Shown here piece after piece: positions 1 to 64,000 of a stretch of DNA of 64,000 nucleotides. Each line of letters opens with the position of its first letter. Position 1 is the stretch's first letter. The notes below the pieces were generated by a model. It searched no databases. It was given only the letters and a program-made list of their open reading frames with translations, and was not told the DNA's origin. The stretch is taken from contig JAFWFS010000013.1 in assembly GCA_017515475.1 (NCBI GenBank), positions 1 through 64,000 of the forward strand, written 5' to 3'. Made by a program: the position numbers and the translations under genes. This DNA comes from Erysipelotrichaceae bacterium (lineage in GTDB: Bacteria > Bacillota_I > Bacilli_A > Erysipelotrichales > Erysipelotrichaceae).

Positions 1-267
1 CTTATCCTTACTGTAATGGAACCGGCAGGATAGTATGACTACATCGTTTCCCTCAATCTTATATACGAGTCTGTTGGTATCATCGATCCTTCTTGACCAC
101 CATCCTCTCAGATCTCCCTTAAGAGGCTCCGGTTTACCAATACCATGATTCATTCCGTTTCGATCGATATCCTTTATCAGATCATTGATCCTGTTTAACG
201 TCTTTTTATCTTCTTTCTGCCAGTAGGTATAATCAGACCAGCCATTAGGTGTAAAAAGCTTATTCAT
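1..267 (-). CDS. yoeB: YoeB-type mRNA interferase toxin (3' end cut by window edge)
   Basis: Toxin of a type II toxin-antitoxin pair; YoeB proteins are ribosome-dependent mRNA endonucleases neutralised by YefM. My translation of the complement gives 89 codons running off base 1 without a stop. It has the family pattern WSDYTYWQ, then GKPEPLK, WWSRR, a NRLVY segment and a C-terminal CRFHY. Glu47, Arg66, His84 and Tyr85 fall at the E. coli catalytic positions Glu46, Arg65, His83, Tyr84 shifted by one, so the toxin looks active. The start overlaps the yefM stop by 8 bases (ATGAATAA), which implies translational coupling. E. coli YoeB ends just after the HY pair, so only a few residues should be missing. 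Confidence 0.9.
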   Translation of the reverse strand, partial: MNKLFTPNGWSDYTYWQKEDKKTLNRINDLIKDIDRNGMNHGIGKPEPLKGDLRGWWSRRIDDTNRLVYKIEGNDVVILSCRFHYSKDK

Positions 268-514
268 CGATAAGCTCATGCCTTTCCAGCTTTCCGGATT
301 CATACTGATTCTTAGATTCCATCAGCCAGTCATAATTTGCCTTTTCACCCATCAGATACATGTTTTCAAGCATGTTGTTATATGTTTTTTCGGATAGGAC
401 GACTACGTTCTTGTTTTCTTTTCTGGTAATAAACAAAGTTTCAAAATCCTCTGTTACTTTATCCAGATAGGTTTTCATATTGTCTCTTAACTGAGAATAA
501 TTCAAAGCGATCAT
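260..514 (-). CDS. yefM: YefM-type antitoxin
   Basis: Antitoxin and autorepressor of the yefM-yoeB pair (Phd/YefM superfamily), 84 residues, the usual size. The start at 514 is chosen because GGAGGTG lies directly upstream (520-526) and the protein then begins MIALNYSQLRDN like other YefM proteins; a longer frame from 592 would read through the promoter. The N-terminal half matches the YefM DNA-binding fold (VTEDFETLFITRKENKNVVV). The C-terminal half (LMESKNQYESGKL) is the toxin-wrapping tail. Directly upstream of yoeB, with overlap. Confidence 0.92.
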   Translation of the reverse strand: MIALNYSQLRDNMKTYLDKVTEDFETLFITRKENKNVVVLSEKTYNNMLENMYLMGEKANYDWLMESKNQYESGKLERHELIDE

Positions 515-532
515 ATCATCACCTCCAATACG

Positions 533-561
533 ATTATAACGTACAATATATTGTACGTCAA
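533..561 (-). promoter_or_regulatory. yefM-yoeB promoter with embedded operator palindrome
   Basis: On the minus strand a -35 TTGACG (556-561) and a perfect -10 TATAAT (533-538) are 17 bases apart. The spacer is almost exactly a perfect 20-base palindrome at 539-558, with GTAC cores (GTACAATATATTGTAC). YefM repressors are known to bind palindromes with TGTACA-like cores, so autoregulation by promoter occlusion is the natural reading. Confidence 0.85.
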
Positions 562-592
562 TTAGACTTTGGATATTTACAGTCTTGATCAT

Positions 593-960
593 CGGTTTAA
601 TCGATTGATTAATTTAATTAATTGATATTTGCAATGTTTTATGTCTTTTGACTTTTATATTATTGTTATGAACAGTTTGAAATTCTATGCAAGATTTCAG
701 CAAGATTGGCCTTCACAAAGTAAGACAAAGTCCAATATCCGATGACAACGTCAAGCAAACTGAAGATACGAAACTAAAAAAAACCTTTAAAAAAGGTTTT
801 GAAAGACGGTCTTACGGCGAACTGCCTGAAAGTCATCGCGATCCTGGCGATGACGATCGATCATGCCGCATGACTAGTCTATGACTACTATCCTATACAT
901 ATGATCATACCGAGACTGATCAACATGTTCTTCTTTTAAATCTTAAAAAGTAGTAACAGG
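593..960. other. AT-rich then structured intergenic stretch, no convincing protein gene
   Basis: About 400 bases lie between yefM and the Crp-family gene. 593-680 is very AT-rich. 776-800 holds a terminator-like hairpin in minus orientation. 832-854 holds an 8-bp perfect hairpin (GTCATCGC/GCGATGAC, 7-base loop), next to a second inverted repeat around 860-875 (GTCATGC/GCATGAT). An open frame on the plus strand at 687-884 has no ribosome site and no family resemblance, so I do not call it. A small RNA on the minus strand is possible. Confidence 0.5.
776..800 (-). terminator. intrinsic terminator candidate
   Basis: On the minus strand AAAACCTTT, a 3-base loop, AAAGGTTTT, then a run of eight U. 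The Crp-family gene upstream already has its own terminator at 965-990, so this second one implies a separate minus-strand transcript or readthrough. Confidence 0.5.
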
Positions 961-964
961 ACGG

Positions 965-990
965 CAAAACCTGTCCAGAGACAAGTTTTG
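965..990 (-). terminator. terminator of the Crp-family regulator gene
   Basis: Eleven-bp inverted repeat CAAAACCTGTC / GACAAGTTTTG with a 4-base loop, beginning 2 bases past the stop codon. The U-tract in the minus direction is short, so it may be a weak terminator or work better in the plus direction. Confidence 0.5.
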
Positions 991-992
991 TT

Positions 993-1664
993 TTAGAATA
1001 TGTCCAGAACTTCCGCTTTTTTTATCAGCTCTTCCTTGTTTTCGATCGTATAAATGAATCTGTCTTTCCTAAGTATCCCTTTTTCTATGAAGTCTTTCAT
1101 AACCGTTTCCAGATGCCGGTAGGACACACCCAGACTTTCTGCAATGACCGTCTTTCTTAAGGACAGCCTTCCGTTTAATGCGTTTTCAAGTATGAAGGCG
1201 GATAATCTGTTTTCCAAAGGATAGGAAGTATACTGCACCAGTTTCAGGGCGTGTTCCCTTTCTTTTTCCGTCAGCAGCTCGCAAAGCCGAAGAAGGAAGC
1301 GACGGTCATTCAGAAGCTTTTCTCTGCAGATAGCCAGCGGCAGAGCGATCAATGTACAGCGATCTATTGTTTCCACAGAGAAAGAAACGTCTTCCGTGAT
1401 CAGTTCAATCTCCCCAACAAGTGCCGGGGCAACAATGGTATTGAGGATAAACGATTTCCCTTCCTGATTTACCGTTTTCACCCTGCATTTTCCATCTATC
1501 AGATAATACAGGTTCACGGCTTCGTCCCCCTGATCGATCAGTATCTCGCCCGGACCTGTTTTGATAACAAACGCATCTTTATCGAATTCTTCCGAGAAAT
1601 AATTCCGATAACCTTTTGTATTCAGATAGTTTTTGACTGTATTCTGATCGTATATCTTTTCCAT
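993..1664 (-). CDS. Crp/Fnr-family regulator, YeiL-like
   Basis: 223-residue transcription regulator: N-terminal cyclic-nucleotide-binding-type beta barrel (about 30-125) and C-terminal Crp-type winged helix (about 150-205, with ESLGVSYRHLETVMKDF as recognition region). It closely resembles E. coli YeiL (shared GEIELI, NRLxAFIL and LGVSYRHL strings). In E. coli yeiL sits beside the nucleoside hydrolase gene rihB; here it is divergent from a rihB homologue, so a role in nucleoside use is likely. I do not see the phosphate-cassette residues of cAMP-binding Crp, so the effector is unknown. The start at 1664 has only a weak GGAA ribosome site. A 22-base dyad lies between the two genes. Confidence 0.85.
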   Translation of the reverse strand: MEKIYDQNTVKNYLNTKGYRNYFSEEFDKDAFVIKTGPGEILIDQGDEAVNLYYLIDGKCRVKTVNQEGKSFILNTIVAPALVGEIELITEDVSFSVETIDRCTLIALPLAICREKLLNDRRFLLRLCELLTEKEREHALKLVQYTSYPLENRLSAFILENALNGRLSLRKTVIAESLGVSYRHLETVMKDFIEKGILRKDRFIYTIENKEELIKKAEVLDIF

Positions 1665-1672
1665 GATTCCAT

Positions 1673-1694
1673 AAATAGGATATATCTCCTATTT
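1673..1694. promoter_or_regulatory. 22-base Crp-type dyad in the regulator/rihB divergent region
   Basis: AAATAGGA, six bases, TCCTATTT: a perfect 8-bp inverted repeat with a 6-base spacer, the same geometry as Crp/Fnr sites (TGTGA-N6-TCACA). It lies between the two divergent starts (1664 and 1742), the expected place for an operator of the YeiL-like regulator. Confidence 0.6.
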
Positions 1695-1741
1695 TTCCTG
1701 TCTTTATCATACTATGATTAGAGTGAAAAGAGGAATAGATC

Positions 1742-2671
1742 ATGAGAAGAAAAATGATACTTGACTGCGATACCGGACACGATGATGCGATCGCCCTGAT
1801 GGTCGCTTCGAAACATCCCGACATTGAATTGCTGGGTGTGACTGTCGTTGCCGGGAATCAGACCCTGCCTAAGACACTTAAAAACACTCTAAACGTTGCT
1901 GATCATCTGGGATTGGATGTGCCTGTCTACGGCGGAATGAGTCTTCCGCTGGTCAGAGAGCAGTATGTTGCCGATGATGTACATGGCGAAACAGGACTGG
2001 ACGGTCCGGTTTTCGGCGAACTGCATAAAAAGGCAGAAGATAAGCACGCCGTTCTTTATCTGATCGATACGCTGATGGCAAGCGATGGCGATATCACACT
2101 GGTTCCGGTTGGACCTTTGACAAATATCGCTACGGCAATGAGAATGGAGCCAAGGATCATTCCTAAGATCCAGGAGATCGTACTGATGGGCGGTGCCGTC
2201 GGCTTGGGCAACGCTTCACCGGCTGCCGAATTCAACATCTATGCCGATCCGGAAGCCGCTCACGTCGTTTTCACTTCAGGCGTTAAGATCACGATGATGC
2301 CGCTAGATCTGACCAATACCGCTCTGGCAAACATGCAGATCATCGAAAGAATGGAAGGCATCGGAAACAAGGCAGGAAAACTGTTTGGCGACATCATGCG
2401 TTTTACCTTCAGTTCACAGGCCGTAAACGGTCTTGATGCAGGCCCTGTTCACGACGTAACTGCCGTTACTTATCTGGTTGCTCCAGAACTGTATCATAAA
2501 CAGGATATGTTTGTGGAAATTGACACGAACCGCTACGGTCCGGGATATGGCAGAACGATATGCGATGCCAACAACAGATATCACAGGAAGCCGAACGCCA
2601 CCGTCGGATTAAGCATCGATCTGGACAGATTCTGGGATCTGGTAGAAGATACGCTCAGAAGGCATATCTAG
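1742..2671 (+). CDS. rihB: ribonucleoside hydrolase, RihB type
   Basis: Cleaves ribonucleosides to base and ribose; 309 residues, cytosolic (E. coli RihB is 313). The metal-binding N-terminal motif is present as DCDTGHDD (residues 8-15; the family norm is DxDPGxDD, so Pro is replaced by Thr). [43 protein letters not shown] and PVHDVTA all match RihB. AGAGGA precedes the ATG. It is divergent from the YeiL-like regulator and convergent with the phosphatase/ABC cluster, whose final product would be a nucleoside. Pyrimidine preference is inferred from the RihB likeness only. Confidence 0.93.
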
Positions 2672-2682
2672 CAAAACATAAT

Positions 2683-2710
2683 AAAAACCTGTCAAAAGAC
2701 AGGTTTTTTT
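2683..2710 (+). terminator. rihB terminator, usable from both sides
   Basis: AAAAACCTGTC, AAAA loop, GACAGGTTTTT with T-run, just after the rihB stop and just past the stop of the convergent phosphatase gene. Confidence 0.9.
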
Positions 2711-2730
2711 ATGAAGATGTCTTAATTGAA

Positions 2731-4185
2731 TTACCACGGGCTGTTATCGTTTTCCGGTGTTCCGATGAAGAAATAACGTCCGTCTTTTTTTCCTTCTACG
2801 ATCTTAAAGCGGCTGAAGTAGCTCCACAATGCATCGTGGATCCTGATGCCGGTATTGTTCCATTTTACTCTGCCACTGATATCTCCTGTATCGTTTCCAC
2901 CGGTAGACATGTATTCGGATGTCACGACTGTAAACGTTTCTTCAGGCTTCACATCTTCCCCGTTTTCTTTTCTGATCCATACTACTTTTTGACCCGCAGG
3001 TTTCGTATGGTCCATTTTCACTCTTAATCCGGAGAACATGATGTTGCCGTTGTTGCCGAAACGTTCCGGATAATGAATATGTTCAAAGAGATCGTAAAGA
3101 TCCTGGCCTGTATATTCCGATGTATACAGAAAGTCGTTGAATCCCATTGCTTCCGCAATGGATGACCTGGTCAGCGGTCCTTTTGACAGAAATCTTCCGC
3201 AGCTTGTGCAGTTGAAATAGGCAAAGTCCGCATTGAATTCTTCTCGGACCGCATCGCTTAAGAGATCTCCCATCTCCGATTCAAAATCCAGTCGCATCGG
3301 AATGTCTTCTTTGACTTCCGCCATGGCTTCCTCGAAATAATACAAATGAGGCTGAAGGACTTCATTCAGGATCTTTGTTATCTCGGGGTCTGTCTCTTCT
3401 TCCTTCATGACATCGATGATTTCCACTTCCTTAGAAACGACCTCTCTTTTTTCTTCATCAAAACAGATCGTCACATGGCCAAGACTTCTTCCGCCAAATC
3501 CGGCTTTCGTGATGGCGCAGCCATCTACTACTTCCGCGAAATCTCCCGGAATATGTCCGCCGATCATCACGTCAGGATGCAGGTCCTTGATCTGATTGAA
3601 GACTTCAAACAGCTCGCCGGTATGGTCCGCATAAAATGGAAAATGAGTCAGAACAATGATGATCTCGGCACCTTCGTTTTTCATCTGCGGGATGTACATT
3701 CTGGCGCATTGAACGCTGTCCAGAACCTTGAAAGGTTCTATCATCGGCTTAGTAACCATGAATGGAGTGTATTCGGTACATAAACCCAGAATGCCGTATC
3801 TTACCCCTCCTTTATTCAGCAAAACGTAAGGCTTGACTCCTTTCACAAAAGAATCGTCATTCTTCTTTACAATATTGGAACACACAACAGCCGTCCGGCC
3901 ATCGAACCTTGCGATTCTTGCTTCCAGATCCTTTTCGCCTCGATCAAATTCGTGATTGCCCAGTTCAAAAACATCGGTCTTCAGAAGCCCTATCGCTTCC
4001 GGAACGAAATCGCCCCACAGCAGATGAGAGATATTGTCTCCGGCATCCAGCAGCAGGCAATGATCGGGATCATGGTCTCGGATCCTGCCGATCGCTCTTG
4101 CAAAATGATCCAGTCCGCTGGATTCTTCGTCTTTTCTTATTCTGCCGGAATAATCGGCATGTGAAAGTATGTTGATCCGAATCAT
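2731..4185 (-). CDS. 5'-nucleotidase/cyclic phosphodiesterase family protein, paralogue A (altered metal site)
   Basis: 484 residues: N-terminal calcineurin-like phosphoesterase (about 4-265) and C-terminal 5'-nucleotidase domain (about 300-475, with FNCTSCGR and the late STGGND). No signal peptide, so cytosolic like B. subtilis YunD, unlike periplasmic UshA. Metal-site motifs: D50 in LLLDAGD, GNHEFD at 76-81, LTHFPF, IGGHIPGD. Motif I reads HAD-Y-S-G (D11, Y12, S13), where the family has DxH, so one metal ligand His is Ser; the neighbouring paralogue keeps it. Both paralogues have HIP where UshA has HSQ. Last gene of the ABC/phosphatase cluster, 3 bases after paralogue B. Substrate unknown. 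Confidence 0.85.
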   Translation of the reverse strand: MIRINILSHADYSGRIRKDEESSGLDHFARAIGRIRDHDPDHCLLLDAGDNISHLLWGDFVPEAIGLLKTDVFELGNHEFDRGEKDLEARIARFDGRTAVVCSNIVKKNDDSFVKGVKPYVLLNKGGVRYGILGLCTEYTPFMVTKPMIEPFKVLDSVQCARMYIPQMKNEGAEIIIVLTHFPFYADHTGELFEVFNQIKDLHPDVMIGGHIPGDFAEVVDGCAITKAGFGGRSLGHVTICFDEEKREVVSKEVEIIDVMKEEETDPEITKILNEVLQPHLYYFEEAMAEVKEDIPMRLDFESEMGDLLSDAVREEFNADFAYFNCTSCGRFLSKGPLTRSSIAEAMGFNDFLYTSEYTGQDLYDLFEHIHYPERFGNNGNIMFSGLRVKMDHTKPAGQKVVWIRKENGEDVKPEETFTVVTSEYMSTGGNDTGDISGRVKWNNTGIRIHDALWSYFSRFKIVEGKKDGRYFFIGTPENDNSPW

Positions 4186-4188
4186 TTT

Positions 4189-5649
4189 CTACCATGGAGA
4201 ATTGTCGTTTTCCGGAGATCCGATGAACTCATAACGTCCATCCGTTTCCCCCTTGATTCTCCCCTTTCTTAGCAGATAGTCTGCAATCGCATCATGTATC
4301 TTTATATCCAGTTCTCTCCAGCAGAATCTTTCCGCGAAGCTTCTTGTGCCGTTACCCCCGGTAGACATGTACTTGCTGGTGACAACACTCACAGAACGGT
4401 CAGGATCGACATCTGTTCCGTTCAGGTCTTTGATCCATACGACTTTATGACCCGCAGGACGGGTATGATCGATCTTTATCTTTAAACCGGAAAACATCAG
4501 TTCGGCATTGTTGCCGAAGATCTCAGGTCTGTGGACCAGTTCAAACAGATCATAAAGATCCGAGCCTTTCATTTCCGTAACCTGCAGTTTTTCGTTGAAG
4601 GCGATCGCTTTCTGAATGGAATAACGGGTCAAAGGTCCCTTCGGGATCATTCTGCCGCAGCTGGTACAGTTGAAGTAGCCAAAATCCGTTCCGGCAGCTT
4701 TCCGCATCGCATCGCTCAGCAGGTCTCCCATCGGCGATTCAGCAGACAGACGCATCGCTATGTCTTCCTCGGCTTCAGCAATGACATCCGTAAAATAGTA
4801 TTCATAATCCCTGGTCGTTTCCTTAACAAAGGCATCTATTCTGTCGTCGTATCCGAATGGTCCGTTCTTAACATCGATGATTTCCGCTTCTTTTGAAACC
4901 GTTTCTCTTTTTTCGTCATCGAAATACAGCGTCACATGGCAAAGAGAAACTCCGTGGAAACCGCCTTTTACGATTGCGCATTTCTCTTTTATGTCCGCAT
5001 AATCGCCGGGAATATGCCCGCCGATAAAGACATCGATATCGAGATCTTTGATCTGCTCGAGGCATTCAAACAGTTCCCCTGTCTCATTCGGATAGAAAGG
5101 AAAGTGAGTCAGCAGAACGATGATTTCCGCACCTTCTTCTCTCATCTTTGGGACATAGTGTCTGATCGTTTCAACGCTGTCCAGCATTCTGAAATCAGCG
5201 AAAGAGCTTTTTTCTACCATGAAAGGCGTATAGGCGCTTGTTAAACCCAGAACACCGATACAGATTCCCTCTCTTTCCAGAATGGCATACGGCTTAATGC
5301 CCGCAATCAACCGATCATTTTCCCGATATGCGACATTGGCGCACAGCATCGGATAATAAGAGCTGCCCCACTGAATGCACTGTTCCAGATCTTCTCTTCC
5401 GGCATCGAATTCATGATTGCCAAGAACCATAGCATCCGTTTTCAGCAGCTTCAGTCCTTCATATACGGCTTTTCCATGCCACAGACACTTTGACTCATCG
5501 CCGGCATCCAGAAGCAGTGTTCCCTGAGGGTTCCTGTTTCTGACGGATTCGATGGCACTGAAAAAACGCGACAGTCCCGGATTCTCGTCATCTTCACGAA
5601 ACTGCCCATGAAAATCGGCATGCGTCAGGATGTCGATTTTCCTGATCAT
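4189..5649 (-). CDS. 5'-nucleotidase/cyclic phosphodiesterase family protein, paralogue B
   Basis: 486-residue tandem paralogue of the next gene downstream. Same layout: metallophosphoesterase domain followed by the 5'-nucleotidase C-terminal domain, no signal peptide. Metal ligands look complete in motif I (HADFHG, D12 and H14); LLLDAGD, LGNHEFD and LLTHFPF follow. GGHIPGD replaces the usual GH(S/T)(Q/H). Starts one base after the stop of the upstream permease gene, so translation is coupled to the transporter. Family members dephosphorylate 5'-nucleotides, open 2',3'-cyclic nucleotides or cleave UDP-sugars. Given the upstream phosphodiesterase it may act on its product; this is inference. 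Confidence 0.87.
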   Translation of the reverse strand: MIRKIDILTHADFHGQFREDDENPGLSRFFSAIESVRNRNPQGTLLLDAGDESKCLWHGKAVYEGLKLLKTDAMVLGNHEFDAGREDLEQCIQWGSSYYPMLCANVAYRENDRLIAGIKPYAILEREGICIGVLGLTSAYTPFMVEKSSFADFRMLDSVETIRHYVPKMREEGAEIIVLLTHFPFYPNETGELFECLEQIKDLDIDVFIGGHIPGDYADIKEKCAIVKGGFHGVSLCHVTLYFDDEKRETVSKEAEIIDVKNGPFGYDDRIDAFVKETTRDYEYYFTDVIAEAEEDIAMRLSAESPMGDLLSDAMRKAAGTDFGYFNCTSCGRMIPKGPLTRYSIQKAIAFNEKLQVTEMKGSDLYDLFELVHRPEIFGNNAELMFSGLKIKIDHTRPAGHKVVWIKDLNGTDVDPDRSVSVVTSKYMSTGGNGTRSFAERFCWRELDIKIHDAIADYLLRKGRIKGETDGRYEFIGSPENDNSPW

Positions 5650-5650
5650 G

Positions 5651-6481
5651 TCAGCCTTTCAGACCTCCGCGGCTTACGCCGGTAATGATGCTCTTTCGGC
5701 AGAAGAGAAAGAGTACGATCATCGGAATGACAACGATGGTAGCTCCGGCCATCCACAGGTTGTAGTGCACACCGGCTTCGGAAGTAAATGCGGTAAGTCC
5801 GAAAGGAAGCGTTCTGATGTTTCTGTTTCCGCTGCTCATCAGCATCGTCCACATGAAACTGTTCCAGCAGGTGATCGCATCCAATAAGGCTATCGTTACC
5901 AATGAAGGCTTAGCCATCGGTACCATGATCTCCCAGAGATATTGCCAGTCGCTGGCTCCATCGATCCTTGCGCTCTGATAGAGGCTGTCCGGAACACTCA
6001 GAAAGAAATTTCTGAGAATGTAGGTATAGAAGATGGACGAGGTAAACGGTACGATCAGGGACCAGATCTTGCCGAAAAGGTGCATGTGCCTGATGGTTTC
6101 GTAGTTTGTCAGCATCAGCATTTCGTAAGGGATCATCATCATGCTGACAAGTACGGTGAAGATCAGATCTCTGCCCGGAAATTTAAGCTTGGAAAAACCG
6201 TAGGCCGCCAGAATGGTCACGAACATCGTCAAAGCTACGCATACCACCGTAACAAAGACACTGTTCCCGAAATATCTCGGGAAATCGCCCATTTCCCATG
6301 CCTGACGGAAATTGTCGATCAGCAGCTGCTTCGGGAAGAAACTCTGGAATGAAAGCAGTTCTTTCTCCGTCTTGAACGAGGAATTGATCATCCAGAAGAA
6401 AGGCAGGAACATGATGGCTGCGCCGATAAAGAGAGTCAGATACTGCATAAAGCTTTTTACTCTGTCTGTTCTGTTTTTCAT
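5651..6481 (-). CDS. CUT1-type ABC transporter permease (UgpE/MalG family)
   Basis: 276-residue inner-membrane permease with about six membrane segments (first near 15-33). The cytoplasmic EAA-type loop is visible as SARIDGASDWQYLWEIMVP (about 180-200), which docks on the ATPase. Pairs with the upstream UgpA/MalF-type permease. The gene ends one base before the nucleotidase paralogue B start. Substrate class of the family: sugars, glycerol-3-phosphate, glycerophosphodiesters; the phosphatase neighbours favour a phosphate ester. Confidence 0.9.
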   Translation of the reverse strand: MKNRTDRVKSFMQYLTLFIGAAIMFLPFFWMINSSFKTEKELLSFQSFFPKQLLIDNFRQAWEMGDFPRYFGNSVFVTVVCVALTMFVTILAAYGFSKLKFPGRDLIFTVLVSMMMIPYEMLMLTNYETIRHMHLFGKIWSLIVPFTSSIFYTYILRNFFLSVPDSLYQSARIDGASDWQYLWEIMVPMAKPSLVTIALLDAITCWNSFMWTMLMSSGNRNIRTLPFGLTAFTSEAGVHYNLWMAGATIVVIPMIVLFLFCRKSIITGVSRGGLKG

Positions 6482-6493
6482 GTCTGCTCCTTT

Positions 6494-7420
6494 CTAATAG
6501 TTCGTCTTCTTCTGCAGAACACGCTGCAGCAGCGTAAACACGGCAATGATGAAGAAGAGGACGATGGATGCTGCGGCCGCATAGCCGTACTGCGGTTTGG
6601 TACCGCCGAATTTCTCGTAAATATAATAGATGATCGTATACAGGTTATAGCCCGGTCCCGGCTTATTGTAAAGCTGGAAGACGTAGTCGAATACCTTGAA
6701 TGCGCTGATGGAATTGACGATGGCTACCAGGGCGATCGTCGGGCTTAGCAAAGGAACGGTGATATTGGTAAAGATATCCAGGGTCTTTGCACCGTCTACC
6801 TTTGCGGCGGTATAGTACTGCGGGTCGATGTTCTGCAGACCTGCCAGCAGGAGTATGATCGTAAACGGCAGTATGTTCCATATGCCGAAGATGTACAATA
6901 CAAACTCGCTCCATCTGTTTGTCCCCAGGAAGTTGATCTGCGTCTGTCCCAGCGTAGTAATGATCTTGTTGATCAGACCGCCCTCGTTGGCAAAGATGAA
7001 GCGGAACACCAGAGAAATGGCTGCCGTAGATGTGACCAGAGGCATGAAGTAAGCCGTCTGCAGAATGGCCTTGAATCGCCGGGTATTGTTCAGCAGAACG
7101 GCGATGACAATGGATATGATCAGGCTGATCGGCACGACGATAACGACGTATTTGATAGTCGTCTTTAATCCGGAAAGAAAGATCGGATCGTTCAGAACCT
7201 TGCGGTAGTTCGCCAGACCCCAACCGGAAAAGGTATTACGTAGAATGGAGAAGTTTTCCTTAAAACTCATCAGGAATGCGTTGATAAACGGATAAATGGT
7301 AAAGATCACAATGCCAAGCATGAACGGTCCAAGGAAAAGCGCGATCTTTCCGATCATCGAAGCTTCGAACTTCTCATCCGGATCCCGTCCACCATTATAG
7401 CGTTTTGTTTTTTTATTCAT
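6494..7420 (-). CDS. CUT1-type ABC transporter permease (UgpA/MalF family)
   Basis: 308 residues, about six membrane helices plus an N-terminal cytoplasmic tail (MNKKTKRYNGG). The EAA-type loop AAKVDGAKTLDIFTNITVP is clear near residues 210-230. Start chosen at 7420, with GGAGAA upstream and an ATGAATAA overlap of 8 bases with the ATPase stop; a longer frame would overlap the ATPase gene by 70 bases. Forms the heterodimeric channel with the next gene. Confidence 0.9.
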   Translation of the reverse strand: MNKKTKRYNGGRDPDEKFEASMIGKIALFLGPFMLGIVIFTIYPFINAFLMSFKENFSILRNTFSGWGLANYRKVLNDPIFLSGLKTTIKYVVIVVPISLIISIVIAVLLNNTRRFKAILQTAYFMPLVTSTAAISLVFRFIFANEGGLINKIITTLGQTQINFLGTNRWSEFVLYIFGIWNILPFTIILLLAGLQNIDPQYYTAAKVDGAKTLDIFTNITVPLLSPTIALVAIVNSISAFKVFDYVFQLYNKPGPGYNLYTIIYYIYEKFGGTKPQYGYAAAASIVLFFIIAVFTLLQRVLQKKTNY

Positions 7421-8474
7421 AGTAGCGTTCTCCGCTTTCTTCGTTAAAAACAAAGACTCCCCTGTCACGGAAAGAAACAGAAACAAGATCTTTTTCCTGC
7501 GGTGCGCTGTCGTTGTCTACATAGGCGCGCAGACGTCCGTCTCCCGCTTTCAATACACATAAAGTATCCTTGCCGGAAACATATGTTTCTTCGACCTCCA
7601 TCACTGTCTTGCCGTTTTTCTTTTCAACGATGACACTCTCCGGGCGGGAAGCAAACACGACTCTTGAACCATCTTCGATCTGATATCTGCCGATCGGAAT
7701 CGCGTTTTCATAAGCATCCGGTCTGAAGTTTCCTTTTTCATAGATACCGTGCAGCTGGTTGATGGTAGGATTGCCGATAAAGTCGGCGACAAAAAGATTC
7801 GCCGGATCGTTATAGAGATTTCTCGTTTTGGCAAACTGCTGTTTCACGCCCAGTTTCATCAGCATGATGTAGTCGGAAATGGAAGTCGCTTCTTCCTGGT
7901 CGTGCGTAACAAAGACGGTCGTAACGCCGCTTTCACGCTGTATTCTGCGGATCTCTTCTCTCATTTCCACCCGCAGCTTGGCATCCAGGTTGGAGAGAGG
8001 TTCATCCAGAAGCAGGAGTTTCGGCTGTTTCACCAGAGCCCGGGCAATGGCGACACGCTGCTGCTGACCCCCCGACAGTTCTTTCGGCAAACGGTCAAGA
8101 TAGTCGTCGATATGAACCATCCTGGCATACTCTTTGGCTTTTTCGATGCGTTCGGCCTTCGGTACTCTCTTGATCTTTAATGGAAAGCAGATATTCTCCA
8201 GAACACTCATGTGCGGATATAGCGCATAGTTCTGGAAAACCAGACCGACTTCTCTCTTGTCCGGAGAAAGCATTGTGACATCCCGATCATCAAAGTAGAT
8301 CTTTCCCTCGGTAACCGGCATGATGCCGCTGAGCATATTCAGCATCGTAGACTTGCCGCAGCCTGAAGGCCCCAGTAAAGCGATCAGCTTTCCTGACTCG
8401 AACGTCGCATTGACCTTGTTTACCGCAATGACATCGTCAAAACGCTTTACCAGATCCTCAATTCTTACTTCCAT
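7413..8474 (-). CDS. ABC transporter ATPase (UgpC/MalK/MsmX family)
   Basis: 353 residues: Walker A GPSGCGKST near 34-42, signature LSGGQQQR near 133, Walker B LLLLDEPLSNLD, switch His in FVTHDQEEA, then a C-terminal TOBE-type regulatory region (about 240-345). It energises the two permeases that follow. Many Gram-positives share one MsmX-type ATPase among CUT1 systems, so a dedicated ATPase inside the cluster is notable. The start overlaps the end of the phosphodiesterase gene by 17 bases. Confidence 0.92.
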   Translation of the reverse strand: MEVRIEDLVKRFDDVIAVNKVNATFESGKLIALLGPSGCGKSTMLNMLSGIMPVTEGKIYFDDRDVTMLSPDKREVGLVFQNYALYPHMSVLENICFPLKIKRVPKAERIEKAKEYARMVHIDDYLDRLPKELSGGQQQRVAIARALVKQPKLLLLDEPLSNLDAKLRVEMREEIRRIQRESGVTTVFVTHDQEEATSISDYIMLMKLGVKQQFAKTRNLYNDPANLFVADFIGNPTINQLHGIYEKGNFRPDAYENAIPIGRYQIEDGSRVVFASRPESVIVEKKNGKTVMEVEETYVSGKDTLCVLKAGDGRLRAYVDNDSAPQEKDLVSVSFRDRGVFVFNEESGERYYE

Positions 8475-9765
8475 ACAGCATTTCCTCCATGATCTCTCCG
8501 TCTGTATCCTTCATCTCCAGGCCGATCATCTTTGCCATTGTAACGGCTTCATCGACCATGGATCTTCTTTCATATACGATACCCTGTCTGACATCCGGAC
8601 CTGCCGCAATGAACAGCGTGTTTTCTTCTCTTTCCGGACAGCTTCCGTGAGTTGCCTTTCCTAAGACGTGGTCTCCCGGTTCTACCGATGCCCAGATTTC
8701 CGTAGCATTCAGTTTGTCTGAGAAACTGATTGGGTTGACGCTCTCGATCACGAAGTCGTACGGTCCTGCCAGATGATATCTCTCTTTCATTTCTTTTTTG
8801 TCAAGAACATATGCCAGTCTGATTTTCGGATCTTCCTTCAGCTTTTCCAGATAGGCTCTGACTTCGGCTTCCGCTTCCTTGTCGTCAGGATCCTTCAGTT
8901 CAATGAAGCAGCTCAGCGCACCGGTATGGGCGTAGCACTTGCAGTCGACGAGATTGTGGTTTTCGTCTGTCTTCAGCAATCCGTCTCTTTCAAACAGACG
9001 GTTGATATTCAGGATATCCGTAATATTTGTCTGACCGTGGTCTCCCATGATCACGAAGTTCGTATCGTCAAAATCGCCGTAACGGCGTACGGATTCAAGA
9101 ATAACTCCGAACTCCTCATCGTGTTTCTTCAGCTGTATCTTTGTATGCGGGTCATAAACACCGTAAACGTGGCGGACGGTATCCAAATCGCACATCTTCA
9201 CCAGCATTACGTCAGGCTGGCCGAAATCCCTGATCAGATCGGGAGCGACCGACATGGTCATCAGATCCAGACTGCTGTCAGGACCTTTCTGATATCTGCC
9301 GTATTTCCAGAAATAAGCATCTAAAAGATTCTGCGTCGCATTGCCATTGGCAAGATAATCTTCCGGATGATCGCCGTCATAATGATAAGGAACGATCATC
9401 GGCCAGTTGTAGGTATAGTCTGCACCTGCAGATACAGGCCAGGCAATCGATGCGGTAGTCATGCCTGCTTCTCTTGCGTAGTCCAGCAGTGTCGGAACCT
9501 TGACTTCTTTCTTCATTCCAAACCACACATCTCCGCGTTTGCATCCGCGTTCATAATTTTCGTTGTTGTGTATGCCATGTCGGTCCACATAACAGGATGT
9601 CAGAATGGATGTATGGCAGCAGTAGGTCAAAGCCGGATGTACCGGAAGCAGATGCCTGACATAGGATCCCCGGTCAATGACGGAACTGAAATTCGGAAGA
9701 CTGCGCATGTATTCCAGATCGCTGGAACAGAGTGCATCGATCATAAAAACCATTAGCTTGCTCAT
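8458..9765 (-). CDS. cytosolic type I phosphodiesterase/nucleotide pyrophosphatase (alkaline-phosphatase superfamily)
   Basis: 435-residue two-metal hydrolase of the NPP/alkaline phosphatase superfamily. Visible metal and nucleophile positions: D10 (VFMIDAL), nucleophile Thr47 in PALTYCCH, DLDTVRH (193-199), GDHG (241-244), and a late HGSCP. NPP members split phosphodiester or pyrophosphate bonds. No signal peptide or membrane anchor, so the substrate must be cytosolic, which makes it a partner of the ABC importer encoded next to it. First gene after the terminator that follows the binding-protein gene. It could instead be a monoesterase or a phosphonate-type hydrolase. Confidence 0.85.
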   Translation of the reverse strand: MSKLMVFMIDALCSSDLEYMRSLPNFSSVIDRGSYVRHLLPVHPALTYCCHTSILTSCYVDRHGIHNNENYERGCKRGDVWFGMKKEVKVPTLLDYAREAGMTTASIAWPVSAGADYTYNWPMIVPYHYDGDHPEDYLANGNATQNLLDAYFWKYGRYQKGPDSSLDLMTMSVAPDLIRDFGQPDVMLVKMCDLDTVRHVYGVYDPHTKIQLKKHDEEFGVILESVRRYGDFDDTNFVIMGDHGQTNITDILNINRLFERDGLLKTDENHNLVDCKCYAHTGALSCFIELKDPDDKEAEAEVRAYLEKLKEDPKIRLAYVLDKKEMKERYHLAGPYDFVIESVNPISFSDKLNATEIWASVEPGDHVLGKATHGSCPEREENTLFIAAGPDVRQGIVYERRSMVDEAVTMAKMIGLEMKDTDGEIMEEMLYGSKN

Positions 9766-9804
9766 ATTCGTTCTCCTTTAGAACTGTTTATTTCTAAAAA
9801 TAAA

Positions 9805-9833
9805 GGGAGAACCGTCATGAAAACGGTTCTCCC
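9805..9833 (-). terminator. intercistronic terminator between binding protein and phosphodiesterase genes
   Basis: Eleven-bp perfect stem GGGAGAACCGT / ACGGTTCTCCC with a 7-base loop, U-rich on the minus strand (TTTATTTTT). Partial termination here would give more binding protein than transporter, the usual stoichiometry for ABC importers. Confidence 0.8.
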
Positions 9834-9848
9834 AAAAATTATATCTAA

Positions 9849-11150
9849 TTACTGTTCAAGAGCAGCCTGTGCTTCTTTAAAGAATGTTTCGGTCGCTTCT
9901 TTTACCAGTGTAGCTACATCTTTGCCGCTGTCATCAGCAAAGCTTGCATCGACAGCCTTGCCGAAAGCATCTCTTACACCGTCAGCACCGGCAACCGATG
10001 GAACCCAGTTGATGCAGTCTGCCGTTTCAACCAGAGCAGCCGTAACGATGTTGTTCTTGATCTCTTCCTGGAATGTAGCCGTAGCGATGGAAGACTTCGT
10101 GCATGGAGAAGCACCGAATTCGATTGCCCACTTGGCAAGTACTTCATCGCTCAGACAGTACTTCAGGAACAGATAGCTGGCAAGATTCTCTTCCTGTGTC
10201 TTGTCAAAGACAACCAGACCGCCGCCCCAGGCAGGAGCGAACTTTTCCGGACCTGATTGCGGAATCAGAGATACGCCAACTTCAAAATCGGCATAAGGCA
10301 GAACATAGCCTGAACCTGCGCTTGAACCGATATAGCTGGCGACATTGCCCTGCGTGAACGGTCCTGAATGGTAGTAATCAGCACCTGCCAGACGGAAGTA
10401 GCCTTCCTTCAGACCGGTCAGATACCATTCCAAAGCTTCCGTAAACTTGTCTTCATCGACCGCTACCGTATGATCTTCTGCATTGATGAACTTGCTTCCA
10501 AGCTGAACGACACGGTCGATCATCGTATCGGTTTCAGAGTCGGAACCCCATCCCGGAATGCCTTTTTCTTCATAGATGGTCTTTGATACTTCTGCGAGTT
10601 CTTCCCAGGTCTTAGGTGCTTCCAGACCGAGCTCATTGAAGATGTCCTTGTTGTAATAAAGAACTTCTGAAGTGATGATGACCGGGAATACATAGACGGA
10701 ATCCTCGCCCCACTGGGTGATCTCTTCGTAAACCTTACCGACAAGGTTCTCCTTGAAATCAGGAATGCCGACAGTCTCGTTGCTGATGTATGGAGTCAGA
10801 TTGACCAGAAGGTCTTCCTCAATGTAGGCAGCAGCCGAGCTTGGATAACGGTTGGTGATGTTCGGGCCTGTTCCGTTACGTACAGCAAGCAGAAGGTTGC
10901 TGTCATAGTCCTGGTATGCCTGCGGTTCATAGACGACAGTGACCTTGTCCTGAGATGCGTTGAATGAGTCTACCATCTCCTGGAAAGCTTCCTGCTGGTG
11001 ATAAGTATAAGTGTTCCAGACGGTGATCGTAACAGGTTCACTCAGTTCTGTCAGAAGCTTATCGCCTTCTTCCTGACCTGATTCTTTGCTGCAGGAAGCA
11101 GCGCCAAACAGCATCATGGCAATCATAAACAAAGTGAAAATCTTTTTCAT
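9849..11150 (-). CDS. CUT1-type extracellular solute-binding lipoprotein
   Basis: 433-residue lipoprotein of the UgpB/MalE family; captures the substrate outside the membrane for the permeases downstream. Start at 11150 gives a short lipoprotein signal, MKKIFTLFMIAMMLFGAASC, with lipidated Cys20 followed by a Ser/Glu linker. GGGAGGAG sits about 12 bases upstream, slightly far. Family features: VTITVWNTY near residue 40, then YNKDIFNELGLEAPKTWEEL near 165-185. It has its own strong promoter and a leader with a terminator-like hairpin, and a terminator behind it. Confidence 0.9.
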   Translation of the reverse strand: MKKIFTLFMIAMMLFGAASCSKESGQEEGDKLLTELSEPVTITVWNTYTYHQQEAFQEMVDSFNASQDKVTVVYEPQAYQDYDSNLLLAVRNGTGPNITNRYPSSAAAYIEEDLLVNLTPYISNETVGIPDFKENLVGKVYEEITQWGEDSVYVFPVIITSEVLYYNKDIFNELGLEAPKTWEELAEVSKTIYEEKGIPGWGSDSETDTMIDRVVQLGSKFINAEDHTVAVDEDKFTEALEWYLTGLKEGYFRLAGADYYHSGPFTQGNVASYIGSSAGSGYVLPYADFEVGVSLIPQSGPEKFAPAWGGGLVVFDKTQEENLASYLFLKYCLSDEVLAKWAIEFGASPCTKSSIATATFQEEIKNNIVTAALVETADCINWVPSVAGADGVRDAFGKAVDASFADDSGKDVATLVKEATETFFKEAQAALEQ

Positions 11151-11205
11151 TTTATGGATACTCTCCTCCCTTTTTCCCTTTGCTAAAAGCATGCGATTCA
11201 TCTCC

Positions 11206-11240
11206 AATAAAAAAGACGAGGCGCAAAAACACCTTGTCTT
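11206..11240 (-). terminator. terminator-like hairpin in the leader of the binding-protein gene
   Basis: Minus strand: AAGACAAGGTG, 6-base loop, CGCCTCGTCTT (11-bp stem, one A-C mismatch and one wobble), then TTTTTTATT. It lies downstream of a good promoter and about 55 bases before the start codon, so it may act as an attenuator. Confidence 0.6.
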
Positions 11241-11299
11241 AATTTAGGACCTGATTCTTATGTAAAGATCAAAAATCCGCATTGCTTTCATTTGAATAT

Positions 11300-11328
11300 A
11301 TTATAATACGCCATACACAACGTTTCAA
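11300..11328 (-). promoter_or_regulatory. promoter of the binding-protein/ABC cluster
   Basis: Minus strand -35 TTGAAA (11323-11328), 17-base spacer, -10 TATAAT (11300-11305). Start of RNA expected near 11293, giving a leader of about 140 bases. Confidence 0.75.
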
Positions 11329-11534
11329 TTCATCCCATTTTATTCTTTCTTAGGCGAAAAACCTGAATTCATGCCGTATGTCGCATACATAAACCTGTAC
11401 ATGGTATTTAGGAAATACTCCGTTGATAACAGTCTGGAGGAACGGACACATCGATTCTTGCTGAGAAAAAACGGAATTGATAGAATTGATTGTAGAGATA
11501 CGATCGCAGTTACGGTCAATTGGCAAAGAAGAAT
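11329..11534. other. region between divergent ABC cluster and ROK gene
   Basis: Holds no recognised gene. A 57-codon open frame runs on the plus strand from ATG 11371 to 11544, overlapping the ROK start in another frame. It has no ribosome site and no family likeness, so it is doubtful. I could not pick a confident promoter for the ROK gene. Confidence 0.3.
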
Positions 11535-12437
11535 ATGGGATTGAAACTACTGGCTTTTGATGTAGGCGGCACGGAAATCAAGTACGGTATCGTGAAAAAC
11601 GCCTTAACCATTACAGACAAGGGATTTGTTCCTTCACCGAAGGACAGTTTCGACAGTTTTGCGAATATGATCGACAGCATCTATCAGCAGTACAAAGACA
11701 AGGTGGATGGAATCGCCATGTCTTTGCCCGGCTTCATCGACGTGAAGAACGGGCGGTGTAACGGAGGCGGTTCATTAAGATATAACAACGGTCTTTTTAT
11801 CGGTCCGCTTCTGGAAGAAAAATGCGGATGCAGAGTCGTTCTGGAAAACGACGGCAAGGCGGCAGCTCTGGCCGAATACCGTTATGGCGCTTTACAGGGA
11901 TGCGGTAACGCTGCCGTATTCGTGATCGGCACAGGTGTCGGAGGCGGCCTGATCATTAACGGGCAGATCGTCAGAGGCCGTCATTCCACTTCCGGAGAAT
12001 TCAGTTTTCTTGTTTCGGACTCCAGGGAATTCTATGATTATGCAAACATGCTCGGAAACAACTGTTCCACCACTTTTCTGCTGAATACGTATCAAAGAAG
12101 AACCGGGTCATCTAAACCGATCGACGGACTGGAATTCTTTGCCAGAATGTCTGAAGATCCGATCGCTCAGGAAACGCTGAATGAACTGTGTGAGAATATC
12201 GCCAAGCAGATCTATAACCTCTACTGGCTTCTGGATCTGGAGAAGATCGCCATCGGAGGAGGAATCAGCAAACAGCCGATCGTAACGGAAAAGATCAAAG
12301 AGAAATTCAAGGAAGTCGTAGAAAAATCATTTACCGGTCAGAGCCACTTTCAAGTGGAAATCGAAATCGTTCCTTGCAGATTCGGCAATGATGCAAATCT
12401 GATCGGTTCCTATATCAACTACTTGGAAAACCGCTAA
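11535..12437 (+). CDS. ROK-family sugar kinase (no zinc-finger motif)
   Basis: 300-residue ROK kinase: phosphate-binding loop AFDVGGTEIKYG near the N-terminus, catalytic END in VVLENDGKAAALAEY, second loop VIGTGVGGGLIINGQIVRG, third GGGISKQP near 245. The zinc motif CxCGxxGC typical of glucokinases and NagC-type ROK proteins is absent after SGEFSF, as in some beta-glucoside kinase-like members. Start: ATG at 11535 is preferred to an in-frame TTG at 11520; neither has a strong ribosome site. Followed 17 bases later by the methyltransferase gene. Substrate cannot be told from sequence. Confidence 0.88.
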   Translation: MGLKLLAFDVGGTEIKYGIVKNALTITDKGFVPSPKDSFDSFANMIDSIYQQYKDKVDGIAMSLPGFIDVKNGRCNGGGSLRYNNGLFIGPLLEEKCGCRVVLENDGKAAALAEYRYGALQGCGNAAVFVIGTGVGGGLIINGQIVRGRHSTSGEFSFLVSDSREFYDYANMLGNNCSTTFLLNTYQRRTGSSKPIDGLEFFARMSEDPIAQETLNELCENIAKQIYNLYWLLDLEKIAIGGGISKQPIVTEKIKEKFKEVVEKSFTGQSHFQVEIEIVPCRFGNDANLIGSYINYLENR

Positions 12438-12454
12438 GAAAGGACTGATATGAC

Positions 12455-13102
12455 ATGGCATTAAAAACCAACTATGAGAAATGGTATGAAACGGAAGATT
12501 ACTTCTGGGGAACGGAACCTGCACAGCTGTGCTACGAACTGGTAAAGCTTGTTCCGCCCGGCAAGGGAGTGAAGGTTCTGGACATCGGCTGCGGTGAAGG
12601 CAAGGATGCTGTCTTCATGGCAAAGCAGGGCTATGAAGTCTATGCGTTCGATATCACAACAAACGGCATCAGCAAGACCAGAAAAATGGCAAAAGAAAAC
12701 AATGTCGAGATCAACGCTTTCGTTGCCGATATCAACGATTTCCGAATTAATGAAGAATTCGACATCATCTACTCTACCGGAACGATACAGTATCTGGAAG
12801 ACGATAAGATCGACGGATTCTTTGAAAAAGTCAAGAACATGACCAGGCCTGGAGGCGTCAACTGGTTCAATGTTTTCGTCGACAAGCCGTTTATTCCTCT
12901 GCCTCCCGATTGGGATGAAGGCGAAAAGATGTGGCGTACCGGAAAGCTGTTTTCCTACTATCCGGACTGGAAGTTTGAAAGAGTCGATGAAACGATCTTT
13001 GTATGTCATTCTTCCGGTGTACCGCATGTTCACTGCATGGATGTGCTGGTAGCCAGAAAATATCCGAAGGAAATCATCACGGTTGAGGATCTAAACGAAT
13101 AA
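12455..13102 (+). CDS. TehB-like SAM-dependent methyltransferase
   Basis: 215-residue class I methyltransferase. SAM-binding motif I VLDIGCGEGKDAVFMAKQGY (40-59), acidic motif II VYAFDIT, then FDIIYSTGTIQYL and RPGGVNWFNVF. The pattern follows TehB, linked to tellurite or selenite methylation in enterobacteria, but TehB-like enzymes are common and the true substrate is unknown. AAGGA lies about 10 bases before the ATG. Likely co-transcribed with the ROK kinase. Ends in a strong terminator. Confidence 0.82.
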   Translation: MALKTNYEKWYETEDYFWGTEPAQLCYELVKLVPPGKGVKVLDIGCGEGKDAVFMAKQGYEVYAFDITTNGISKTRKMAKENNVEINAFVADINDFRINEEFDIIYSTGTIQYLEDDKIDGFFEKVKNMTRPGGVNWFNVFVDKPFIPLPPDWDEGEKMWRTGKLFSYYPDWKFERVDETIFVCHSSGVPHVHCMDVLVARKYPKEIITVEDLNE

Positions 13103-13131
13103 AAAAACCTGTTTCACACAGGCGGAAAGCG

Positions 13132-13163
13132 AAACCGGGTATGGCAGTATCCGGTTTTTATTT
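13132..13163 (+). terminator. terminator of the ROK/methyltransferase unit
   Basis: AAACCGGGTA, 6-base loop, TATCCGGTTT, TTATTT. Overlaps the stop codon of the convergent protease gene. Confidence 0.85.
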
Positions 13164-14081
13164 CAGGAACAGGAACAGCAACGATGCCCCGATCATCAAA
13201 AGCATGCTCAGGATCACTGTCGGACACGTATAGAACACGATATTCGTCGTCTTGTTTGAACGCAGTTTCTGGATCTGCACCCTTTCGTATTTTCCGGTAA
13301 GGATCAGATAGACCGAGATCATAAATACCGCAGCCAGACCATAGGCCATATACTGGGTGACAGGTGCCGGGATCACGCACAAGGCATAGATCAGACCGTT
13401 AAACAGAATATGGATGATGATGGTAGGACGAATGCTCTTGTAGCGCAGAGAAGTCTTGCCAAGAACGTAGCCCATCGCAAAAGCCGGGATGTACTCCGAA
13501 AAATTGGTATGTGCCAGAGCAAACAGAATGGCACTGGCATAAAGTCCGAATACTTTTCCGTACTTTCCCAGGACATTCAGCAGTACACCTCTGAAGGCGT
13601 ATTCTTCCATGATCGGCGTAACGATCACCAGCATGAACACATAGAGATAGTTGTCCAGATAGGCATCGTCATAGCTGAAACCGATACTGGAAATCAGTTT
13701 TCCTTCCTGAGAAAAATAAACGAATATTCTGTTGGATACATAAGTCAGAGCGATGCAGATGGTAAAAAAAACGATCGTCTGAACAAACAGATCGGTAAAT
13801 GATGTGGTGATTCTGCGGTTGATTTTTCGAAACGGAAGCCTGAAATAAAGGCGCATCAGAAGAAATGGAATCAGCGTTCCGAATAGAATGATAATGAAGT
13901 ATATACCGAAATACATCAGTCTGTCGTACAGGATAGGAGAGTTGCTGTATTGCATGTACATATGGAAGAAAAAAGGAAGAATCAGTACAAAAAGCGTATA
14001 CAGAATCAGGAAAAGACCTATGGCAGAAAAGTTTTTTCTTGCATATCTGATGCTGACAACATGTTCCTTTTTTGTGCTCAT
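13158..14081 (-). CDS. CPBP-family (CAAX-like) intramembrane metalloprotease
   Basis: 307-residue membrane protein with about eight hydrophobic segments. The CPBP signature is complete: EEYAFRG (E159, E160, R164), H191 in FALAHTNFSEYIPAF, and a third motif with H224 (IIIHILFNGL). Family members include prenyl-protein proteases and bacteriocin self-immunity proteins; no bacteriocin gene is nearby, so a general role is more likely. Stands alone on the minus strand between convergent and divergent neighbours. Confidence 0.9.
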   Translation of the reverse strand: MSTKKEHVVSIRYARKNFSAIGLFLILYTLFVLILPFFFHMYMQYSNSPILYDRLMYFGIYFIIILFGTLIPFLLMRLYFRLPFRKINRRITTSFTDLFVQTIVFFTICIALTYVSNRIFVYFSQEGKLISSIGFSYDDAYLDNYLYVFMLVIVTPIMEEYAFRGVLLNVLGKYGKVFGLYASAILFALAHTNFSEYIPAFAMGYVLGKTSLRYKSIRPTIIIHILFNGLIYALCVIPAPVTQYMAYGLAAVFMISVYLILTGKYERVQIQKLRSNKTTNIVFYTCPTVILSMLLMIGASLLFLFLK

Positions 14082-14170
14082 ACTTAAGATTATAGCTTTT
14101 TCATCTTCATTAGTAAAATTCAGATGAAGTTCACATTCATATCTTATATTGGATTACGGAGGTGATAGAA

Positions 14171-15271
14171 ATGAAACTGAATTTTAAAGCGATCATTATC
14201 GTATTTCTGGTTGCGCTGCTGGGTTCAGGGTTAGGTACATTCGGAGTTCTGTCCTTCTACAACAGCAGCATGGAAAGCAATAAAGGACACAGCGATGTCG
14301 TCCTGAATGAAGTAGCATATACCAGTATTGAAAAAGGAGACTATACCAAGGCGATCGAAAAAGCCTACAATACGGTCGTAGAGATCAACTGTACGGTGAA
14401 AAGCACGACATCGGATTTCTTCTTCTTCGGAGGTGGGACAACGGAATCGACATCCGCCGGTTCAGGAGTTATATTCTCGGCTGACGGATACATCGTTACC
14501 AATGAACACGTCATCAGAAATCTGACCAGCGAAGATTCGATCAAGGTGAAACTGTTCAATGGCGAGACTTGCGGAGCCAAGGTGATCGGCTACGACACAA
14601 GGACCGATCTTGCCGTTCTGAAGATTGAAGAAAACGATCTTCCTTATGCATCGTTTGCGGATTCATCCCAGCTGCTTCTGGGTGAAGATGTCATTGCGAT
14701 CGGCAATCCATTGGGTTCGGGCATATCCTGCTCCAACGGCATCGTTTCTGCCTTGGAGAAAGAGATCTATGTCAACAATGTCTATATGACCGTCATTCAG
14801 ACCAATGCGGCCGTCAATGCGGGCAACTCGGGCGGCGGACTGTTCGACATCAACGGCAATGTGATCGGCATCGTCAATGCGAAGAATACTTCTACGATGA
14901 CGACAAGCGTCGAAGGAATGAACTATGCGATTCCTTCCAATACGGTTATGCGTATCGTTTCAGATCTGATTGAAAACGGCTACGTCAAAGACAGGGCAGC
15001 TCTTGGAGTCAGAGTTTATACCTACTCTTCTTTCTATCAGACGGATGGAATCATCGTTTCTGAAGTCATTCCTGGGGGAAGCGCAGAAGAAGCGGGAATA
15101 CAGGAAAACGACGTGATTACGGCAATCGACGGTGAAAAAATATCCGGTTATGCCGACCTGTCCAAGGCCTTGGATTCCAAGAGTATCGGTGAAAGAGTCA
15201 TCGTAAGCATTACCAGAGATGATCAGAAACTGGAAATTCCGGTCATCCTGCAGTCTGCTGAAAACAACTGA
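14171..15271 (+). CDS. HtrA/DegP-type membrane-anchored serine protease
   Basis: 366 residues: one N-terminal membrane segment (about 7-30), trypsin-like protease domain (about 60-255) with catalytic His113 (TNEHVIRN), Asp146 (RTDLAVL) and Ser220 (GNSGGG), then a single PDZ domain (about 270-355). Acts outside the membrane in protein quality control. Start at 14171 follows a GGAGGTG site; an in-frame GTG at 14162 lies inside that site. A Ser/Thr-rich loop with FFFFGGG occupies the LA-loop position. No two-component genes beside it, unlike some HtrA loci. Confidence 0.93.
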   Translation: MKLNFKAIIIVFLVALLGSGLGTFGVLSFYNSSMESNKGHSDVVLNEVAYTSIEKGDYTKAIEKAYNTVVEINCTVKSTTSDFFFFGGGTTESTSAGSGVIFSADGYIVTNEHVIRNLTSEDSIKVKLFNGETCGAKVIGYDTRTDLAVLKIEENDLPYASFADSSQLLLGEDVIAIGNPLGSGISCSNGIVSALEKEIYVNNVYMTVIQTNAAVNAGNSGGGLFDINGNVIGIVNAKNTSTMTTSVEGMNYAIPSNTVMRIVSDLIENGYVKDRAALGVRVYTYSSFYQTDGIIVSEVIPGGSAEEAGIQENDVITAIDGEKISGYADLSKALDSKSIGERVIVSITRDDQKLEIPVILQSAENN

Positions 15272-15274
15272 TAA

Positions 15275-15306
15275 AAAAAGGAAGTTCGATCATGGACTTC
15301 CTTTTT
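15275..15306 (+). terminator. htrA terminator
   Basis: Thirteen-bp stem AAAAAGGAAGTTC / GGACTTCCTTTTT with a GATCAT loop, directly after the stop. Confidence 0.92.
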
Positions 15307-15325
15307 ATTATGCTTTGATTCAGAA

Positions 15326-17338
15326 TTAATCGTCGTCTTCGTCTTTTCTTTCAGCGGCCGTAGCGGCAACAACCTTGTCGGTAACGTTCTGAGGAGCAGG
15401 TTCATAACGGTCGAAATCAATGACGTACGTACCTCTGCCCTTGGTCATGGAACGCAGTTCTGTCGCATACTTCAGCATTTCTGCCATCGGTACTTCGGCT
15501 TCGATACGTGCTTCACCGGATTCGGCGGAACCCGTATCCAGGATCATGCCACGTCTCTTGTTGAAATCGCCGATGATGTCGCCGGTATACTCTTCCGGAC
15601 AGATAACGGTAACCTTGCCGATCGGTTCCAGAAGGATCGGGTTTGCCTTAGGAATACCGGCCTTGAATGCCAATCTGGCGGCTGCTTCGAAGGAGTTCGG
15701 TTTAGAGTCAACCGGATGGTAGGATCCATCATACAGCGTAGCCTTAACATTAACGACCTTGCAACCAGCCAGAGGGCCCTTAGCCATGCAGCCTCTTAAG
15801 CCTGCCTCGACAGACGGGAAGTAGTTCTTTGGAACAGCACCGCCAAATACTTCTTCCGCGAATACCATTTCTTCTGAATCAGGATTCGGTTCGAATCTGA
15901 CCCAGACGTCACCATACTGACCGGCGCCACCGTTCTGTTTCTTATATTTGCCCTGAACCTCGGACTTGCCTCTGATCGTCTCACGATACTGAACTTTCGG
16001 TTCTTTCAGGGCTACTTCTACTTTGTATCTTGATTTGAGCTTGCTGACGACAACATCGATCTGCTGATCGCCTACCGCATAGAGGACCTGCTCGCCTGTT
16101 TCGGCGTTTCTGACGAAGTTCAGTGACTTGTCTTCAATCAGGACTTTCTTCAGAGCATCCGACATCTTGTCTTCATCATCCTTTGTCTTAGGCGATATAG
16201 CAACGCCAAGCATCGGTCTAGGATATTCGATATCCTTGAATACGACTTTCTTGTCTTTTGTGCACAGCGTATCGTTAGATTCCGTTACAGCCAGCTTGGT
16301 TAATGCGCCAAGATCGCCGCAGGAAAGCTTGTTTACAGGAAGCTGCTGCTTGCCCTGGATGACAAACAGACCGCCGGCTTTTTCATTCTGATCTTTCTTG
16401 GAGTTGTATAAAGGAGTCGTAAGACTCAGTGAACCGGACATGACTTTGACATAAGAAATCTTTCCAACGAAAGCATCGACGACTGTCTTGAACACCAGTG
16501 CGGAGAACACTTCGGAATCATCGGTCTTCAGTTCTAAGCCGTTGGCATCCTTAACAGTGCCCTGATCGGCATAGATCGGACAGTTCTCTTTCATGAAGTC
16601 GAGAACCTGGTCGACACCCTGGGCATTGACGGCACTGCCGGCAAGTATCGGTTTAATATCGCCGGATTTCAGAGCGAGTTTCAGACCCTTCGCAGTCTCT
16701 TCCGGAGTAAACGCTTCACCCTCGAAGAATTTCTCCATCAGTTCGTCATCGGCTGATGCGATAGCTTCAGCGATCTGATCGTAATGAGCGTTGGACGGAT
16801 CGTCCAGAACTCTGCTGGAACCGGTCATCTTCTTTCCATCCATGACAGGAACCGCAAACGGAACGGCAGAAGTGCCGAACTTATCTCTCAGTTCATCGAC
16901 TGTCTTCTCGAAATTCGCGTTATCATCATCGATCTTATTGATAAAGAAAACGATCGGCAGGTTCATCTTCTTGCAGAGCTTGACTGCGCTTTCTGTTCCG
17001 GATTCGATACCATCTTTTGCGGATACAACGATCATAGCCAGATCGGCTGCAGCAGCACCGGAAACCTTTTCACCTTCATAATCCAGATATCCCGGCGTAT
17101 CGATGAAATTGATCTTGGTATTCTTCCATTCAACAGGTCCTAAAGCCGTAAATACAGACAGACCTCTCTTGGATTCTTCCGGATCATAGTCCATTGCGGA
17201 CGTGCCGTCTACCGTCTTCCCCATACGGTCGACAGCCTTGGTCAGATACAGTGCAGCTTCTACAAGAGCCGATTTGCCGGAACCGGAATGTCCCAGCAAT
17301 ACAACATTTCTAACGTCTTTTGATAAGTACTCTTTCAT
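15326..17338 (-). CDS. elongation factor G-like translational GTPase (EF-G2 type)
   Basis: 670 residues with the EF-G domain order: GTPase (1-270), domain II (about 290-370), then domains III-V. It is not the main EF-G: the P-loop is GHSGSGKS (16-23) instead of AHIDAGKT, G3 is DTPGY (80-84) in place of DTPGH so the catalytic His is Tyr, and the tail is acidic (ERKDEDDD). This combination is typical of the EF-G2/FusA2-like group, where GTPase behaviour and role differ from canonical EF-G and are poorly defined. Starts 15 bases after the ankyrin gene and shares its leader, so expression may follow ribosome state. Confidence 0.88.
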   Translation of the reverse strand: MKEYLSKDVRNVVLLGHSGSGKSALVEAALYLTKAVDRMGKTVDGTSAMDYDPEESKRGLSVFTALGPVEWKNTKINFIDTPGYLDYEGEKVSGAAAADLAMIVVSAKDGIESGTESAVKLCKKMNLPIVFFINKIDDDNANFEKTVDELRDKFGTSAVPFAVPVMDGKKMTGSSRVLDDPSNAHYDQIAEAIASADDELMEKFFEGEAFTPEETAKGLKLALKSGDIKPILAGSAVNAQGVDQVLDFMKENCPIYADQGTVKDANGLELKTDDSEVFSALVFKTVVDAFVGKISYVKVMSGSLSLTTPLYNSKKDQNEKAGGLFVIQGKQQLPVNKLSCGDLGALTKLAVTESNDTLCTKDKKVVFKDIEYPRPMLGVAISPKTKDDEDKMSDALKKVLIEDKSLNFVRNAETGEQVLYAVGDQQIDVVVSKLKSRYKVEVALKEPKVQYRETIRGKSEVQGKYKKQNGGAGQYGDVWVRFEPNPDSEEMVFAEEVFGGAVPKNYFPSVEAGLRGCMAKGPLAGCKVVNVKATLYDGSYHPVDSKPNSFEAAARLAFKAGIPKANPILLEPIGKVTVICPEEYTGDIIGDFNKRRGMILDTGSAESGEARIEAEVPMAEMLKYATELRSMTKGRGTYVIDFDRYEPAPQNVTDKVVAATAAERKDEDDD

Positions 17339-17353
17339 TTCTTCTTCCCCTTA

Positions 17354-18025
17354 TTATTTCAGAACATTAAGCAGTTCTTCATCGCTTTTTGTGCGTACGT
17401 ACTGCAGTGCGGTTCTTCCTGCGTTGTCCGTAACCGTCTTATCCGCACCTTTACGTATCAAATATATCACTAAATCCGTATAACCGCCATAGCTTGCACG
17501 CATCAGACAGGTACAGCCTTCATTATCTCTTTTATTGATATCCGCTCCCTTTTCCAGAAGATAACGGATCACATCCACCTTGAATGCCAGTACCGCTTCC
17601 ATCAGAGCCGTACGGCCTTTGCTGTCAGCCAGATCCAGAGTTGCTCCCGATTCTACCAGACACTCCACCGTCGCCGTCTCTCCAAGGAAAGCCGCACGCA
17701 TCAGCGCTGTTCTGCCTTCGTTGTCTTGCGCATCTACATCGCTTCCGGCTTCTATCAGCATCTCACAGATATGACGGTGTCCATGTTTTGCAGCACCCAT
17801 CAGAGCCGTATCGTCGTTCTTGTCTCTGGCTTTCACATCTACGCCCTTGCCGATCAACGTTTCAACAATCTCATCATAGCCTCTCTTAGAAGCTCTCATC
17901 AGTCCGGTCCTGCCGTCACCGTTCTTGCAGTTGACATCCGCTCCCTGAGCAAGCAGCTCATTTACCAGATCCAGTCTTCCCGTCGTACAAGCCTCTAACA
18001 GAGCATCATTCTGTGTCTGTTCCAT
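17354..18025 (-). CDS. ankyrin-repeat protein
   Basis: 223 residues built almost wholly of about six 33-residue ankyrin repeats; the repeat core is seen as GRTGLMRASKRGYDEIVETL, DDTALMGAAKHGHRHICEML, GRTALMRAAFLGETATVECL and so on. No signal peptide or enzyme domain, so a cytosolic protein-binding partner. Start at 18025 is set by GGAGG upstream; an earlier in-frame Met at 18079 would sit inside the terminator hairpin. First gene of a two-gene unit with the EF-G-like GTPase, suggesting it may bind or regulate that GTPase (inference). Confidence 0.88.
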   Translation of the reverse strand: MEQTQNDALLEACTTGRLDLVNELLAQGADVNCKNGDGRTGLMRASKRGYDEIVETLIGKGVDVKARDKNDDTALMGAAKHGHRHICEMLIEAGSDVDAQDNEGRTALMRAAFLGETATVECLVESGATLDLADSKGRTALMEAVLAFKVDVIRYLLEKGADINKRDNEGCTCLMRASYGGYTDLVIYLIRKGADKTVTDNAGRTALQYVRTKSDEELLNVLK

Positions 18026-18050
18026 CTCTCTTACCTCCTTTATTTGACAA

Positions 18051-18081
18051 TAAAAAAGTGAACGCAATGAAACGTCCACTT
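18051..18081 (-). terminator. terminator-like hairpin in the ankyrin/EF-G-like leader
   Basis: Minus strand AAGTGGACG, 8-base loop, CGTTCACTT, TTTTATTG. It ends about 12 bases before the ribosome site of the ankyrin gene, leaving no room for a promoter after it, so it most likely works as an attenuator. Confidence 0.7.
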
Positions 18082-18088
18082 CAAAAAA

Positions 18089-18163
18089 TCAGTGTAAGTA
18101 AAACACAAGTAAGGAGTCAACGACCCCTAAGACAGTATTCTCCATCTTGTTTAATACTTTCAT
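18089..18163 (-). CDS. possible 24-residue leader peptide
   Basis: ATG at 18163 to TGA at 18089, between promoter and terminator hairpin. The peptide begins MKVLNKMENT and ends in a hydrophobic stretch (VVDSLLVFYLH). Its stop codon lies 8 bases before the terminator stem. Ribosome site is weak (AAGG, 13 bases upstream). Leader peptides in this position commonly control antibiotic-response genes by ribosome stalling; a chance ORF of this size cannot be excluded. Confidence 0.35.
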   Translation of the reverse strand: MKVLNKMENTVLGVVDSLLVFYLH

Positions 18164-18189
18164 ATGATATACAACCTTATCTACCTATC

Positions 18190-18218
18190 ATTTTACCTTC
18201 TAAACATGCTTGTTTCAA
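18190..18218 (-). promoter_or_regulatory. promoter of the ankyrin/EF-G-like unit
   Basis: Minus strand -35 TTGAAA (18213-18218), 17-base spacer, -10 TAAAAT (18190-18195). Predicted leader about 155 bases. Confidence 0.6.
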
Positions 18219-18241
18219 GTAGATTAACCATGTAAATACTT

Positions 18242-18916
18242 TCATTGTTTCAGTTTCTTCTGCGATGTCTTATACTCCGGCATATTCCTTTCGACGATGT
18301 CGTAGAACCTGCGGGAATGGTTCGGAATGATGAAATGCGTCAGTTCGTGCAGGACGATGTATTCAAGGCAATCCAGAGGATAATGAATCAGATAGGAGCT
18401 GATTACGATCTTGTTTTTTCGGGTATAGCACACGCCCCATTTGGAGCTCATGGCGCGGCAGCTCATCTCCGGGATCTGATGATAGCCGTAATCATCCAGA
18501 ATGTACTGATACTGATTAAAAAAGACTTCCGCCTGTTTCAGCAGGTATTTATCCAGATACTTGTAAAGGAAACGGATACCTTCCGTAGAGTCTTCTTTGT
18601 AGGTCAGAACGATTGTATCATCATCGATTTCAACGTTTTTCTTTCCGTTGATTCTGACCAGCTTAAACGGCTTCCCGTACAGATAAAAAACATCCCCTTC
18701 CCGGTAGATCAGTGATCTCTGCTGCTTCTGTAAAGACTTCCTGTACGCTTTATAGATCCAGTCCCTTTTTTCTTCCAAAAAGCGATAGATCCGCCATTCC
18801 GGCATAAGATAAGGCACAGAAACCAGAAGCTTATCGCCGTTTACCCGAAGGTACATGTTCTTGATTCTTTTTCGGGTTATTTCCACCTCAAAACGGATCC
18901 CTTTTATTTCCAGCAT
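18242..18916 (-). CDS. YgjP-like zinc metallopeptidase domain protein
   Basis: 224 residues of the YgjP/WLM-type (DUF45) family. Zinc motif HELTH at 190-194 with a third ligand candidate H200 (HSRRF), preceded by the family marker SSKWGVCY (157-164). No membrane segment, so cytosolic. Function of the family is not well defined. Monocistronic. Confidence 0.85.
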   Translation of the reverse strand: MLEIKGIRFEVEITRKRIKNMYLRVNGDKLLVSVPYLMPEWRIYRFLEEKRDWIYKAYRKSLQKQQRSLIYREGDVFYLYGKPFKLVRINGKKNVEIDDDTIVLTYKEDSTEGIRFLYKYLDKYLLKQAEVFFNQYQYILDDYGYHQIPEMSCRAMSSKWGVCYTRKNKIVISSYLIHYPLDCLEYIVLHELTHFIIPNHSRRFYDIVERNMPEYKTSQKKLKQ

Positions 18917-18973
18917 ATTCTCATTCTATCATTGAAAAGAAAATAAATCTTATGATAGAATAATAAAGCACAT

Positions 18974-19052
18974 GGCGGACGTGGTGAAGTTGGTTAACAC
19001 TCTGGATTGTGGCTCCAGCATTGCGTGGGTTCGAGTCCCATCGTTCGCCCCA
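18974..19052 (+). tRNA. tRNA-His (GTG)
   Basis: Anticodon stem-loop CTGGA-TTGTGGC-TCCAG gives anticodon GTG. Acceptor GCGGACG pairs with CGTTCGC; an extra encoded G at 18974 faces C73, the G-1 identity mark of tRNA-His. Encoded CCA at 19050-19052. Confidence 0.95.
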
Positions 19053-19060
19053 TTAAGTCT

Positions 19061-19089
19061 AAAAAGTACAGATTAATCTGTACTTTTTT
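19061..19089 (+). terminator. tRNA-His terminator
   Basis: AAAAAGTACAGAT/ATCTGTACTTTTT perfect inverted repeat with T-run directly after the tRNA. Confidence 0.93.
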
Positions 19090-19110
19090 GTTTCTTGCAG
19101 GCCAAATCAA

Positions 19111-19632
19111 TCAGCCGATCAGTCCTTCTTTCATCAGAAGTTCAAGAACTCCAGCTTCTCTTTCAAACATCGTTTCATTGTATGGGCTATCTTTTACGCT
19201 GCGGTTTCTTTCTATCGCAGTCTGAGGAGAAACATATTCCAGTGAATAGCGTTCCTTTGCCTCATAGTCATCCAGATCCTGCGGTATTGCGTTTTCTTCC
19301 ACACTGCACAGATAGTAGTAGTTGTCCTGTATAAAGCATTCCGTTTCATCATTGTCGCTTCTCTGAATACGGTGAACATACCCGTACTCCTGAATGCTTT
19401 CAGGAACGATCACAAGGCCGGCTTCTTCACGGGTTTCCCGAATCAGAGCCTCAATCGGCGTTTCGTCTTCCTTGATGCCGCCTCCCGGAAACTTGTAGTA
19501 ATCATATTCGCGGCTGTGAATCATGGCGACTTTACCGTTTTGAATTATAATGCTACGCGCCGAATTCCGGACAAAAGAACGGGTACATGACCCATAGTCT
19601 TTTTTATCTATCTCAAACAGCAGTCTCATCAT
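19111..19632 (-). CDS. Nudix hydrolase
   Basis: 173 residues. The Nudix box is complete, beginning GGGIKEDETP and ending RETREEAGL (about 50-72), so a metal-dependent pyrophosphohydrolase fold. Preceded by SREYDYYKFPGGG typical of the family. Substrate cannot be assigned. Two consecutive Met codons at the start and no obvious ribosome site. Follows the TfoX-N gene by 33 bases, so probably the last gene of that run. Confidence 0.88.
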   Translation of the reverse strand: MMRLLFEIDKKDYGSCTRSFVRNSARSIIIQNGKVAMIHSREYDYYKFPGGGIKEDETPIEALIRETREEAGLVIVPESIQEYGYVHRIQRSDNDETECFIQDNYYYLCSVEENAIPQDLDDYEAKERYSLEYVSPQTAIERNRSVKDSPYNETMFEREAGVLELLMKEGLIG

Positions 19633-19665
19633 ATGTATAAATCAATCGATGACCGGTTGTATCGG

Positions 19666-19980
19666 TTATCTTCTTTTCTTCGATGCAGGAAGTTCATCGT
19701 ACATGGCATGCAGCAGCTCTCTCAGCGCTTTCCTGTCGTCTATGATATCGACTGCCAGCAATTCCCCGGCTCCGGGATATGGAGATACAAATTCTGCATC
19801 CGGCATCAGTCTTTTAGCGGATTCTACAGGCTTCACCAAAAACCTGTCATCATAAATGCCGCCGACGATCTTGCCCTTATAGTAGATGATGTACTCTCCC
19901 ATCATAGGCCTGCAGGAAACTTTTTCCATACCTGAAAGCTGTTCCAGTACATAATTCAGATATTCTACACTAGAAGCCAT
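19666..19980 (-). CDS. TfoX N-terminal domain protein
   Basis: 104 residues matching the stand-alone TfoX-N domain: CRPMMGEYIIYYKGKIVGG then DDRFLVKP. In proteobacteria the domain is part of the competence regulator Sxy/TfoX, but stand-alone copies in Gram-positives have no proven function. AGGAG stands 8 bases upstream. Ends in a basic SKKRR tail. Confidence 0.8.
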   Translation of the reverse strand: MASSVEYLNYVLEQLSGMEKVSCRPMMGEYIIYYKGKIVGGIYDDRFLVKPVESAKRLMPDAEFVSPYPGAGELLAVDIIDDRKALRELLHAMYDELPASKKRR

Positions 19981-19996
19981 CGCTTTTCTCCTGTCT

Positions 19997-20653
19997 CTAT
20001 TCCTTAAATCCGAAGAACTCTTTCAGCCCTTCCTTTTCTTTCAGCATCTCGGCAGTAAAACCGTAATGCGATGCTGCCGCAAGACACACGACATTCTCCA
20101 GAAATTCATCATAGGGAAGATCCATCCATTCTTCCGGTATCTCCCGATGAATGGTTCCTCCATCGTTATGGCCTCCTCCCCACCACCAGGCTTCATCCAG
20201 CTCCGCTTCGTAAGTACCGTCATCCATCTTGTTGAAGGCATACCAGGAAGCCCATTCACGCATGCCTTCCAGCTCTTTACCCCCTTCATGATGTGGAGCA
20301 TCGTGAGACAGCGGCGAATAGTCGGGTTCTCCTTCTTCCGCTCCGCGTCTGTATACGGAATACCGTTCACCCGTTTCTTTCGATTCTCTTTCCAGTCTTA
20401 AAGGACCGTTCTCATAGATGATCTTTCTTCTTCCGGGAACACGATAGGAATCGTCGATCAGATCGTTAACGGCTTTAATCGGTTCCTTTCCGTCCCGTTC
20501 CTGATCCAGTTCAAGTTCTTTCAGTTCTTTCTCGATATCCCAGGGACTTCCCCAGGCAGTATAGTATCTTATCGTCTTATCGCTAAAGACGGAATAAACG
20601 CCGACTGTTTTTTCGTTGTAAATTACATGATAAGTATCCATAAGGTAAGTCAT
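19997..20653 (-). CDS. uncharacterised acidic protein
   Basis: 218 residues, no family recognised. Cytosolic, acidic, with an unusual aromatic stretch DEAWWWGGGHNDGG near 155 and repeated Trp/Tyr (WASWYAFNKMDDGTYEAEL). The start at 20653 is well supported by GGAGG 7 bases upstream. Lies between a GNAT gene and a TfoX-N gene on the same strand with gaps of 16-19 bases, so part of one transcript. Confidence 0.75.
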   Translation of the reverse strand: MTYLMDTYHVIYNEKTVGVYSVFSDKTIRYYTAWGSPWDIEKELKELELDQERDGKEPIKAVNDLIDDSYRVPGRRKIIYENGPLRLERESKETGERYSVYRRGAEEGEPDYSPLSHDAPHHEGGKELEGMREWASWYAFNKMDDGTYEAELDEAWWWGGGHNDGGTIHREIPEEWMDLPYDEFLENVVCLAAASHYGFTAEMLKEKEGLKEFFGFKE

Positions 20654-20672
20654 TTCATAACCTCCAAATATA

Positions 20673-21218
20673 CTAAAGTTCCATCCGCATGCATATCGTT
20701 TCCTGATATCCTGCCGTTCTGGATTTCATTCCTCTCGGGTTTCTTCCGTACTCTACGAAACCCGCATTCCTGTACATCGCAATTGCGGTCTCGTTTCCTT
20801 CTACGACTTCCAGTTCCAGCTGTTCGTAGCCTGCTTCTCTGGCACATCCGATACACGCTTTCAACATCGCGGTTCCGATTCCCAGTCCCCAGTATTTCTG
20901 ATCGATGCTGATTCCGAAAGAAGCACGGTGTCTGACTTTTACTCTATTGCCGATAGATACCATGCCCGCCAGTCCGACAATCTCGCCATCTACCAAGGCA
21001 ATCAGTTCCAGTTCGTTTGCACTGTCGGCCTTGTTCTTCAGAAAAGTCTTTTCCTCTTCAACATTCAATGTGATCTCATCCGCATAGGATGCGAGATTAT
21101 CCGTCTGAAGATGGGTCAGAATGAAATTAGCAAGAACAGCCCGTCCGTCTTTCTCTTCTGCGTTTCTCAGACAGCATTCCCTTCCGTCCTTTAGTTTTAC
21201 ATTTTCGATATAACGCAT
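20673..21218 (-). CDS. GNAT-family N-acetyltransferase
   Basis: 181 residues. Acetyl-CoA pyrophosphate loop KYWGLGIGTAML (about 108-120) and the distal EGNETAIAMYRNAGF are standard for the RimI-like GNAT group. Start at 21218 supported by AAGGAG 10 bases upstream; a longer frame to 21281 overlaps the lysozyme gene. Substrate unknown. Confidence 0.88.
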   Translation of the reverse strand: MRYIENVKLKDGRECCLRNAEEKDGRAVLANFILTHLQTDNLASYADEITLNVEEEKTFLKNKADSANELELIALVDGEIVGLAGMVSIGNRVKVRHRASFGISIDQKYWGLGIGTAMLKACIGCAREAGYEQLELEVVEGNETAIAMYRNAGFVEYGRNPRGMKSRTAGYQETICMRMEL

Positions 21219-21232
21219 TAGCGATAAGCTCC

Positions 21233-22645
21233 TTATCGGGTATTCTGTTGTGTAAAAAGGATGTCCAGATCGACAGGCCATTCGATTCCGTCTATCTTTC
21301 CGGCATCGGATAACTGCCAGATCTGATAAGGCCCTTCATAACTAGGCCAGTCGCTATATTGTGCCAGCCAGATCGGACGGGTATCGGTATAAGTCCAGAT
21401 GTTACGCAAATAATAGCTGCTGCCATAAAGCATGCACTGATATCCCTTGTTGTTGACTTCCTTTTCAAAAACATCGTAAAGATGATTCAGATCCTGAAAA
21501 CTCATTTCATATTCCTGATAACACCAGAAATCCTCCCAGTCAAAGACGATCGGAAGATCAAGTTTCTCTCCTGAGAGTTCTGTGAAGATCATGTTTAGGG
21601 CAGAAAGAAGATCCTTTTCATTGTTGTCGTAAGAGAAATGATAGATTCCTACCTTAAGCCCTGCCTGCTTCGCACCCTCATAGTTCTGCCGGAACTTGTT
21701 GTCGAGGGTAAACGTACCGTCATAAGAGAAACCCACTCTGATGATCACAAAATCGCATCCCGCAGCCTTTACGGCTTCAAAGTCGATGTCTCCCTGCCAG
21801 GTTGATACATCAATACCGAATTCCCTTCCTTCTCCCGCATAGTCTCTGATGAAATCCTCAAAGAGATATTCCTCTTCATCCGTATCATAGTCCGGAATGT
21901 GGTCTGTGACTTCTACCGTCAGGTCCCATTCCGTAACGTTTCCGGAACGATCTTTCAGTACGGCATGCAGCGGATAATGACCCTTCTTGAAAGTATTCAC
22001 TTCTCCTTTTATTGTTAATTCAGGTTCTGGATCGGCATTGTCGCCATAGGCAACGATATCCTGAATATTGAACTCGTTGTTCAACTGAACAAGCGCACCA
22101 TCTCCATATCTGAAAACAAAAGGCGGTTCTATGTCTCTCACTTCGACTTCATAGGAAGCCTCCGATACGTTTCCGTAATCATCTTCAGCTCTGATTTTAA
22201 CCGTATAGACGGCCGATCGTTCAGAATCATAATCCGTCTCGTAGAAAAAAGATCCTTCATTTACGGAAATGTTGCTGTTGATCTCTTCTACGGAATAGGT
22301 TTCTCCCGGATCCTTGACAACTCTTTTTTCATTTATCTCAATGACAGGAGGTGTCGTATCGACGACTTCATAGGAAAAAACGGCATCCCTCTCAAAGATC
22401 CATTTCTTTACCGTGTAATGGAAACGGTGAACCCCAACTTCTTCCGTATCAAGATACTCCTTTTCCGGAACGACATTGCCGTTGCTCTTGACGACATAGT
22501 CTTCAGCCGGATAAAGAACGGTCCTTTCCAGGACCTGTTCCTCCTGTACAAAACGGACATACGGTCTGAAAAAGAACACGGCAAGTAAAGCCGCTACGAG
22601 AAGTGTTCCTGCAACGTATATCAGTGTTTTCTTTTCTTTAAACAT
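21233..22645 (-). CDS. membrane-anchored GH25 lysozyme with Ig-like domains
   Basis: 470 residues: N-terminal membrane anchor (about 8-27), two to three Ig-like/cadherin-type domains (about 45-250; DDYGNVSEASYEVEV and DRSGNVTEWDLTVEV are the strand ends), then a GH25 muramidase domain (275-468). Catalytic residues D279 (GIDVSTWQG) and the DWE pair (369-371, PIVFDWED). Cleaves peptidoglycan at the cell surface. The Ig-like repeats probably space the catalytic domain from the membrane. Confidence 0.92.
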   Translation of the reverse strand: MFKEKKTLIYVAGTLLVAALLAVFFFRPYVRFVQEEQVLERTVLYPAEDYVVKSNGNVVPEKEYLDTEEVGVHRFHYTVKKWIFERDAVFSYEVVDTTPPVIEINEKRVVKDPGETYSVEEINSNISVNEGSFFYETDYDSERSAVYTVKIRAEDDYGNVSEASYEVEVRDIEPPFVFRYGDGALVQLNNEFNIQDIVAYGDNADPEPELTIKGEVNTFKKGHYPLHAVLKDRSGNVTEWDLTVEVTDHIPDYDTDEEEYLFEDFIRDYAGEGREFGIDVSTWQGDIDFEAVKAAGCDFVIIRVGFSYDGTFTLDNKFRQNYEGAKQAGLKVGIYHFSYDNNEKDLLSALNMIFTELSGEKLDLPIVFDWEDFWCYQEYEMSFQDLNHLYDVFEKEVNNKGYQCMLYGSSYYLRNIWTYTDTRPIWLAQYSDWPSYEGPYQIWQLSDAGKIDGIEWPVDLDILFTQQNTR

Positions 22646-22648
22646 CGT

Positions 22649-23404
22649 TTATGCTGTTTTTTCTAATGCCAGTTTCAGAAACTTCGTATCGTTCATCTGT
22701 TCGTTCGTCAGGTATTCCCCGTCGTGGAACAAGGCGTAAGTCGTGATCGGTGTTGGAGCGTTCTGCGCTTCTTCTCTGCTGCCGATGCGGATCGCCTTGA
22801 AACTGATGCCATACTTCTTTGCGGTCTCTTCCAGGATCGGCACATACTTGGCGTTAAACGGACACTGATTCGTGTAATACAGAACATATCCCCGTTCATC
22901 GATTTGCGGATGTCTAGCACACTCTTTGAATTTCGGAACTGTTTCATCTTCCATAAACGGAAGATACCACAGCTGTATTCCGTTATCCGCTTCATCGCAT
23001 ACCATAAAGCCCTTATGTCTTAGATACTTAGGATCGGCAAGAAACGGCTTCTTTCTGTCTGACGAAAGAATGCACAGGCCTTTTCTGCTGCGGACCTTGC
23101 TGTCGGAGATGCATGCCTCCAGCAGGTCGTTGGAATATCCATGCCCCTTGAATGAGCCGGATACCCAGAGACAGTCGATATAGGTATATCCTTCCGCATC
23201 GATCGGATTCCAGGCGTTTTCCGCAGGCAGATATTCAATAAAGCATTTCCCTCTTTCGGCACTCTTTAAGAAAACCAGCCCCTCGTCAAAACGATCGGAA
23301 AGCCAGGCTTTCTTTGATGATACCTGAATATCCCTGTTGTTGGAGATCGCACAGCAGATGTGCTCCTTCTCCAGATTCTCTTTTGTTACCCTGATGTATT
23401 CCAT
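22649..23404 (-). CDS. YoaP-like GNAT/thioredoxin-like fusion
   Basis: 251 residues, the same size and layout as B. subtilis YoaP: an N-terminal GNAT domain (acetyl-CoA loop SGSFKGHGYSNDLLEA near 82-97) followed by a C-terminal YoaP-type domain with LYYTNQCPFNAKYVPILEE (about 173-191). That region resembles the start of a thioredoxin fold, but only one Cys of a CxxC is present. Three bases before the lysozyme gene, so translationally close. Function unknown. Confidence 0.8.
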   Translation of the reverse strand: MEYIRVTKENLEKEHICCAISNNRDIQVSSKKAWLSDRFDEGLVFLKSAERGKCFIEYLPAENAWNPIDAEGYTYIDCLWVSGSFKGHGYSNDLLEACISDSKVRSRKGLCILSSDRKKPFLADPKYLRHKGFMVCDEADNGIQLWYLPFMEDETVPKFKECARHPQIDERGYVLYYTNQCPFNAKYVPILEETAKKYGISFKAIRIGSREEAQNAPTPITTYALFHDGEYLTNEQMNDTKFLKLALEKTA

Positions 23405-23422
23405 ATGCTCTCCTTACGATCT

Positions 23423-24088
23423 TTAGACCCATTCAAAGTTTTCTTTTCCTGCTCCAAGCTCAAAATGACATTTCACGATTCCCAGATCGATTTTAAGACA
23501 GCTGCCGATCTTTCCCGGTCTTGCCGTTACTGTATTGCCGTTTCGGATAAACCGGAACTTTTGCTGATTGACCGCCGTCGGCGCCAGAAGTGCGGCATGA
23601 ATGCCTTCTTTGTACCATTCAGGAGAATCCTCTGTCATGTCGCTGACTTCTGATGGAGATTTGCTTCTGTGTGGGCTTCCCTGCGTCTTTCCATAACCTA
23701 GAGCAATGACGATGACCTGCTTCTCGTTTTCTTCCAGAACAGCTCTGCTCTTGCCATGGGTCAGCGCTGCCCAGCAGGTATTCAGTCCCAGAACCTGAGC
23801 TTTCAGCACCAGCAGCTGTCCATAATAGCCGCAACGTTCTTCCAGATCGTCAGCCTTTTTCCCGGCCATGACAATATAGTTGCTGCAGTTCTCAAACCTG
23901 CCGTAATGTGCCAGAGAACTGCTAAAGCACTCCGCTTCGTCATAGATGATCTGAATATGCAGATCGCCTGTCCTGTTCAGTTCAGATGCGTATGTATCCA
24001 GCTCAGCCCTGATATCCGCAGGAATCGTTTTATCCAGATACTGTCTTACGCTGTGTCTTTTTTCCATCAGCTTTAGAATATCGCTCAT
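23423..24088 (-). CDS. nitroreductase-family protein (TM1586 type)
   Basis: 221 residues. The N-terminal KRHSVRQYLDKTIP (12-25) is the FMN-binding start of the nitroreductase fold; YYGQLLVLKAQVLGLNTCW is the dimer helix, and HAALLAPTAVNQQKFRF the second FMN-contact region. The circular order fits the TM1586-like subgroup. Start at 24088 has AGGAG 8 bases upstream. Substrate unknown. Confidence 0.85.
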   Translation of the reverse strand: MSDILKLMEKRHSVRQYLDKTIPADIRAELDTYASELNRTGDLHIQIIYDEAECFSSSLAHYGRFENCSNYIVMAGKKADDLEERCGYYGQLLVLKAQVLGLNTCWAALTHGKSRAVLEENEKQVIVIALGYGKTQGSPHRSKSPSEVSDMTEDSPEWYKEGIHAALLAPTAVNQQKFRFIRNGNTVTARPGKIGSCLKIDLGIVKCHFELGAGKENFEWV

Positions 24089-24185
24089 CGTCAACTCTCC
24101 TGTTTCAGATAATAATTCTTACGTTTCGTAATTGTTCTATATCCGGCTTGTTAATTCTAGTATACCATTTCATCGACGGTCTGTT

Positions 24186-24221
24186 GTCAAGGAGCTACAG
24201 GCAAAGCTTGAGCTCCTTGAC
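24186..24221. repeat. perfect 11-bp hairpin at the 3' end of an unknown gene
   Basis: GTCAAGGAGCT (24186-24196) and AGCTCCTTGAC (24211-24221) with a 14-base loop. The stop codon of the small gene to the right is inside the 3' arm. No U-tract follows in either direction, so it is not a standard terminator; it could stabilise the mRNA end or mask a site. Confidence 0.6.
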
Positions 24222-24614
24222 GAAATAGTTGGGGTTGGCAACAGACTTGCCTTTGGCAGTCAAGACGGCTGCCGGAATCGAAGCCCTGAAGCGAAGAGCT
24301 GAATCCTTCAGCAGGGACAGGTAAAGAACATCTTCGCCTTTTGCCGTCTTTTTGCAGACGGCATAGGCGGTATGATACCTGAAACGGCTAAGTTCTCTGA
24401 CGGTCTGTTCAGAGAGACCGGGAAGCAGATGCATCTGCATTTTTCCGCCGAAACAGAAATCGAAGAGGATGTCCTCTCCCTGCTTACGTGAAGCGTTAAG
24501 CCTGCTGAGGACTTTTTCCTCAGACTGCGCATCGGCGCCATAAGCGAACAGTACGGCTTTCTTCTCACCGGTGAGAAGGTCGCGGCGGTTTATAATTCTG
24601 AATGTTTTTGCCAT
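24195..24614 (-). CDS. uncharacterised 139-residue protein behind an attenuator-like leader
   Basis: No family recognised. 139 residues, basic, no signal peptide or membrane segment; contains FDFCFGGKMQMHLLPGL and ends in KELKLCL. Start at 24614 (MAKTFRI) is chosen because AGGGGG lies 5 bases upstream; an earlier Met at 24638 overlaps the leader. Third positions look more GC-rich than in neighbours. It has its own promoter and a terminator-like leader, and a perfect hairpin across its stop codon. Confidence 0.65.
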   Translation of the reverse strand: MAKTFRIINRRDLLTGEKKAVLFAYGADAQSEEKVLSRLNASRKQGEDILFDFCFGGKMQMHLLPGLSEQTVRELSRFRYHTAYAVCKKTAKGEDVLYLSLLKDSALRFRASIPAAVLTAKGKSVANPNYFVKELKLCL

Positions 24615-24639
24615 ATAGGCCCCCTTTCCCGGGCGCAAT

Positions 24640-24699
24640 AAAAAAGGCCCGAATCCATAAGGATGGTATCATCCTATCCTTATGCTTCTCAGACCACTT
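24640..24699 (-). promoter_or_regulatory. long terminator-like leader structure
   Basis: Minus strand: AAGTGGTCTGA pairs with TCGGGCCTTTT, enclosing the 9-bp hairpin CATAAGGAT/ATCCTTATG, followed by TTTTTTATT, about 25 bases before the start codon of the 139-residue gene. A preceding GCGC/GCGC hairpin (24701-24714) could be part of a sensor. I could not match it to a known riboswitch class. Confidence 0.5.
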
Positions 24700-24720
24700 G
24701 GCGCTTTTCCGCGCTTATTT

Positions 24721-24749
24721 AATATAGCACATCAGAAACAAAAAGTAAA
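24721..24749 (-). promoter_or_regulatory. promoter candidate for the 139-residue gene
   Basis: Minus strand -35 TTTACT (24744-24749), 17 bases, -10 TATATT (24721-24726), just after the terminator of the symporter gene. Confidence 0.5.
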
Positions 24750-24770
24750 TAAAAGGACCTTAGAGGTCCT
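24750..24770 (-). terminator. Na/Pi symporter gene terminator
   Basis: AGGACCT/AGGTCCT 7-bp stem that includes the stop codon in its loop, then TTTATTTACTTTTT on the minus strand. Confidence 0.75.
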
Positions 24771-26379
24771 GCATGCTGTTACGAAGACTTTCGGCTATGT
24801 TGACGATATGATCGCCTATCCTTTCGATGTCTATCAGCATTTCCGAATATACAACACCGGATTCGGATTCATCCGTGTCTTTTTTCATTCTTTCGATTTC
24901 AATATCACGATATCGGAAACAGAGATCATCAATCTTTTCCTCGTTGGAATCGATTCTTTCCATGACATCGAATTCTCCCGTTTCGATGATGTGATCGATC
25001 ATCAGCAGACTATCCAGCAAGAGCTGTGAGAGCTCATGGATCTCGTCGTATGCATCTATCGAAAAAGAAAGATCAGAACTGACAAGATCTTCACCCGCTT
25101 CGGCGATGTTAAGCGCATGATCGCTCATCCTTTCCAGGTCGATATTGATCGAGAACATGGAGGCTGCCTGTCTGGATTCATGCGCGTTCAGATTGCTGGC
25201 CATCAGCAGAGAAAGGTTCTTGGAGATACCCTTGTTAATCAGATCGACTTCACTTTCGTTTTTCCTGATCTCATCGATGGCAGAATAGTGTTCCAGAATG
25301 GCATCGATGCTTTTGTGGATGCTGTCCTTTACAACCTTGAACATGTTGCTGAGCTCGATATTGATACCGTAAATATTAAAGACCGGGTTGTTTTCGATCT
25401 TCGTCGGCGGAGTGATCTCAGGCTGGAGTTTCTTCTCGCTTCCCTGATCAGGGATGATAAGATAGGCGATCTTCGAGAGAAGTCCGGCTATCGGGAAACA
25501 GGCCAGAGAAGTAACGACATTGGTAAAGGTGTGCATCAGAGCGATCTGTTCAACAACTCTGCCCGGTGCAAGCATTTCATACATTCTTTCAAACGGGAAC
25601 AATGAATAAAGAACCGTAAACAGCACAGCATTGACGATATTGAATGTGAAGTTTATGATGGACACTCTTTTTGCGTCTCTGTTAAATGAAAGTGACGCCA
25701 GCATGGCCGTTGTACATGAGCCAAGATTCTGGCCAAGGTTGAAGAACATGACATCCTTGATCGTAACAAGTCCACTTTTTGCCAGTGACTGGATAATACC
25801 TAAAGAAGCGGAAGAAGACTGCACAATTGTTGTTAGAACAAAACCGACGAGTATACCGAATATCGGATTCTGCATGCTGGAAAGAATGTTCAGGAAGAAC
25901 TGCGATCTTCCCAAAGGAGACAAACCTCCGGACATGGTTTCCATTCCCAGGAAAACAAAACCCAGTCCCATCATAATCTCGCCGATCGCATTCAGCTTGT
26001 CGTTCTTTACAAACATGATCAGGCAGACACCGATAAACGCCATAAACGGAGCGACAAGTCCTACGTCCAAAGCCATAAGATGTCCGGTGATCGTCGTACC
26101 GATATTGCTGCCCAGAATGACATAAACCGTCTGAGATACTCTCATGATTCCGGCATTGACAAAACTTACAAGCATGCTTGTAGTTGCTCCGGACGACTGA
26201 ATAAGAGCCGTTACCAGCATTCCCGCCAGCATGGCTACAAGCGGTTTTTTCGTCAGCTTCTCAAGAAAATCCTGGAGCTTTCCTCCGGCCATGTGCTTAA
26301 AACCGCTTCCCATGACTTCCATGCCATAGAGGAAGATCGCCAGACCGCTAAGTACTGATAAGACATCTGTAAATTTCAT
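24760..26379 (-). CDS. Na+/phosphate symporter family protein with PhoU-like tail
   Basis: 539 residues. Two inverted halves of the NptA/PNaS fold, each with the QSS signature (QSSGATTSM near 61-69, QSSSASLG near 188), in the membrane-spanning part (about 1-310). The cytosolic C-terminal part (about 345-535) is two PhoU-like helical repeats (IDLERMSDHALNIAEAGE, MLIDIERIGDHIVNIAESL). Family members import phosphate driven by Na+; the PhoU tail probably adjusts activity. Monocistronic. Confidence 0.92.
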   Translation of the reverse strand: MKFTDVLSVLSGLAIFLYGMEVMGSGFKHMAGGKLQDFLEKLTKKPLVAMLAGMLVTALIQSSGATTSMLVSFVNAGIMRVSQTVYVILGSNIGTTITGHLMALDVGLVAPFMAFIGVCLIMFVKNDKLNAIGEIMMGLGFVFLGMETMSGGLSPLGRSQFFLNILSSMQNPIFGILVGFVLTTIVQSSSASLGIIQSLAKSGLVTIKDVMFFNLGQNLGSCTTAMLASLSFNRDAKRVSIINFTFNIVNAVLFTVLYSLFPFERMYEMLAPGRVVEQIALMHTFTNVVTSLACFPIAGLLSKIAYLIIPDQGSEKKLQPEITPPTKIENNPVFNIYGINIELSNMFKVVKDSIHKSIDAILEHYSAIDEIRKNESEVDLINKGISKNLSLLMASNLNAHESRQAASMFSINIDLERMSDHALNIAEAGEDLVSSDLSFSIDAYDEIHELSQLLLDSLLMIDHIIETGEFDVMERIDSNEEKIDDLCFRYRDIEIERMKKDTDESESGVVYSEMLIDIERIGDHIVNIAESLRNSMQDL

Positions 26380-26424
26380 ACTGTATCTTAATCATATCAT
26401 AGAACGGATTTCGCGATTATGAAA

Positions 26425-26455
26425 ACAATAAAAAACCTGTCATTTCTGACAGGTT
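26425..26455 (-). terminator. ydjGHI-type operon terminator
   Basis: Minus strand AACCTGTCA, GAAA tetraloop, TGACAGGTT, TTTTATTG. Confidence 0.92.
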
Positions 26456-26476
26456 GTGAAGTTCAGTCAGGTTAAA

Positions 26477-27556
26477 CTATGCGAGTTCTTTTCCGCAGAA
26501 CGGGCAGAATTTTGCACCCGGGATCGGAAGAGCCTTGCCGCAGAACGGACAGTAGCCGTATACTTCCTGCTGCTGTGCAGGAGCGGCATGCTGGTAAAGA
26601 CCTGTAGCGGCATTCTGCGCCATATTGACATTGACGAATCCGGCACCGGCACCGCTAGGATTCTTTGCCGCATCTCTCATCGCATCAGCCGTAGCGGTAA
26701 CCAGAGTTGCGTTAGCCATCTCAGGGTCCTTGTTCAAAGCAGCGAACTGCGCATTCTTGATTCTTTCCGCATCAGCTTCCGGAACCGTTACGGAATTGAC
26801 CGTAATGCTCTGGAAAGCGATGCCTCTTTCTTCTTCCCATTTCTTGCCCAGCACTTCTGCAACAGCTTCTTTCAGTTCGGCAGTGTGCGAAGGCAGTTCA
26901 GAGTATCTGATGCCCATTTCCGAGATCTTGGCAAATGCAGGATTCAATGCATCCAGCATTTCTGACTTCATCAGGGAAATCAGTTCGTCCTTGTCAAAAC
27001 GGCTAGCCCTGTTGCCTGCAACGTTCTGATAGAACAGCAGCGGATTGACGATCCTGAATGAATACTCGCCGTTGCATCTGACAGCGATATCCGCATCTAC
27101 ACCGCTGTTCTTATCTATTACAACTCTAAATGGAATCGGTGTAGAAGTGCCGTACATGTTGCCCATGATCTCTTTGGTATTGACGTAGTATACTCTCTGG
27201 CTCTTGTTGACATCTCCGCCGTAAGTGAATCTGCCTAAAGCGTCCTTGAAAGTATTCTTCAGTCCTTCTATGCCGCCGTCAAAAATGCTTGGCGACATGC
27301 TTGAGTCAAACGTGTAGTTGCCCGGCTCAGCCGCAACTTCCAGAATATTGCCCTCTTCAACAACCAGAGCGCACTGTCCTTCGTTAACGACGATTCCCGA
27401 ACCGTTGGTAATTACATCGTTTGAACCGCTGTAGCCTCTTTTGGTTCCCTTAACCATCAAAGTGTCATTGTCTAAAGAATCACATACGAAATAATCCTTC
27501 CAGGTGTCACTTAATGTTCCGGCAACCGAACCAACTAAAGCTTTAATTAAACCCAT
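26477..27556 (-). CDS. ydjI: YdjI-like SPFH-domain protein with zinc ribbon
   Basis: 359 residues: SPFH/band-7-like domain (about 30-260; QCALVVEEGNILEVAAEPGNY at the start is diagnostic of the YdjI/virion-core-like group), an Ala/Asn-rich linker, and a C-terminal zinc ribbon with two CPFCGK(A/E) knuckles (YGYCPFCGKALP and KFCPFCGKEL). Strong ribosome site AAAGGAGG. In B. subtilis ydjG, ydjH and ydjI follow pspA and act together at the membrane; here the same three genes occur in the same order without pspA. Confidence 0.87.
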   Translation of the reverse strand: MGLIKALVGSVAGTLSDTWKDYFVCDSLDNDTLMVKGTKRGYSGSNDVITNGSGIVVNEGQCALVVEEGNILEVAAEPGNYTFDSSMSPSIFDGGIEGLKNTFKDALGRFTYGGDVNKSQRVYYVNTKEIMGNMYGTSTPIPFRVVIDKNSGVDADIAVRCNGEYSFRIVNPLLFYQNVAGNRASRFDKDELISLMKSEMLDALNPAFAKISEMGIRYSELPSHTAELKEAVAEVLGKKWEEERGIAFQSITVNSVTVPEADAERIKNAQFAALNKDPEMANATLVTATADAMRDAAKNPSGAGAGFVNVNMAQNAATGLYQHAAPAQQQEVYGYCPFCGKALPIPGAKFCPFCGKELA

Positions 27557-27588
27557 TCTAAATTCCTCCTTTGATTTAATTCTTTATT

Positions 27589-28803
27589 CTAAAAGTGAGC
27601 GCCATGTCCGCCATGACTTGAACCACTTGAAGAAGTGTGCGTGTGTGAACCCCCTCCGGAATAATGAGTCGGATTATGTCCGGATGAAGTATTGTTTCTT
27701 GAACGAGGGGTTCTGCTGACATGTCTGTTTACCAGCATGTCCGACATGCCGGTAATATGGAAACTGTTGCTGACAACATAGTTCCCTGCATATCTTTCGT
27801 AATGAACGTTTCTCATCTGCCCTTTCAGAACAAGAGCGGTGATCAGGGACGAGATCAGTCCTGCAATGGCTGAAATGCCCACGTTGGCGGCAGTGAAGCT
27901 TTTCTTCGGCTTGCTGTCGACATCGACGACATTGCCGCTTTCCGCTTCCCTGATCAGTCCGTCCGTCAGATCCGCATACTTAACGAAAGCATCATAGAAT
28001 CTGTCTGAAGACAGATCGTCGGAAATCTGCCCGAATATATAGTCGATACCGTAGTCAGTGATATAGTCCGTACCTCTTCCCTTGGTGGAAATGTACATCT
28101 CGCTGGTCGACATGGAGATAAACAGCAGTACACCGTCATCCTTGTATCCGTTGTAGTCGTAGAAGTCGTCCGCATAATTGTCAGTATCCATGCCGTTGAG
28201 GCTATCTGAGGTCAGCACAAGAATATCCATATCGTGCCTGTCAGATAGGTCTTTCAGCTTTCTGGTCAAGGATGAAACCTCATCGCTGCCAAGCAGACCT
28301 GCCCCGTCATAGACGCGAGGTTTACCGCTTACCCTTGGAGCGCCGCTGACATAGCTTTCTTCATTGATGATCTTCACAACGTACTGATAGAAAGCCTCGA
28401 TCCCGTCATAGCGGCTTGAAGCGTTGTTGTACAGTTCAAAAAGCTTCCTTGCTTCGTTTGATACCAGATTGCCCTGAGGACCGTCCGTTTTTACTGTATA
28501 GTAATTCTTTGCGACTACCATGACAACGGTATTCTTCGCACCCTGATGTCTGTTCAGAAAATCCTTGGCATAGGACGAAACACCGTTTTCGCTGTTTTCG
28601 ATTGAATCGTCGTAGATGAAGTAGATGGCAATGTCATACTCGTTTTCGATTCTTTCAAGATCCTCATTCAGTTCCTGATAGGTCTCGTAGGATGAATAAT
28701 CCGTACCGCCGTCTTTCATGATGATATGACCGTCTTCGGCATTTACTTGCTGACCTATTCCCAGCAGCAGCATGGCGAACAGTATACACAATATCTTCTT
28801 CAT
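27589..28803 (-). CDS. ydjH: YdjH-like TPM-domain membrane protein
   Basis: 404 residues: signal peptide (1-22, MLLLGIGQQVNA), an extracellular TPM-type domain (about 160-275; VYDGAGLLGSDEVSSLTRKL, then DDGVLLFISMSTSEMYIST), one membrane segment (about 300-325), and a low-complexity Ser/His/Gly tail ending GGHGAHF. The His-rich tail may bind metal. A first, divergent TPM-like region may lie at 40-140. Middle gene of the ydjGHI-type operon, 4 bases after ydjG. Confidence 0.85.
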   Translation of the reverse strand: MKKILCILFAMLLLGIGQQVNAEDGHIIMKDGGTDYSSYETYQELNEDLERIENEYDIAIYFIYDDSIENSENGVSSYAKDFLNRHQGAKNTVVMVVAKNYYTVKTDGPQGNLVSNEARKLFELYNNASSRYDGIEAFYQYVVKIINEESYVSGAPRVSGKPRVYDGAGLLGSDEVSSLTRKLKDLSDRHDMDILVLTSDSLNGMDTDNYADDFYDYNGYKDDGVLLFISMSTSEMYISTKGRGTDYITDYGIDYIFGQISDDLSSDRFYDAFVKYADLTDGLIREAESGNVVDVDSKPKKSFTAANVGISAIAGLISSLITALVLKGQMRNVHYERYAGNYVVSNSFHITGMSDMLVNRHVSRTPRSRNNTSSGHNPTHYSGGGSHTHTSSSGSSHGGHGAHF

Positions 28804-28807
28804 ACCG

Positions 28808-29851
28808 TTACCTCACCATATAGACGACGTACTGAATCGCCGTCAGCGCCACCGTAACCGCCAGGAACACGCCCAATGCGATCGAAATCAGTTTTCCCTT
28901 ATCCGTAGGCAGAGTGCCGACGAACTTTCCGGTCTGACCGTTCATCGCAAAGGAATAGATCTTGTCTCTGTATTTCACATTCAGCAGCCAGATCGGATAC
29001 ATCACATATTCCTGCTTGCCCTGATTGATGTAGATGCTGGAAGAAGACGGGATACAGCTGTCGTACATCGATGTCGTTGAAGCGAACATGGATGCCGTGG
29101 AATTGGCAATACGGCTGTTGGCGATCTTCCTTGATTCTTCTACGCTCACATCATATTTATCGGCCAGATATCCGGCCAGGTAGTTCTCGTTGAAACCTTT
29201 ACTGTCTCTGACATCGAACGGTTCGATGGACTGCGTCATTTCATCGCCGATCTTGCTGGAAGCGTCTACCGGTACATCCATGAATCCGATGCTGCCGGCA
29301 CGGAAGACTTTATAATAGCTGATCTCCGTGCAGTTGTAGTCGCCCTCGATCCAGTGACGTCTCCTTGTGGCATCGAACCACATTCTTGCGCTTGCCCTGC
29401 CGTCAAAGTTCCAGTACGGCACATAGATTCCCTTGATCTCATCGATAGTCGCTTCGCTTTTGAACGCACTTGGAAGCAAGGTCTTTCCCTTAAGGAACTT
29501 TCTGTACCTATCCTTCGCTTCTTTCTTATCCAGCTTAAACGGAATGATCTTCTTCGGTTTGTAGATCCCCGAAACATTTCCTGTCATAACAACAGGATTG
29601 CCGCAGTAAGGGCAGCTGCTGGCTGCCGTATCCTTGTCAGCCATGATCGTACCGCCGCAGGAATTGCAGGTATATATCACCAGATCAGAATCGTTCCACT
29701 GTTCTCCGTCAACCGTAAAGTCGATTTCGTCATTAAAAAGATCCGGATCAAACGTTCCGTCGCAGTACGGACACTTCATTTTCTGTGTCTTCGCATCAAA
29801 TTCCAGTATGCCTCCGCAATTGGGACATTTAAATTCTTTTAATTCGCTCAT
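28808..29851 (-). CDS. ydjG: YdjG-like zinc-ribbon membrane protein
   Basis: 347 residues: two N-terminal zinc ribbons (CPNCGG...CPYCDG at 8-31 and CNSCGG...CPYCGN near 62-85), a soluble middle part with WNFDGRASARMWFDATRRRHW, and a C-terminal membrane helix (about 325-342). First gene of the operon, start set at MSELKEFKCPNC with AGAGAG upstream. The family is best known from the B. subtilis pspA-ydjGHI membrane-stress locus. Confidence 0.85.
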   Translation of the reverse strand: MSELKEFKCPNCGGILEFDAKTQKMKCPYCDGTFDPDLFNDEIDFTVDGEQWNDSDLVIYTCNSCGGTIMADKDTAASSCPYCGNPVVMTGNVSGIYKPKKIIPFKLDKKEAKDRYRKFLKGKTLLPSAFKSEATIDEIKGIYVPYWNFDGRASARMWFDATRRRHWIEGDYNCTEISYYKVFRAGSIGFMDVPVDASSKIGDEMTQSIEPFDVRDSKGFNENYLAGYLADKYDVSVEESRKIANSRIANSTASMFASTTSMYDSCIPSSSSIYINQGKQEYVMYPIWLLNVKYRDKIYSFAMNGQTGKFVGTLPTDKGKLISIALGVFLAVTVALTAIQYVVYMVR

Positions 29852-29910
29852 TATCTCTCTTCTTATACTATTAATAATTATAATATGAGTACTCAAAAAA
29901 TAAAACAGAT

Positions 29911-29934
29911 AAAAAAGGATCCTTTTCAGGATCC
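29911..29934 (-). terminator. corA terminator
   Basis: GGATCC, 6-base loop, GGATCC, then TTTTTTATC on the minus strand. Confidence 0.85.
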
Positions 29935-29987
29935 GATCGTTCCTTTATCTGTTTGTTTATCTATCGTAAGAAAACATTTCGAGCTTC

Positions 29988-30920
29988 CTAGAACATCTGC
30001 TTGTGGTTGAAATAACGAAGCACCAGCAGAGAAGCGATGGCGGCTGCAGCAACGACTACAACAAAGGCGTAAGGAGAATTCTCGAACGGAACGCCATCGA
30101 TGTTCATGCCGTAGGCATCGAAGATGATGCTTGGAATGGAAATAACAATGGCGGCAATCGCAATGAACTTCTGAACTACGTTCATGTTGTTGGAAATAAT
30201 GGAAGAATAGGCATCCATCATGCCGTTGATGACACCGCTGTAGGTGTCCGCCATTTCCGAAGCCTGTTTTGATTCGATCACGACATCTTCCAGCAGATCT
30301 TCATCTTCTTCATATCTTGTGATCGCGGCCGATTTCGTCAGCTTTTCCAGAACGGCATTGTTCCCTTTCAGGGATGTCGTGAAGTAGAGAAGGCTTCTTC
30401 CCAGTTCCATCATCTCCAGCAGGACCGGGTTTTCGATGGAATGGTGCAGAACGACTTCCAGCTGTTCCGACTGTCTGTTAATCTGACGCAGATTCTTCAG
30501 ATACAGCTTGGCATTCTCCAGAAGGATGGTCAGAAGCATTCTGGTTTTCAGCTTTGTATCGACGGACTTCTTGGCCTTGCCTGAGAAGTTCAGGATCGGC
30601 GTGCTTTCCAGACAGACCGTGATCAAAGCATCCTTGGCCAGAATGATAGCCAATGGAATCGTAATAAAACGGCTCTTGCCGTCTTTTTCTTCCGTAGAAG
30701 GAATGTCGACAAGAATTAAAGTATAGTTATCTTCTTTCGTAATACGGGTCGTTTCTTCTTCATCCAGTGCGGCTCTCAGGTCATCCGCTTCGATCTCGTA
30801 CTTCTCTTCAATTTCAACCAGTTCTTTTTCGGTAGGATGGACCAGATTGATCCAGCATCCCTTCTGAGGTGCATCAATGCCAACCAGTTCACCTTTTTTT
30901 GTGATAAATATCTTCTGCAT
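29988..30920 (-). CDS. corA: CorA-family Mg2+/divalent cation channel
   Basis: 310 residues: cytosolic alpha/beta funnel (about 1-245) and two C-terminal membrane helices, the first ending in the signature YGMN near 277. Forms pentameric channels for Mg2+ or Co2+/Ni2+. Start at 30920 supported by GGAG 8 bases upstream; a longer frame to 30944 is less likely. The leader contains a short acidic ORF ending in three stop codons; no M-box was found. Confidence 0.92.
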   Translation of the reverse strand: MQKIFITKKGELVGIDAPQKGCWINLVHPTEKELVEIEEKYEIEADDLRAALDEEETTRITKEDNYTLILVDIPSTEEKDGKSRFITIPLAIILAKDALITVCLESTPILNFSGKAKKSVDTKLKTRMLLTILLENAKLYLKNLRQINRQSEQLEVVLHHSIENPVLLEMMELGRSLLYFTTSLKGNNAVLEKLTKSAAITRYEEDEDLLEDVVIESKQASEMADTYSGVINGMMDAYSSIISNNMNVVQKFIAIAAIVISIPSIIFDAYGMNIDGVPFENSPYAFVVVVAAAAIASLLVLRYFNHKQMF

Positions 30921-30981
30921 CTGCGTTCTCCTTTCAACCGACATTCAGCAAATCAGCAAAAAGGATCCGCCTATGTCATTA

Positions 30982-31050
30982 CTACGCTTCGCTAATCGAA
31001 TATGTACTGTGTCCGGGCAGCCCGTCCATATCTTTCTTCGCTTTTTTCAT
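30982..31050 (-). CDS. possible 22-residue leader peptide of corA
   Basis: ATG 31050 to TAG 30982; the peptide starts MKKAKKDMDGLPGHS. The stop is followed in frame by TAA and TGA, giving three different stops in a row. No clear ribosome site. Salmonella corA and mgtA have leader ORFs (CorL, MgtL) that couple translation to transcription termination; this could be a Gram-positive parallel, or chance. Confidence 0.35.
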   Translation of the reverse strand: MKKAKKDMDGLPGHSTYSISEA

Positions 31051-31114
31051 TACTATTATTCTATTCTTTTTAAAGCATAAAAAACAATATTTAAGTCCAA
31101 TAAAACAACAAAAA

Positions 31115-31136
31115 AAGTCCTGCATGTGCAGGACTT
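31115..31136 (-). terminator. desulfoferrodoxin gene terminator
   Basis: AAGTCCTGCA/TGCAGGACTT stem followed by a U-run (TTTTTTGTTG) on the minus strand. Confidence 0.92.
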
Positions 31137-31152
31137 CAATGAAGTTCAATGA

Positions 31153-31527
31153 TCAGGCTTTCCAAAGACCGTGTAGATTGCAGTATGCGTAGACTGCCTG
31201 CACTTCTTCATCTTCGAGAAGAGCGAATACGACTTCCGGCTTTTCTCCCGGTTTCAAAGCCTTGCGCTGATTGCCTCTGGTAGTCTGTATCGCTACCCAT
31301 TCAATATAATGCTGTTCAATCATCGGATGATCCACTTCACCGATTCTGACATATACTTTATTATCCTTTACTTCATATACCGGAACATGCTTCTCTACAG
31401 CGCCGTCGGATGTTCCCGGAACGATCTCTTCCATCGGTTCTCCACAGCATACAACCGGGCAGGAAGTCTTATTGACGATCGCAATCATCTGACCGCAGTG
31501 TTTACAACGATAAAATTTCATTTCCAT
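31153..31527 (-). CDS. desulfoferrodoxin (superoxide reductase)
   Basis: 124 residues, a 2Fe-type desulfoferrodoxin. N-terminal desulforedoxin site C8, C11, C27, C28 (FYRCKHCG, CPVVCCGEP); C-terminal neelaredoxin site with H47 (EKHVP), H67, H73, C116 and H119 (CNLHGLW). Reduces superoxide to peroxide, a trait of anaerobes. Start at 31527 has AAGGAG 7 bases upstream; the longer frame reads into tRNA-Pro. No rubredoxin gene nearby. Confidence 0.93.
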   Translation of the reverse strand: MEMKFYRCKHCGQMIAIVNKTSCPVVCCGEPMEEIVPGTSDGAVEKHVPVYEVKDNKVYVRIGEVDHPMIEQHYIEWVAIQTTRGNQRKALKPGEKPEVVFALLEDEEVQAVYAYCNLHGLWKA

Positions 31528-31574
31528 AGTTTTTCTCCTTATTTTCATTATACATCTACACATCGAAAATGCAT

Positions 31575-31598
31575 GATAAAAGCCCCGTTTCCAGGGCT
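31575..31598 (-). terminator. tRNA-Pro terminator
   Basis: AGCCCTG, GAAA tetraloop, CGGGGCT, TTTATC on the minus strand. Confidence 0.75.
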
Positions 31599-31607
31599 CA
31601 TATCCAA

Positions 31608-31684
31608 TGGTCTGAACGAAGAGATTTGAACTCTCGGCCTCTCGGTCCCGAACCGAGCACTCTACCAAGCTGAGCTACGTTCAG
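31608..31684 (-). tRNA. tRNA-Pro (CGG)
   Basis: Anticodon arm CTCGG-TTCGGGA-CCGAG gives CGG. Acceptor CTGAACG/CGTTCAG, T-arm with TTCAAAT, discriminator A, encoded CCA (31608-31610). Confidence 0.95.
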
Positions 31685-31730
31685 AGCTGCTAATTCAATT
31701 ATAATCCAAAATACGGTTTTTGAACAAAGA

Positions 31731-31770
31731 AAAAACCGCTCTGTATTGTTTTAGATACAGAAAGCGGTTT
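31731..31770 (-). terminator. gcv-lpl-lpd operon terminator
   Basis: Long hairpin AAACCGCT...AGCGGTTT with an inner CTGTAT/ATACAG stem and 8-base loop, T-run on the minus strand. Confidence 0.9.
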
Positions 31771-31774
31771 GTTT

Positions 31775-33106
31775 TTACAGTTTTACGCCGTCCCAAATCA
31801 TCTCTGAAATCGTTGGATGCGGATGGATAACCTCGGACAATTCGCCGATTTTCAGTTTCTTCTGCACCGCTACCGCCAGCTCGCTGATCAATTCCGTCGC
31901 ATGCGGAGTGATGATCTGGCCTCCTACGATCACGTTGTCGACCGTAATGATCTTCACAAATCCGCTCTCGCTGTTTTCGATCAGACACTTCCCGTTTGCT
32001 CCGGTCAGATACTTCTTCGTCTGATAGGCAATTCCTTTTTCCTTCAGTTCATCTTCCCCTAACCCGACACTTGCGATCTCCGGATCGGTATAGACACCGC
32101 TAGGGATCACGTTCATGTCATGGGATACTTCTTTTTCAAGAATCAGATCGATGACATTCTCGCCCTGAGCTTCCGCAACATGGGCAAGCTGGATGTTCCC
32201 CTGTCTGGCATCGCCGATCACAAAGATATTCCCGATATTCGTTCTGCAGTTTCCATCGGAAACGATTCCTCTTCCTGTTTCCAGGGAGAAGTTTCCTTCT
32301 GTTAGAGAAACAATATTTGCCCTTCTGCCGGTTGCGATCAGAACTTCATCCGCATTGGCAATCCGTTCTTCTCCTTTTTTATCGGTATATGCAACGCTGT
32401 GGTCTGCACCGATCTTCCTTACGGCAGCCGAACAGATGACTTCGATGCCTTTCTTTTTGAAGAACATGGCAAGTCTTGTTCCCAGTTCCCTGTCCAGCGT
32501 CGGCAGCAGATGGTCTGCCATTTCAATGACCGTAACTTTTACGCCAAAGCCGCTGAACGCATCTGCGATCTCACAGCCAATGACGCCTCCGCCGATAATG
32601 ATGATTGATTCCTTCAGCTGATGATTCTTTTCCAGAACATCATCCGAAGTGATTGCGTATTCCCTGCCTTCAATCGGCGGGATCGCCGGAATGGAGCCGG
32701 CTGCGATGATGATGTGATCTCCCTCGTAGATCTCTCCGTTGCAGGAAATCCTGTCCTTGTCTATGATCCGGGCGAAACCTTTAACCGTTTCAACTTTATT
32801 CGCCTTCAACGATTTCTCAATGCCGCCTCTTAATGAAGAAACCACAAAGTCCCTTCTTTCTTTGACCGTCCCGTAATCGATCGACAGATTCTCTGCCATA
32901 ACGCCGAACAGTTCTCCCTGTTTTGCATCCCGATAGACACGGGCAGACTGAATCAGTGCCTTCATCGGTATACAGCCTCTGTTCAGACAGGTACCACCTA
33001 TCTGATCCTTTTCAAACAGGATCGTCTTCAAACCGTTCTTACCGGCCTTGTTTGCGGCACTGTAGCCTCCCGGACCGCCGCCGATGATCATCACATCATA
33101 TCTCAT
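31775..33106 (-). CDS. lpdA: dihydrolipoyl dehydrogenase (glycine cleavage L-protein)
   Basis: 443 residues: FAD-binding GGGPGGY at 9-15, redox disulfide C40/C45 (GGTCLNRGCIP), NAD-binding GGGVIGCE near 170, second FAD loop FVIGDA near 290, and a C-terminal catalytic His in HPHPT. No fused lipoyl domain. Reoxidises lipoyl-GcvH with NAD+. Overlaps lplA by 11 bases at the end of the glycine-riboswitch operon. Confidence 0.95.
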   Translation of the reverse strand: MRYDVMIIGGGPGGYSAANKAGKNGLKTILFEKDQIGGTCLNRGCIPMKALIQSARVYRDAKQGELFGVMAENLSIDYGTVKERRDFVVSSLRGGIEKSLKANKVETVKGFARIIDKDRISCNGEIYEGDHIIIAAGSIPAIPPIEGREYAITSDDVLEKNHQLKESIIIIGGGVIGCEIADAFSGFGVKVTVIEMADHLLPTLDRELGTRLAMFFKKKGIEVICSAAVRKIGADHSVAYTDKKGEERIANADEVLIATGRRANIVSLTEGNFSLETGRGIVSDGNCRTNIGNIFVIGDARQGNIQLAHVAEAQGENVIDLILEKEVSHDMNVIPSGVYTDPEIASVGLGEDELKEKGIAYQTKKYLTGANGKCLIENSESGFVKIITVDNVIVGGQIITPHATELISELAVAVQKKLKIGELSEVIHPHPTISEMIWDGVKL

Positions 33107-34049
33107 GGTTTTCCTCTTTCAACAGCCTGATCACATCTCCCTTTTCATCATCTGAGATGTCCAGCTCACATATTCTTTTTCCGATCAGCCCTTCTTCCAG
33201 ATCTTCTGCAAGATCCTGATTCAAGGCATCCGTGTAGATCTTCAGATCGCTGATTCCGCCATCATTCAGCTCATAAAGGATCCTGACTGTGCCCCAGTCA
33301 AAGCGGGCCTGTATTTTGTACTTCATATCGATCACAGAACCGTAGATCCATTGCTTATCGGCAAAGAAAGATCTACTTTTCTCTATCTCCGTTTCATCGA
33401 ACGGGTATTCCGAAATCTTCGACCCGCACATCCGTTCAAAAGCAAAGATCATGGCTTCTTTCAGCATATCCAGATCCAGATCATTTCTGATCTGCTTCAG
33501 GTTGACTATTCTGGATCTGACTGATTTTACGGCCTTAGAACGCAGTTTCAGCATCGAAACGTTCAGATACTTCTCCAATGCTTCTTCGTTTACTTCCAGC
33601 ATGATGGTTCCGTGATGGAAGCAGTTTTCTTTTCCTCTGTAGTAGGCATGTCCGGAAAACTTCCGGCCATCGATCAGCAGATCGTTCCTGCCGTTCTTCT
33701 TCGCCTTGATGCCGAGATGATCCAAGGCATCAAGAATGATCTGGTCCTGTCTGTCGATATCAAAAAGATCTTTCTTACAGACAAACGTAAAATTCAGATT
33801 TCCCCGGTCATGGTAGACGGCTCCTCCACCCGAAATCCTTCGGGCAAGAAAACCGCCTTCATGACTCAATGTTTCAGTATTGCATTCGCTGTAGGCGTCC
33901 TGGTTCCTGCCTATTACGACCGTCCTGTCGTTGCGCCACAGGTAGAGAATGATCTCATCCTTTTTAACCTGATCCAGCAGATGTTTTTCCAAAGCCTGAT
34001 TGTAGTAGACGTCGAAACGATCGGACGCCACAGCGTAAAGCCTAGTCAT
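33096..34049 (-). CDS. lplA: lipoate-protein ligase A
   Basis: 317 residues: lipoate-binding loop RRISGGGAVYHDRGNLNFTF (70-89), GRKFSGHAYYRG with the conserved catalytic Lys, and the accessory C-terminal domain (about 245-317). Attaches free lipoate to GcvH, so the operon carries its own cofactor loading. Overlaps gcvPB by 8 bases. Confidence 0.94.
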   Translation of the reverse strand: MTRLYAVASDRFDVYYNQALEKHLLDQVKKDEIILYLWRNDRTVVIGRNQDAYSECNTETLSHEGGFLARRISGGGAVYHDRGNLNFTFVCKKDLFDIDRQDQIILDALDHLGIKAKKNGRNDLLIDGRKFSGHAYYRGKENCFHHGTIMLEVNEEALEKYLNVSMLKLRSKAVKSVRSRIVNLKQIRNDLDLDMLKEAMIFAFERMCGSKISEYPFDETEIEKSRSFFADKQWIYGSVIDMKYKIQARFDWGTVRILYELNDGGISDLKIYTDALNQDLAEDLEEGLIGKRICELDISDDEKGDVIRLLKEENHEI

Positions 34050-35478
34050 TGAATTCGTATTTCAGAACCGGTTCTCTGGCGGCCTTAACTTCGTCAGGTC
34101 TTCCGATTGGACAGTGATGCGGCGCATTGTGCAGATATTCCGGATCGCTGTGCGCTTTTTCAAACAGATCCAGATAGATCTTAACGGCTTCATCGATCGT
34201 CTCCCTGCTTTCGGTTTCGGCCGGTTCAAACATCAGAGCCTCGTGCACGATCAGCGGGAAATACATTGTAGGAGGATGAATGCCAAAGTCCAGGGAACCC
34301 TTGGCAATGTCCATTGCGGATACGCCTGTTTCTTTCTTAAGGTCATCCAGACTCAGTACGAATTCATGCATGCAGATCTGATCATAGGCAACATGGTAGT
34401 GGTCCTTGAGCTGATGCATCATGTAGTTGGCATTCAGCACCGCCTTGCCGGAAGCTTCAGGAATTCCTTTCTTTCCTAAAGTCAGAATGTAAGTTAAAGC
34501 CTTAACAACAACCAGGAAGTTGCCGTAGAAACTCCTGACCTGTCCCATGGATTTTTCCGGATCGGCGAAATAATAGAATTCATCTCTTTCTTCAACCATA
34601 TGGCACGGCAGGAACTTCTTTAAGAATTCCTTGCAGCCGACAGGTCCTGAACCCGGACCGCCGCCGCCGTGAGGAGTTGCGAAAGTCTTATGCAGATTCA
34701 AATGAACGCAGTCAAAACCCATGTCTCCCGGTCTGACTCTGCCCATGATCGCATTCAGATTGGCGCCGTCGTAGTAGCACAGTCCCCCTGCTTCATGAAC
34801 GATCCTGGTGATTTCGAGAATGTTCGGGTCAAACAGACCTAGAGTATTCGGATTCGTCAGCATCAGCCCTGCGGTATCCTTTCCAACCGCAGCTCTTAAT
34901 GCTTCCAGATCGACACCGCCTTTGTCGTTGGAAGGAATGTTCACGACCTTGAATCCTGCCATCGCTGCCGATGCCGGGTTGGTACCGTGCGCTGAATCCG
35001 GAACGATGATATTGACTCTTTCCGTGTCGTTTCTATCCTGATGATATTTTCTGATCAGCAGCAATCCGGTATATTCGCCATGCGCACCGGCTGCCGGTTC
35101 AAAGGTCATCGCATCCATGCCGGTAATTTCGCACAGGAGTCTTCCGGCTTTATGCAATACTTTCATGCAGCCCTGTACGGTATTCACAGGTTGCAATGGG
35201 TGGATTTGCGTGAAATTTGGTAAGGAAGCCGTTTCTTCATCCACGCGCGGATTGTATTTCATGGTGCAAGAACCCAGCGGATAGAAACCGTCGTTGACGC
35301 CGTGGGTCTGCTTCATCAGCTGCGTATAATGTCTGCCCAGATCGACTTCCGAGATCTCCGGCAGGTGCATCTTGCTTTGACGGAGATATTTGGCTTCAGG
35401 CCTGTAGCTGCCCGTCGTGATCTCAGGAAGGATATCGCTTCCTCTGCCTTTGACGCTTCTTTCAAATAAGAGTTTCAT
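34042..35478 (-). CDS. gcvPB: glycine dehydrogenase (decarboxylating) subunit 2
   Basis: 478 residues; carries the PLP lysine K264 in NLHKTFATPHGGGGPG. Works with GcvPA as the split P-protein usual in Firmicutes. Start codon shares its A with the gcvPA stop (TAATG), so the two are translated together. Confidence 0.96.
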   Translation of the reverse strand: MKLLFERSVKGRGSDILPEITTGSYRPEAKYLRQSKMHLPEISEVDLGRHYTQLMKQTHGVNDGFYPLGSCTMKYNPRVDEETASLPNFTQIHPLQPVNTVQGCMKVLHKAGRLLCEITGMDAMTFEPAAGAHGEYTGLLLIRKYHQDRNDTERVNIIVPDSAHGTNPASAAMAGFKVVNIPSNDKGGVDLEALRAAVGKDTAGLMLTNPNTLGLFDPNILEITRIVHEAGGLCYYDGANLNAIMGRVRPGDMGFDCVHLNLHKTFATPHGGGGPGSGPVGCKEFLKKFLPCHMVEERDEFYYFADPEKSMGQVRSFYGNFLVVVKALTYILTLGKKGIPEASGKAVLNANYMMHQLKDHYHVAYDQICMHEFVLSLDDLKKETGVSAMDIAKGSLDFGIHPPTMYFPLIVHEALMFEPAETESRETIDEAVKIYLDLFEKAHSDPEYLHNAPHHCPIGRPDEVKAAREPVLKYEFND

Positions 35479-36785
35479 TACATCACCTCCCTGATCGCAG
35501 CGATCAGCTCATCGATCTTGTCCTTAGTATTGAGCTCGGTCGCACACCACAGGATCCCTTCATCCAGCGGAAGGCCGGAGAGGATCTTCTTTTCAGCCAG
35601 TTTCTCTTCCAGAAGCTTCGGATCGACAGGAGAAACAGTCAGGAATTCGTCGAAGAATTCGCCCTCGTCAATTCTCCTGAATCCGGCTTCATTCAGCTTC
35701 TCTGCCAGATAATGCGCATTGGAATAACAGCTCAAAGCCAGTTTCTTCATCCCTTCAGGGCCCATTGCCGCCAGATAGACGGAAGCCGTCATCGCACATA
35801 AGGCCTCGTTGGAACAGATGTTGCTGGAAGCCTTTTCTCTGCGGATGTGCTGTTCTCTAGCCTGCAGGGTCAGAACATAAGCCCTTCTGCCTTCGTGGTC
35901 AGTCGTTTCACCGACGATCCTGCCCGGAAGCTTTCTCATCAGTTCTTTCTTGCAGCTCATGAAACCAAGATACGGACCGCCGAACCCCATCGGAAGACCC
36001 AGCTGCTGGCCTTCGCCAACCGCAACGTCGACGCCCATTTCACCCGGGGCCTTGTATATAGCCAGAGAAACAGGATCACAGCCTTCAATGATCTTGGCCT
36101 TGTTTTCATGCATCAGTCCCGCAAAAGCTTCAACATCTTCTACCAGACCAAAATAGTTCGGGCTTTCAATGTATAGACCTGCGGTTCTTTCATTCAGATT
36201 CTTCTTGACTTCTTCAAGATCCGTGAGATGATTCCTGTTCTTCAGCAGCGTTACTTTAACACTTCTGCTTTCGCAATACGTCTTAATGACAGCCAGCGTT
36301 TCCGGGTCTATCGTATCGGAAACCAGTATCTCGTCTTTGTTTCTTTCCAGAGTCATGAAGATCGCTTCAGCAGCCGCAACTGCACCATCGTAGACGCTCG
36401 CATTGGAAACATCCAGACCGGTCAGTTCACAGATCTGCGTCTGATACTCGAATATGGACTGCAGGACGCCCTGAGAGATCTCGGCCTGATATGGGGTATA
36501 AGCCGTTACGAATTCTTCCTTGGAAGTAATCGTTTTGACGATAGACGGAATATGGTGGGCATAGACACCCGCTCCGCGGAAGATCGATCTGAACACGATG
36601 TTCTGTTCGGCAATCTCCTTCATCTGCTCCAGAACTTCCAGTTCCGATTTTCCTTCCGGAATATTCAGATCTTTCAGTTTTACCTGTTCAGGAACCATGG
36701 AATAAAGGTCATCGATCGATGTATAACCGATGTCCTTCAGCATGGCTTCCTGTTCACTTACTGTTTCAGGAATATATCTGCCCAT
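35478..36785 (-). CDS. gcvPA: glycine dehydrogenase (decarboxylating) subunit 1
   Basis: 435 residues, N-terminal half of the P-protein: MGRYIPETVSEQEAML start, RGAGVYAHHIPSIV, EGQQLGLPMGFGGPYLGFM. Decarboxylates glycine together with GcvPB and passes aminomethyl to lipoyl-GcvH. Two bases after gcvH. Confidence 0.96.
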   Translation of the reverse strand: MGRYIPETVSEQEAMLKDIGYTSIDDLYSMVPEQVKLKDLNIPEGKSELEVLEQMKEIAEQNIVFRSIFRGAGVYAHHIPSIVKTITSKEEFVTAYTPYQAEISQGVLQSIFEYQTQICELTGLDVSNASVYDGAVAAAEAIFMTLERNKDEILVSDTIDPETLAVIKTYCESRSVKVTLLKNRNHLTDLEEVKKNLNERTAGLYIESPNYFGLVEDVEAFAGLMHENKAKIIEGCDPVSLAIYKAPGEMGVDVAVGEGQQLGLPMGFGGPYLGFMSCKKELMRKLPGRIVGETTDHEGRRAYVLTLQAREQHIRREKASSNICSNEALCAMTASVYLAAMGPEGMKKLALSCYSNAHYLAEKLNEAGFRRIDEGEFFDEFLTVSPVDPKLLEEKLAEKKILSGLPLDEGILWCATELNTKDKIDELIAAIREVM

Positions 36786-36787
36786 GA

Positions 36788-37168
36788 TCAGGCCTCGTTT
36801 GCACAGACTTCTTCGTATGCTGCCGCATCCAGCAGTTCTTCGGTTCCTGTTACGTCACTGACTTTGATCAGCCATGCGCCATAGCAGTCTTCATTTACCA
36901 GTGCGGGGTTGTCCAGTATCTCTTCATTGATTTCCGCAACAATGCCGGTTACCGGAGAGAAGACATCGCTGACAGCCTTGACGGATTCGACATCGGAGAA
37001 AGATTCTCCTGCCGTAACCGTATCACCCGTCTGAGGCAGATTGACAAATACGATATCGCCCAGCGCATCCTGCGCAAAGTCGGTCAGACCTACGACATAA
37101 AGACCGTCTTCTTCTTTTACCCATTCATGAGTCTTGGTATACTTCAGTTCTTCAGGATTTTTAAACAT
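36788..37168 (-). CDS. gcvH: glycine cleavage H protein
   Basis: 126 residues; lipoyl-lysine K64 in SDVESVKAVSD. Carries the aminomethyl arm between the P, T and L proteins. GGAGG upstream, 21 bases after gcvT. Confidence 0.97.
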   Translation of the reverse strand: MFKNPEELKYTKTHEWVKEEDGLYVVGLTDFAQDALGDIVFVNLPQTGDTVTAGESFSDVESVKAVSDVFSPVTGIVAEINEEILDNPALVNEDCYGAWLIKVSDVTGTEELLDAAAYEEVCANEA

Positions 37169-37189
37169 TTTTCTTTCCTCCTTTAATGT

Positions 37190-38275
37190 TTATCTGTTTC
37201 TGGTATAGAAAGGCATTTCTACGATCTTAGCCTTTAATCTTCTTCCTCTGACATCCACTTCCACTACCGTATCCAGTGCCGAATGCTTTTTGTCGATCAG
37301 AGCCATGGCGATGGAAGTCTTCAGCAGCGGCGAGAAAGTTCCGCTGGTCGTATGACCGATCTTTTCATCGCCGATATAGACATCCTGGTGCTCTCTTAAG
37401 ACACCTCTGTCCAGGATCGTCAGACCGACTCTGCAGATTTTAGGTTCTCCTCTATCCAGCAGTGCCTGCTTTCCGATGAATTCTTTCTTATCCATCTTGA
37501 CGCCAAAGTCCAGACCTGTTTCAAGTGGCGAAACCACTTCATCCATCTCGTGACCGTACAACGGCATCGAGGCTTCCAGACGCAGCGTATCTCTTGCGCC
37601 TAAACCGCATGGGATCAGACCGAATTCTTTACCGTTTTCTCTCAGAAGATCCCACATCTTTTCGGCATTCTCGTTTGCCGTATAGATCTCGTAGCCCGCT
37701 TCTCCGGTATATCCCGTATAGGAAATGATGCAGTCCATGCCGCCGATATCGACGTTTCTCTTGGCTGTATAGTACTTCTCCGGAATATCCTCTTCCTTCA
37801 TGACTTTCTTCATGATTTCTCTGGAATTCGGGCCCTGCAGAGCGACTTGCGCAAGAGTGTCGGAAATATCTTCGATTTCCGTATCCGGAAGGATGTTCTT
37901 CTTCATATGCTCAAAATCCTTATGACGGTTGGAAGCGTTCACGACCAGGAAGTAGTCCTCTTCACCGAACTTGTATACCAGCAGGTCGTCGACACATCCG
38001 CCATTTTCGTTGCACATGACGCTGTATCTGACCTTGCCGGTCGACATCCTGGTGAAGTCGTTGGTCAGCAGATGATTCAAGGTAGCCAGCGCTCCCGGTC
38101 CCTTGATCGTGATCTCTCCCATGTGCGAGACATCAAAAAGACCGGCCTGTTTGCGTACTGCCAGATGTTCAGCGATGACTCCCTCATACTGAACCGGCAG
38201 CAGATAGCCCGCAAACGGGACGATCTTTCCTTTTTCCCTCACATGAACATCATACAAAGGTGTTTTCAGTTCCAT
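37190..38275 (-). CDS. gcvT: glycine cleavage T protein (aminomethyltransferase)
   Basis: 361 residues: N-terminal folate-binding region (VPFAGYLLPVQY, SHMGEI), NENGGCVDDLLVYKF, the conserved Asp region LEASMPLYGHEM, and the C-terminal barrel SGTFSPLLKTSIAMA. Transfers methylene to tetrahydrofolate. Start at 38275 supported by GGAG 9 bases upstream; the longer frame runs into the riboswitch terminator. First gene of the operon, directly under the glycine riboswitch. Confidence 0.96.
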   Translation of the reverse strand: MELKTPLYDVHVREKGKIVPFAGYLLPVQYEGVIAEHLAVRKQAGLFDVSHMGEITIKGPGALATLNHLLTNDFTRMSTGKVRYSVMCNENGGCVDDLLVYKFGEEDYFLVVNASNRHKDFEHMKKNILPDTEIEDISDTLAQVALQGPNSREIMKKVMKEEDIPEKYYTAKRNVDIGGMDCIISYTGYTGEAGYEIYTANENAEKMWDLLRENGKEFGLIPCGLGARDTLRLEASMPLYGHEMDEVVSPLETGLDFGVKMDKKEFIGKQALLDRGEPKICRVGLTILDRGVLREHQDVYIGDEKIGHTTSGTFSPLLKTSIAMALIDKKHSALDTVVEVDVRGRRLKAKIVEMPFYTRNR

Positions 38276-38296
38276 ATTATTATTCTCCTTTTCTTT

Positions 38297-38324
38297 GAAA
38301 AAGACAGGAAAACCGTTTCCTGCC
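38297..38324 (-). terminator. riboswitch-controlled terminator before gcvT
   Basis: GGCAGGAAA/TTTCCTGTC stem followed by TTTTTC on the minus strand, directly after the second glycine aptamer and 22 bases before the gcvT start. Glycine binding is expected to prevent it from forming. Confidence 0.8.
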
Positions 38325-38482
38325 TCTGTTTTTTTACCTGAAAGATTCTCCCTTTTGAGGATTGCTTCTTTGGTGCATATTGCTCTCCAGAGTCTGTCCA
38401 AAACCGGTCCTTTTACCTGAGAGTTTCTGATCCCCTTCGGTGTTTCCTAAAATGGAAATCTCTCCCGGTTTCTTCTTCCACT
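38325..38482 (-). promoter_or_regulatory. tandem glycine riboswitch
   Basis: Two aptamers in series on the minus strand. Aptamer 1 (about 38402-38480): GGGAGAGA, CACCGAAGGGG, AACTCTCAGGTAAAAGGAC. Aptamer 2 (about 38325-38400): CTCTGGAGAG, GCACC, AGGGAGAATCTTTCAGGT. These are the glycine-box conserved strings. An ON switch that lets the cleavage operon be made when glycine is plentiful. Confidence 0.95.
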
Positions 38483-38531
38483 TATCTGTCTTTATTCTAA
38501 CATAGAGAACAGGCAATATCAGTAAAAACGT

Positions 38532-39095
38532 TTAATTGTTTGTATAACGAAGATAATGTCCGTAGGCCTCTTCTCCGTAAGCCGTGATATGGTCCGTATT
38601 GGCGTTGTATCGGGTCAAAACCAGCTTCAGTTCATCTTCCGAAAAGCTTGCGAAATCCGTCCTTCCGGTCATCTCTTTGGCTGCGCAAAGGATATTTAAA
38701 GCGGCGATCTCGATGTTCGCTTCAGGATTACGATGCAGGTATTTCCACATCGTACGGACATCCTTTGGATCGCCGCTGTCAAGACGGTGATCGCAAGGAA
38801 TGTTCAGTTTCCGATAATCCGCAAGTCCTTCGTCGACCGCAAAATTGACGGCATTCACACCGACATAGGCAAAGATCTGAGCATAGCCCGTCGAACTGTC
38901 TTTCCTGGTAAACAGATGAGTCCCGACAATCAGATCCACCAAAGGATCCAGAATATCCATCCTGGTCATTTCCATGTAGAGGATCGCCTTGATCACGGCA
39001 GAAGGAACGCGGTAACGATTTGATACCGTATTGATCCATTCGTTGAAATGTCTGATGATTCTTTCTGCTTTTCTGTCGCTGATGATTCTGATCAT
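38532..39095 (-). CDS. uncharacterised protein, possibly lysozyme-like fold
   Basis: 187 residues, no signal peptide. The segment YRVPSAVIKAILYMEMTRMD followed by a late TRYNANTDH recalls the helical core of lytic transglycosylases (VxKAIxxxES ... YN), but the family was not recognised and a cytosolic muramidase would be odd, so this is only a fold guess. Start at 39095 is preferred to 39137 because AGGAAGG lies about 10 bases upstream. Last gene of a leftward run that includes DUF1697 and Nudix genes. Confidence 0.6.
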   Translation of the reverse strand: MIRIISDRKAERIIRHFNEWINTVSNRYRVPSAVIKAILYMEMTRMDILDPLVDLIVGTHLFTRKDSSTGYAQIFAYVGVNAVNFAVDEGLADYRKLNIPCDHRLDSGDPKDVRTMWKYLHRNPEANIEIAALNILCAAKEMTGRTDFASFSEDELKLVLTRYNANTDHITAYGEEAYGHYLRYTNN

Positions 39096-39150
39096 ATTCC
39101 TTATGCCTTCCTTTAATCTGTTGGATGAGAGATTCAAAACATCACAATTC

Positions 39151-39294
39151 TCATTCTTTTTCCTGATAAGTCTCCGTAAGGGAAAGATCTACGTCTTCCA
39201 GAAAAAACTCATTTTCAAACACAAATCTTCCAATGATCACCCCATAGGCAAGTACGCCGTCATGGAGCATGTCTTCAGGTTTCTTCTTTTCCAT
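39151..39294 (-). CDS. 47-residue small protein
   Basis: ATG 39294 to TGA 39151, with AAGGA 9 bases upstream and 21 bases after the DUF1697 stop. Sequence starts MEKKKPEDMLHDGVLAYG, then a GRFVFENEFFLEDVDL stretch; acidic, soluble. No family recognised. Spacing and ribosome site argue that it is a true gene of this operon. Confidence 0.6.
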   Translation of the reverse strand: MEKKKPEDMLHDGVLAYGVIIGRFVFENEFFLEDVDLSLTETYQEKE

Positions 39295-39315
39295 CAGCAC
39301 AATTCCTTAATGTCA

Positions 39316-39855
39316 TCACATGGCGACGATCTTTCTGACCGTATTTGCGGTTCTGATCGTCAGTTTCATCCCGATTTCCAGACCGGCAGTCTTAGGCCAC
39401 CAGTTCGTTTTCTGGTAATGTTTAAGATCGAATGACCAGAAGATGGCATCCCGATAGTTCATAATCTTTTCCAGACCTTCCTTCGGTTCTCCGATCCTCT
39501 CATATACTTCGGAGAATGTCGCCGGAGGCAGGATAAAGATCAGATTGTCATAAATCTCCCTGTCACCTTTTCCCCACCACTCCGGTGCATGATCCAGTAT
39601 GTCCTCCAGTTTTTCTTTTGTGATGGCATATACAGGGATTTGCAACCCGAATCTTTCTTTGATCATCTGCTCAATAATGCTTTTCAGTGCTTGATTATCC
39701 TCATCACCGTTAGAGAAAATCACATTTCCGCTGTTGAGATAAGTCTTTACGTTCTGAAAAGAAAGATCCTCAAATCCCTTTTTCAGTTCAGCCATCGGAA
39801 TCCTGTTTTTGCCGCTGATATTGATGCCCCTCAACAATGCGATGTATCTTTTCAT
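39316..39855 (-). CDS. DUF1697 family protein
   Basis: 179 residues. The family N-terminus is unmistakable (YIALLRGINISGKNRIPMAEL), as is VKTYLNSGNVIFS (36-48). Function of DUF1697 is unknown. Six bases after the Nudix fusion gene; co-transcribed. Confidence 0.9.
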   Translation of the reverse strand: MKRYIALLRGINISGKNRIPMAELKKGFEDLSFQNVKTYLNSGNVIFSNGDEDNQALKSIIEQMIKERFGLQIPVYAITKEKLEDILDHAPEWWGKGDREIYDNLIFILPPATFSEVYERIGEPKEGLEKIMNYRDAIFWSFDLKHYQKTNWWPKTAGLEIGMKLTIRTANTVRKIVAM

Positions 39856-39861
39856 ATTGAT

Positions 39862-40731
39862 TCAGTTCTTCTTAAACAGTTCACATAAGGCTGTATACTC
39901 ACGCAGATACAGCCCTCTTTTCATTTCATCAGCACCATCATAGGAAGCGTGCACAGAGAAGATGTCTATGGCTTCATTGATCATAAGCCATCTTTGCTCC
40001 ATCCCGGTTTCTTCTTCTCTTTTCGTCAGTCTGGTTTCACATCTTCCTTTAACGGAAGCCGTATAATACTTCGTTTCATATCTGCAGTTTTCGTAGTATT
40101 CATCGATTTCCAGAACACAAGACAGCGGTTCGACGATGATTCCCGTTTCTTCAGAAACCTCTCTGCAGCAGCAGGATTTTTCATCTTCACCGTCTTCCAG
40201 ACCTCCTCCCGGAAGCATCCAGGTATCTGTCTTTGTTTCATAGGAAAGAAGTATCCTGTCGTCCTGAATGACGACCCCTCTGCAGGCGATACGTTCCCTG
40301 TCCCAATGACCGGAATAGTTCTTGCCGAAGATCTCGATCTTCTTAGGTTCCGGTTTCTGTTTTGTCCCTGTTCTGATAAAGCCGATGAGTTCATCTACAT
40401 CTTCAAAATCATCGTAGTCTCCTTTGATGCCTGAACGGTGGTAGACGATGCCGTTTCTTTCGTTTCTATCCAGACAATTCAGCAACTCTTCTTCTCCATA
40501 TCTCCTGACAAACTCCGTAAATCCGTATGGTTTCATCTTGGAAAGAAGTCCTTTCCGGCAGATCCGGTCGCATTCAAAACAGTGCCCGATTCCTTTCTTC
40601 ATGGAACACTTCCTGTTTTCGCACCATTCCTTATCCGGACAGTCTCCTGAACCGCATCCTCTGCAGTGAATGTTTTCGCTGCAAAGACAGCAGGCCAAAC
40701 CGCATCTGCCTATACCAAGTTCTCTTTTCAT
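39862..40731 (-). CDS. DUF3795-Nudix fusion protein
   Basis: 289 residues: an N-terminal cysteine-rich domain of DUF3795 type (about 1-120, with CGLACCLCSENIHCRGCGSG and CFECDRICRKG) joined to a C-terminal Nudix hydrolase (about 140-285). Nudix box complete, from GGGLEDGEDE to REVSEETGI (about 176-198). The cysteine pattern could hold two or more metal ions or Fe-S. DUF3795 proteins are usually free-standing, so the fusion hints at a redox- or metal-linked Nudix enzyme. Function unknown. Confidence 0.85.
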   Translation of the reverse strand: MKRELGIGRCGLACCLCSENIHCRGCGSGDCPDKEWCENRKCSMKKGIGHCFECDRICRKGLLSKMKPYGFTEFVRRYGEEELLNCLDRNERNGIVYHRSGIKGDYDDFEDVDELIGFIRTGTKQKPEPKKIEIFGKNYSGHWDRERIACRGVVIQDDRILLSYETKTDTWMLPGGGLEDGEDEKSCCCREVSEETGIIVEPLSCVLEIDEYYENCRYETKYYTASVKGRCETRLTKREEETGMEQRWLMINEAIDIFSVHASYDGADEMKRGLYLREYTALCELFKKN

Positions 40732-40738
40732 ATTTTTC

Positions 40739-40843
40739 TTAATTCATGCCTGATTTCTTAGTTCTATAGACCGTAAGAGCAGATATTAGATATCCCAGTA
40801 TCAAGTAGATAAACGCGTTAATCAGAAAAACTGTTTCTCCCAT
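40739..40843 (-). CDS. 34-residue small membrane protein candidate
   Basis: ATG 40843 to TAA 40739; one hydrophobic helix (VFLINAFIYLILGYLISALT) and a basic end. Begins one base after the stop of another mini-ORF, so re-initiation would be needed; ribosome site (AAAGGA) is 15 bases upstream. Could also be the second half of a broken two-helix protein. Confidence 0.4.
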   Translation of the reverse strand: MGETVFLINAFIYLILGYLISALTVYRTKKSGMN

Positions 40844-40844
40844 C

Positions 40845-40928
40845 TTATCGGGCAAAAGTCCTTTCGCATAGAGACAGTCCGATCATCAGCAAATTCGGAA
40901 TCAGTGCAGACAGAAGATGTTTCTTCAC
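40845..40928 (-). CDS. 27-residue small hydrophobic ORF
   Basis: GTG 40928 to TAA 40845, AAGGA 6 bases upstream, 9 bases after the membrane-protein stop. One hydrophobic stretch (HLLSALIPNLLMIGLSLC). Together with the next mini-ORF it may be a two-helix protein split by a stop, or a coupled pair. Confidence 0.4.
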   Translation of the reverse strand: MKKHLLSALIPNLLMIGLSLCERTFAR

Positions 40929-40937
40929 TCTTATTCC

Positions 40938-41606
40938 TTATATTATGCCTAGCGGGATCAGCACGACAAGCAGCAAAGCCACCAGACCCCACACCGTAAA
41001 CAGGAAGGCATTCCTTTTCTTCGGTTCCAGATCGGGAACGTAGTTGCTGGCAAGGAAGAACGGAATGTATGTGGTAATGAATACCGGCAGTACGCCCCAC
41101 CACTTGTAGACCCAGATGAAGGAATGATTGGAGGTCCCTGCCAGGAAGGATTCAAACAGAGCAAACAGCAGAGCCATGCTTAGGGCTCCGGCAAATCTGC
41201 AGCTGATGCCGCCTTTCCCATTCTTCGCAAAGTAGCGCATGTTTCTGTCTTCCGGCAGCATCTTGAAGGATATGATCCCTGCCAGGGAGAACATCATCGA
41301 CAGTTCCCAGCACACGCCGATCAGCAGAATGAAAGTCGTAGAAGCATTGCTGACGGACCAGAGCGGATAACCGAAGACATAAGCGATGATCGCGTTTCCG
41401 ATTTCATAAAGCCAGTGAACGCCATACAGCGCCAGACCGGCATAGACAGCCTTGTAGTTCTTCTTGCTGATCTCTGACCAGTAAACATAAAAGACCACGG
41501 ACAGAATGAAAATAAAAGTCCAGTTGAAATTCTCCGTGCTGCGGACAATGATGCTCTTTACCAGATCCATCGCTTCCTGCGAACCATCTCCCCAGAATAC
41601 AAACAT
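40938..41606 (-). CDS. uncharacterised six-helix membrane protein
   Basis: 222 residues, about six membrane segments, no family recognised. Notable: an N-terminal FWGDGSQEAMD, a tryptophan/glycine loop HSFIWVYKWWGVLP, and a helix-rich core (NFNWTFIFILSVVFYVYW). Sits after an adenylate-kinase-like gene and before two mini-ORFs on the same strand. Confidence 0.7.
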   Translation of the reverse strand: MFVFWGDGSQEAMDLVKSIIVRSTENFNWTFIFILSVVFYVYWSEISKKNYKAVYAGLALYGVHWLYEIGNAIIAYVFGYPLWSVSNASTTFILLIGVCWELSMMFSLAGIISFKMLPEDRNMRYFAKNGKGGISCRFAGALSMALLFALFESFLAGTSNHSFIWVYKWWGVLPVFITTYIPFFLASNYVPDLEPKKRNAFLFTVWGLVALLLVVLIPLGII

Positions 41607-41626
41607 GTTTTTCCCCCCTTACTGCT

Positions 41627-42142
41627 TCAGCCTTGCCGACTTTTATACTGCGACAGCCATTCATCGGCCTGATGGCGTGTCTTGAATATGATTTTCTTCT
41701 TATCCGGATACTGTTCCAGCAGAGCATACAGAACAGGACGGTTTTCGCTATGATAATTATGAACCATCTCAACCAGTTCAGGATCCAGATGATCTTCCAC
41801 CCAGGGAATGTCGCTCCGTTTCTCGCCGACTCTCCTGGTGATGCCTTCCATGCATTCTTCTTCGCTGCAGTCAAGAAAGATGATCGTATCGCATGCCTTG
41901 ATTCTTGTTTCATAAGTCCGGCTGTAGTCGCCGTCGATGATCCATTTGTCGCCCTGCAGAATCTCTTTCAACTTTTTATCGAAGTCATCCCTGGCGATGT
42001 GACTCATGTCGGATTTCCACCAGATGTTGTCAAGATGAAACAGAGGAAGGCCTGTGCACTCGTAAAGTCTCTTCGCAAAAGTGCTCTTGCCGCTTCCTGA
42101 ACAGCCCAAAACAATGATCCTGTTGCCAATGCCATTATCCAT
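41627..42142 (-). CDS. P-loop kinase of the FlaR/adenylate-kinase-like group
   Basis: 171 residues with Walker A LGCSGSGKST (12-21), the family marker LPLFHLDNIWW (32-42), KWIIDGDYSRT and a lid region with GITRRVGEKRSD. Members are annotated as topology modulation protein or adenylate kinase-like; the real substrate is not known. Confidence 0.83.
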   Translation of the reverse strand: MDNGIGNRIIVLGCSGSGKSTFAKRLYECTGLPLFHLDNIWWKSDMSHIARDDFDKKLKEILQGDKWIIDGDYSRTYETRIKACDTIIFLDCSEEECMEGITRRVGEKRSDIPWVEDHLDPELVEMVHNYHSENRPVLYALLEQYPDKKKIIFKTRHQADEWLSQYKSRQG

Positions 42143-42170
42143 TTACTATTTCATTCTACATCTTTTTCAT

Positions 42171-42196
42171 AAGAAAGACTGCCTTGAGGCAGTCTT
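42171..42196 (-). terminator. terminator after the PlsY-like gene
   Basis: AAGACTGCC, 4-base loop, GGCAGTCTT, then TCTTATG on the minus strand. Confidence 0.8.
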
Positions 42197-42205
42197 CTTC
42201 CGTTT

Positions 42206-42844
42206 TTATGCATCTTTTGTTCTGTTCTTGTTCAGTTTCTTTCTGATCGCACCGATTACATCGGTTTTCTCTGTGGTATGGTCAAAAATACCCATGATAA
42301 ACGGCCAGTGCTTTGCCAGGGCGATCACAAACAGAATCGCCGACATTACGGCTACTTCATAGTCCTTTATTGCAAACATGGCGATCGCAAATACCAGAGG
42401 CGGTACAGGACCGGCCAAATTCAGATACTGCGTTATCAGAACGACAATGGCTCCGGCGATATCCGCAACGGCACCCCAAAGGAAACTATAGATGGCGATC
42501 ATGATACAGGTCGTAGCGACGCCTTTGCCTCCCTGGAACTTTCTCCAGATCGGGAAACAGTGGCCGATCGTTGCGCCGAATCCGGCATAGAACATGATGT
42601 TCTTATCTGCTTCAGGGAACAGATACCTCGCAATCAGCATGGCAATGACGCATTTGGCAACATCTCCGATCAAAGTCAGTATACCTGGAACAAAACCCAG
42701 ATTAATCATAATGTTGGCCATGCCCGGATTACCGGAATCAATTTCCGAAGAACTCGTACCGTTGTACTTCTTGGCGACAAGTTCTGCGGTCAGGAAGTTT
42801 CCTAAACAGTATCCAATCAGACAGCTAATCAGTTTCTCTTTCAT
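42206..42844 (-). CDS. divergent PlsY-like glycerol-3-phosphate acyltransferase family protein
   Basis: 212 residues, about five membrane segments. PlsY motif 2 is clear (GHCFPIWRKFQGGKGVAT), and motif 1 is recognisable but changed (DSGNPGMANI instead of GSGNPGATN). Motif 3 (HRxNI...GxE) is reduced to HWPFIMGIFDHTTEK. True PlsY transfers acyl from acyl-phosphate to glycerol-3-phosphate. With motifs 1 and 3 altered this may be a paralogue with another acceptor. Overlaps the nucleoside phosphorylase gene by 4 bases (ATGA). Confidence 0.75.
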   Translation of the reverse strand: MKEKLISCLIGYCLGNFLTAELVAKKYNGTSSSEIDSGNPGMANIMINLGFVPGILTLIGDVAKCVIAMLIARYLFPEADKNIMFYAGFGATIGHCFPIWRKFQGGKGVATTCIMIAIYSFLWGAVADIAGAIVVLITQYLNLAGPVPPLVFAIAMFAIKDYEVAVMSAILFVIALAKHWPFIMGIFDHTTEKTDVIGAIRKKLNKNRTKDA

Positions 42845-43626
42845 GATCGTCCTCCTTTTTTTTCATGACTTGTTACATACTCGGCAAGAGCCAGCGCGAT
42901 ATCGAAATGACCCGGATCATGCTGGGTATCCTTGATCTGGTTTTTTTCTCTTCTTGCCGTCCATTCCGGTGCATCCAGCAGATCTCCGCCGGTAAAGAAC
43001 ATATATACATCCAGACCCCTGAAGTCGCATACCGCCTGTACGGCAGAGCCTTCCATCTCTACGGATATGCAGCCATCCGCCTTGTGTTTCATAAAGTTGT
43101 TTATTGTCTCCCGATAGAAACCGTCTGTCGTCCAGGTCTTGCCCAGAACATAAGGGATTCCGTTTTCTTCCATGAACGAAGCAACGATATCGGCATTTCT
43201 GATCCTGATATAATCCGATGCCGGTGCATAATGATAGGATGTACCTTCATCACGGTACGCTTCGATCGGTACCATGACTTTACCTCGGGCAATTTCCTTG
43301 TTCAGACAGCCCGCTCCGCCGAAATATATGATCTTGTCCGTATTCAGGATCTCTCTTAATTCCTCAATTGTACCGATACAAGCTGGAGCTCCTACCCAGG
43401 TCCGGTAAAAACCGAATTTCCTGCCGTGGTATTCGAATACATACACGGAACTGGCTCCATGGGCCATATGCAGCTCCCCGGCCTTTTTGCAGTCGTAATT
43501 CTCTGCTACATATTCTTCTATTGCTTGAGAGAAAGTAAAAATCACCGCATCTACTGTTTCTGCGTTTTCATTGACAATCGGATTGATTTTTGCAGGTGAC
43601 TGATCGTCAAATGAATCAATGATCAT
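42841..43626 (-). CDS. purine/uridine phosphorylase-family protein
   Basis: 261 residues of the PNP/UDP phosphorylase superfamily: FGGAGCLNK near 95-103, the family Glu-Met-Glu in SVEMEGSAVQAV near 190, and FTGGDLL. Cytosolic; splits nucleosides with phosphate. Uridine-type is slightly favoured by the EMEG segment, but specificity is uncertain. AGGAGAAAGG precedes the ATG. Confidence 0.85.
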   Translation of the reverse strand: MIIDSFDDQSPAKINPIVNENAETVDAVIFTFSQAIEEYVAENYDCKKAGELHMAHGASSVYVFEYHGRKFGFYRTWVGAPACIGTIEELREILNTDKIIYFGGAGCLNKEIARGKVMVPIEAYRDEGTSYHYAPASDYIRIRNADIVASFMEENGIPYVLGKTWTTDGFYRETINNFMKHKADGCISVEMEGSAVQAVCDFRGLDVYMFFTGGDLLDAPEWTARREKNQIKDTQHDPGHFDIALALAEYVTSHEKKGGRS

Positions 43627-43642
43627 TCCTTTCTCCTGTTTT

Positions 43643-44488
43643 TTATTTCACAAAATAAGCCGCAGCGATGGCGCCCGGTCCGGCATAGGTACCTACGGTA
43701 GCTCCTACGTAGGACAAAGGGAGTTCTGCTGCGTTACCAAACAGATCCCTGTTTCCTTCCATGAAGCCGTTGATGTTTGTATCATCCGTACCGGAATAGG
43801 CAACGCTGAACGGCATGCTCAGATCGATGCCGCCGTCGTTCTCAATGTATTCTCTCATGGCCTTGTAGCCGTTTTTCATCCCTTTCACTTTTCCCAGTAC
43901 GTCGACCTTGCCGTCGGTAATCGTAATGATCGGCTTTATCGACAGCATGCCTCCGACAAAAGCGGCAGCCGATGAGATCCTTCCGCCCTTCTTCAGATTT
44001 TCCAGAGTAGCGAATATGGCAATGATCCTGACCTTTTTCTGTGCTTCTTGCAGCAGGGCCATGATTTCGTCTGCGCTTTTTCCTTCTTTTGACAGTCTTG
44101 CGGCATATTCTACCAGTATCCGCAAACTGATGCAGAAGTGCTTGGAATCGAAGACCTTGACTTTGCCGTCAAACTCGGAAGCGGCCAGCGTAGCGCTTTG
44201 GAAACATCCCGACACACCGGAAGAGATGGAAATATAGACAGCCTCGTTTCCCTCGGCAGTCTCTTCCTTGAATACCTCGCTGTATCTGTATGGCGAGATC
44301 TGGGAAGTCTTCGGCAGTTCTTCGCAGTTTTCCAGTTTCTCATAGAACTCGTAGTTGGAGAGATCTACTCCGTCGTTGTATTCCTGATCATCAAATCTGA
44401 ATACCAGCGGTATGACTCTCACACCGATCTGCTTTGCGTACTCCTGAGATATATCGCTTCCTGAATCCGTTATGATCTTGACGCCCAT
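43643..44488 (-). CDS. DegV family fatty-acid-binding protein (copy 1)
   Basis: 281 residues: KIITDSGSDIS at the N-terminus, PKTSQISPYRY (about 60-70) as the conserved TSQPSP-type loop, LKKGGRIS near 165, and the C-terminal VGATVGTYAGPGA. DegV/FakB proteins bind a fatty acid for the FakA kinase. Start at 44488 is set by AAGGAG 6 bases upstream. No fakA nearby. A second DegV lies at 56.5 kb. Confidence 0.9.
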   Translation of the reverse strand: MGVKIITDSGSDISQEYAKQIGVRVIPLVFRFDDQEYNDGVDLSNYEFYEKLENCEELPKTSQISPYRYSEVFKEETAEGNEAVYISISSGVSGCFQSATLAASEFDGKVKVFDSKHFCISLRILVEYAARLSKEGKSADEIMALLQEAQKKVRIIAIFATLENLKKGGRISSAAAFVGGMLSIKPIITITDGKVDVLGKVKGMKNGYKAMREYIENDGGIDLSMPFSVAYSGTDDTNINGFMEGNRDLFGNAAELPLSYVGATVGTYAGPGAIAAAYFVK

Positions 44489-44546
44489 CTTCTTCTCCTT
44501 CATCCGTATTGGATCTGTTCTTTTTCTTTATTATATCAATAAAAGA

Positions 44547-44579
44547 AAAGATCATCCTATATACCGGCAGATGATCTTT
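44547..44579 (-). terminator. lysine ABC transporter operon terminator
   Basis: AAAGATCATC/GATGATCTTT stem with a 13-base loop, then TCTTTTATTG on the minus strand. Confidence 0.85.
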
Positions 44580-44587
44580 CATTGTTC

Positions 44588-45313
44588 TTACAGGATCCTG
44601 GCAAGGAACTGCCTGGTTCTTTCGTTCTTCGGCTGATCAAAGATCAGGGCAGGTTTCCCCTCTTCGACGATCACGCCGTCATCCATGAAGATGACTTTAT
44701 CCGCAACATCCCTGGCGAACGCCATCTCATGAGTTACGATCACCATCGTCATGTCTTCTTTCGCCAGATCTCTGATGACATTCAGCACTTCTCCGACCAT
44801 TTCCGGGTCAAGAGCCGATGTCGGTTCATCAAACAGAAGAATCTCAGGGTCCATGCACAGGGCTCTGGCAATCGCTACACGCTGCTTCTGGCCTCCTGAC
44901 AGAGTAGAGGGATAGGCACGGACAAAGTCGCCTAGGCCGACCTTCTGCAGCTCCTTGAATGCTCTTGCTTCCGCTTCCTTTCTGTCCTTCTTCAGTACCT
45001 TCATCTGTGCAAGCACGCAGTTGTTCAGAACATCCATGTTGTTGAAGAGATTGAACTGCTGAAATACCATTCCTACTCTTCTGCGGTAGGAATTGATATC
45101 TTTCAGCTCACTGATGTTTTGACCGAATACGTCTATTTCGCCTTCGTCGATGTCTTCCAGCAGGTTGATGCATCTAAGCATCGTCGACTTGCCTGAACCG
45201 GATGGCCCGATCAGACATACGACTTCTCCCTTGTCAACTATAAAACTGATGTCATGAAGAACTTCAAGGTCTCCGAATCCCTTGCGGACATTCTTTACAT
45301 CGATCAGACTCAT
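44588..45313 (-). CDS. polar amino-acid ABC transporter ATPase, probably for lysine
   Basis: 241 residues, GlnQ/ArtP group: Walker [10 protein letters not shown] near 36-44, LSGGQKQR near 137, [24 protein letters not shown]. Third gene of the operon read under a lysine riboswitch, which is the reason for suggesting lysine. Overlaps the permease gene by 4 bases. Confidence 0.92.
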
Positions 45314-46074
45314 GATTTCGCTCCTTTATTGGCCAGAGAGATGCTGCTGTAACTGGTATCAGACTGTGGGAGAGACGTTCTGGTATGATTCATTCTCTTC
45401 TCGATCATTCCCAGGATAATGCTGGAAAGACCCGTCAGGATCAGATAGATCGCAGCCGTCAGAAAGTAGGTTTCCGTAAAACGGTAAGTCGTACCGGCAA
45501 TGGAATTGGACTGAAACATCAGTTCGGTAATCGATATGATCATCAGGACGGAAGAGTCCTTGATATTGACGATCAGTTCATTGCCGATCGCCGGAAACGC
45601 GTTTCGTATCGCTTGCGGCAGTATGACATCCATCATCGTCTGCATCGAAGACATGCCCAGGGATCTGGCAGCCTCGTTCTGTCCGGGATCGATGGCCTGA
45701 ATGCCGGATCTGACGATCTCGGCCATGTAGGCTCCGGTATTGATCGAAATGACGAAGATCGCTGCCGTCATCTTGCCCCAGCGGACGATATTGGTATAGA
45801 CCAGATAGTAGATGAATACGGCCTGAACCATCATCGGCGTGCCTCTGAAAACTTCAATATAGATCCTGCCAACAATGTCAAGGATCTTCTTTACGGTTTT
45901 CTTTGTGCCCGATGCCGTCTTATCCAGACGAATCGCTCTGAAACCGCCGACAAACAGTCCGATCATCAAACCGAACAGCGTACCGGAAATCGCAACAATC
46001 AGTGTCGTTCTGATTCCCAATAGAAAGCTAAGATAGTATTTCGTTAGTATTTCGATACACTTGGCAAAAGACAT
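45310..46074 (-). CDS. polar amino-acid ABC transporter permease, probably for lysine
   Basis: 254 residues, HisM/GlnP-type with about five membrane helices and the family loop [20 protein letters not shown] (about 145-165). Works with the ATPase and binding protein on either side. One base after the binding-protein gene. Confidence 0.92.
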
Positions 46075-46075
46075 T

Positions 46076-46888
46076 TTATTCCTCGACTGCCGGCTGTCTG
46101 TTTACTGCAGCCTCCATAATCGCCAGTCTATCGGCTTCGCTGATCTGATCCAGAGCAGCCTGAATGCTGTTCAGCAGTTCTGTATTTTCCTTTGCAACGG
46201 CAATGGATACGGAAGTATCGACAACAAATCCTTTTCCTTCCTCAAACATGACGATTCTCAGATCGGGATTCGCCGCAACAACGCCGTTGGCTACCGGAAG
46301 CTCAGCAGTGATCGCATCCGCTTCACCCGCCTGCAGTGACAGCACCATACGCGGATAAGTCGCTAATGGAGTCATATGAACAACACCATCGATCTGGTCG
46401 ATGACTTCATCATAAGTCGTGTTTGCCTGACCGAGGACATTTCTCCCGCTAAGCTGCTGAATATCGCTGATACCTGTCAGATCGGAATCGGCTCTGACGA
46501 TCACAACCATCTGAGATTCGTAGTATGGAGTCGTGAAATTCACTTCCAAGGCTCTTTCCGGCGTTTCCGTCATGCCTGCAATGATACAGTCGATTGCTCC
46601 GGCATTCAGCGAAGGAATCAGGGAATCCCAGTCCGTCTTTACGACCTGAACTTCCATGCCAAGCTGCTGCGCAATCATCGAAGCGATCACAACATCGTAG
46701 CCGTCTGCATAATCAACGGAAGAAATCTGTACGGCCGTATCCGAATCTTCAACCTGCGTCCAGTTGAACGGTGCATAGTCGCATTCCATTCCGACACGCA
46801 AAACATTGGACTGTTCCTCATTGCTGTTTGTTGAAGAACAACCCGCGGCACACAAAAGCACCAACAATAGAATTACTAATCTTTTCAT
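46076..46888 (-). CDS. amino-acid-binding lipoprotein, probably for lysine
   Basis: 270 residues. Lipoprotein signal with Cys17 (LLVLLCAAGC), then an SBP_bac_3 fold: VGMECDYAPFNWTQ start, SVDYADGYDVVIASMIAQQL, DWDSLIPSLNAGAIDCIIAGM. First gene after the lysine riboswitch. The Tyr/Asp-rich pocket region would suit a basic ligand, but the ligand is inferred from the riboswitch. Confidence 0.92.
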   Translation of the reverse strand: MKRLVILLLVLLCAAGCSSTNSNEEQSNVLRVGMECDYAPFNWTQVEDSDTAVQISSVDYADGYDVVIASMIAQQLGMEVQVVKTDWDSLIPSLNAGAIDCIIAGMTETPERALEVNFTTPYYESQMVVIVRADSDLTGISDIQQLSGRNVLGQANTTYDEVIDQIDGVVHMTPLATYPRMVLSLQAGEADAITAELPVANGVVAANPDLRIVMFEEGKGFVVDTSVSIAVAKENTELLNSIQAALDQISEADRLAIMEAAVNRQPAVEE

Positions 46889-46907
46889 CTTTTTTTCCTT
46901 CCTTTCA

Positions 46908-46940
46908 ATAAAAAATCGTATGCACTATCACATACGAATC
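46908..46940 (-). terminator. lysine riboswitch expression-platform terminator
   Basis: TCGTATG, 8-base loop, CATACGA, TTTTTATTG, 20 bases before the binding-protein gene. Lysine binding is expected to favour this terminator (OFF switch). Confidence 0.88.
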
Positions 46941-46949
46941 TTATCGAAA

Positions 46950-47107
46950 GTAATAGCGCCTCTTCTTGCGAAGGAGTGCTACAGGTATTTCCTGTAACCC
47001 CATATCCCGTAAGTGCCTTTGCGGAATATTCGGCGGTGATTGCCTTTCCCGTACTTCATCGCCTGCCGGCTCCATACAGTACTCATCTGCACCGCTACCT
47101 CTATACA
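46950..47107 (-). promoter_or_regulatory. lysine riboswitch (L-box)
   Basis: On the minus strand the conserved L-box order is seen: AGAGGTAGCGGTGCA, GATGAGTA, GGCGATGAAGTACGGGAAAGG, CACCGCCGAAT, then AGAGGCGCTATTAC closing the base helix with the 5' AGAGGTAGCG. Leader for the amino-acid ABC transporter. Confidence 0.9.
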
Positions 47108-47126
47108 CAGATTTTTTATTGGGTTT

Positions 47127-47155
47127 ATTATGGAACGATTTTTGATATTTGTCAA
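47127..47155 (-). promoter_or_regulatory. promoter of the lysine-riboswitch transcript
   Basis: Minus strand -35 TTGACA (47150-47155), 17 bases, -10 CATAAT (47127-47132); RNA start near 47120. Confidence 0.75.
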
Positions 47156-47199
47156 CACCAATACATCAGTCTGCTGCTGACGCGCCATCGTTCATACGT

Positions 47200-48642
47200 C
47201 TACATGTTGTTTGCCGCATATGTGATCAAAATCATCAGCAGTATGAAGAAAGCAGTCAGTACAAAGTAGGCAATGTGCTTTTTTCTTTCATAATACAGGG
47301 TTCCGATGAATTCCCTGATAAAGGCATTGATCCAGAAATAGGTCTTTGTTTTTGATCCGATTCCTTCCAGTTTCAGGCCCTGTTCTGTTGCGATCAGTCC
47401 GGCTCTTAAAACGTGGTAATTGGTTGTACAGAAGGCTATTGATGCATCTTTCTGCCTGATCATTTGGTTGGAAAACTTGATGTTCTCATCGGTATTTGCC
47501 GATCTGCCCTCCAGCAAAATGTTCTCTTCTTTGATTCCCTGGTTCAGAAGGTAGTTCTTCATGGCTTGCGCTTCGGAAATCGTCTCGTTGTCTCCTTTTC
47601 CTCCGGAAGGAATAAAAACCAGATCCTTTCCGGTAGTCTGCAGCTGCTCGTTCCTGAATTCCAAGGCTCTATCCACTCTTCCTTTCAGCAGCGGAGTCAG
47701 GGATCCGTCTTTCTGAATCTGACAGCCCAGAATGATCATGTAGTCCTTATTCGGCTTGATCTTTCTTTTAACGGCTTTTATCGCGATGATGATCGTTCCG
47801 GCAAGGATACATTCCAGATAGGATATCGTCAGATATACCAGTGCTTCGATGAAGTTGTACAGATAAGGACCGATGCTGTTGAGATTGTAGATATCGACTT
47901 TCTGGGTTCTCATCAATACGCGGTAAACAAAATCCGGCAGAAGCGTCATGATGCAGGTGAATACGCCCAGAAAAAGGCCAAGCATGTTCCTGAACGATCT
48001 ACCTTCTCTGCGGATCAGACTGATATTGCTGATGGTAACCAGAACGAACGTGATCAAGGCGATCGGAAACAGAATGATCGAAAAAGAAGATATGGAACTG
48101 ATCATGTTGCTGACCGTACCAAAGAGCCCCTGATAATAAAATACCGACAGAAAAGTATCAACCGCAAAAAAGGACAGGAAAATGATGATGCCCAGATAGG
48201 TGATGTTTTTGTACTGATAAAGATTATCGTTTACGGAATTACGATATAATCCGTAGATCAGATGAATTGCGTACAGGAGCATGGCTGTCTGTAAGACCGG
48301 AAGAATTTCCGACCATCTTGATCTGCCGAAGTAGCTGTTGTCGGTAATAAGCAGGCTTGGATGAACATAAAGCAAAGCTTCCCTCTGGTATTCTCCGTTT
48401 TCATAAAGCAGAAATACCCTTCCCGGTTTTTTGGCTCCGACTTTTACAGTCAGTCTGTTTCCTTTTTCTATCTCTTCCAGTATCTCGACTTCGCCTGTTT
48501 CGTTTTCCAGATTCAGCGAATAGCTGCTGTCCGGATTGTAGAAAAAGTTCACTTCGTAGGTTCTCCCTGCCAGCACAATCACTGCAGCGGAGATCAGAAG
48601 CAGGATCAGGGATAAGATACAGAATCTTTTAAGATCCTTCAT
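47200..48642 (-). CDS. membrane protein with YdcF/DUF218 domain
   Basis: 480 residues: N-terminal membrane segment and an extracellular part (about 30-110), about seven further helices (about 115-300), then a cytosolic or surface DUF218 domain (300-445) with MIILGCQIQKDGSLTPLLKG, IPSGGKGDNE and TTNYHVLRAGL, and a last helix. DUF218 proteins (SanA/ElyC/YdcF) are tied to envelope building but lack a proven reaction. Eleven bases after the saccharopine-dehydrogenase gene. Confidence 0.87.
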   Translation of the reverse strand: MKDLKRFCILSLILLLISAAVIVLAGRTYEVNFFYNPDSSYSLNLENETGEVEILEEIEKGNRLTVKVGAKKPGRVFLLYENGEYQREALLYVHPSLLITDNSYFGRSRWSEILPVLQTAMLLYAIHLIYGLYRNSVNDNLYQYKNITYLGIIIFLSFFAVDTFLSVFYYQGLFGTVSNMISSISSFSIILFPIALITFVLVTISNISLIRREGRSFRNMLGLFLGVFTCIMTLLPDFVYRVLMRTQKVDIYNLNSIGPYLYNFIEALVYLTISYLECILAGTIIIAIKAVKRKIKPNKDYMIILGCQIQKDGSLTPLLKGRVDRALEFRNEQLQTTGKDLVFIPSGGKGDNETISEAQAMKNYLLNQGIKEENILLEGRSANTDENIKFSNQMIRQKDASIAFCTTNYHVLRAGLIATEQGLKLEGIGSKTKTYFWINAFIREFIGTLYYERKKHIAYFVLTAFFILLMILITYAANNM

Positions 48643-48653
48643 GCCTTTCTCTA

Positions 48654-49925
48654 TTATCCTCTTAGATCAGACGGCAGAACGTTTTCCTTGACCTCGATAG
48701 TATAAGTGATTCCCAGCTCTTCTGCCCATCTGATGTACTGTTCAACCTGTCTGTCATCCAGCATGTCCGAGGAGATCAGTCCTTTCTGGCTGATCATGTC
48801 GTTAACGAAAAGCCTGGTATACAGGAAAGCGCCCTGTCCGGTGAGATACATTTCGCCGGTCATTCTTGCCTTCTCGTAGGACTCGATCAGGCCCGGAGCG
48901 GATAGATGGAGTTCTACCATCACATCTTTTCCGTCTTTCTTGCCATACGCTTCGACAACAAAGGCACCTCCATCGGAAACGATGCCTTCATCGATGATCT
49001 TCTTGATCTCTTCCGGATCTTTCGGAGCCTGCGGTACATGTTTCAGAACCACGTCATGCGGTATCTCTTTCCTGCCGTCGACTTCTTCCTCTTCCCAGCT
49101 AAGCAGACCGGCACGGTAAAGCGGTTCGGAGAACTGAATTCCTACGCCGCCGTACTTGAAATAGGCGTTCTTGCAGCCTTTAAAAAACTTCTCGCGGTTA
49201 AAAGCGACATAGACCGGTTCATCGTGGGCATGCTCGCAAAGCATTACCGGATGCATGTCATATTCCGGCCATTTACGGTAGATCTTACGGCTGAATGGTT
49301 TGGTACGGATGATCTTCCCGTCTTCCAGAGCAAAGGCATCCTCCTGCATGTCCGCCAGAGCGACATCGGTGCTCCACCAGAAAGGAAGGAATCTCTTCGC
49401 CTCGACGCCTTCATAAACCATCATGTTCAGAGTATCGCACTCATCCAGTTCGTTCACGCATCTGCGGGCCATGACACACATGACGCCCGGTGCAGAGCCT
49501 GTTCCGATGATGGCTGTTGTATTATTCTTTGCAAAGACTTTGCCGTATTCTTCATACATGTATCTGATTCCCGCAAGCCAGCGGTCATACTGATCCACAT
49601 CCATGCATTCCGGAAGGTTCTCGCTTGCGGCCAGATCCTGATAGCAGCATCCCAGCTCCATGGCTGCCTTAAGCATGTTTGCACCGAAATTCAGCGGCAT
49701 GACATTCACCAGCAGTTCGCATCCTTCCGCCGCTTCCTTGATCTCGTCCAGATTGGCAGCGTTGACTTTTTTCGGAGTGCCTTTCTTCATCAGCCTGCAG
49801 ACGGCTTTCGCCGCCTCAAAATCATAATCGGCACAGATGATTTCTTCTACATTAGGTTCTTCATCCAGTTTCCTGCAGATCGTGGAACCCTGCACGCCGC
49901 AGCCGCATACCATTACCTTTTTCAT
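48654..49925 (-). CDS. saccharopine dehydrogenase-family NAD(P)-dependent enzyme
   Basis: 423 residues: N-terminal Rossmann fold (VMVCGCGVQGSTICRKL; Gly-x-Gly-x-x-Gly at 8-13), catalytic-side segments GTGSAPGVMCVMARR (about 140-155), VYVAFNREKFFKGCKNAYFKY, and an EMYLTGQGAFLYTR end. The family covers saccharopine and carboxynorspermidine (de)hydrogenases. It lies upstream of a lysine-riboswitch transporter, which makes a lysine-derived substrate attractive but unproven. Confidence 0.82.
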   Translation of the reverse strand: MKKVMVCGCGVQGSTICRKLDEEPNVEEIICADYDFEAAKAVCRLMKKGTPKKVNAANLDEIKEAAEGCELLVNVMPLNFGANMLKAAMELGCCYQDLAASENLPECMDVDQYDRWLAGIRYMYEEYGKVFAKNNTTAIIGTGSAPGVMCVMARRCVNELDECDTLNMMVYEGVEAKRFLPFWWSTDVALADMQEDAFALEDGKIIRTKPFSRKIYRKWPEYDMHPVMLCEHAHDEPVYVAFNREKFFKGCKNAYFKYGGVGIQFSEPLYRAGLLSWEEEEVDGRKEIPHDVVLKHVPQAPKDPEEIKKIIDEGIVSDGGAFVVEAYGKKDGKDVMVELHLSAPGLIESYEKARMTGEMYLTGQGAFLYTRLFVNDMISQKGLISSDMLDDRQVEQYIRWAEELGITYTIEVKENVLPSDLRG

Positions 49926-49981
49926 AAACGTATTCCTTTTGACTCATCAGTCATATCTACTATTATACTCACTTCAAATAA

Positions 49982-50008
49982 TAAAAAGATCATCTTTTAC
50001 AGATGATC
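49982..50008 (-). terminator. tRNA-Leu terminator
   Basis: GATCATC, 7-base loop, GATGATC and TTTTTATTATT on the minus strand. Confidence 0.88.
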
Positions 50009-50021
50009 GGATTCGTTCATA

Positions 50022-50104
50022 TGGTCCGGGCTAAGGGACTCGAACCCCCACGGTCGCCCACTAGATTCTAAGTCTAGCGCGTCTACCAGTTCCGCCAAGC
50101 CCGG
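50022..50104 (-). tRNA. tRNA-Leu (TAG)
   Basis: Class II tRNA with a short variable arm. Anticodon arm CTAGA-CTTAGAA-TCTAG gives TAG. Acceptor CCGGGCT/AGCCCGG, encoded CCA at 50022-50024. Confidence 0.95.
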
Positions 50105-50167
50105 ATGCCAATATATAATATAATAATTCACTAGAATTTGCAATTGTAAACCTATATAATAGTTAGT

Positions 50168-50929
50168 ATGCTACTAACAGTTGATTTAGGAAACACCAGT
50201 ACCAAACTGGGACTATTCGAAAACGACAGGCAGATCGCCTTTACCTGCTACGACGGAATATCCGACCGCTACCGCAGTCTGATCCTCGCTTTTCTGTACA
50301 AGGCCAGTCTGAGAGAAGACGCTGTCGACAAGGCTATCCTTTCCTGTGTCGTACCGCGTGTCTACGATGACGTCTACGATGCTCTGGAAAGCATTGTCGG
50401 CAAGAACAACATCATCGATATCAATCCTTCCAAGAACTACGGTATCAGGCTTGACATGCCCAATCCGGAAGATACAGGTGATGATCTGATCGTCATGTGT
50501 TCCTATGCCTATAACCTCTACCACAGAGAACTGCTCATCGTTTCCATGGGGACGGCGACCGTTCTTTGTCACGTTACAAGAAAAGGCGAATTCAAGCACT
50601 GCATCATCGCTCCGGGTTTCAATAAACTTGCTGAAACATTATGGAAGAATGCCGCTCAGCTGCCGGAATTCGAACTGAAGCATTCCGATACTTATCTGGC
50701 CGATAACACGGTAGACGCAATGAATGTGGGTATCTACAACGGATACATCGGTATGGTAAAGTCGCTGATCAACGGGATGCGTAATGAACTGTTTGAGGAT
50801 CTTTACGTCATCGGCTGCGGCGGTGTCGGAAAGATGGTCGCTCCGTACATTTCCGATCTGAATGAATATGATCCGGATTTCGTTACCAGAGGTCTGGCCT
50901 TTATTGCCCAGAGGTACGGCAATGCCTAG
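50168..50929 (+). CDS. coaX: type III pantothenate kinase-like protein (CoaX) with altered active site
   Basis: 253 residues of the ASKHA fold. Present: TVDLGNTSTKLG (D6 and the phosphate loop) and APGF. Changed: GADR is GDDL (104-107), and the DxGTA motif reads VSMGTATV, so the conserved Asp is Ser126. The GGxIxPG loop reads HCIIAPGF. CoaX phosphorylates pantothenate at the start of coenzyme A synthesis; with the catalytic Asp missing the enzyme may be weak or re-purposed. Overlaps maf by 8 bases. Confidence 0.82.
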   Translation: MLLTVDLGNTSTKLGLFENDRQIAFTCYDGISDRYRSLILAFLYKASLREDAVDKAILSCVVPRVYDDVYDALESIVGKNNIIDINPSKNYGIRLDMPNPEDTGDDLIVMCSYAYNLYHRELLIVSMGTATVLCHVTRKGEFKHCIIAPGFNKLAETLWKNAAQLPEFELKHSDTYLADNTVDAMNVGIYNGYIGMVKSLINGMRNELFEDLYVIGCGGVGKMVAPYISDLNEYDPDFVTRGLAFIAQRYGNA

Positions 50930-51479
50930 AGTCATTCTTGCCAGCAAGTCTCCGCGAAGAAAAGAACTGCTGGAAATGCTTAAGATCCCTTTTGACATCA
51001 TCGTTTCCGATATCGAGGAAGAGATCGATCCGGACAATGATCTGACCGGGGAAATAGAAAAACTGTCCTATCAGAAAGCAAAAGCCGTTTTCGAGAAAGA
51101 AAGCGACGCTTTGGTCATCGGATCTGATACGATCGTCAAGATCAGCAATCAGGTATTAGGCAAACCTAAATCCATCGAAGAAGCCAGGGAAATGCTGCAT
51201 CTGCTTTCTGGCAATACGCATGAAGTCATTACCGGCGTTACCATCCTCTACCAGGAACAAAGAGAGACTTTCTCCAGTACTTCTTCCGTCACTTTCTATC
51301 CGCTGACGGATGAAGAAATCGATACCTATATCGCAAGCAATGAACCTCTGGACAAGGCAGGATCCTATGCCATCCAGGGAGACGGAGCCAAGTTTATCCG
51401 CAGCATCAGCGGCGATTTCTATACCATCGTCGGACTGCCGATTGGAGAACTGTATCACCGTTTGAAAAAATATCTGTAA
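50922..51479 (+). CDS. maf: Maf-family nucleoside triphosphate pyrophosphatase
   Basis: 185 residues: ILASKSPRRKELLEML (5-20), SDTIVKI and the late DKAGSYAIQGDGAKFI are the Maf signatures. Members hydrolyse dTTP/UTP or modified nucleotides in housecleaning. Start at 50922 has AGAGGT upstream and overlaps coaX (ATGCCTAG). Confidence 0.93.
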   Translation: MPRVILASKSPRRKELLEMLKIPFDIIVSDIEEEIDPDNDLTGEIEKLSYQKAKAVFEKESDALVIGSDTIVKISNQVLGKPKSIEEAREMLHLLSGNTHEVITGVTILYQEQRETFSSTSSVTFYPLTDEEIDTYIASNEPLDKAGSYAIQGDGAKFIRSISGDFYTIVGLPIGELYHRLKKYL

Positions 51480-51513
51480 AAAATAAGATTTCTGTTATAA
51501 AATTGAAATACAG

Positions 51514-51587
51514 GCCGACATAGTATAGTGGTAATACGCATCCATGGTAAGGATGAATCCCGTGTTCAATTCACGGTGTCGGCACCA
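51514..51587 (+). tRNA. tRNA-Thr (GGT)
   Basis: Anticodon arm CATCC-ATGGTAA-GGATG gives GGT. Acceptor GCCGACA/TGTCGGC, discriminator A, encoded CCA at 51585-51587. Confidence 0.94.
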
Positions 51588-51594
51588 GTAAAAG

Positions 51595-51619
51595 AAAAAG
51601 CTCAATCATGAGCTTTTTT
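51595..51619 (+). terminator. tRNA-Thr terminator, shared with the convergent mscS gene
   Basis: AAAAAGCTCA, ATCA loop, TGAGCTTTTT, T-run; its right edge meets the stop codon of the channel gene on the other strand. Confidence 0.9.
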
Positions 51620-52472
51620 ATTTGTCCTGATGAATAACGACCTGGGAATACGGGATCGAAATCCCTTCTTTATCAAATCTCTTTTTGATTTCCATTCTGA
51701 GATCTCTCTCGATCTGATAGTGATTTCTTTGTTTCGCTTTCTGGTAGATGGCCATCCCTACACTGCTGTCTGCGAAGGAGGTGATGGCTGCGACAAACGG
51801 CTTATCGTAGCAGATATCTTGATGCGTCTCGTAATACTTGTCTGCGACATCTTTCAGGATTCCCTGGACTCTTTCGCTGTCTTCTTCATACGGCGTTCCT
51901 ACTTCCACAACGGCCATGTTGAAATCACCGGAGAGATTCTCCACCGTGGTGATCTGGCCGTTCGGTATGATGACCTTCTGGCCTTTCCAGTTGAGCAGAT
52001 AAGTACAGCGTACCGCCAGAGAAATCACTCTTCCCTCATAGCCGTTGATCTTGACGTAATCCCCTACGCCATACTGCTTTTCAAACATGATGAAGGCTCC
52101 TGCCAGCATGTCCTTGATGATGCTCTGTGCGCCTAAGGAGATGACCAAAGCACCTACTCCCGCTGCCGTTACGATATTGGACAGCGCTGATCCGAATCCC
52201 AGCTGATTGATGATCACGCAGAGAGCCAGAAAGTAGATCAGATAGCGTCCGACGCTCCGAAACAGCGTCATGGATGTGACAAGATTCTTGGATCTGGTCT
52301 GATCATCCAGCTTTTCTGCCCTGCGTATCACTTTTGAGGTAAATGAAGACAGGACGACTAATACGATCCGGGCAATCAGAAAAACCAATGCGATCAGGAT
52401 CAGATTGACGATCAGGGTGGTTGAATCGATCTTCAGCCGTTCATAGATTTCTTTCCAGTCGATCTTACTCAT
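51618..52472 (-). CDS. mscS: MscS-family small-conductance mechanosensitive channel
   Basis: 284 residues: about three membrane helices, of which the pore-lining helix is seen as IVTAAGVGALVISLGAQSIIKDML (about 98-121), then the beta domain (EKQYGVGDYVKINGYEGRV) and the alpha/beta cytosolic cage. Opens on membrane stretch in osmotic down-shock. Overlaps the permease gene by 8 bases, so it is part of the T-box transcript. Confidence 0.93.
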   Translation of the reverse strand: MSKIDWKEIYERLKIDSTTLIVNLILIALVFLIARIVLVVLSSFTSKVIRRAEKLDDQTRSKNLVTSMTLFRSVGRYLIYFLALCVIINQLGFGSALSNIVTAAGVGALVISLGAQSIIKDMLAGAFIMFEKQYGVGDYVKINGYEGRVISLAVRCTYLLNWKGQKVIIPNGQITTVENLSGDFNMAVVEVGTPYEEDSERVQGILKDVADKYYETHQDICYDKPFVAAITSFADSSVGMAIYQKAKQRNHYQIERDLRMEIKKRFDKEGISIPYSQVVIHQDK

Positions 52473-53856
52473 GTCCAGTCCTCTTCGGATGCATGAAGCA
52501 GAGCCCTATGCCCATGATCACGGCATAGAAAACCAAATAATAAAGAATCTGTTTCCCATAGCTGACATAGCTGGAATAGCACATGAACAGCGAGGAAGCG
52601 GTAGAAAGCAGCGGAAGGATGAAACGGTACAGTACATTGAAATCCCTGTTATGGATCATGATATGGATAAACATCGGAATGTACATGGCGTACAGAGTGA
52701 TGATGCAGATCTCATCCGCCTCCCAGGCCAGCAGCCATTCCGGATTTCCCGTACCGTTGAAAGCCAGAGGTCCCTGGAAGAACAGCGTCGAAGTCTGGAA
52801 GAGCCAGAAGCCCATCAGGCCGATGCCGATGATGGAACATTTAAGAGGCATGCCCGTAGACTTGTCGACTTCGCTGAGAACATCCGGTCTCGGTCCCATG
52901 TTTCTGACGGACAAGGCATAAAGTCCTCTTAATGTGCACATGATCATGCCGTTGGCTGTTCCAAGACACGAAATGATGATGAATACCAGGATGATGCTGG
53001 CGACGAAGTTGCCGAAAACGTTACCGAATGCAATGACCGGCAGCATGTCTCCGGCAGCCATGATCTCATCGACGGAAAGAGTCGCAGTCATGGAGAATAC
53101 ATAGGACATGTACAGAACGGTACAGAAGATGCTTCCGATGATCAGTGCCAGAGGAAGGTCTCTTTTCGGATTCTTCAGTTCGGAGTTGATGGCGGTTGCG
53201 GAGATCCATCCTTCATAAGAGAAAGCAAATGCACAGATTCCCGCAAAGATGCCGTTTCCGGATGAAGCGGATACCTGTGAGATGTTCCTTAAGGCTTCGA
53301 TGCTGTTGCCGTTGACGATGCCTACCGTCAAACCAACGACAGACATCAGCACCAGCGGGATCAGCTTGATCACGGTCGTAGTGACCTGCAGTTTTCCGCC
53401 CAGTTTCGGTGCCAGCATGTTCGCAGCCGACAGAGTCAGCATGAAGAATACCGCGATTCCGGTCGTCGTCTGACCGTACATTTCCAGACCGAACATCATG
53501 GATACGTAACTCGCCGCAATGTAGCTTAATGTTGCTCCGATAATCGGATAGTAGAACATTGCCAGAAACCATCCCATCAGATAACCGTAGGTCTTGCCCA
53601 GAGTCGCTTCCGCATAGTCCACCAGACCGTTGCAGTGGGCATACTCTCTTCCCATCTTGGCAAAAAACAGCGAGCAGACCATGCAGATGCAGCCCACGGT
53701 GGCAATGACGATCATCGCATCCTTCATATTGCCTCCCGTCAGTTTCAGCACCTTGACGGCCTTAAAAAAGATGCCTGATCCGATAACGATACCTACCACC
53801 ATCGCCAAAGCTGTCGGAAAACCAAATCGTCTCTCCATTCTGTTATCCTTCTCCAT
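52465..53856 (-). CDS. APC-superfamily amino-acid permease under T-box control
   Basis: 463 residues, about 12 membrane helices. First helix GIVIGSGIFFKA carries the APC substrate/Na loop; EGWISATAINSELKNPKRDLP is the conserved helix 6 to loop segment. Start at 53856 (MEKDNRMERR) has AGGGGG upstream; an earlier Met at 53877 would lie in the terminator. Preceded by a T-box, so expression rises when a tRNA is uncharged; the amino acid is probably the one read by that tRNA. Confidence 0.92.
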   Translation of the reverse strand: MEKDNRMERRFGFPTALAMVVGIVIGSGIFFKAVKVLKLTGGNMKDAMIVIATVGCICMVCSLFFAKMGREYAHCNGLVDYAEATLGKTYGYLMGWFLAMFYYPIIGATLSYIAASYVSMMFGLEMYGQTTTGIAVFFMLTLSAANMLAPKLGGKLQVTTTVIKLIPLVLMSVVGLTVGIVNGNSIEALRNISQVSASSGNGIFAGICAFAFSYEGWISATAINSELKNPKRDLPLALIIGSIFCTVLYMSYVFSMTATLSVDEIMAAGDMLPVIAFGNVFGNFVASIILVFIIISCLGTANGMIMCTLRGLYALSVRNMGPRPDVLSEVDKSTGMPLKCSIIGIGLMGFWLFQTSTLFFQGPLAFNGTGNPEWLLAWEADEICIITLYAMYIPMFIHIMIHNRDFNVLYRFILPLLSTASSLFMCYSSYVSYGKQILYYLVFYAVIMGIGLCFMHPKRTGHE

Positions 53857-53870
53857 ACTGATACCCCCTA

Positions 53871-53902
53871 AAAACAAAAAGCCATCCCTAAGGACGACTT
53901 TA
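53871..53902 (-). terminator. T-box terminator
   Basis: Minus strand AAGTCGTCC, loop TTA, GGGATGGCTT with wobble pairs, TTTGTTTTT. Competes with the antiterminator that contains the T-box sequence. Confidence 0.8.
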
Positions 53903-53903
53903 T

Positions 53904-54087
53904 CGTGTTACCACCTTAATTCATCATTTGAAATGATCTCGTTGCTATAACGGTATGACCGGATCTTCCTACTGTTTTCAGAAGACCTACTCCACAGTGA
54001 ATTCATCAGATCTTGCCCAACCGTATTCCATCCCCCCGGTCTCTCTATCGGACCCCAACCTGATTACTGGTCTGTTTCCAAGTATTT
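53904..54087 (-). promoter_or_regulatory. T-box riboswitch
   Basis: T-box sequence AAGGTGGTAACACG at 53904-53917, and upstream a long stem I between AGACC (about 54069) and AGGTCT. A specifier-loop arrangement is visible: helix CAGT/ACTG, then GAA-TTC-A on the 3' side. If the codon directly follows GAA the specifier is TTC (Phe); TCA (Ser) is one base off. Transcript start expected near 54087. Confidence 0.9.
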
Positions 54088-54093
54088 AGTGTT

Positions 54094-54122
54094 ATTCTAT
54101 AACAATTGTCTTTATCTTTCAA
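54094..54122 (-). promoter_or_regulatory. promoter of the T-box transcript
   Basis: Minus strand -35 TTGAAA (54117-54122), 17 bases, -10 TAGAAT (54094-54099). The -35 box overlaps the tex stop codon. Confidence 0.65.
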
Positions 54123-56395
54123 TGTCTGCTTCCGAATCTCTCCAGAAGACGTTTCATGGCTTCTTCTTCGGAGATCGGTTCTTCCTTTTTCTCTTCCTGA
54201 TGATATGGACGGTTGTAGGCTTTTTTGCGGGAACGGAATTCCTTCTTGTCCGCATCTCTTTTTGCCAGTACATCCAGCGGCAGCAGGGAGAGCTGTACTC
54301 TCTGTTTCACTTCGTCTACATCGTAAACATAGACCTTGACGATATCTCCTACCCCTACGACCTCGCTTGGATGATTGACATGTTTCATCGACATCCTGGA
54401 GACATGGACCAGACCGTCGTCGTGCAGACCGATATCGATGAACGCGCCGAAGTCGACGACATTTCTTACCGTACCTGAGAGTTCATCGCCTTTCTTGAGA
54501 TCCTTAAGTTCCAGGACATCGGATTTCAGAATGGCGGAATCGAACTGATCGCGGTAGTCTCTTAAAGGCATTGTAATGCAGTCCTTGATATCCTGCAGGG
54601 TATAGGCATCGATGTTGAGCTTACTGATGGCTTCTTCATCGAAATGAATGCCAGGATCTCCCAGTTTTTCAATATGGGATACCTTCATGATCTGTTTTGC
54701 GACATCATAGGACTCCGGATGAATGTTTGTCGCATCCAGAGCTTCTTCCCCGTCCGTTATTCTTAAGAAACCTGCGCACTGTTCAAAAGCCTTGGCTCCA
54801 AGCTTCTTGACGTTCAGAAATTCATTACGGTTTCTGAATCTGCCGTTGCTGTTGCGGTAGTTGATGATCTCGGAGGCTATTCCCTTATTTAATCCGGAAA
54901 TATGTTCGAGAAGTTCAACGGAAGCCGTATTGACGTCCGCGCCTACCCTGTTGACGACCTTCATCATCGCTTCATCCAGTCTTTCGTTCAAGGCTTTTTC
55001 CGGAAGGTCGTGCTGATACTGTCCAACACCGATGGCTTTCGGATCGATCTTGATCAGTTCAGCCAGAGGATCCAGCAGTCTTCTTCCGATCGATACGGCG
55101 GATCTTTCCTCTACCGCCAGATCAGGGAATTCCTTTCTGGCTTCTTCCTGTGCCGACCAGACGGATGCGCCCGCTTCGGATACGATGGCATAGGATACAT
55201 CCAGCCTATTCTCATGGATCACTTCCGCAACCAGTTTTTCGCTCTCTCTGCTGGCGGTTCCGTTTCCTATGGCAATGATCTTGACCTCATATTTTCTGAT
55301 CAAAGATAAAAGCTTTGCCTTGCTCTTGTCGATCTCTCCATCCTTTCTGAATGGATAGATCTTATCCACCGTCAGCATCTTTCCTGTCTCGTCCAGAACA
55401 GCCAGCTTGCATCCGTTGTAGTATCCCGGATCAAACCCCAGAACGACTCTGCCTTTTAGAGGAGCCTGGGAAAGCAGCTTCTCGACGTTCATGGAGAAGA
55501 CTTCGATGGAAGTATTATGCGCTCTTTCGGAAAGATCGCTTCTGATCTCGTTCTCGATCGAAGGCATGAACAGCCTGTCGATACCGTCGTCGATCGCATC
55601 TTTGACGATATCTTCCACATCGGAAATGCTGTCTTTTATGTAAAAACGGTGTGCCAGATCCTTGATATGATCCAGATCATAGGATAAAGATACGGCAATG
55701 ACTTTCTCCTTCTCGGCTCTGTCGATGGCCATGACTCTGTGATCGGCAATGCTGTTGATCTTTTCGGAATAGTCGTAGTACATCTCATAGACTTTCTTCT
55801 CGTCTACGGCATCTTTCTTGAGTTTTGTAACAATCGCTCCGGATTTGACGATCAGATCCTTGAACTGCCATCTCAGCTTGGCATTATCCGAGACGTTCTC
55901 CGCAATGATGTCCTTTGCGCCCTGTATCGCTTCCTCAACGGTCTTGACTTCCTCATTCAGGTATTTCTCCGCTTCCTTCTCGATTTCCGCATTCTTCGGT
56001 AAAGACAGCAGATAGACACTCAAAGGTTCCAGACCCTTCTTGATAGCCATGGCTGCTCTGGTTTTTTTCTTCTGCTTATACGGTTTATAAAGATCCTCGA
56101 CCTGCGAAAGCTTCGTACAGGCGTTGATCTGATCTCTCAATTCATCCGTCAGTTTGCCCTGCGTCTCAATCAGGGAAAGAACGCTTTCTTTTCTCTCGCT
56201 CAGATTCAGTTCATAACGGTACTGCTTCTCAATGAACAGGATCCGCTCTTCATCCAGAGCTCCTGTCGCTTCTTTTCTGTATCGGGCAATAAAAGGAACG
56301 GTATCGCCGTTCTCAAGCATCTCCAATACAACGGATACCTGTCTGATACTGATCTTGAGTTCATCAGCAATTGTTTTTATGATCGTCTCATTCAT
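54119..56395 (-). CDS. tex: Tex-family RNA-binding transcription accessory protein
   Basis: 758 residues, the usual Tex layout: N-terminal helical region, YqgF-like domain (VVLGFDPGYYNGCKLAVLD near 345), helix-hairpin-helix (ELLEHISGLNKGIASEIINYR), and a C-terminal S1 domain (GTVRNVVDFGAFIDIGLHDD near 660). Start at 56395 (MNETIIKTIADEL) has GAGG 8 bases upstream; an earlier Met at 56473 would lengthen it by 26 residues with no family match. No terminator follows; the next promoter starts in its stop codon. Confidence 0.94.
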   Translation of the reverse strand: MNETIIKTIADELKISIRQVSVVLEMLENGDTVPFIARYRKEATGALDEERILFIEKQYRYELNLSERKESVLSLIETQGKLTDELRDQINACTKLSQVEDLYKPYKQKKKTRAAMAIKKGLEPLSVYLLSLPKNAEIEKEAEKYLNEEVKTVEEAIQGAKDIIAENVSDNAKLRWQFKDLIVKSGAIVTKLKKDAVDEKKVYEMYYDYSEKINSIADHRVMAIDRAEKEKVIAVSLSYDLDHIKDLAHRFYIKDSISDVEDIVKDAIDDGIDRLFMPSIENEIRSDLSERAHNTSIEVFSMNVEKLLSQAPLKGRVVLGFDPGYYNGCKLAVLDETGKMLTVDKIYPFRKDGEIDKSKAKLLSLIRKYEVKIIAIGNGTASRESEKLVAEVIHENRLDVSYAIVSEAGASVWSAQEEARKEFPDLAVEERSAVSIGRRLLDPLAELIKIDPKAIGVGQYQHDLPEKALNERLDEAMMKVVNRVGADVNTASVELLEHISGLNKGIASEIINYRNSNGRFRNRNEFLNVKKLGAKAFEQCAGFLRITDGEEALDATNIHPESYDVAKQIMKVSHIEKLGDPGIHFDEEAISKLNIDAYTLQDIKDCITMPLRDYRDQFDSAILKSDVLELKDLKKGDELSGTVRNVVDFGAFIDIGLHDDGLVHVSRMSMKHVNHPSEVVGVGDIVKVYVYDVDEVKQRVQLSLLPLDVLAKRDADKKEFRSRKKAYNRPYHQEEKKEEPISEEEAMKRLLERFGSRH

Positions 56396-56525
56396 AACAT
56401 CAACCTCACAATGCAAAATTGTATCACTTAAGCCACATAAAACCAATCCATCCGAAGGGATCATCCTTTTCATTCGAATAATAAAAATGATCTATAATTA
56501 GAATAATCACGAGGAGGTATCGTTT

Positions 56526-57374
56526 ATGGTAATCATCGCAACAGACTCGGCTGCCGATTTCGAACTGTATGAACTGGAAAAAATGAACGTCGTCCATATA
56601 CCTATGTCCGTGAGTTTCGGGGATGACCATTATCTGGAGAATATTTCCATCTCCAAGGAGGAATTCTTCAACAGGCTGGAGAGCGATCCTAACTTTCCAA
56701 AAACATCGCAGCCTTCTCCGTCGCTGTTCGAGGATCTGTTCCTAAAGGCAAAAGAAAACGGCGATGAAGTCGTCTATCTGCCTTTGTCTTCAGGACTTTC
56801 GGGCGACTATCAGACGGCAATGTCGGTATATAACACTGTGGATTATGATGGAATCTATGTGATCGATACACTGACCTGTACCGGCGGGCAAAGACTTCTG
56901 GTAGAAGAAGCGGTAAGGCTGAGAGATGAGGGCAGGAGCGGCAAAGAGATCGCCGAAGCCATGGAACATCTCAAGACCAGGACCGAGATCTATACCGCCA
57001 TGGATACGCTGGAATATCTATACAAGAACGGCAGGCTTTCCAATGTGGAATTCTATATCGCCCAGCTGGGACATATCAAACCGATCATGCACTGTTCCGT
57101 AGATTCCAACGGGAGAGCCGAGATCGTTTCGAAACACATCGGCCTGCAGAAGGCGATCCGATACATCGTGGAACGTCTTTCCGTACAGGCTCCTGACGAG
57201 CGTTTTCCGATCTACGTCATGTATACGAAGGTCAAGGAAAATGCCTACAAACTTGCGGAGAAACTGAAAGAAGCAGGCTATGACATCAAGGAAGAGCAGC
57301 TGATTCCGGTTGGAGCTACCGTAGGCGCCCATATCGGAGCGAATGCCTGCGCCATAGCTTTCATCAGGAAATAA
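56526..57374 (+). CDS. DegV family fatty-acid-binding protein (copy 2)
   Basis: 282 residues: IIATDSAADFELYELEK start, PKTSQPSPSLFEDLF (57-71) with the conserved TSQPSP loop, LEYLYKNGRLS near 162, and VGATVGAHIGANACAIAFI at the end. GGAGG lies 8 bases before the ATG and a TATAAT at 56493-56498 fits a promoter with a poor -35. Binds a fatty acid for the FakA kinase by family analogy. Confidence 0.92.
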   Translation: MVIIATDSAADFELYELEKMNVVHIPMSVSFGDDHYLENISISKEEFFNRLESDPNFPKTSQPSPSLFEDLFLKAKENGDEVVYLPLSSGLSGDYQTAMSVYNTVDYDGIYVIDTLTCTGGQRLLVEEAVRLRDEGRSGKEIAEAMEHLKTRTEIYTAMDTLEYLYKNGRLSNVEFYIAQLGHIKPIMHCSVDSNGRAEIVSKHIGLQKAIRYIVERLSVQAPDERFPIYVMYTKVKENAYKLAEKLKEAGYDIKEEQLIPVGATVGAHIGANACAIAFIRK

Positions 57375-57393
57375 AAAGAAATCAAAATATTTA

Positions 57394-57416
57394 AAAGGCT
57401 CCGTTATGGAGCCTTT
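57394..57416. terminator. shared terminator of degV and the NlpC/P60-like gene
   Basis: AAAGGCTCC, 5-base loop, GGAGCCTTT between two convergent genes. Confidence 0.82.
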
Positions 57417-57418
57417 CA

Positions 57419-58783
57419 TTATTCTTCAATCCAGTAGTTGGTCAGATTGCCATCTGCACCATAGAATTCATCCATGTCTACCTGCCAGTAGAAGTAGTGC
57501 AGCAGACCCGCTCTATCGTATTTGCGGATCATGAATCCCCAATAATCGTGATAACCCAGTTCCTCGGCTACATAGACGTAATTGTCCTTGTCGATACCTA
57601 CACACATGGCAATATGTCCGCCGCCGCTAGGTCCGCCATCGCCGCCAGAGAGAAGATCTCCGACTTTCAGCGTACCATTGTCGTAGGCATCCGCCAACCA
57701 GATCCTTTCGCCAAGATCGGCCATCGCCGGACACCAAGGCGTTATACCGGCGCCGATATCGCCCGGATCAAATCCTGCCTGTACCAGAATCCAGGTAATG
57801 GAACCGCTACAGTCAAGTCCGTTAGCGGCATGTCTGTTCCAGGAGTATTCGTACATCGTACAGCCCCAAGGCTGCGGTCCGGACATGGTGTAGTCCATGT
57901 TGATGTTCTCAAAACGGGACGGGTCCAGATACAGACCTCTGTGGTAGTATCTGCCTTCGCCATCGATATAGTTTCCTCTGCAGGAACCAAGACGTCCGTT
58001 TTCCGTGAAGTAATTGATTCTATAAGGGAATTCCATCGCCAGGAATCTCCCTGCGGCTACAGCACCCGCTCTGGTCTGATAGCCGGCCTTTTCGACTCTG
58101 GAGAACAGGATCTCATCCAGCAGATCGTTGTCTTCTTTCGAGAAAACGCCGCAGGACAGGAAAGGCTTGGACATATCAAATTCGGGAGCCATGGCTGTGA
58201 TCAGATCGGTTACAACCACTTCAACGGAATCCGACTTGTCGCCGTAAACGGCTGTAATGTTGGCCGTACCGGCATATACGGCACGTATCGTGCCATCCTG
58301 ATCTACCGTGGCAACTTGCTCATTGTCGCTGGAAAAAACGACCGGTTCATCCACAACACCGGTGTATGCGGCATCATAAACGATCTTTTCACTGCCCTCT
58401 AAAGCAAGATATACGTCTCCGGAAGTGATTTCGATGTTCTCGACATAGCTGAACTTCTGATCTTCCAGCACTTGGCATAGATGTCTGTATCTGTTTCTGA
58501 TGTATATATTGCCTTTGGAGACCAGCGGCATGACGCAGGTGTTGTTTTCATCGGAAATGACCCATTCCGCATTCTCCATGCCGTCGCCGATAAAGCACTG
58601 GCCTTCTCCGTCCAGAACAACTACGATACTTCCGTTTTCGATGTACTGGTCGGTGATATTCACCTTCTGGGTAATGCGGTCATAAAGCAGACCGCAGAAT
58701 AACAGTACCAGACACGTAACAAGAAGGCTTTTCTTAAGTTTCTGTTTTAAATCAAGTTGTTCCTGCTGAAATTTCTCGTCCAT
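57419..58783 (-). CDS. surface protein with BIG2-like domain and NlpC/P60-like peptidase
   Basis: 454 residues: short cytosolic tail, membrane anchor (about 18-36), an extended region, a BIG2-like Ig domain (about 135-195, DQDGTIRAVYAGTANITAVY), and a C-terminal cysteine peptidase region (about 310-430) with the pair NGLDCSGSITW and GGHIAMCVGID, as in NlpC/P60 enzymes. Likely cuts peptidoglycan stem peptides at the cell surface. A Gly-rich insert GGDGGPSGGG precedes the His. Confidence 0.83.
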   Translation of the reverse strand: MDEKFQQEQLDLKQKLKKSLLVTCLVLLFCGLLYDRITQKVNITDQYIENGSIVVVLDGEGQCFIGDGMENAEWVISDENNTCVMPLVSKGNIYIRNRYRHLCQVLEDQKFSYVENIEITSGDVYLALEGSEKIVYDAAYTGVVDEPVVFSSDNEQVATVDQDGTIRAVYAGTANITAVYGDKSDSVEVVVTDLITAMAPEFDMSKPFLSCGVFSKEDNDLLDEILFSRVEKAGYQTRAGAVAAGRFLAMEFPYRINYFTENGRLGSCRGNYIDGEGRYYHRGLYLDPSRFENINMDYTMSGPQPWGCTMYEYSWNRHAANGLDCSGSITWILVQAGFDPGDIGAGITPWCPAMADLGERIWLADAYDNGTLKVGDLLSGGDGGPSGGGHIAMCVGIDKDNYVYVAEELGYHDYWGFMIRKYDRAGLLHYFYWQVDMDEFYGADGNLTNYWIEE

Positions 58784-58810
58784 ACAATTTATTATTATAC
58801 AGAAAAAACC

Positions 58811-59848
58811 CTATATTTTAAAAGAATAAGTTATCTGGTCTTCTCTTTTGTTTTCGTGTCCGATGTTTTCCCTGATATTGATTCCGCCCATGTGTTCATA
58901 GAACCGGCGGGCATTGTGATTGTGCTGATTGCATTCACAGGTGAAACGATCCAGACTGTTGTCCTTACAGTATTGACGGATAAAGGCGAACACTTTCTTT
59001 CCAACGCCTTTTTTCTGATGTTCTTTCAGTACATAAAGGGACTGGATGTGCAGACCGGAATCGTGTTCGAAGTAGAAATATCCGATCGGGATCTCTCCTT
59101 CCAGGATCAGATAGACATGGTAATGTACATTGCCGATTCTGCCGATGTCCCTTTGAATATGACCGGGATAATCGTAATGATCGATCACTTCATCGGGATA
59201 GATGTTCCGGTAGGTGGTACTCCAGACGACACGGCGCAGTCCGCTGATGATCGGAGCGTCGCTTTCTTCAACTGATTCAAAACGGAGTTTTTTATGGTGT
59301 TCTTTCAGATAAACTTCAAATTCAGGCGTTCTGGACCAGTATCTGCTTCCCCAGTTCTCGAAGTTCCATTCTTCCATGTAAGTGTTGCATTCGTAATCCA
59401 CATACCAGAGAAGACCGTCATGGACGATGAAATTGGTCGGAAAGTAGTCGATGTTGAGTCCTGCAACCATGGCCTTCTCTGCCATCTCCCTGATCTGCGG
59501 AAGATACTCTTCTACCGGCTGATCGCATAATACCATATCGAAAACGGTATTTCCTTCAATGTATTCCTTGATGATTCTCTCGTTTTCTTTGTCTGAGGCT
59601 GCCATCTTCGGAATCCTGATGCCGGCATCCATCAGACGTCTATAGTCTCCACATTCCGCTTCGAACTTATCGCCGAATGCATAGTAATCGCACGGTTCAT
59701 GATGGATCTGTTTCAGCACATAAAAAACGCCGTTCTGTTCCGCGAGATAGGAATAGCCGCCCTTTCCGTGTCCCAACAGCCTGACGATCCTGTAAGTTCT
59801 GCCGGATACCGTTAATTCCTCGCATATTTTGATTTGGTTCTTATCCAT
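58811..59848 (-). CDS. protein-kinase-like / GNAT fusion protein
   Basis: 345 residues. Residues 1-185 have kinase-fold marks: glycine loop GHGKGGYS (26-33), Lys46 (FYVLKQ), catalytic-loop-like DYFPTN (134-139) and a DFG-like Asp151 (WYVDYE), as in Kdo/RIO-type small-molecule kinases. Residues about 188-345 form a GNAT acetyltransferase (LKEHQKKGVGKKVFAFI for acetyl-CoA, HNHNARRFYEHMGG). Two group-transfer domains in one chain suggest a resistance- or modification-type enzyme, in the way of the AAC/APH fusion, but no substrate can be named. Confidence 0.8.
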   Translation of the reverse strand: MDKNQIKICEELTVSGRTYRIVRLLGHGKGGYSYLAEQNGVFYVLKQIHHEPCDYYAFGDKFEAECGDYRRLMDAGIRIPKMAASDKENERIIKEYIEGNTVFDMVLCDQPVEEYLPQIREMAEKAMVAGLNIDYFPTNFIVHDGLLWYVDYECNTYMEEWNFENWGSRYWSRTPEFEVYLKEHHKKLRFESVEESDAPIISGLRRVVWSTTYRNIYPDEVIDHYDYPGHIQRDIGRIGNVHYHVYLILEGEIPIGYFYFEHDSGLHIQSLYVLKEHQKKGVGKKVFAFIRQYCKDNSLDRFTCECNQHNHNARRFYEHMGGINIRENIGHENKREDQITYSFKI

Positions 59849-59918
59849 TCTTTTTTTATCCGTACATTTCTATTATCTAACCGCTAAACGAAGGAATCAA
59901 CGTTTCTTTCGGCCATGA

Positions 59919-60098
59919 CGATTTTATGATCCATGGTATCAACTGGACAACGGAAATCTAAGAGATGCCGTGTTCATGGGACTTCACGTATGGCAGACGA
60001 TGGGCTACGAAGAAATAAGGAACTCTTACCGGAACGGGAATAAGATCATTGAAAACACCGGTTCAGAAAACTTAGACTGTTTTTTATTCAATCAGTAG
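59919..60098 (+). pseudogene. possible gene remnant
   Basis: Open frame without a usable start from 59919, first ATG at 59976, stop at 60096. Encodes about 59 residues with protein-like composition (RFYDPWYQLDNGNLRDAVF, then GLHVWQTMGYEEIRNSY). No ribosome site; upstream the reading appears to shift frame (a coding-like piece in another frame ends at a TAA near 59960). Family not recognised. Confidence 0.3.
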
Positions 60099-60156
60099 GA
60101 ACCATTGTCATTCATTGAATAAGTCGATTGAAGTGAATTTTCGATCTTTTTGTTTC

Positions 60157-60196
60157 AAAAAAAAATAAAAAAAGCCGGACAAGTCTTATGCCCGGC
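60157..60196 (-). terminator. terminator of the CUT2-type ABC operon
   Basis: Minus strand GCCGG, 13-base loop, CCGGC, then TTTTTTTATTTTTTTTT. About 195 bases past the last gene. Confidence 0.75.
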
Positions 60197-60390
60197 ATTC
60201 ATTCATGCAATACGAATGAGTTTTTAATAAAACAATAATCAATGGCTTTCTGAGTTCGTCAAAATGATTAAACTCATTCCTGAACAGTCGAAGTTCATAT
60301 TCTGCCTGCGCCAGCATTCTTGATGCTCGTCTTTTTTTGTTATGACAGACTTTACTGGCCGGTGAGAGTGTTTTCTATCATCTGTTCTTT

Positions 60391-60864
60391 CTATTGTTCT
60401 TCCTCTGCTCCTTCAATTGCAAATTCATCTGTTACAGGAACTTCATCATCTACGTTTGTTTCATCCACAATAGCCATAGAGACAAATTCAGACATGTACA
60501 CTGATTCGTCAGCGCCATCCAGATAAGCCGGGAGGTTGATCACAATTCCATCCATATTGTATGGAACTTTAAATGTAACTGTCTTTTCTTCTACTGATGA
60601 ACTCTTTGATTTCTTTATGCCAAGAGTTATAGTAACGCTTTGCCCGGTGAAAGAAATGGAACTGCGCTCTCTTGCGGCAAGTGTAGTAACCTTCTCGCCT
60701 TTGTATACAAGATCAATTGCGTTATATGAACTATAGCTTGTGTTTTCAATTGATTTATTGTCTAGATAAAGAGTATGGCCTCTGCCGATTATGAAGCATA
60801 GTACACATATTGCAACAACAGCCAGTAACGTACCGGCAATAAAAAACAGACGACGTTTATTCAT
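60391..60864 (-). CDS. small membrane-anchored protein of an ABC operon (DUF6672-like)
   Basis: 157 residues: one N-terminal membrane helix (about 5-27) and an extracytosolic beta-rich part (DLVYKGEKVTTLAARERSS, TITLGIKK), acidic end. It resembles the small accessory proteins that follow some CUT2-type permease pairs (DUF6672 by memory, not checked). Start at 60864 has GGAGG 9 bases upstream. One base after the permease gene. Confidence 0.65.
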   Translation of the reverse strand: MNKRRLFFIAGTLLAVVAICVLCFIIGRGHTLYLDNKSIENTSYSSYNAIDLVYKGEKVTTLAARERSSISFTGQSVTITLGIKKSKSSSVEEKTVTFKVPYNMDGIVINLPAYLDGADESVYMSEFVSMAIVDETNVDDEVPVTDEFAIEGAEEEQ

Positions 60865-60865
60865 A

Positions 60866-61963
60866 CTACTGTTCCTCCTTGTTTTGAGCTTCAGCCAGAA
60901 GTTTGCCGGCATTGGATTTCTGCTGGCGCTTCTTGATTTCGTACATAATCAAAGCGATTGTGATAACCGCATATGATATGAATACACGGAAGTACTCGCC
61001 AACCATAGAATCGCCTGTAATCTTAGTGCCAACAGTCGGCGCTACGATAAATAGTGTATGGAACAGTATAACGCCTAAGAATACATTTCCAATCGATGCC
61101 TTGTCAACTGAAGCGCCGCCTACCAGCAATGCAGCAATCGCAAACATACCAACATTAGAGTGTGATGAATATGTAGAGAAACTACTTAGATTCTGTACAT
61201 ATAGAACCATGCCAAAACCGGCCATGACAGTTGAGATAACCATTGCGATAATCCTTGTTTTTTCAACATCAATACCTGCAGATCTTGCAACTTCCATGTC
61301 CTGTCCTACGGCCCTCATATCCTGACCAAGCTTGGTTTTTCTAAACCAGATGATAAACAGACACATGGCGGCAATAATGAGCAACGTCAGGACCGGGATC
61401 TTAACGCCCCCGACACTAAACGCCAGGGCGTTATCAATGCATTGTCTGTTGTTCAGCATCGAAACAGTATTACGAATGCCGTATCCTCTTGGCAGTTTGA
61501 TTGATGTATGTTTGATAGGAATAATCGGTCCCATCGCATACAGCATCAACAGCATATAGATACCGTTCATAAAGAATGAAATAATGTAGCTTGTTACCAT
61601 TTCTCTGCTTTTGGCCATATTAAGCATCTTTCCGCAGAATAAACCCAGCAGAATAGAAATAGGTATTGAGAATATACAGGCCAGCACAATAGCCGGGATG
61701 CCCCAGATTTGCCAGTCCGATACAAGTACTATTGCGATTTCTCCGGCCATAGCGCCAAGAGTCATGCCGAAGTTAAGGCCCATACCTGCCATGATCGGAA
61801 TCAATAACGACAGTATCAAGAAAGCATTTCTGGTAAGTCTGGTCATAACCTCGTTGATCATATAGGTTACAGAGAAACCGGAAATAGGAACACAGATAGA
61901 GCAAATAATAATGAACATGATTGGAACAATGTTCTTTTTCAGAAATTCAATTATGTTTTTCAT
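60866..61963 (-). CDS. CUT2-type ABC transporter permease, second
   Basis: 365 residues, about eight to ten helices (first at 12-32) with the RbsC/YufQ-type core: GMGLNFGMTLGAMAGEIA near 58-75, AVGQDMEVARSAGIDVEK near 225, FAIAALLVGGASVDKAS near 285. Overlaps the preceding permease gene by 4 bases. Substrate (sugar, nucleoside or other) cannot be told; the binding protein is outside the window. Confidence 0.88.
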   Translation of the reverse strand: MKNIIEFLKKNIVPIMFIIICSICVPISGFSVTYMINEVMTRLTRNAFLILSLLIPIMAGMGLNFGMTLGAMAGEIAIVLVSDWQIWGIPAIVLACIFSIPISILLGLFCGKMLNMAKSREMVTSYIISFFMNGIYMLLMLYAMGPIIPIKHTSIKLPRGYGIRNTVSMLNNRQCIDNALAFSVGGVKIPVLTLLIIAAMCLFIIWFRKTKLGQDMRAVGQDMEVARSAGIDVEKTRIIAMVISTVMAGFGMVLYVQNLSSFSTYSSHSNVGMFAIAALLVGGASVDKASIGNVFLGVILFHTLFIVAPTVGTKITGDSMVGEYFRVFISYAVITIALIMYEIKKRQQKSNAGKLLAEAQNKEEQ

Positions 61964-63006
61964 TTTTTAGGTTCCTCTATCTTTCTTGTTAATGCGAATA
62001 GGATAACACCGTTAGAAACAATAATTCTTATAACATCGGAAATATCCAAATTGATCAAAGAATTAATGACATTCGGTGTAGTAGTAACGATAGCCTGATA
62101 CAGAATAGTACCAATAATAACGTTAGATATAGATGCTTTGTTTACACTGGCTCCGCCAAGCAAGATTGCCGCAACAGCAGGCATAGCCATCGAGTATGGC
62201 GCAGTATATAACTGTACATAACCGAAACCTTGCTGGTAATTGATAATGCCGATAGCGGCAATCCAGGTAGATAGAATAACAGACAGCATCCTGATTCTAT
62301 CGATATTGATACCGGCGGCTTTAGCAAATGTTGGGTTTGATCCGACAGCCGTCATAGCTGTACCGGTCTTTGTGTGCAAAAACGCCCATATGCCAAACGC
62401 TATTAAAGCAAAGAACAGAATTGCACCGGTAGGAATCGTTACGCCAAACAGTTTAAATCTTAAGAATCCTGATAAAACCTCATAATAATAGTTTTCAATT
62501 GAAATCATGGTTCTTAGACCTTTGCCCGTATAACCCCAAACGATAACCGGATTCTTAAATGGAAGCATAACCCAGCCAATGCACATCAAAGATACAGCAG
62601 AGAAACCAACATAAGTTGCGATCATCATTTCTCCACCCTTAATCTTATTAAGTAAGAAGCCATATAAAGTTCCAAACAGGATTGCAAACGGTGTCGCAAT
62701 AGTAAGAGCGGCTAAAAACGCTTCATTACCGGTAAAGCCCATTTCTATGGCAATAGTTACTCCAAGCAAACCGGCTTCAATTTCAAGAGGAAGGCCGAAG
62801 TTAAGACCGCAGCCCGAATGAATCATCGGCACCATCGAAAGCACTAATAAACCATTCCAGGCAAATCTGTTTGCGACATTTGACAGCAAGGTAGAAATCT
62901 TATTGCCTGAAACCGGCGCCAAAGCAAACATGAACAAGATAAAACCAACGATAATCAGTCTAGAGATACCAAATTCAGCAATAATGTTTTTTATTCTTTC
63001 TTTCAT
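61960..63006 (-). CDS. CUT2-type ABC transporter permease, first
   Basis: 348 residues, paralogous to the next gene: GCGLNFGLPLEIEAGLLG near 70-87, AVGSNPTFAKAAGINIDR near 218, VAAILLGGASVNKASIS near 285. The two form a heterodimer. AAAGGAG before the ATG, 13 bases after the ATPase gene. Confidence 0.88.
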   Translation of the reverse strand: MKERIKNIIAEFGISRLIIVGFILFMFALAPVSGNKISTLLSNVANRFAWNGLLVLSMVPMIHSGCGLNFGLPLEIEAGLLGVTIAIEMGFTGNEAFLAALTIATPFAILFGTLYGFLLNKIKGGEMMIATYVGFSAVSLMCIGWVMLPFKNPVIVWGYTGKGLRTMISIENYYYEVLSGFLRFKLFGVTIPTGAILFFALIAFGIWAFLHTKTGTAMTAVGSNPTFAKAAGINIDRIRMLSVILSTWIAAIGIINYQQGFGYVQLYTAPYSMAMPAVAAILLGGASVNKASISNVIIGTILYQAIVTTTPNVINSLINLDISDVIRIIVSNGVILFALTRKIEEPKK

Positions 63007-63019
63007 CTGATACTCCTTT

Positions 63020-64000
63020 CTAGATTACCTTCGAGACCATCAACTGGCCAAATTCTTCTGACGACTTACTTGCGGGCAGTATTCCTGCAACTTCACCGCC
63101 GGATACGATAGCGATACGGTCACACACGCCTCTTAATTCTTCCAGTTCTGAAGATATAACAACAACCGTAACGCCTTTTTCCTTATTCAGTTTTCTTAAT
63201 GCTTCTAAGACAAGTGATTTTGCGCCTACGTCAATTCCTCTTGTAGGCTCAGACGCAAACAAGAATTCAGGCTCTAACGCGAATGATTTAGCTAGACAGA
63301 TTTTCTGCTGATTGCCGCCGGATAATTCCTTAGCTTTCTGTTTCGAACTGGTACACTTGATCTGTAATTCATCAATATACTTATCAGTAACCTCTTTAAT
63401 AGCTTTTTCATCACGCCATTTAATTAATCCGCCAAATAGCTTCTTTAAGAATTTATTCTGTATCTGCATGGCAGGGAAAGCGATGTTCCATTCAAGTGTT
63501 TCATCAAGCAACAGCCCAACGCCTCTTCTATCTTCTGAAACAAAAGCTATATTCGAATCGAGACATTTTCTTGGTGAATTCAAAGGGATTTCGTTTCCTT
63601 TAAACACAACCGTTCCTCCGGCTTCATATAGACCCATGATGCCGTTAGGAACACCAAGTTTGCCTTGACCCGCCAGACCGCCAATTCCCAGTATTTCGCC
63701 TTTTTTAACATCCAGCGAAACATTTCTGACTGTCTCGCCTGGCATATCGACCCAAAGGTTTTTAATGGACATGATTGTTTCAGCTGTTTCATCAGTTCCT
63801 ACTGATTTATTATCCACAGACTCGACATCACGGCCAACCATTGCTTTCGTTATCTTTTTAACATCAGTATCTTCGGCACGAGTATCCATTACAACCAGAC
63901 CGTCTCTCATGACAACCACCTTATTACAGACAGTCATGATTTCTTCCAGTCTATGAGTAACAAATATTACAGCTACTCCTCTTTCAGACATTGATTTGAT
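63020..64000 (-). CDS. CUT2-type ABC transporter ATPase (5' end outside window)
   Basis: 326 residues of the C-terminal part of a double-NBD ATPase (RbsA/MglA/YufO type). The end of NBD1 is seen (FVTHRLEEIMTVCNKVVVMRDG), then NBD2 with a changed Walker A (GLAGQGKLG near residue 107 of the part seen), signature LSGGNQQK, and the group hallmark SEPTRGIDVGAK. The frame is open to base 64000, so the internal Met at 63991 is not the start. Confidence 0.9.
   Translation of the reverse strand: MKSMSERGVAVIFVTHRLEEIMTVCNKVVVMRDGLVVMDTRAEDTDVKKITKAMVGRDVESVDNKSVGTDETAETIMSIKNLWVDMPGETVRNVSLDVKKGEILGIGGLAGQGKLGVPNGIMGLYEAGGTVVFKGNEIPLNSPRKCLDSNIAFVSEDRRGVGLLLDETLEWNIAFPAMQIQNKFLKKLFGGLIKWRDEKAIKEVTDKYIDELQIKCTSSKQKAKELSGGNQQKICLAKSFALEPEFLFASEPTRGIDVGAKSLVLEALRKLNKEKGVTVVVISSELEELRGVCDRIAIVSGGEVAGILPASKSSEEFGQLMVSKVI

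What the first reader, a model, noticed from the sequence alone, without database searches (positions are those of the whole stretch)
15326..18218. EF-G-like GTPase and ankyrin protein under an attenuator with a short leader ORF
Promoter, a 24-codon ORF ending 8 bases before a terminator hairpin, then ankyrin and EF-G2-like genes. This is the layout of ribosome-stalling attenuators before ribosome-protection and ABC-F genes. The GTPase has DTPGY instead of DTPGH. An ankyrin-GTPase pair induced by ribosome stress would be new to me.
Basis: inference. Interest (0 to 1): 0.55.

Follow-up and report, generated by a model that had tools for sequence, protein, structure and literature searches.

The report
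Leader-peptide switch before alternative EF-G operon
Most sampled genera of one family of gut bacteria carry the same kind of switch, a short valine-rich leader gene that ends on a transcription stop signal, in front of an ankyrin gene and a spare translation elongation factor, which suggests that the spare factor is made only when ribosomes hesitate.

Summary
In this Erysipelotrichaceae genome a promoter-like site, a 24-codon ORF and an intrinsic terminator precede an ankyrin gene and an EF-G paralogue of the EFG II type (DTPGY). The ank-EFG II pair is present in 102 of 103 family loci and in 0 of 39 loci outside the family. An ORF ending within -10 to +16 nt of a terminator hairpin occurs in 82 of 93 leaders that have a terminator (null 12-13) and, one locus per genus, in 35 of 41 (null 6.2); other terminator-like sites in the same loci give 10%. 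Peptide sequence is not kept between genera, but reading frame, stop position and a twofold valine excess (z 9.7) are. No antiterminator complementarity was detected. Best reading: msrDL-type attenuation, where a ribosome held at the leader's end covers the terminator's 5' arm and lets polymerase into ank-EFG II. Cre sites in 18 of 45 genera point to carbon control too; the window's genus lacks a proper one. The inducer is unknown, induction was not testable here, and an antibiotic-resistance role is not supported. New variant of a known kind.

The parts
18229..18244 (-). cre-like palindrome TGAAAGTATTTACATG upstream of the promoter; it lacks the central CG of a cre site
   Evidence: Seen in the window and, with variations, in the genus loci; one other place in the genome with 1 mismatch. 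Proper cre sites occur in 18 of 45 genera, not in this one.
18190..18218 (-). promoter-like site TTGAAA-17-TAAAAT
   Evidence: similar hexamers at the same place in genus relatives by eye
18089..18163 (-). leader ORF, 24 codons, MKVLNKMENTVLGVVDSLLVFYLH*
   Evidence: same-frame ORFs in genus relatives; family-wide counts
18112..18128 (-). small hairpin inside the leader ORF (weak evidence; perhaps a pause hairpin)
   Evidence: predicted in the genus alignment with one-sided changes only
18083..18088 (-). T-tract between leader stop codon and hairpin, possible RNA polymerase pause
   Evidence: TTTT within 9 nt of the foot in 24 of 41 genera against 3.3 in shuffles; strict TTNTTT only 5 of 41 against 1.4
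18055..18082 (-). intrinsic terminator hairpin, followed by a T-run
   Evidence: found in 93 of 100 distinct family leaders
17354..18025 (-). ankyrin-repeat protein, 223 aa
   Evidence: orthologues in 26 of 296 genomes of the class, all 26 in this family
15326..17338 (-). EF-G paralogue of EFG II type, 670 aa, DTPGY in switch II

Best explanation
A ribosome-mediated transcription attenuator controls a two-gene operon, ank-EFG II. RNA polymerase starts upstream of the leader ORF and by default stops at the terminator; the stem ends so close to the ank start (median 34 nt) that a separate promoter does not fit in most loci. A ribosome translating the valine-rich leader reaches a stop codon that lies at the foot of, or inside, the hairpin. 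If it leaves quickly, the hairpin forms and transcription ends. If it lingers (slow last codons, slow release or slow recycling), it covers the 5' arm directly, without an antiterminator, and polymerase, perhaps paused at the T-tract, runs on into ank and EFG II. The EFG II product then supplies an alternative translocase or recycling factor. In many genera a CcpA-type cre site near the promoter adds carbon control. Shown by comparison: operon, leader ORF, terminator, stop geometry, lack of detectable antiterminator, cre sites in other genera. Inferred: that the ribosome causes readthrough, the pause, the inducer, the CcpA-like binder and the protein functions.
For: ORF at the hairpin in 82 of 93 leaders (null 12.3 +- 3.2) and 35 of 41 genera (null 6.2; with a Shine-Dalgarno 27 against 1.2), against 130 of 1305 other terminator-like sites; two more family genomes with only 45% and 46% identical EF-G-like proteins also show a leader ORF and hairpin by eye. 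Stop codon ends at +2 or further into the hairpin in 33 of 38 genera (17 at +2) while hairpin sequences differ (33 distinct stem starts in 38). Valine 15% in frame, 5% and 3% in the other frames, 7.4% in ORFs from shuffled leaders, z 9.7. Complementarity of leader to the terminator 5' arm z +0.19 +- 0.16 over 41 genera. Gap from stem to ank median 34 nt, 10th to 90th percentile 27-48. Seven sister-family EF-G-like genes and 32 other loci lack ank, and I saw no leader-plus-terminator layout when reading their upstream regions (by eye, not scored). msrDL is a worked precedent.
Against: No experiment. In the window and most of its genus the stop ends 5-8 nt before the hairpin, so a ribosome at the stop would mask only the lowest pairs (footprint size recalled). 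The peptides show no common arrest motif; dN/dS is about 0.93. The genus core is conserved at nucleotide level, wobble included, which occlusion alone does not explain. TTNTTT is barely enriched (5 of 41 against 1.4, shuffle maximum 5). One genus (L119) does show strong complementarity to the 5' arm (1 of 100 shuffles as good). 7 of 45 genera lack the ORF by my criteria and 4 lack a terminator.
Confidence: 0.6

Rival explanations
1. Valine (or charged tRNA-Val) attenuator: the leader is rich in valine codons so that valine shortage slows the ribosome and opens the operon, as in leaders of amino-acid biosynthesis operons.
For: Valine is twofold enriched in frame only; GTT is the commonest codon, 83 of 1055.
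Against: Valines are spread along the leader without a peak near the stop, and a ribosome held at an early valine would not reach the hairpin. Runs of valine are not enriched (VV in 12 of 38, null 16.7). The operon holds no amino-acid biosynthesis gene.
Confidence: 0.12
2. Drug-sensing arrest peptide: the leader senses ribosome-targeting antibiotics and EFG II/ank protect the ribosome.
For: Same layout as msrDL, vmlR and HflXr leaders; the product is a translation factor.
Against: Peptides differ between genera; +x+ 9 of 38 against 11.9, RLR 0 of 38; far below the tetracycline-protection cut-off (319.3 against 775 bits); spread through the family.
Confidence: 0.1
3. Opposite logic: ordinary translation of the leader disrupts the terminator, so the operon is on when ribosomes are plentiful and off when initiation fails. 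It reports translation capacity, not stalling.
For: In 33 of 38 genera the stop lies at or in the hairpin, so any ribosome finishing the leader on time would disturb it.
Against: Needs the ribosome to reach the end before polymerase has passed; the cre sites point to use in poor conditions. Neither is decisive.
Confidence: 0.1
4. RNA switch or protein-binding leader, the ORF being secondary.
For: Nucleotide-level conservation of the core in the genus, wobble included, and a small internal hairpin.
Against: No Rfam match at this leader; little covariation; leader fold across genera only z -0.42 +- 0.19; ORF and in-frame valine far above null; the core is confined to the genus.
Confidence: 0.06

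Closest known systems
msrDL-msrD attenuator, Streptococcus (PMC10314930; abstract in the search listing and passages seen)
   Same: Short ORF before an intrinsic terminator and a translation-factor gene; there the ribosome stalled at the stop codon obstructs the terminator; a T-rich pause motif is proposed.
   Different: There a 6-residue peptide senses macrolides and the gene is a mobile ABC-F. Here 21-47 codons as my scan reads them, no shared peptide, a chromosomal family-wide operon of ank and EFG II, inducer unknown.
vmlR leader, Bacillus subtilis (PMC9226507; passages seen) and hflXr/rli80, Listeria (PMC6310831; passages seen)
   Same: uORF, conditional terminator and a translation or ribosome factor downstream; NusG pausing in vmlR.
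   Different: Both use antiterminator structures; none was detectable here.
toiL-topAI, E. coli (PMC12121999; abstract and outline seen)
   Same: One uORF senses several kinds of translation stress.
   Different: Acts through the ribosome-binding site and Rho, not an intrinsic terminator.
fusA2/EF-G2, Bacteroides (PMC6989115; passages seen)
   Same: Second EF-G of a gut bacterium tied to carbon limitation (238-fold rise).
   Different: There a transcription activator is described; here cre-type sites in many genera, a leader attenuator and an ankyrin gene.
EFG II, e.g. Thermus EF-G-2, 1WDT (PMC3150367: abstract, outline, passages, section 16 and part 1 of section 11 seen; PMC4342817 passages)
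   Same: P-loop and G2 marks; all five EF-G domains.
   Different: Ank partner and attenuator; no such context was mentioned in what I saw.

Membership tests
Ribosome-mediated transcription attenuator | Short ORF with a ribosome-binding site between promoter and terminator | tested here: met
   35 of 41 genera against 6.2; with Shine-Dalgarno 27 against 1.2. Translation itself was not measured.
Ribosome-mediated transcription attenuator | Intrinsic terminator before the structural genes | tested here: met
   93 of 100 leaders; 11-pair stem in the window
Ribosome-mediated transcription attenuator | Readthrough changes with ribosome position on the leader | not testable with these tools
   needs a reporter or Term-seq
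Attenuator with antiterminator (vmlR, hflXr type) | Leader segment complementary to the terminator 5' arm | tested here: not met
   z +0.19 +- 0.16 over 41 genera; L119 alone stands out
msrDL-type direct occlusion | Leader stop codon at the terminator, within reach of a ribosome | tested here: met
msrDL-type direct occlusion | The same in the window's own leader | tested here: inconclusive
   Stop ends 6 nt before the foot; masking would be partial
Macrolide-type antibiotic leader peptide | +x+ (R/K-x-R/K) arrest motif | tested here: not met
   9 of 38 against 11.9 in shuffled peptides; none in the window's peptide
Amino-acid biosynthesis attenuator | Leader rich in the amino acid made by the operon | tested here: not met
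   Valine-rich, but the operon encodes ank and EFG II
EFG II subfamily | G2 motif not RGITI, Ser in place of Thr | tested here: met
   RGLSV; own EF-G RGITI (criterion)
EFG II subfamily | P-loop Gly16 and Leu25 (1WDT numbering) | tested here: met
   LLGHSGSGKSAL against IMAHIDAGKTTC in own EF-G (criterion); positions matched by eye
EFG II subfamily | Place in a tree with 1WDT and other EFG II | not tested
   no tree built
Tetracycline ribosomal protection protein | Score above the NCBIfam tet_protect cut-off | tested here: not met
   319.3 bits against 775
CcpA regulon | cre site WTGNAANCGNWNNCW near the promoter | tested here: inconclusive
   18 of 45 genera against 0.17 in single-base shuffles; not met in the window, whose site lacks CG. 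Two LacI-type proteins, both below the ccpA cut-off (267.7 and 172.2 against 442.35 bits)

The most novel reading that the evidence does not exclude
A family-wide sensor of ribosome dwell at a stop codon: the leader peptide is free to drift while reading frame, valine richness and the stop's place on the hairpin are held, so that slow release, recycling or translocation, steps in which EF-G or its partners act, switches on a second EF-G of type II and its ankyrin partner. It would be a self-correcting circuit in which EF-G-type slowness calls up an alternative EF-G, gated by carbon state through cre sites in many genera.
Probability: 0.3. Interest if true: 0.8.

Novelty: new variant of a known kind. 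Interest (0 to 1): 0.6.

Why it matters
EFG II is called widespread and of unknown role in the passage seen of PMC4342817. A conserved attenuator that decides when the gene is read makes that role testable: the stress that opens the leader should be the stress that the protein answers. The family also offers dozens of unrelated leader peptides with one geometry, a natural set for telling peptide-specific stalling from ribosome occupancy as such. I found no report of this operon or attenuator in the listings (open-access PubMed Central only; most subscription papers are not held).

Tried and rejected
Tried without gain. RNAalifold and pair counts on 24 genus leaders: the terminator and a weak internal hairpin, little covariation. 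Cross-genus peptide motif: an EM search beat shuffled peptides (109.3 against 87.5 +- 3.6 for width 6; 157.9 against 117.4 +- 3.6 for width 8), but the 56 peptides still include relatives and the motif has no fixed distance to the stop, so I give it no weight. dN/dS of the genus ORFs (0.93) was not below that of the shifted frames (0.88 and 1.18). Pattern search for the leader core: 20 of 36 genus genomes, one copy each, so no second gene with this core was found. The genus palindrome has one further near-copy in the genome.

Considered and rejected. Known RNA family: the gathering-threshold Rfam scan of the window has nothing at the leader. Tetracycline protection protein: far below cut-off. 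Separate ank promoter after the terminator: a median gap of 34 nt leaves no room in most loci (the longest gap is 149 nt, where it could fit). DTPGY as a special feature: relatives outside the family also lack the His. Known defence gene: EF-G-like none, ankyrin only generic ankyrin models.

Limits of the counts. Family loci: 30 from the genus and 73 of the 80 regions that I chose for genus spread from the 145 matching genomes; the other 7 are sister-family. One search used 100 of the 102 family loci with ank (short or duplicate upstream regions dropped). Seven had no terminator by my scan and were left out of the ORF null, although L037 and others show hairpin or ORF when read. L018 and L033 have ORFs ending 14 and 18 nt before the hairpin and count as misses. 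Loci within a genus are not independent, hence the one-per-genus counts, which take the first locus of each genus. The start codon is the first ATG in frame, so some leader lengths are too long. Of the 39 loci without ank, L104 has only 616 nt upstream. L072, a family locus cut at a contig edge inside EF-G, has no ank in view and is not among the 103. In one search the proteins taken for L087 and L088 were wrong ORFs and their rows are void; their DTPGY is. Searches used the ankyrin protein from its second codon. The cre null is a single-base shuffle; one search counts cre upstream of the leader start as 28 of 82 loci, 20 of 38 genera. Structure prediction, fold searches and covariance models were not used.
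Full report
What is there. The window is from an Erysipelotrichaceae genome (family inferred from the titles of its closest relatives; own assembly G000, 1.3 Mb). On the minus strand a YgjP-like metallopeptidase gene (18916-18242) is followed by a promoter-like site, a 24-codon ORF, an intrinsic terminator, an ankyrin-repeat gene (18025-17354) and, 15 nt on, an EF-G paralogue (17338-15326).

The operon is a family trait. An order-wide search found the EF-G-like gene at E <= 1e-150 in 145 of 196 genomes. I fetched upstream regions from 80 of these, chosen for genus spread, and had 30 loci from the genus. Of 103 loci of the same family 102 have the ankyrin gene beside it; the exception, L182, ends at a contig edge. 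None of 7 loci of the sister family has it, nor any of the 32 loci L087-L118 from outside the family (L104 has only 616 nt upstream). The ankyrin protein is found at E <= 1e-35 in 26 of 296 genomes of the class, all 26 in this family; one listed family genome, G075, has no match. Two family genomes without a match at the strict EF-G cut-off, G039 and G077, also carry ank and a 45% and 46% identical EF-G-like gene, and reading their upstream regions shows a leader ORF and hairpin.

The leader is conserved in position, not in sequence. Of 100 distinct family leaders 93 have a terminator, and 82 of these have an ATG ORF of at least 18 codons ending -10 to +16 nt from the hairpin foot, against 12.3 +- 3.2 expected; with the last 8 nt before the hairpin also held fixed the null is 13.0 +- 3.5. 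By genus, 41 of 45 have a terminator and 38 the ORF in at least one locus; with one locus per genus it is 35 of 41 against 6.2 +- 2.2, and with a Shine-Dalgarno 27 against 1.2. Other terminator-like sites in the same loci give 130 of 1305, with a Shine-Dalgarno 32, against 69 and 51 of 83 leader terminators counted the same way. The stop ends at +2 in 17 of 38 genera, between +3 and +15 in 16 and between -8 and -5 in 5, while the stems differ (33 distinct starts in 38 genera). Peptides do not resemble each other between genera. Inside the genus a motif like ILGVNxSLLV is kept, but at the DNA level, wobble bases included, with dN/dS about 0.93, and its DNA core occurs once in each of 20 of 36 genus genomes.

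A frame-specific signal. Valine makes up 15% of leader residues against 5% and 3% in the other two frames, 7.9% in eight proteins of the window and 7.4% in ORFs found in shuffled leaders (z 9.7). The next largest excess is asparagine (1.4-fold, z 3.1); Trp and Cys are depleted. Valine is highest in the true frame in 32 of 38 ORFs, with no peak at any place. This supports translation of the ORF and is otherwise unexplained.

Mechanism. Three facts point to direct masking of the terminator by a ribosome at the end of the leader. The stop lies at or in the hairpin in most genera. The leader holds no detectable antiterminator (z +0.19 +- 0.16, with one exception, L119). The gap from stem to ank (median 34 nt) forces transcription through the terminator in most loci. 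A T-tract just before the hairpin is enriched (24 of 41 genera against 3.3) and may pause polymerase, as proposed for msrDL and shown for vmlR, although the strict TTNTTT motif is barely above chance (5 of 41 against 1.4). The msrDL attenuator works this way: a ribosome stalled at the stop codon obstructs the terminator. Which stress holds the ribosome is not known. In the window's genus the stop mostly ends 5-8 nt upstream of the foot, so masking would be partial there; this is the weakest point of the model for this very sequence.

The product. The EF-G-like protein has EFG II marks in the P-loop and the G2 motif (against PMC3150367 as seen), keeps the five EF-G domains over the Pfam cut-offs and lacks the switch II His, as do its relatives: 35 of 39 outside the family read DTPG with Y, L or S, none with H, 4 without a match. 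EFG II of Thermus is reported to have intrinsic GTPase activity and to support poly(Phe) synthesis, and EFG II to replace EF-G slowly (as cited in PMC3150367, and PMC4342817), so the missing His need not mean inactivity; whether those proteins share the substitution was not checked. In Bacteroides an alternative EF-G, fusA2, rises 238-fold on carbon limitation (PMC6989115). Here, cre sites in the upstream regions of 18 of 45 genera (0.17 expected) suggest a similar tie to carbon. The window's genus has only a cre-like palindrome without the central CG, and the genome's two LacI-type proteins fall below the ccpA cut-off.

Judgement. Attenuator with a translated leader: likely (about 0.85). Direct occlusion as its mode: about 0.6. 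Sensing of ribosome dwell as such: about 0.3. No paper in the listings seen describes it. I file it as a new variant of ribosome-mediated transcription attenuation.

Noticed in passing
L192-L198, upstream of the EF-G-like gene: In the sister family the EF-G-like gene stands without ank; by eye its promoter region holds cre-like sequences in several loci (e.g. TGTAACCGTTTTCAT), so carbon control of EFG II may be older than the attenuator. Not scored.
   Followed up: partly
leader ORFs of the family, e.g. window 18163-18089: Valine excess, in frame only, spread along the leader; GTT is the commonest codon. No explanation.
   Followed up: partly
window 18055-18082 and genus relatives: The terminator stem keeps a G-U wobble pair in 22 of 24 genus leaders (A-U in the other 2), although A-U would be stronger; the stem may be held weak or the base may have a second use.
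   Followed up: no
window 18242-18916 (-): A YgjP/SprT-like metallopeptidase gene lies upstream of the leader; a match lies upstream of ank in 29 of the 30 genus loci L009-L038 and in several other genera, there sometimes further away.
   Followed up: no
window 53887-54089 (-), 46946-47111 (-), 38395-38477 (-): T-box leader, lysine riboswitch and glycine riboswitch by Rfam.
   Followed up: no
EF-G-like proteins of the genus (L009-L036) against L037, L038 and other genera: Genus proteins are about 663-671 aa against 688-695 aa in the other family members listed, with alignments to most distant members breaking near residue 180: a deletion in the G' part of the GTPase domain is likely.
   Followed up: no
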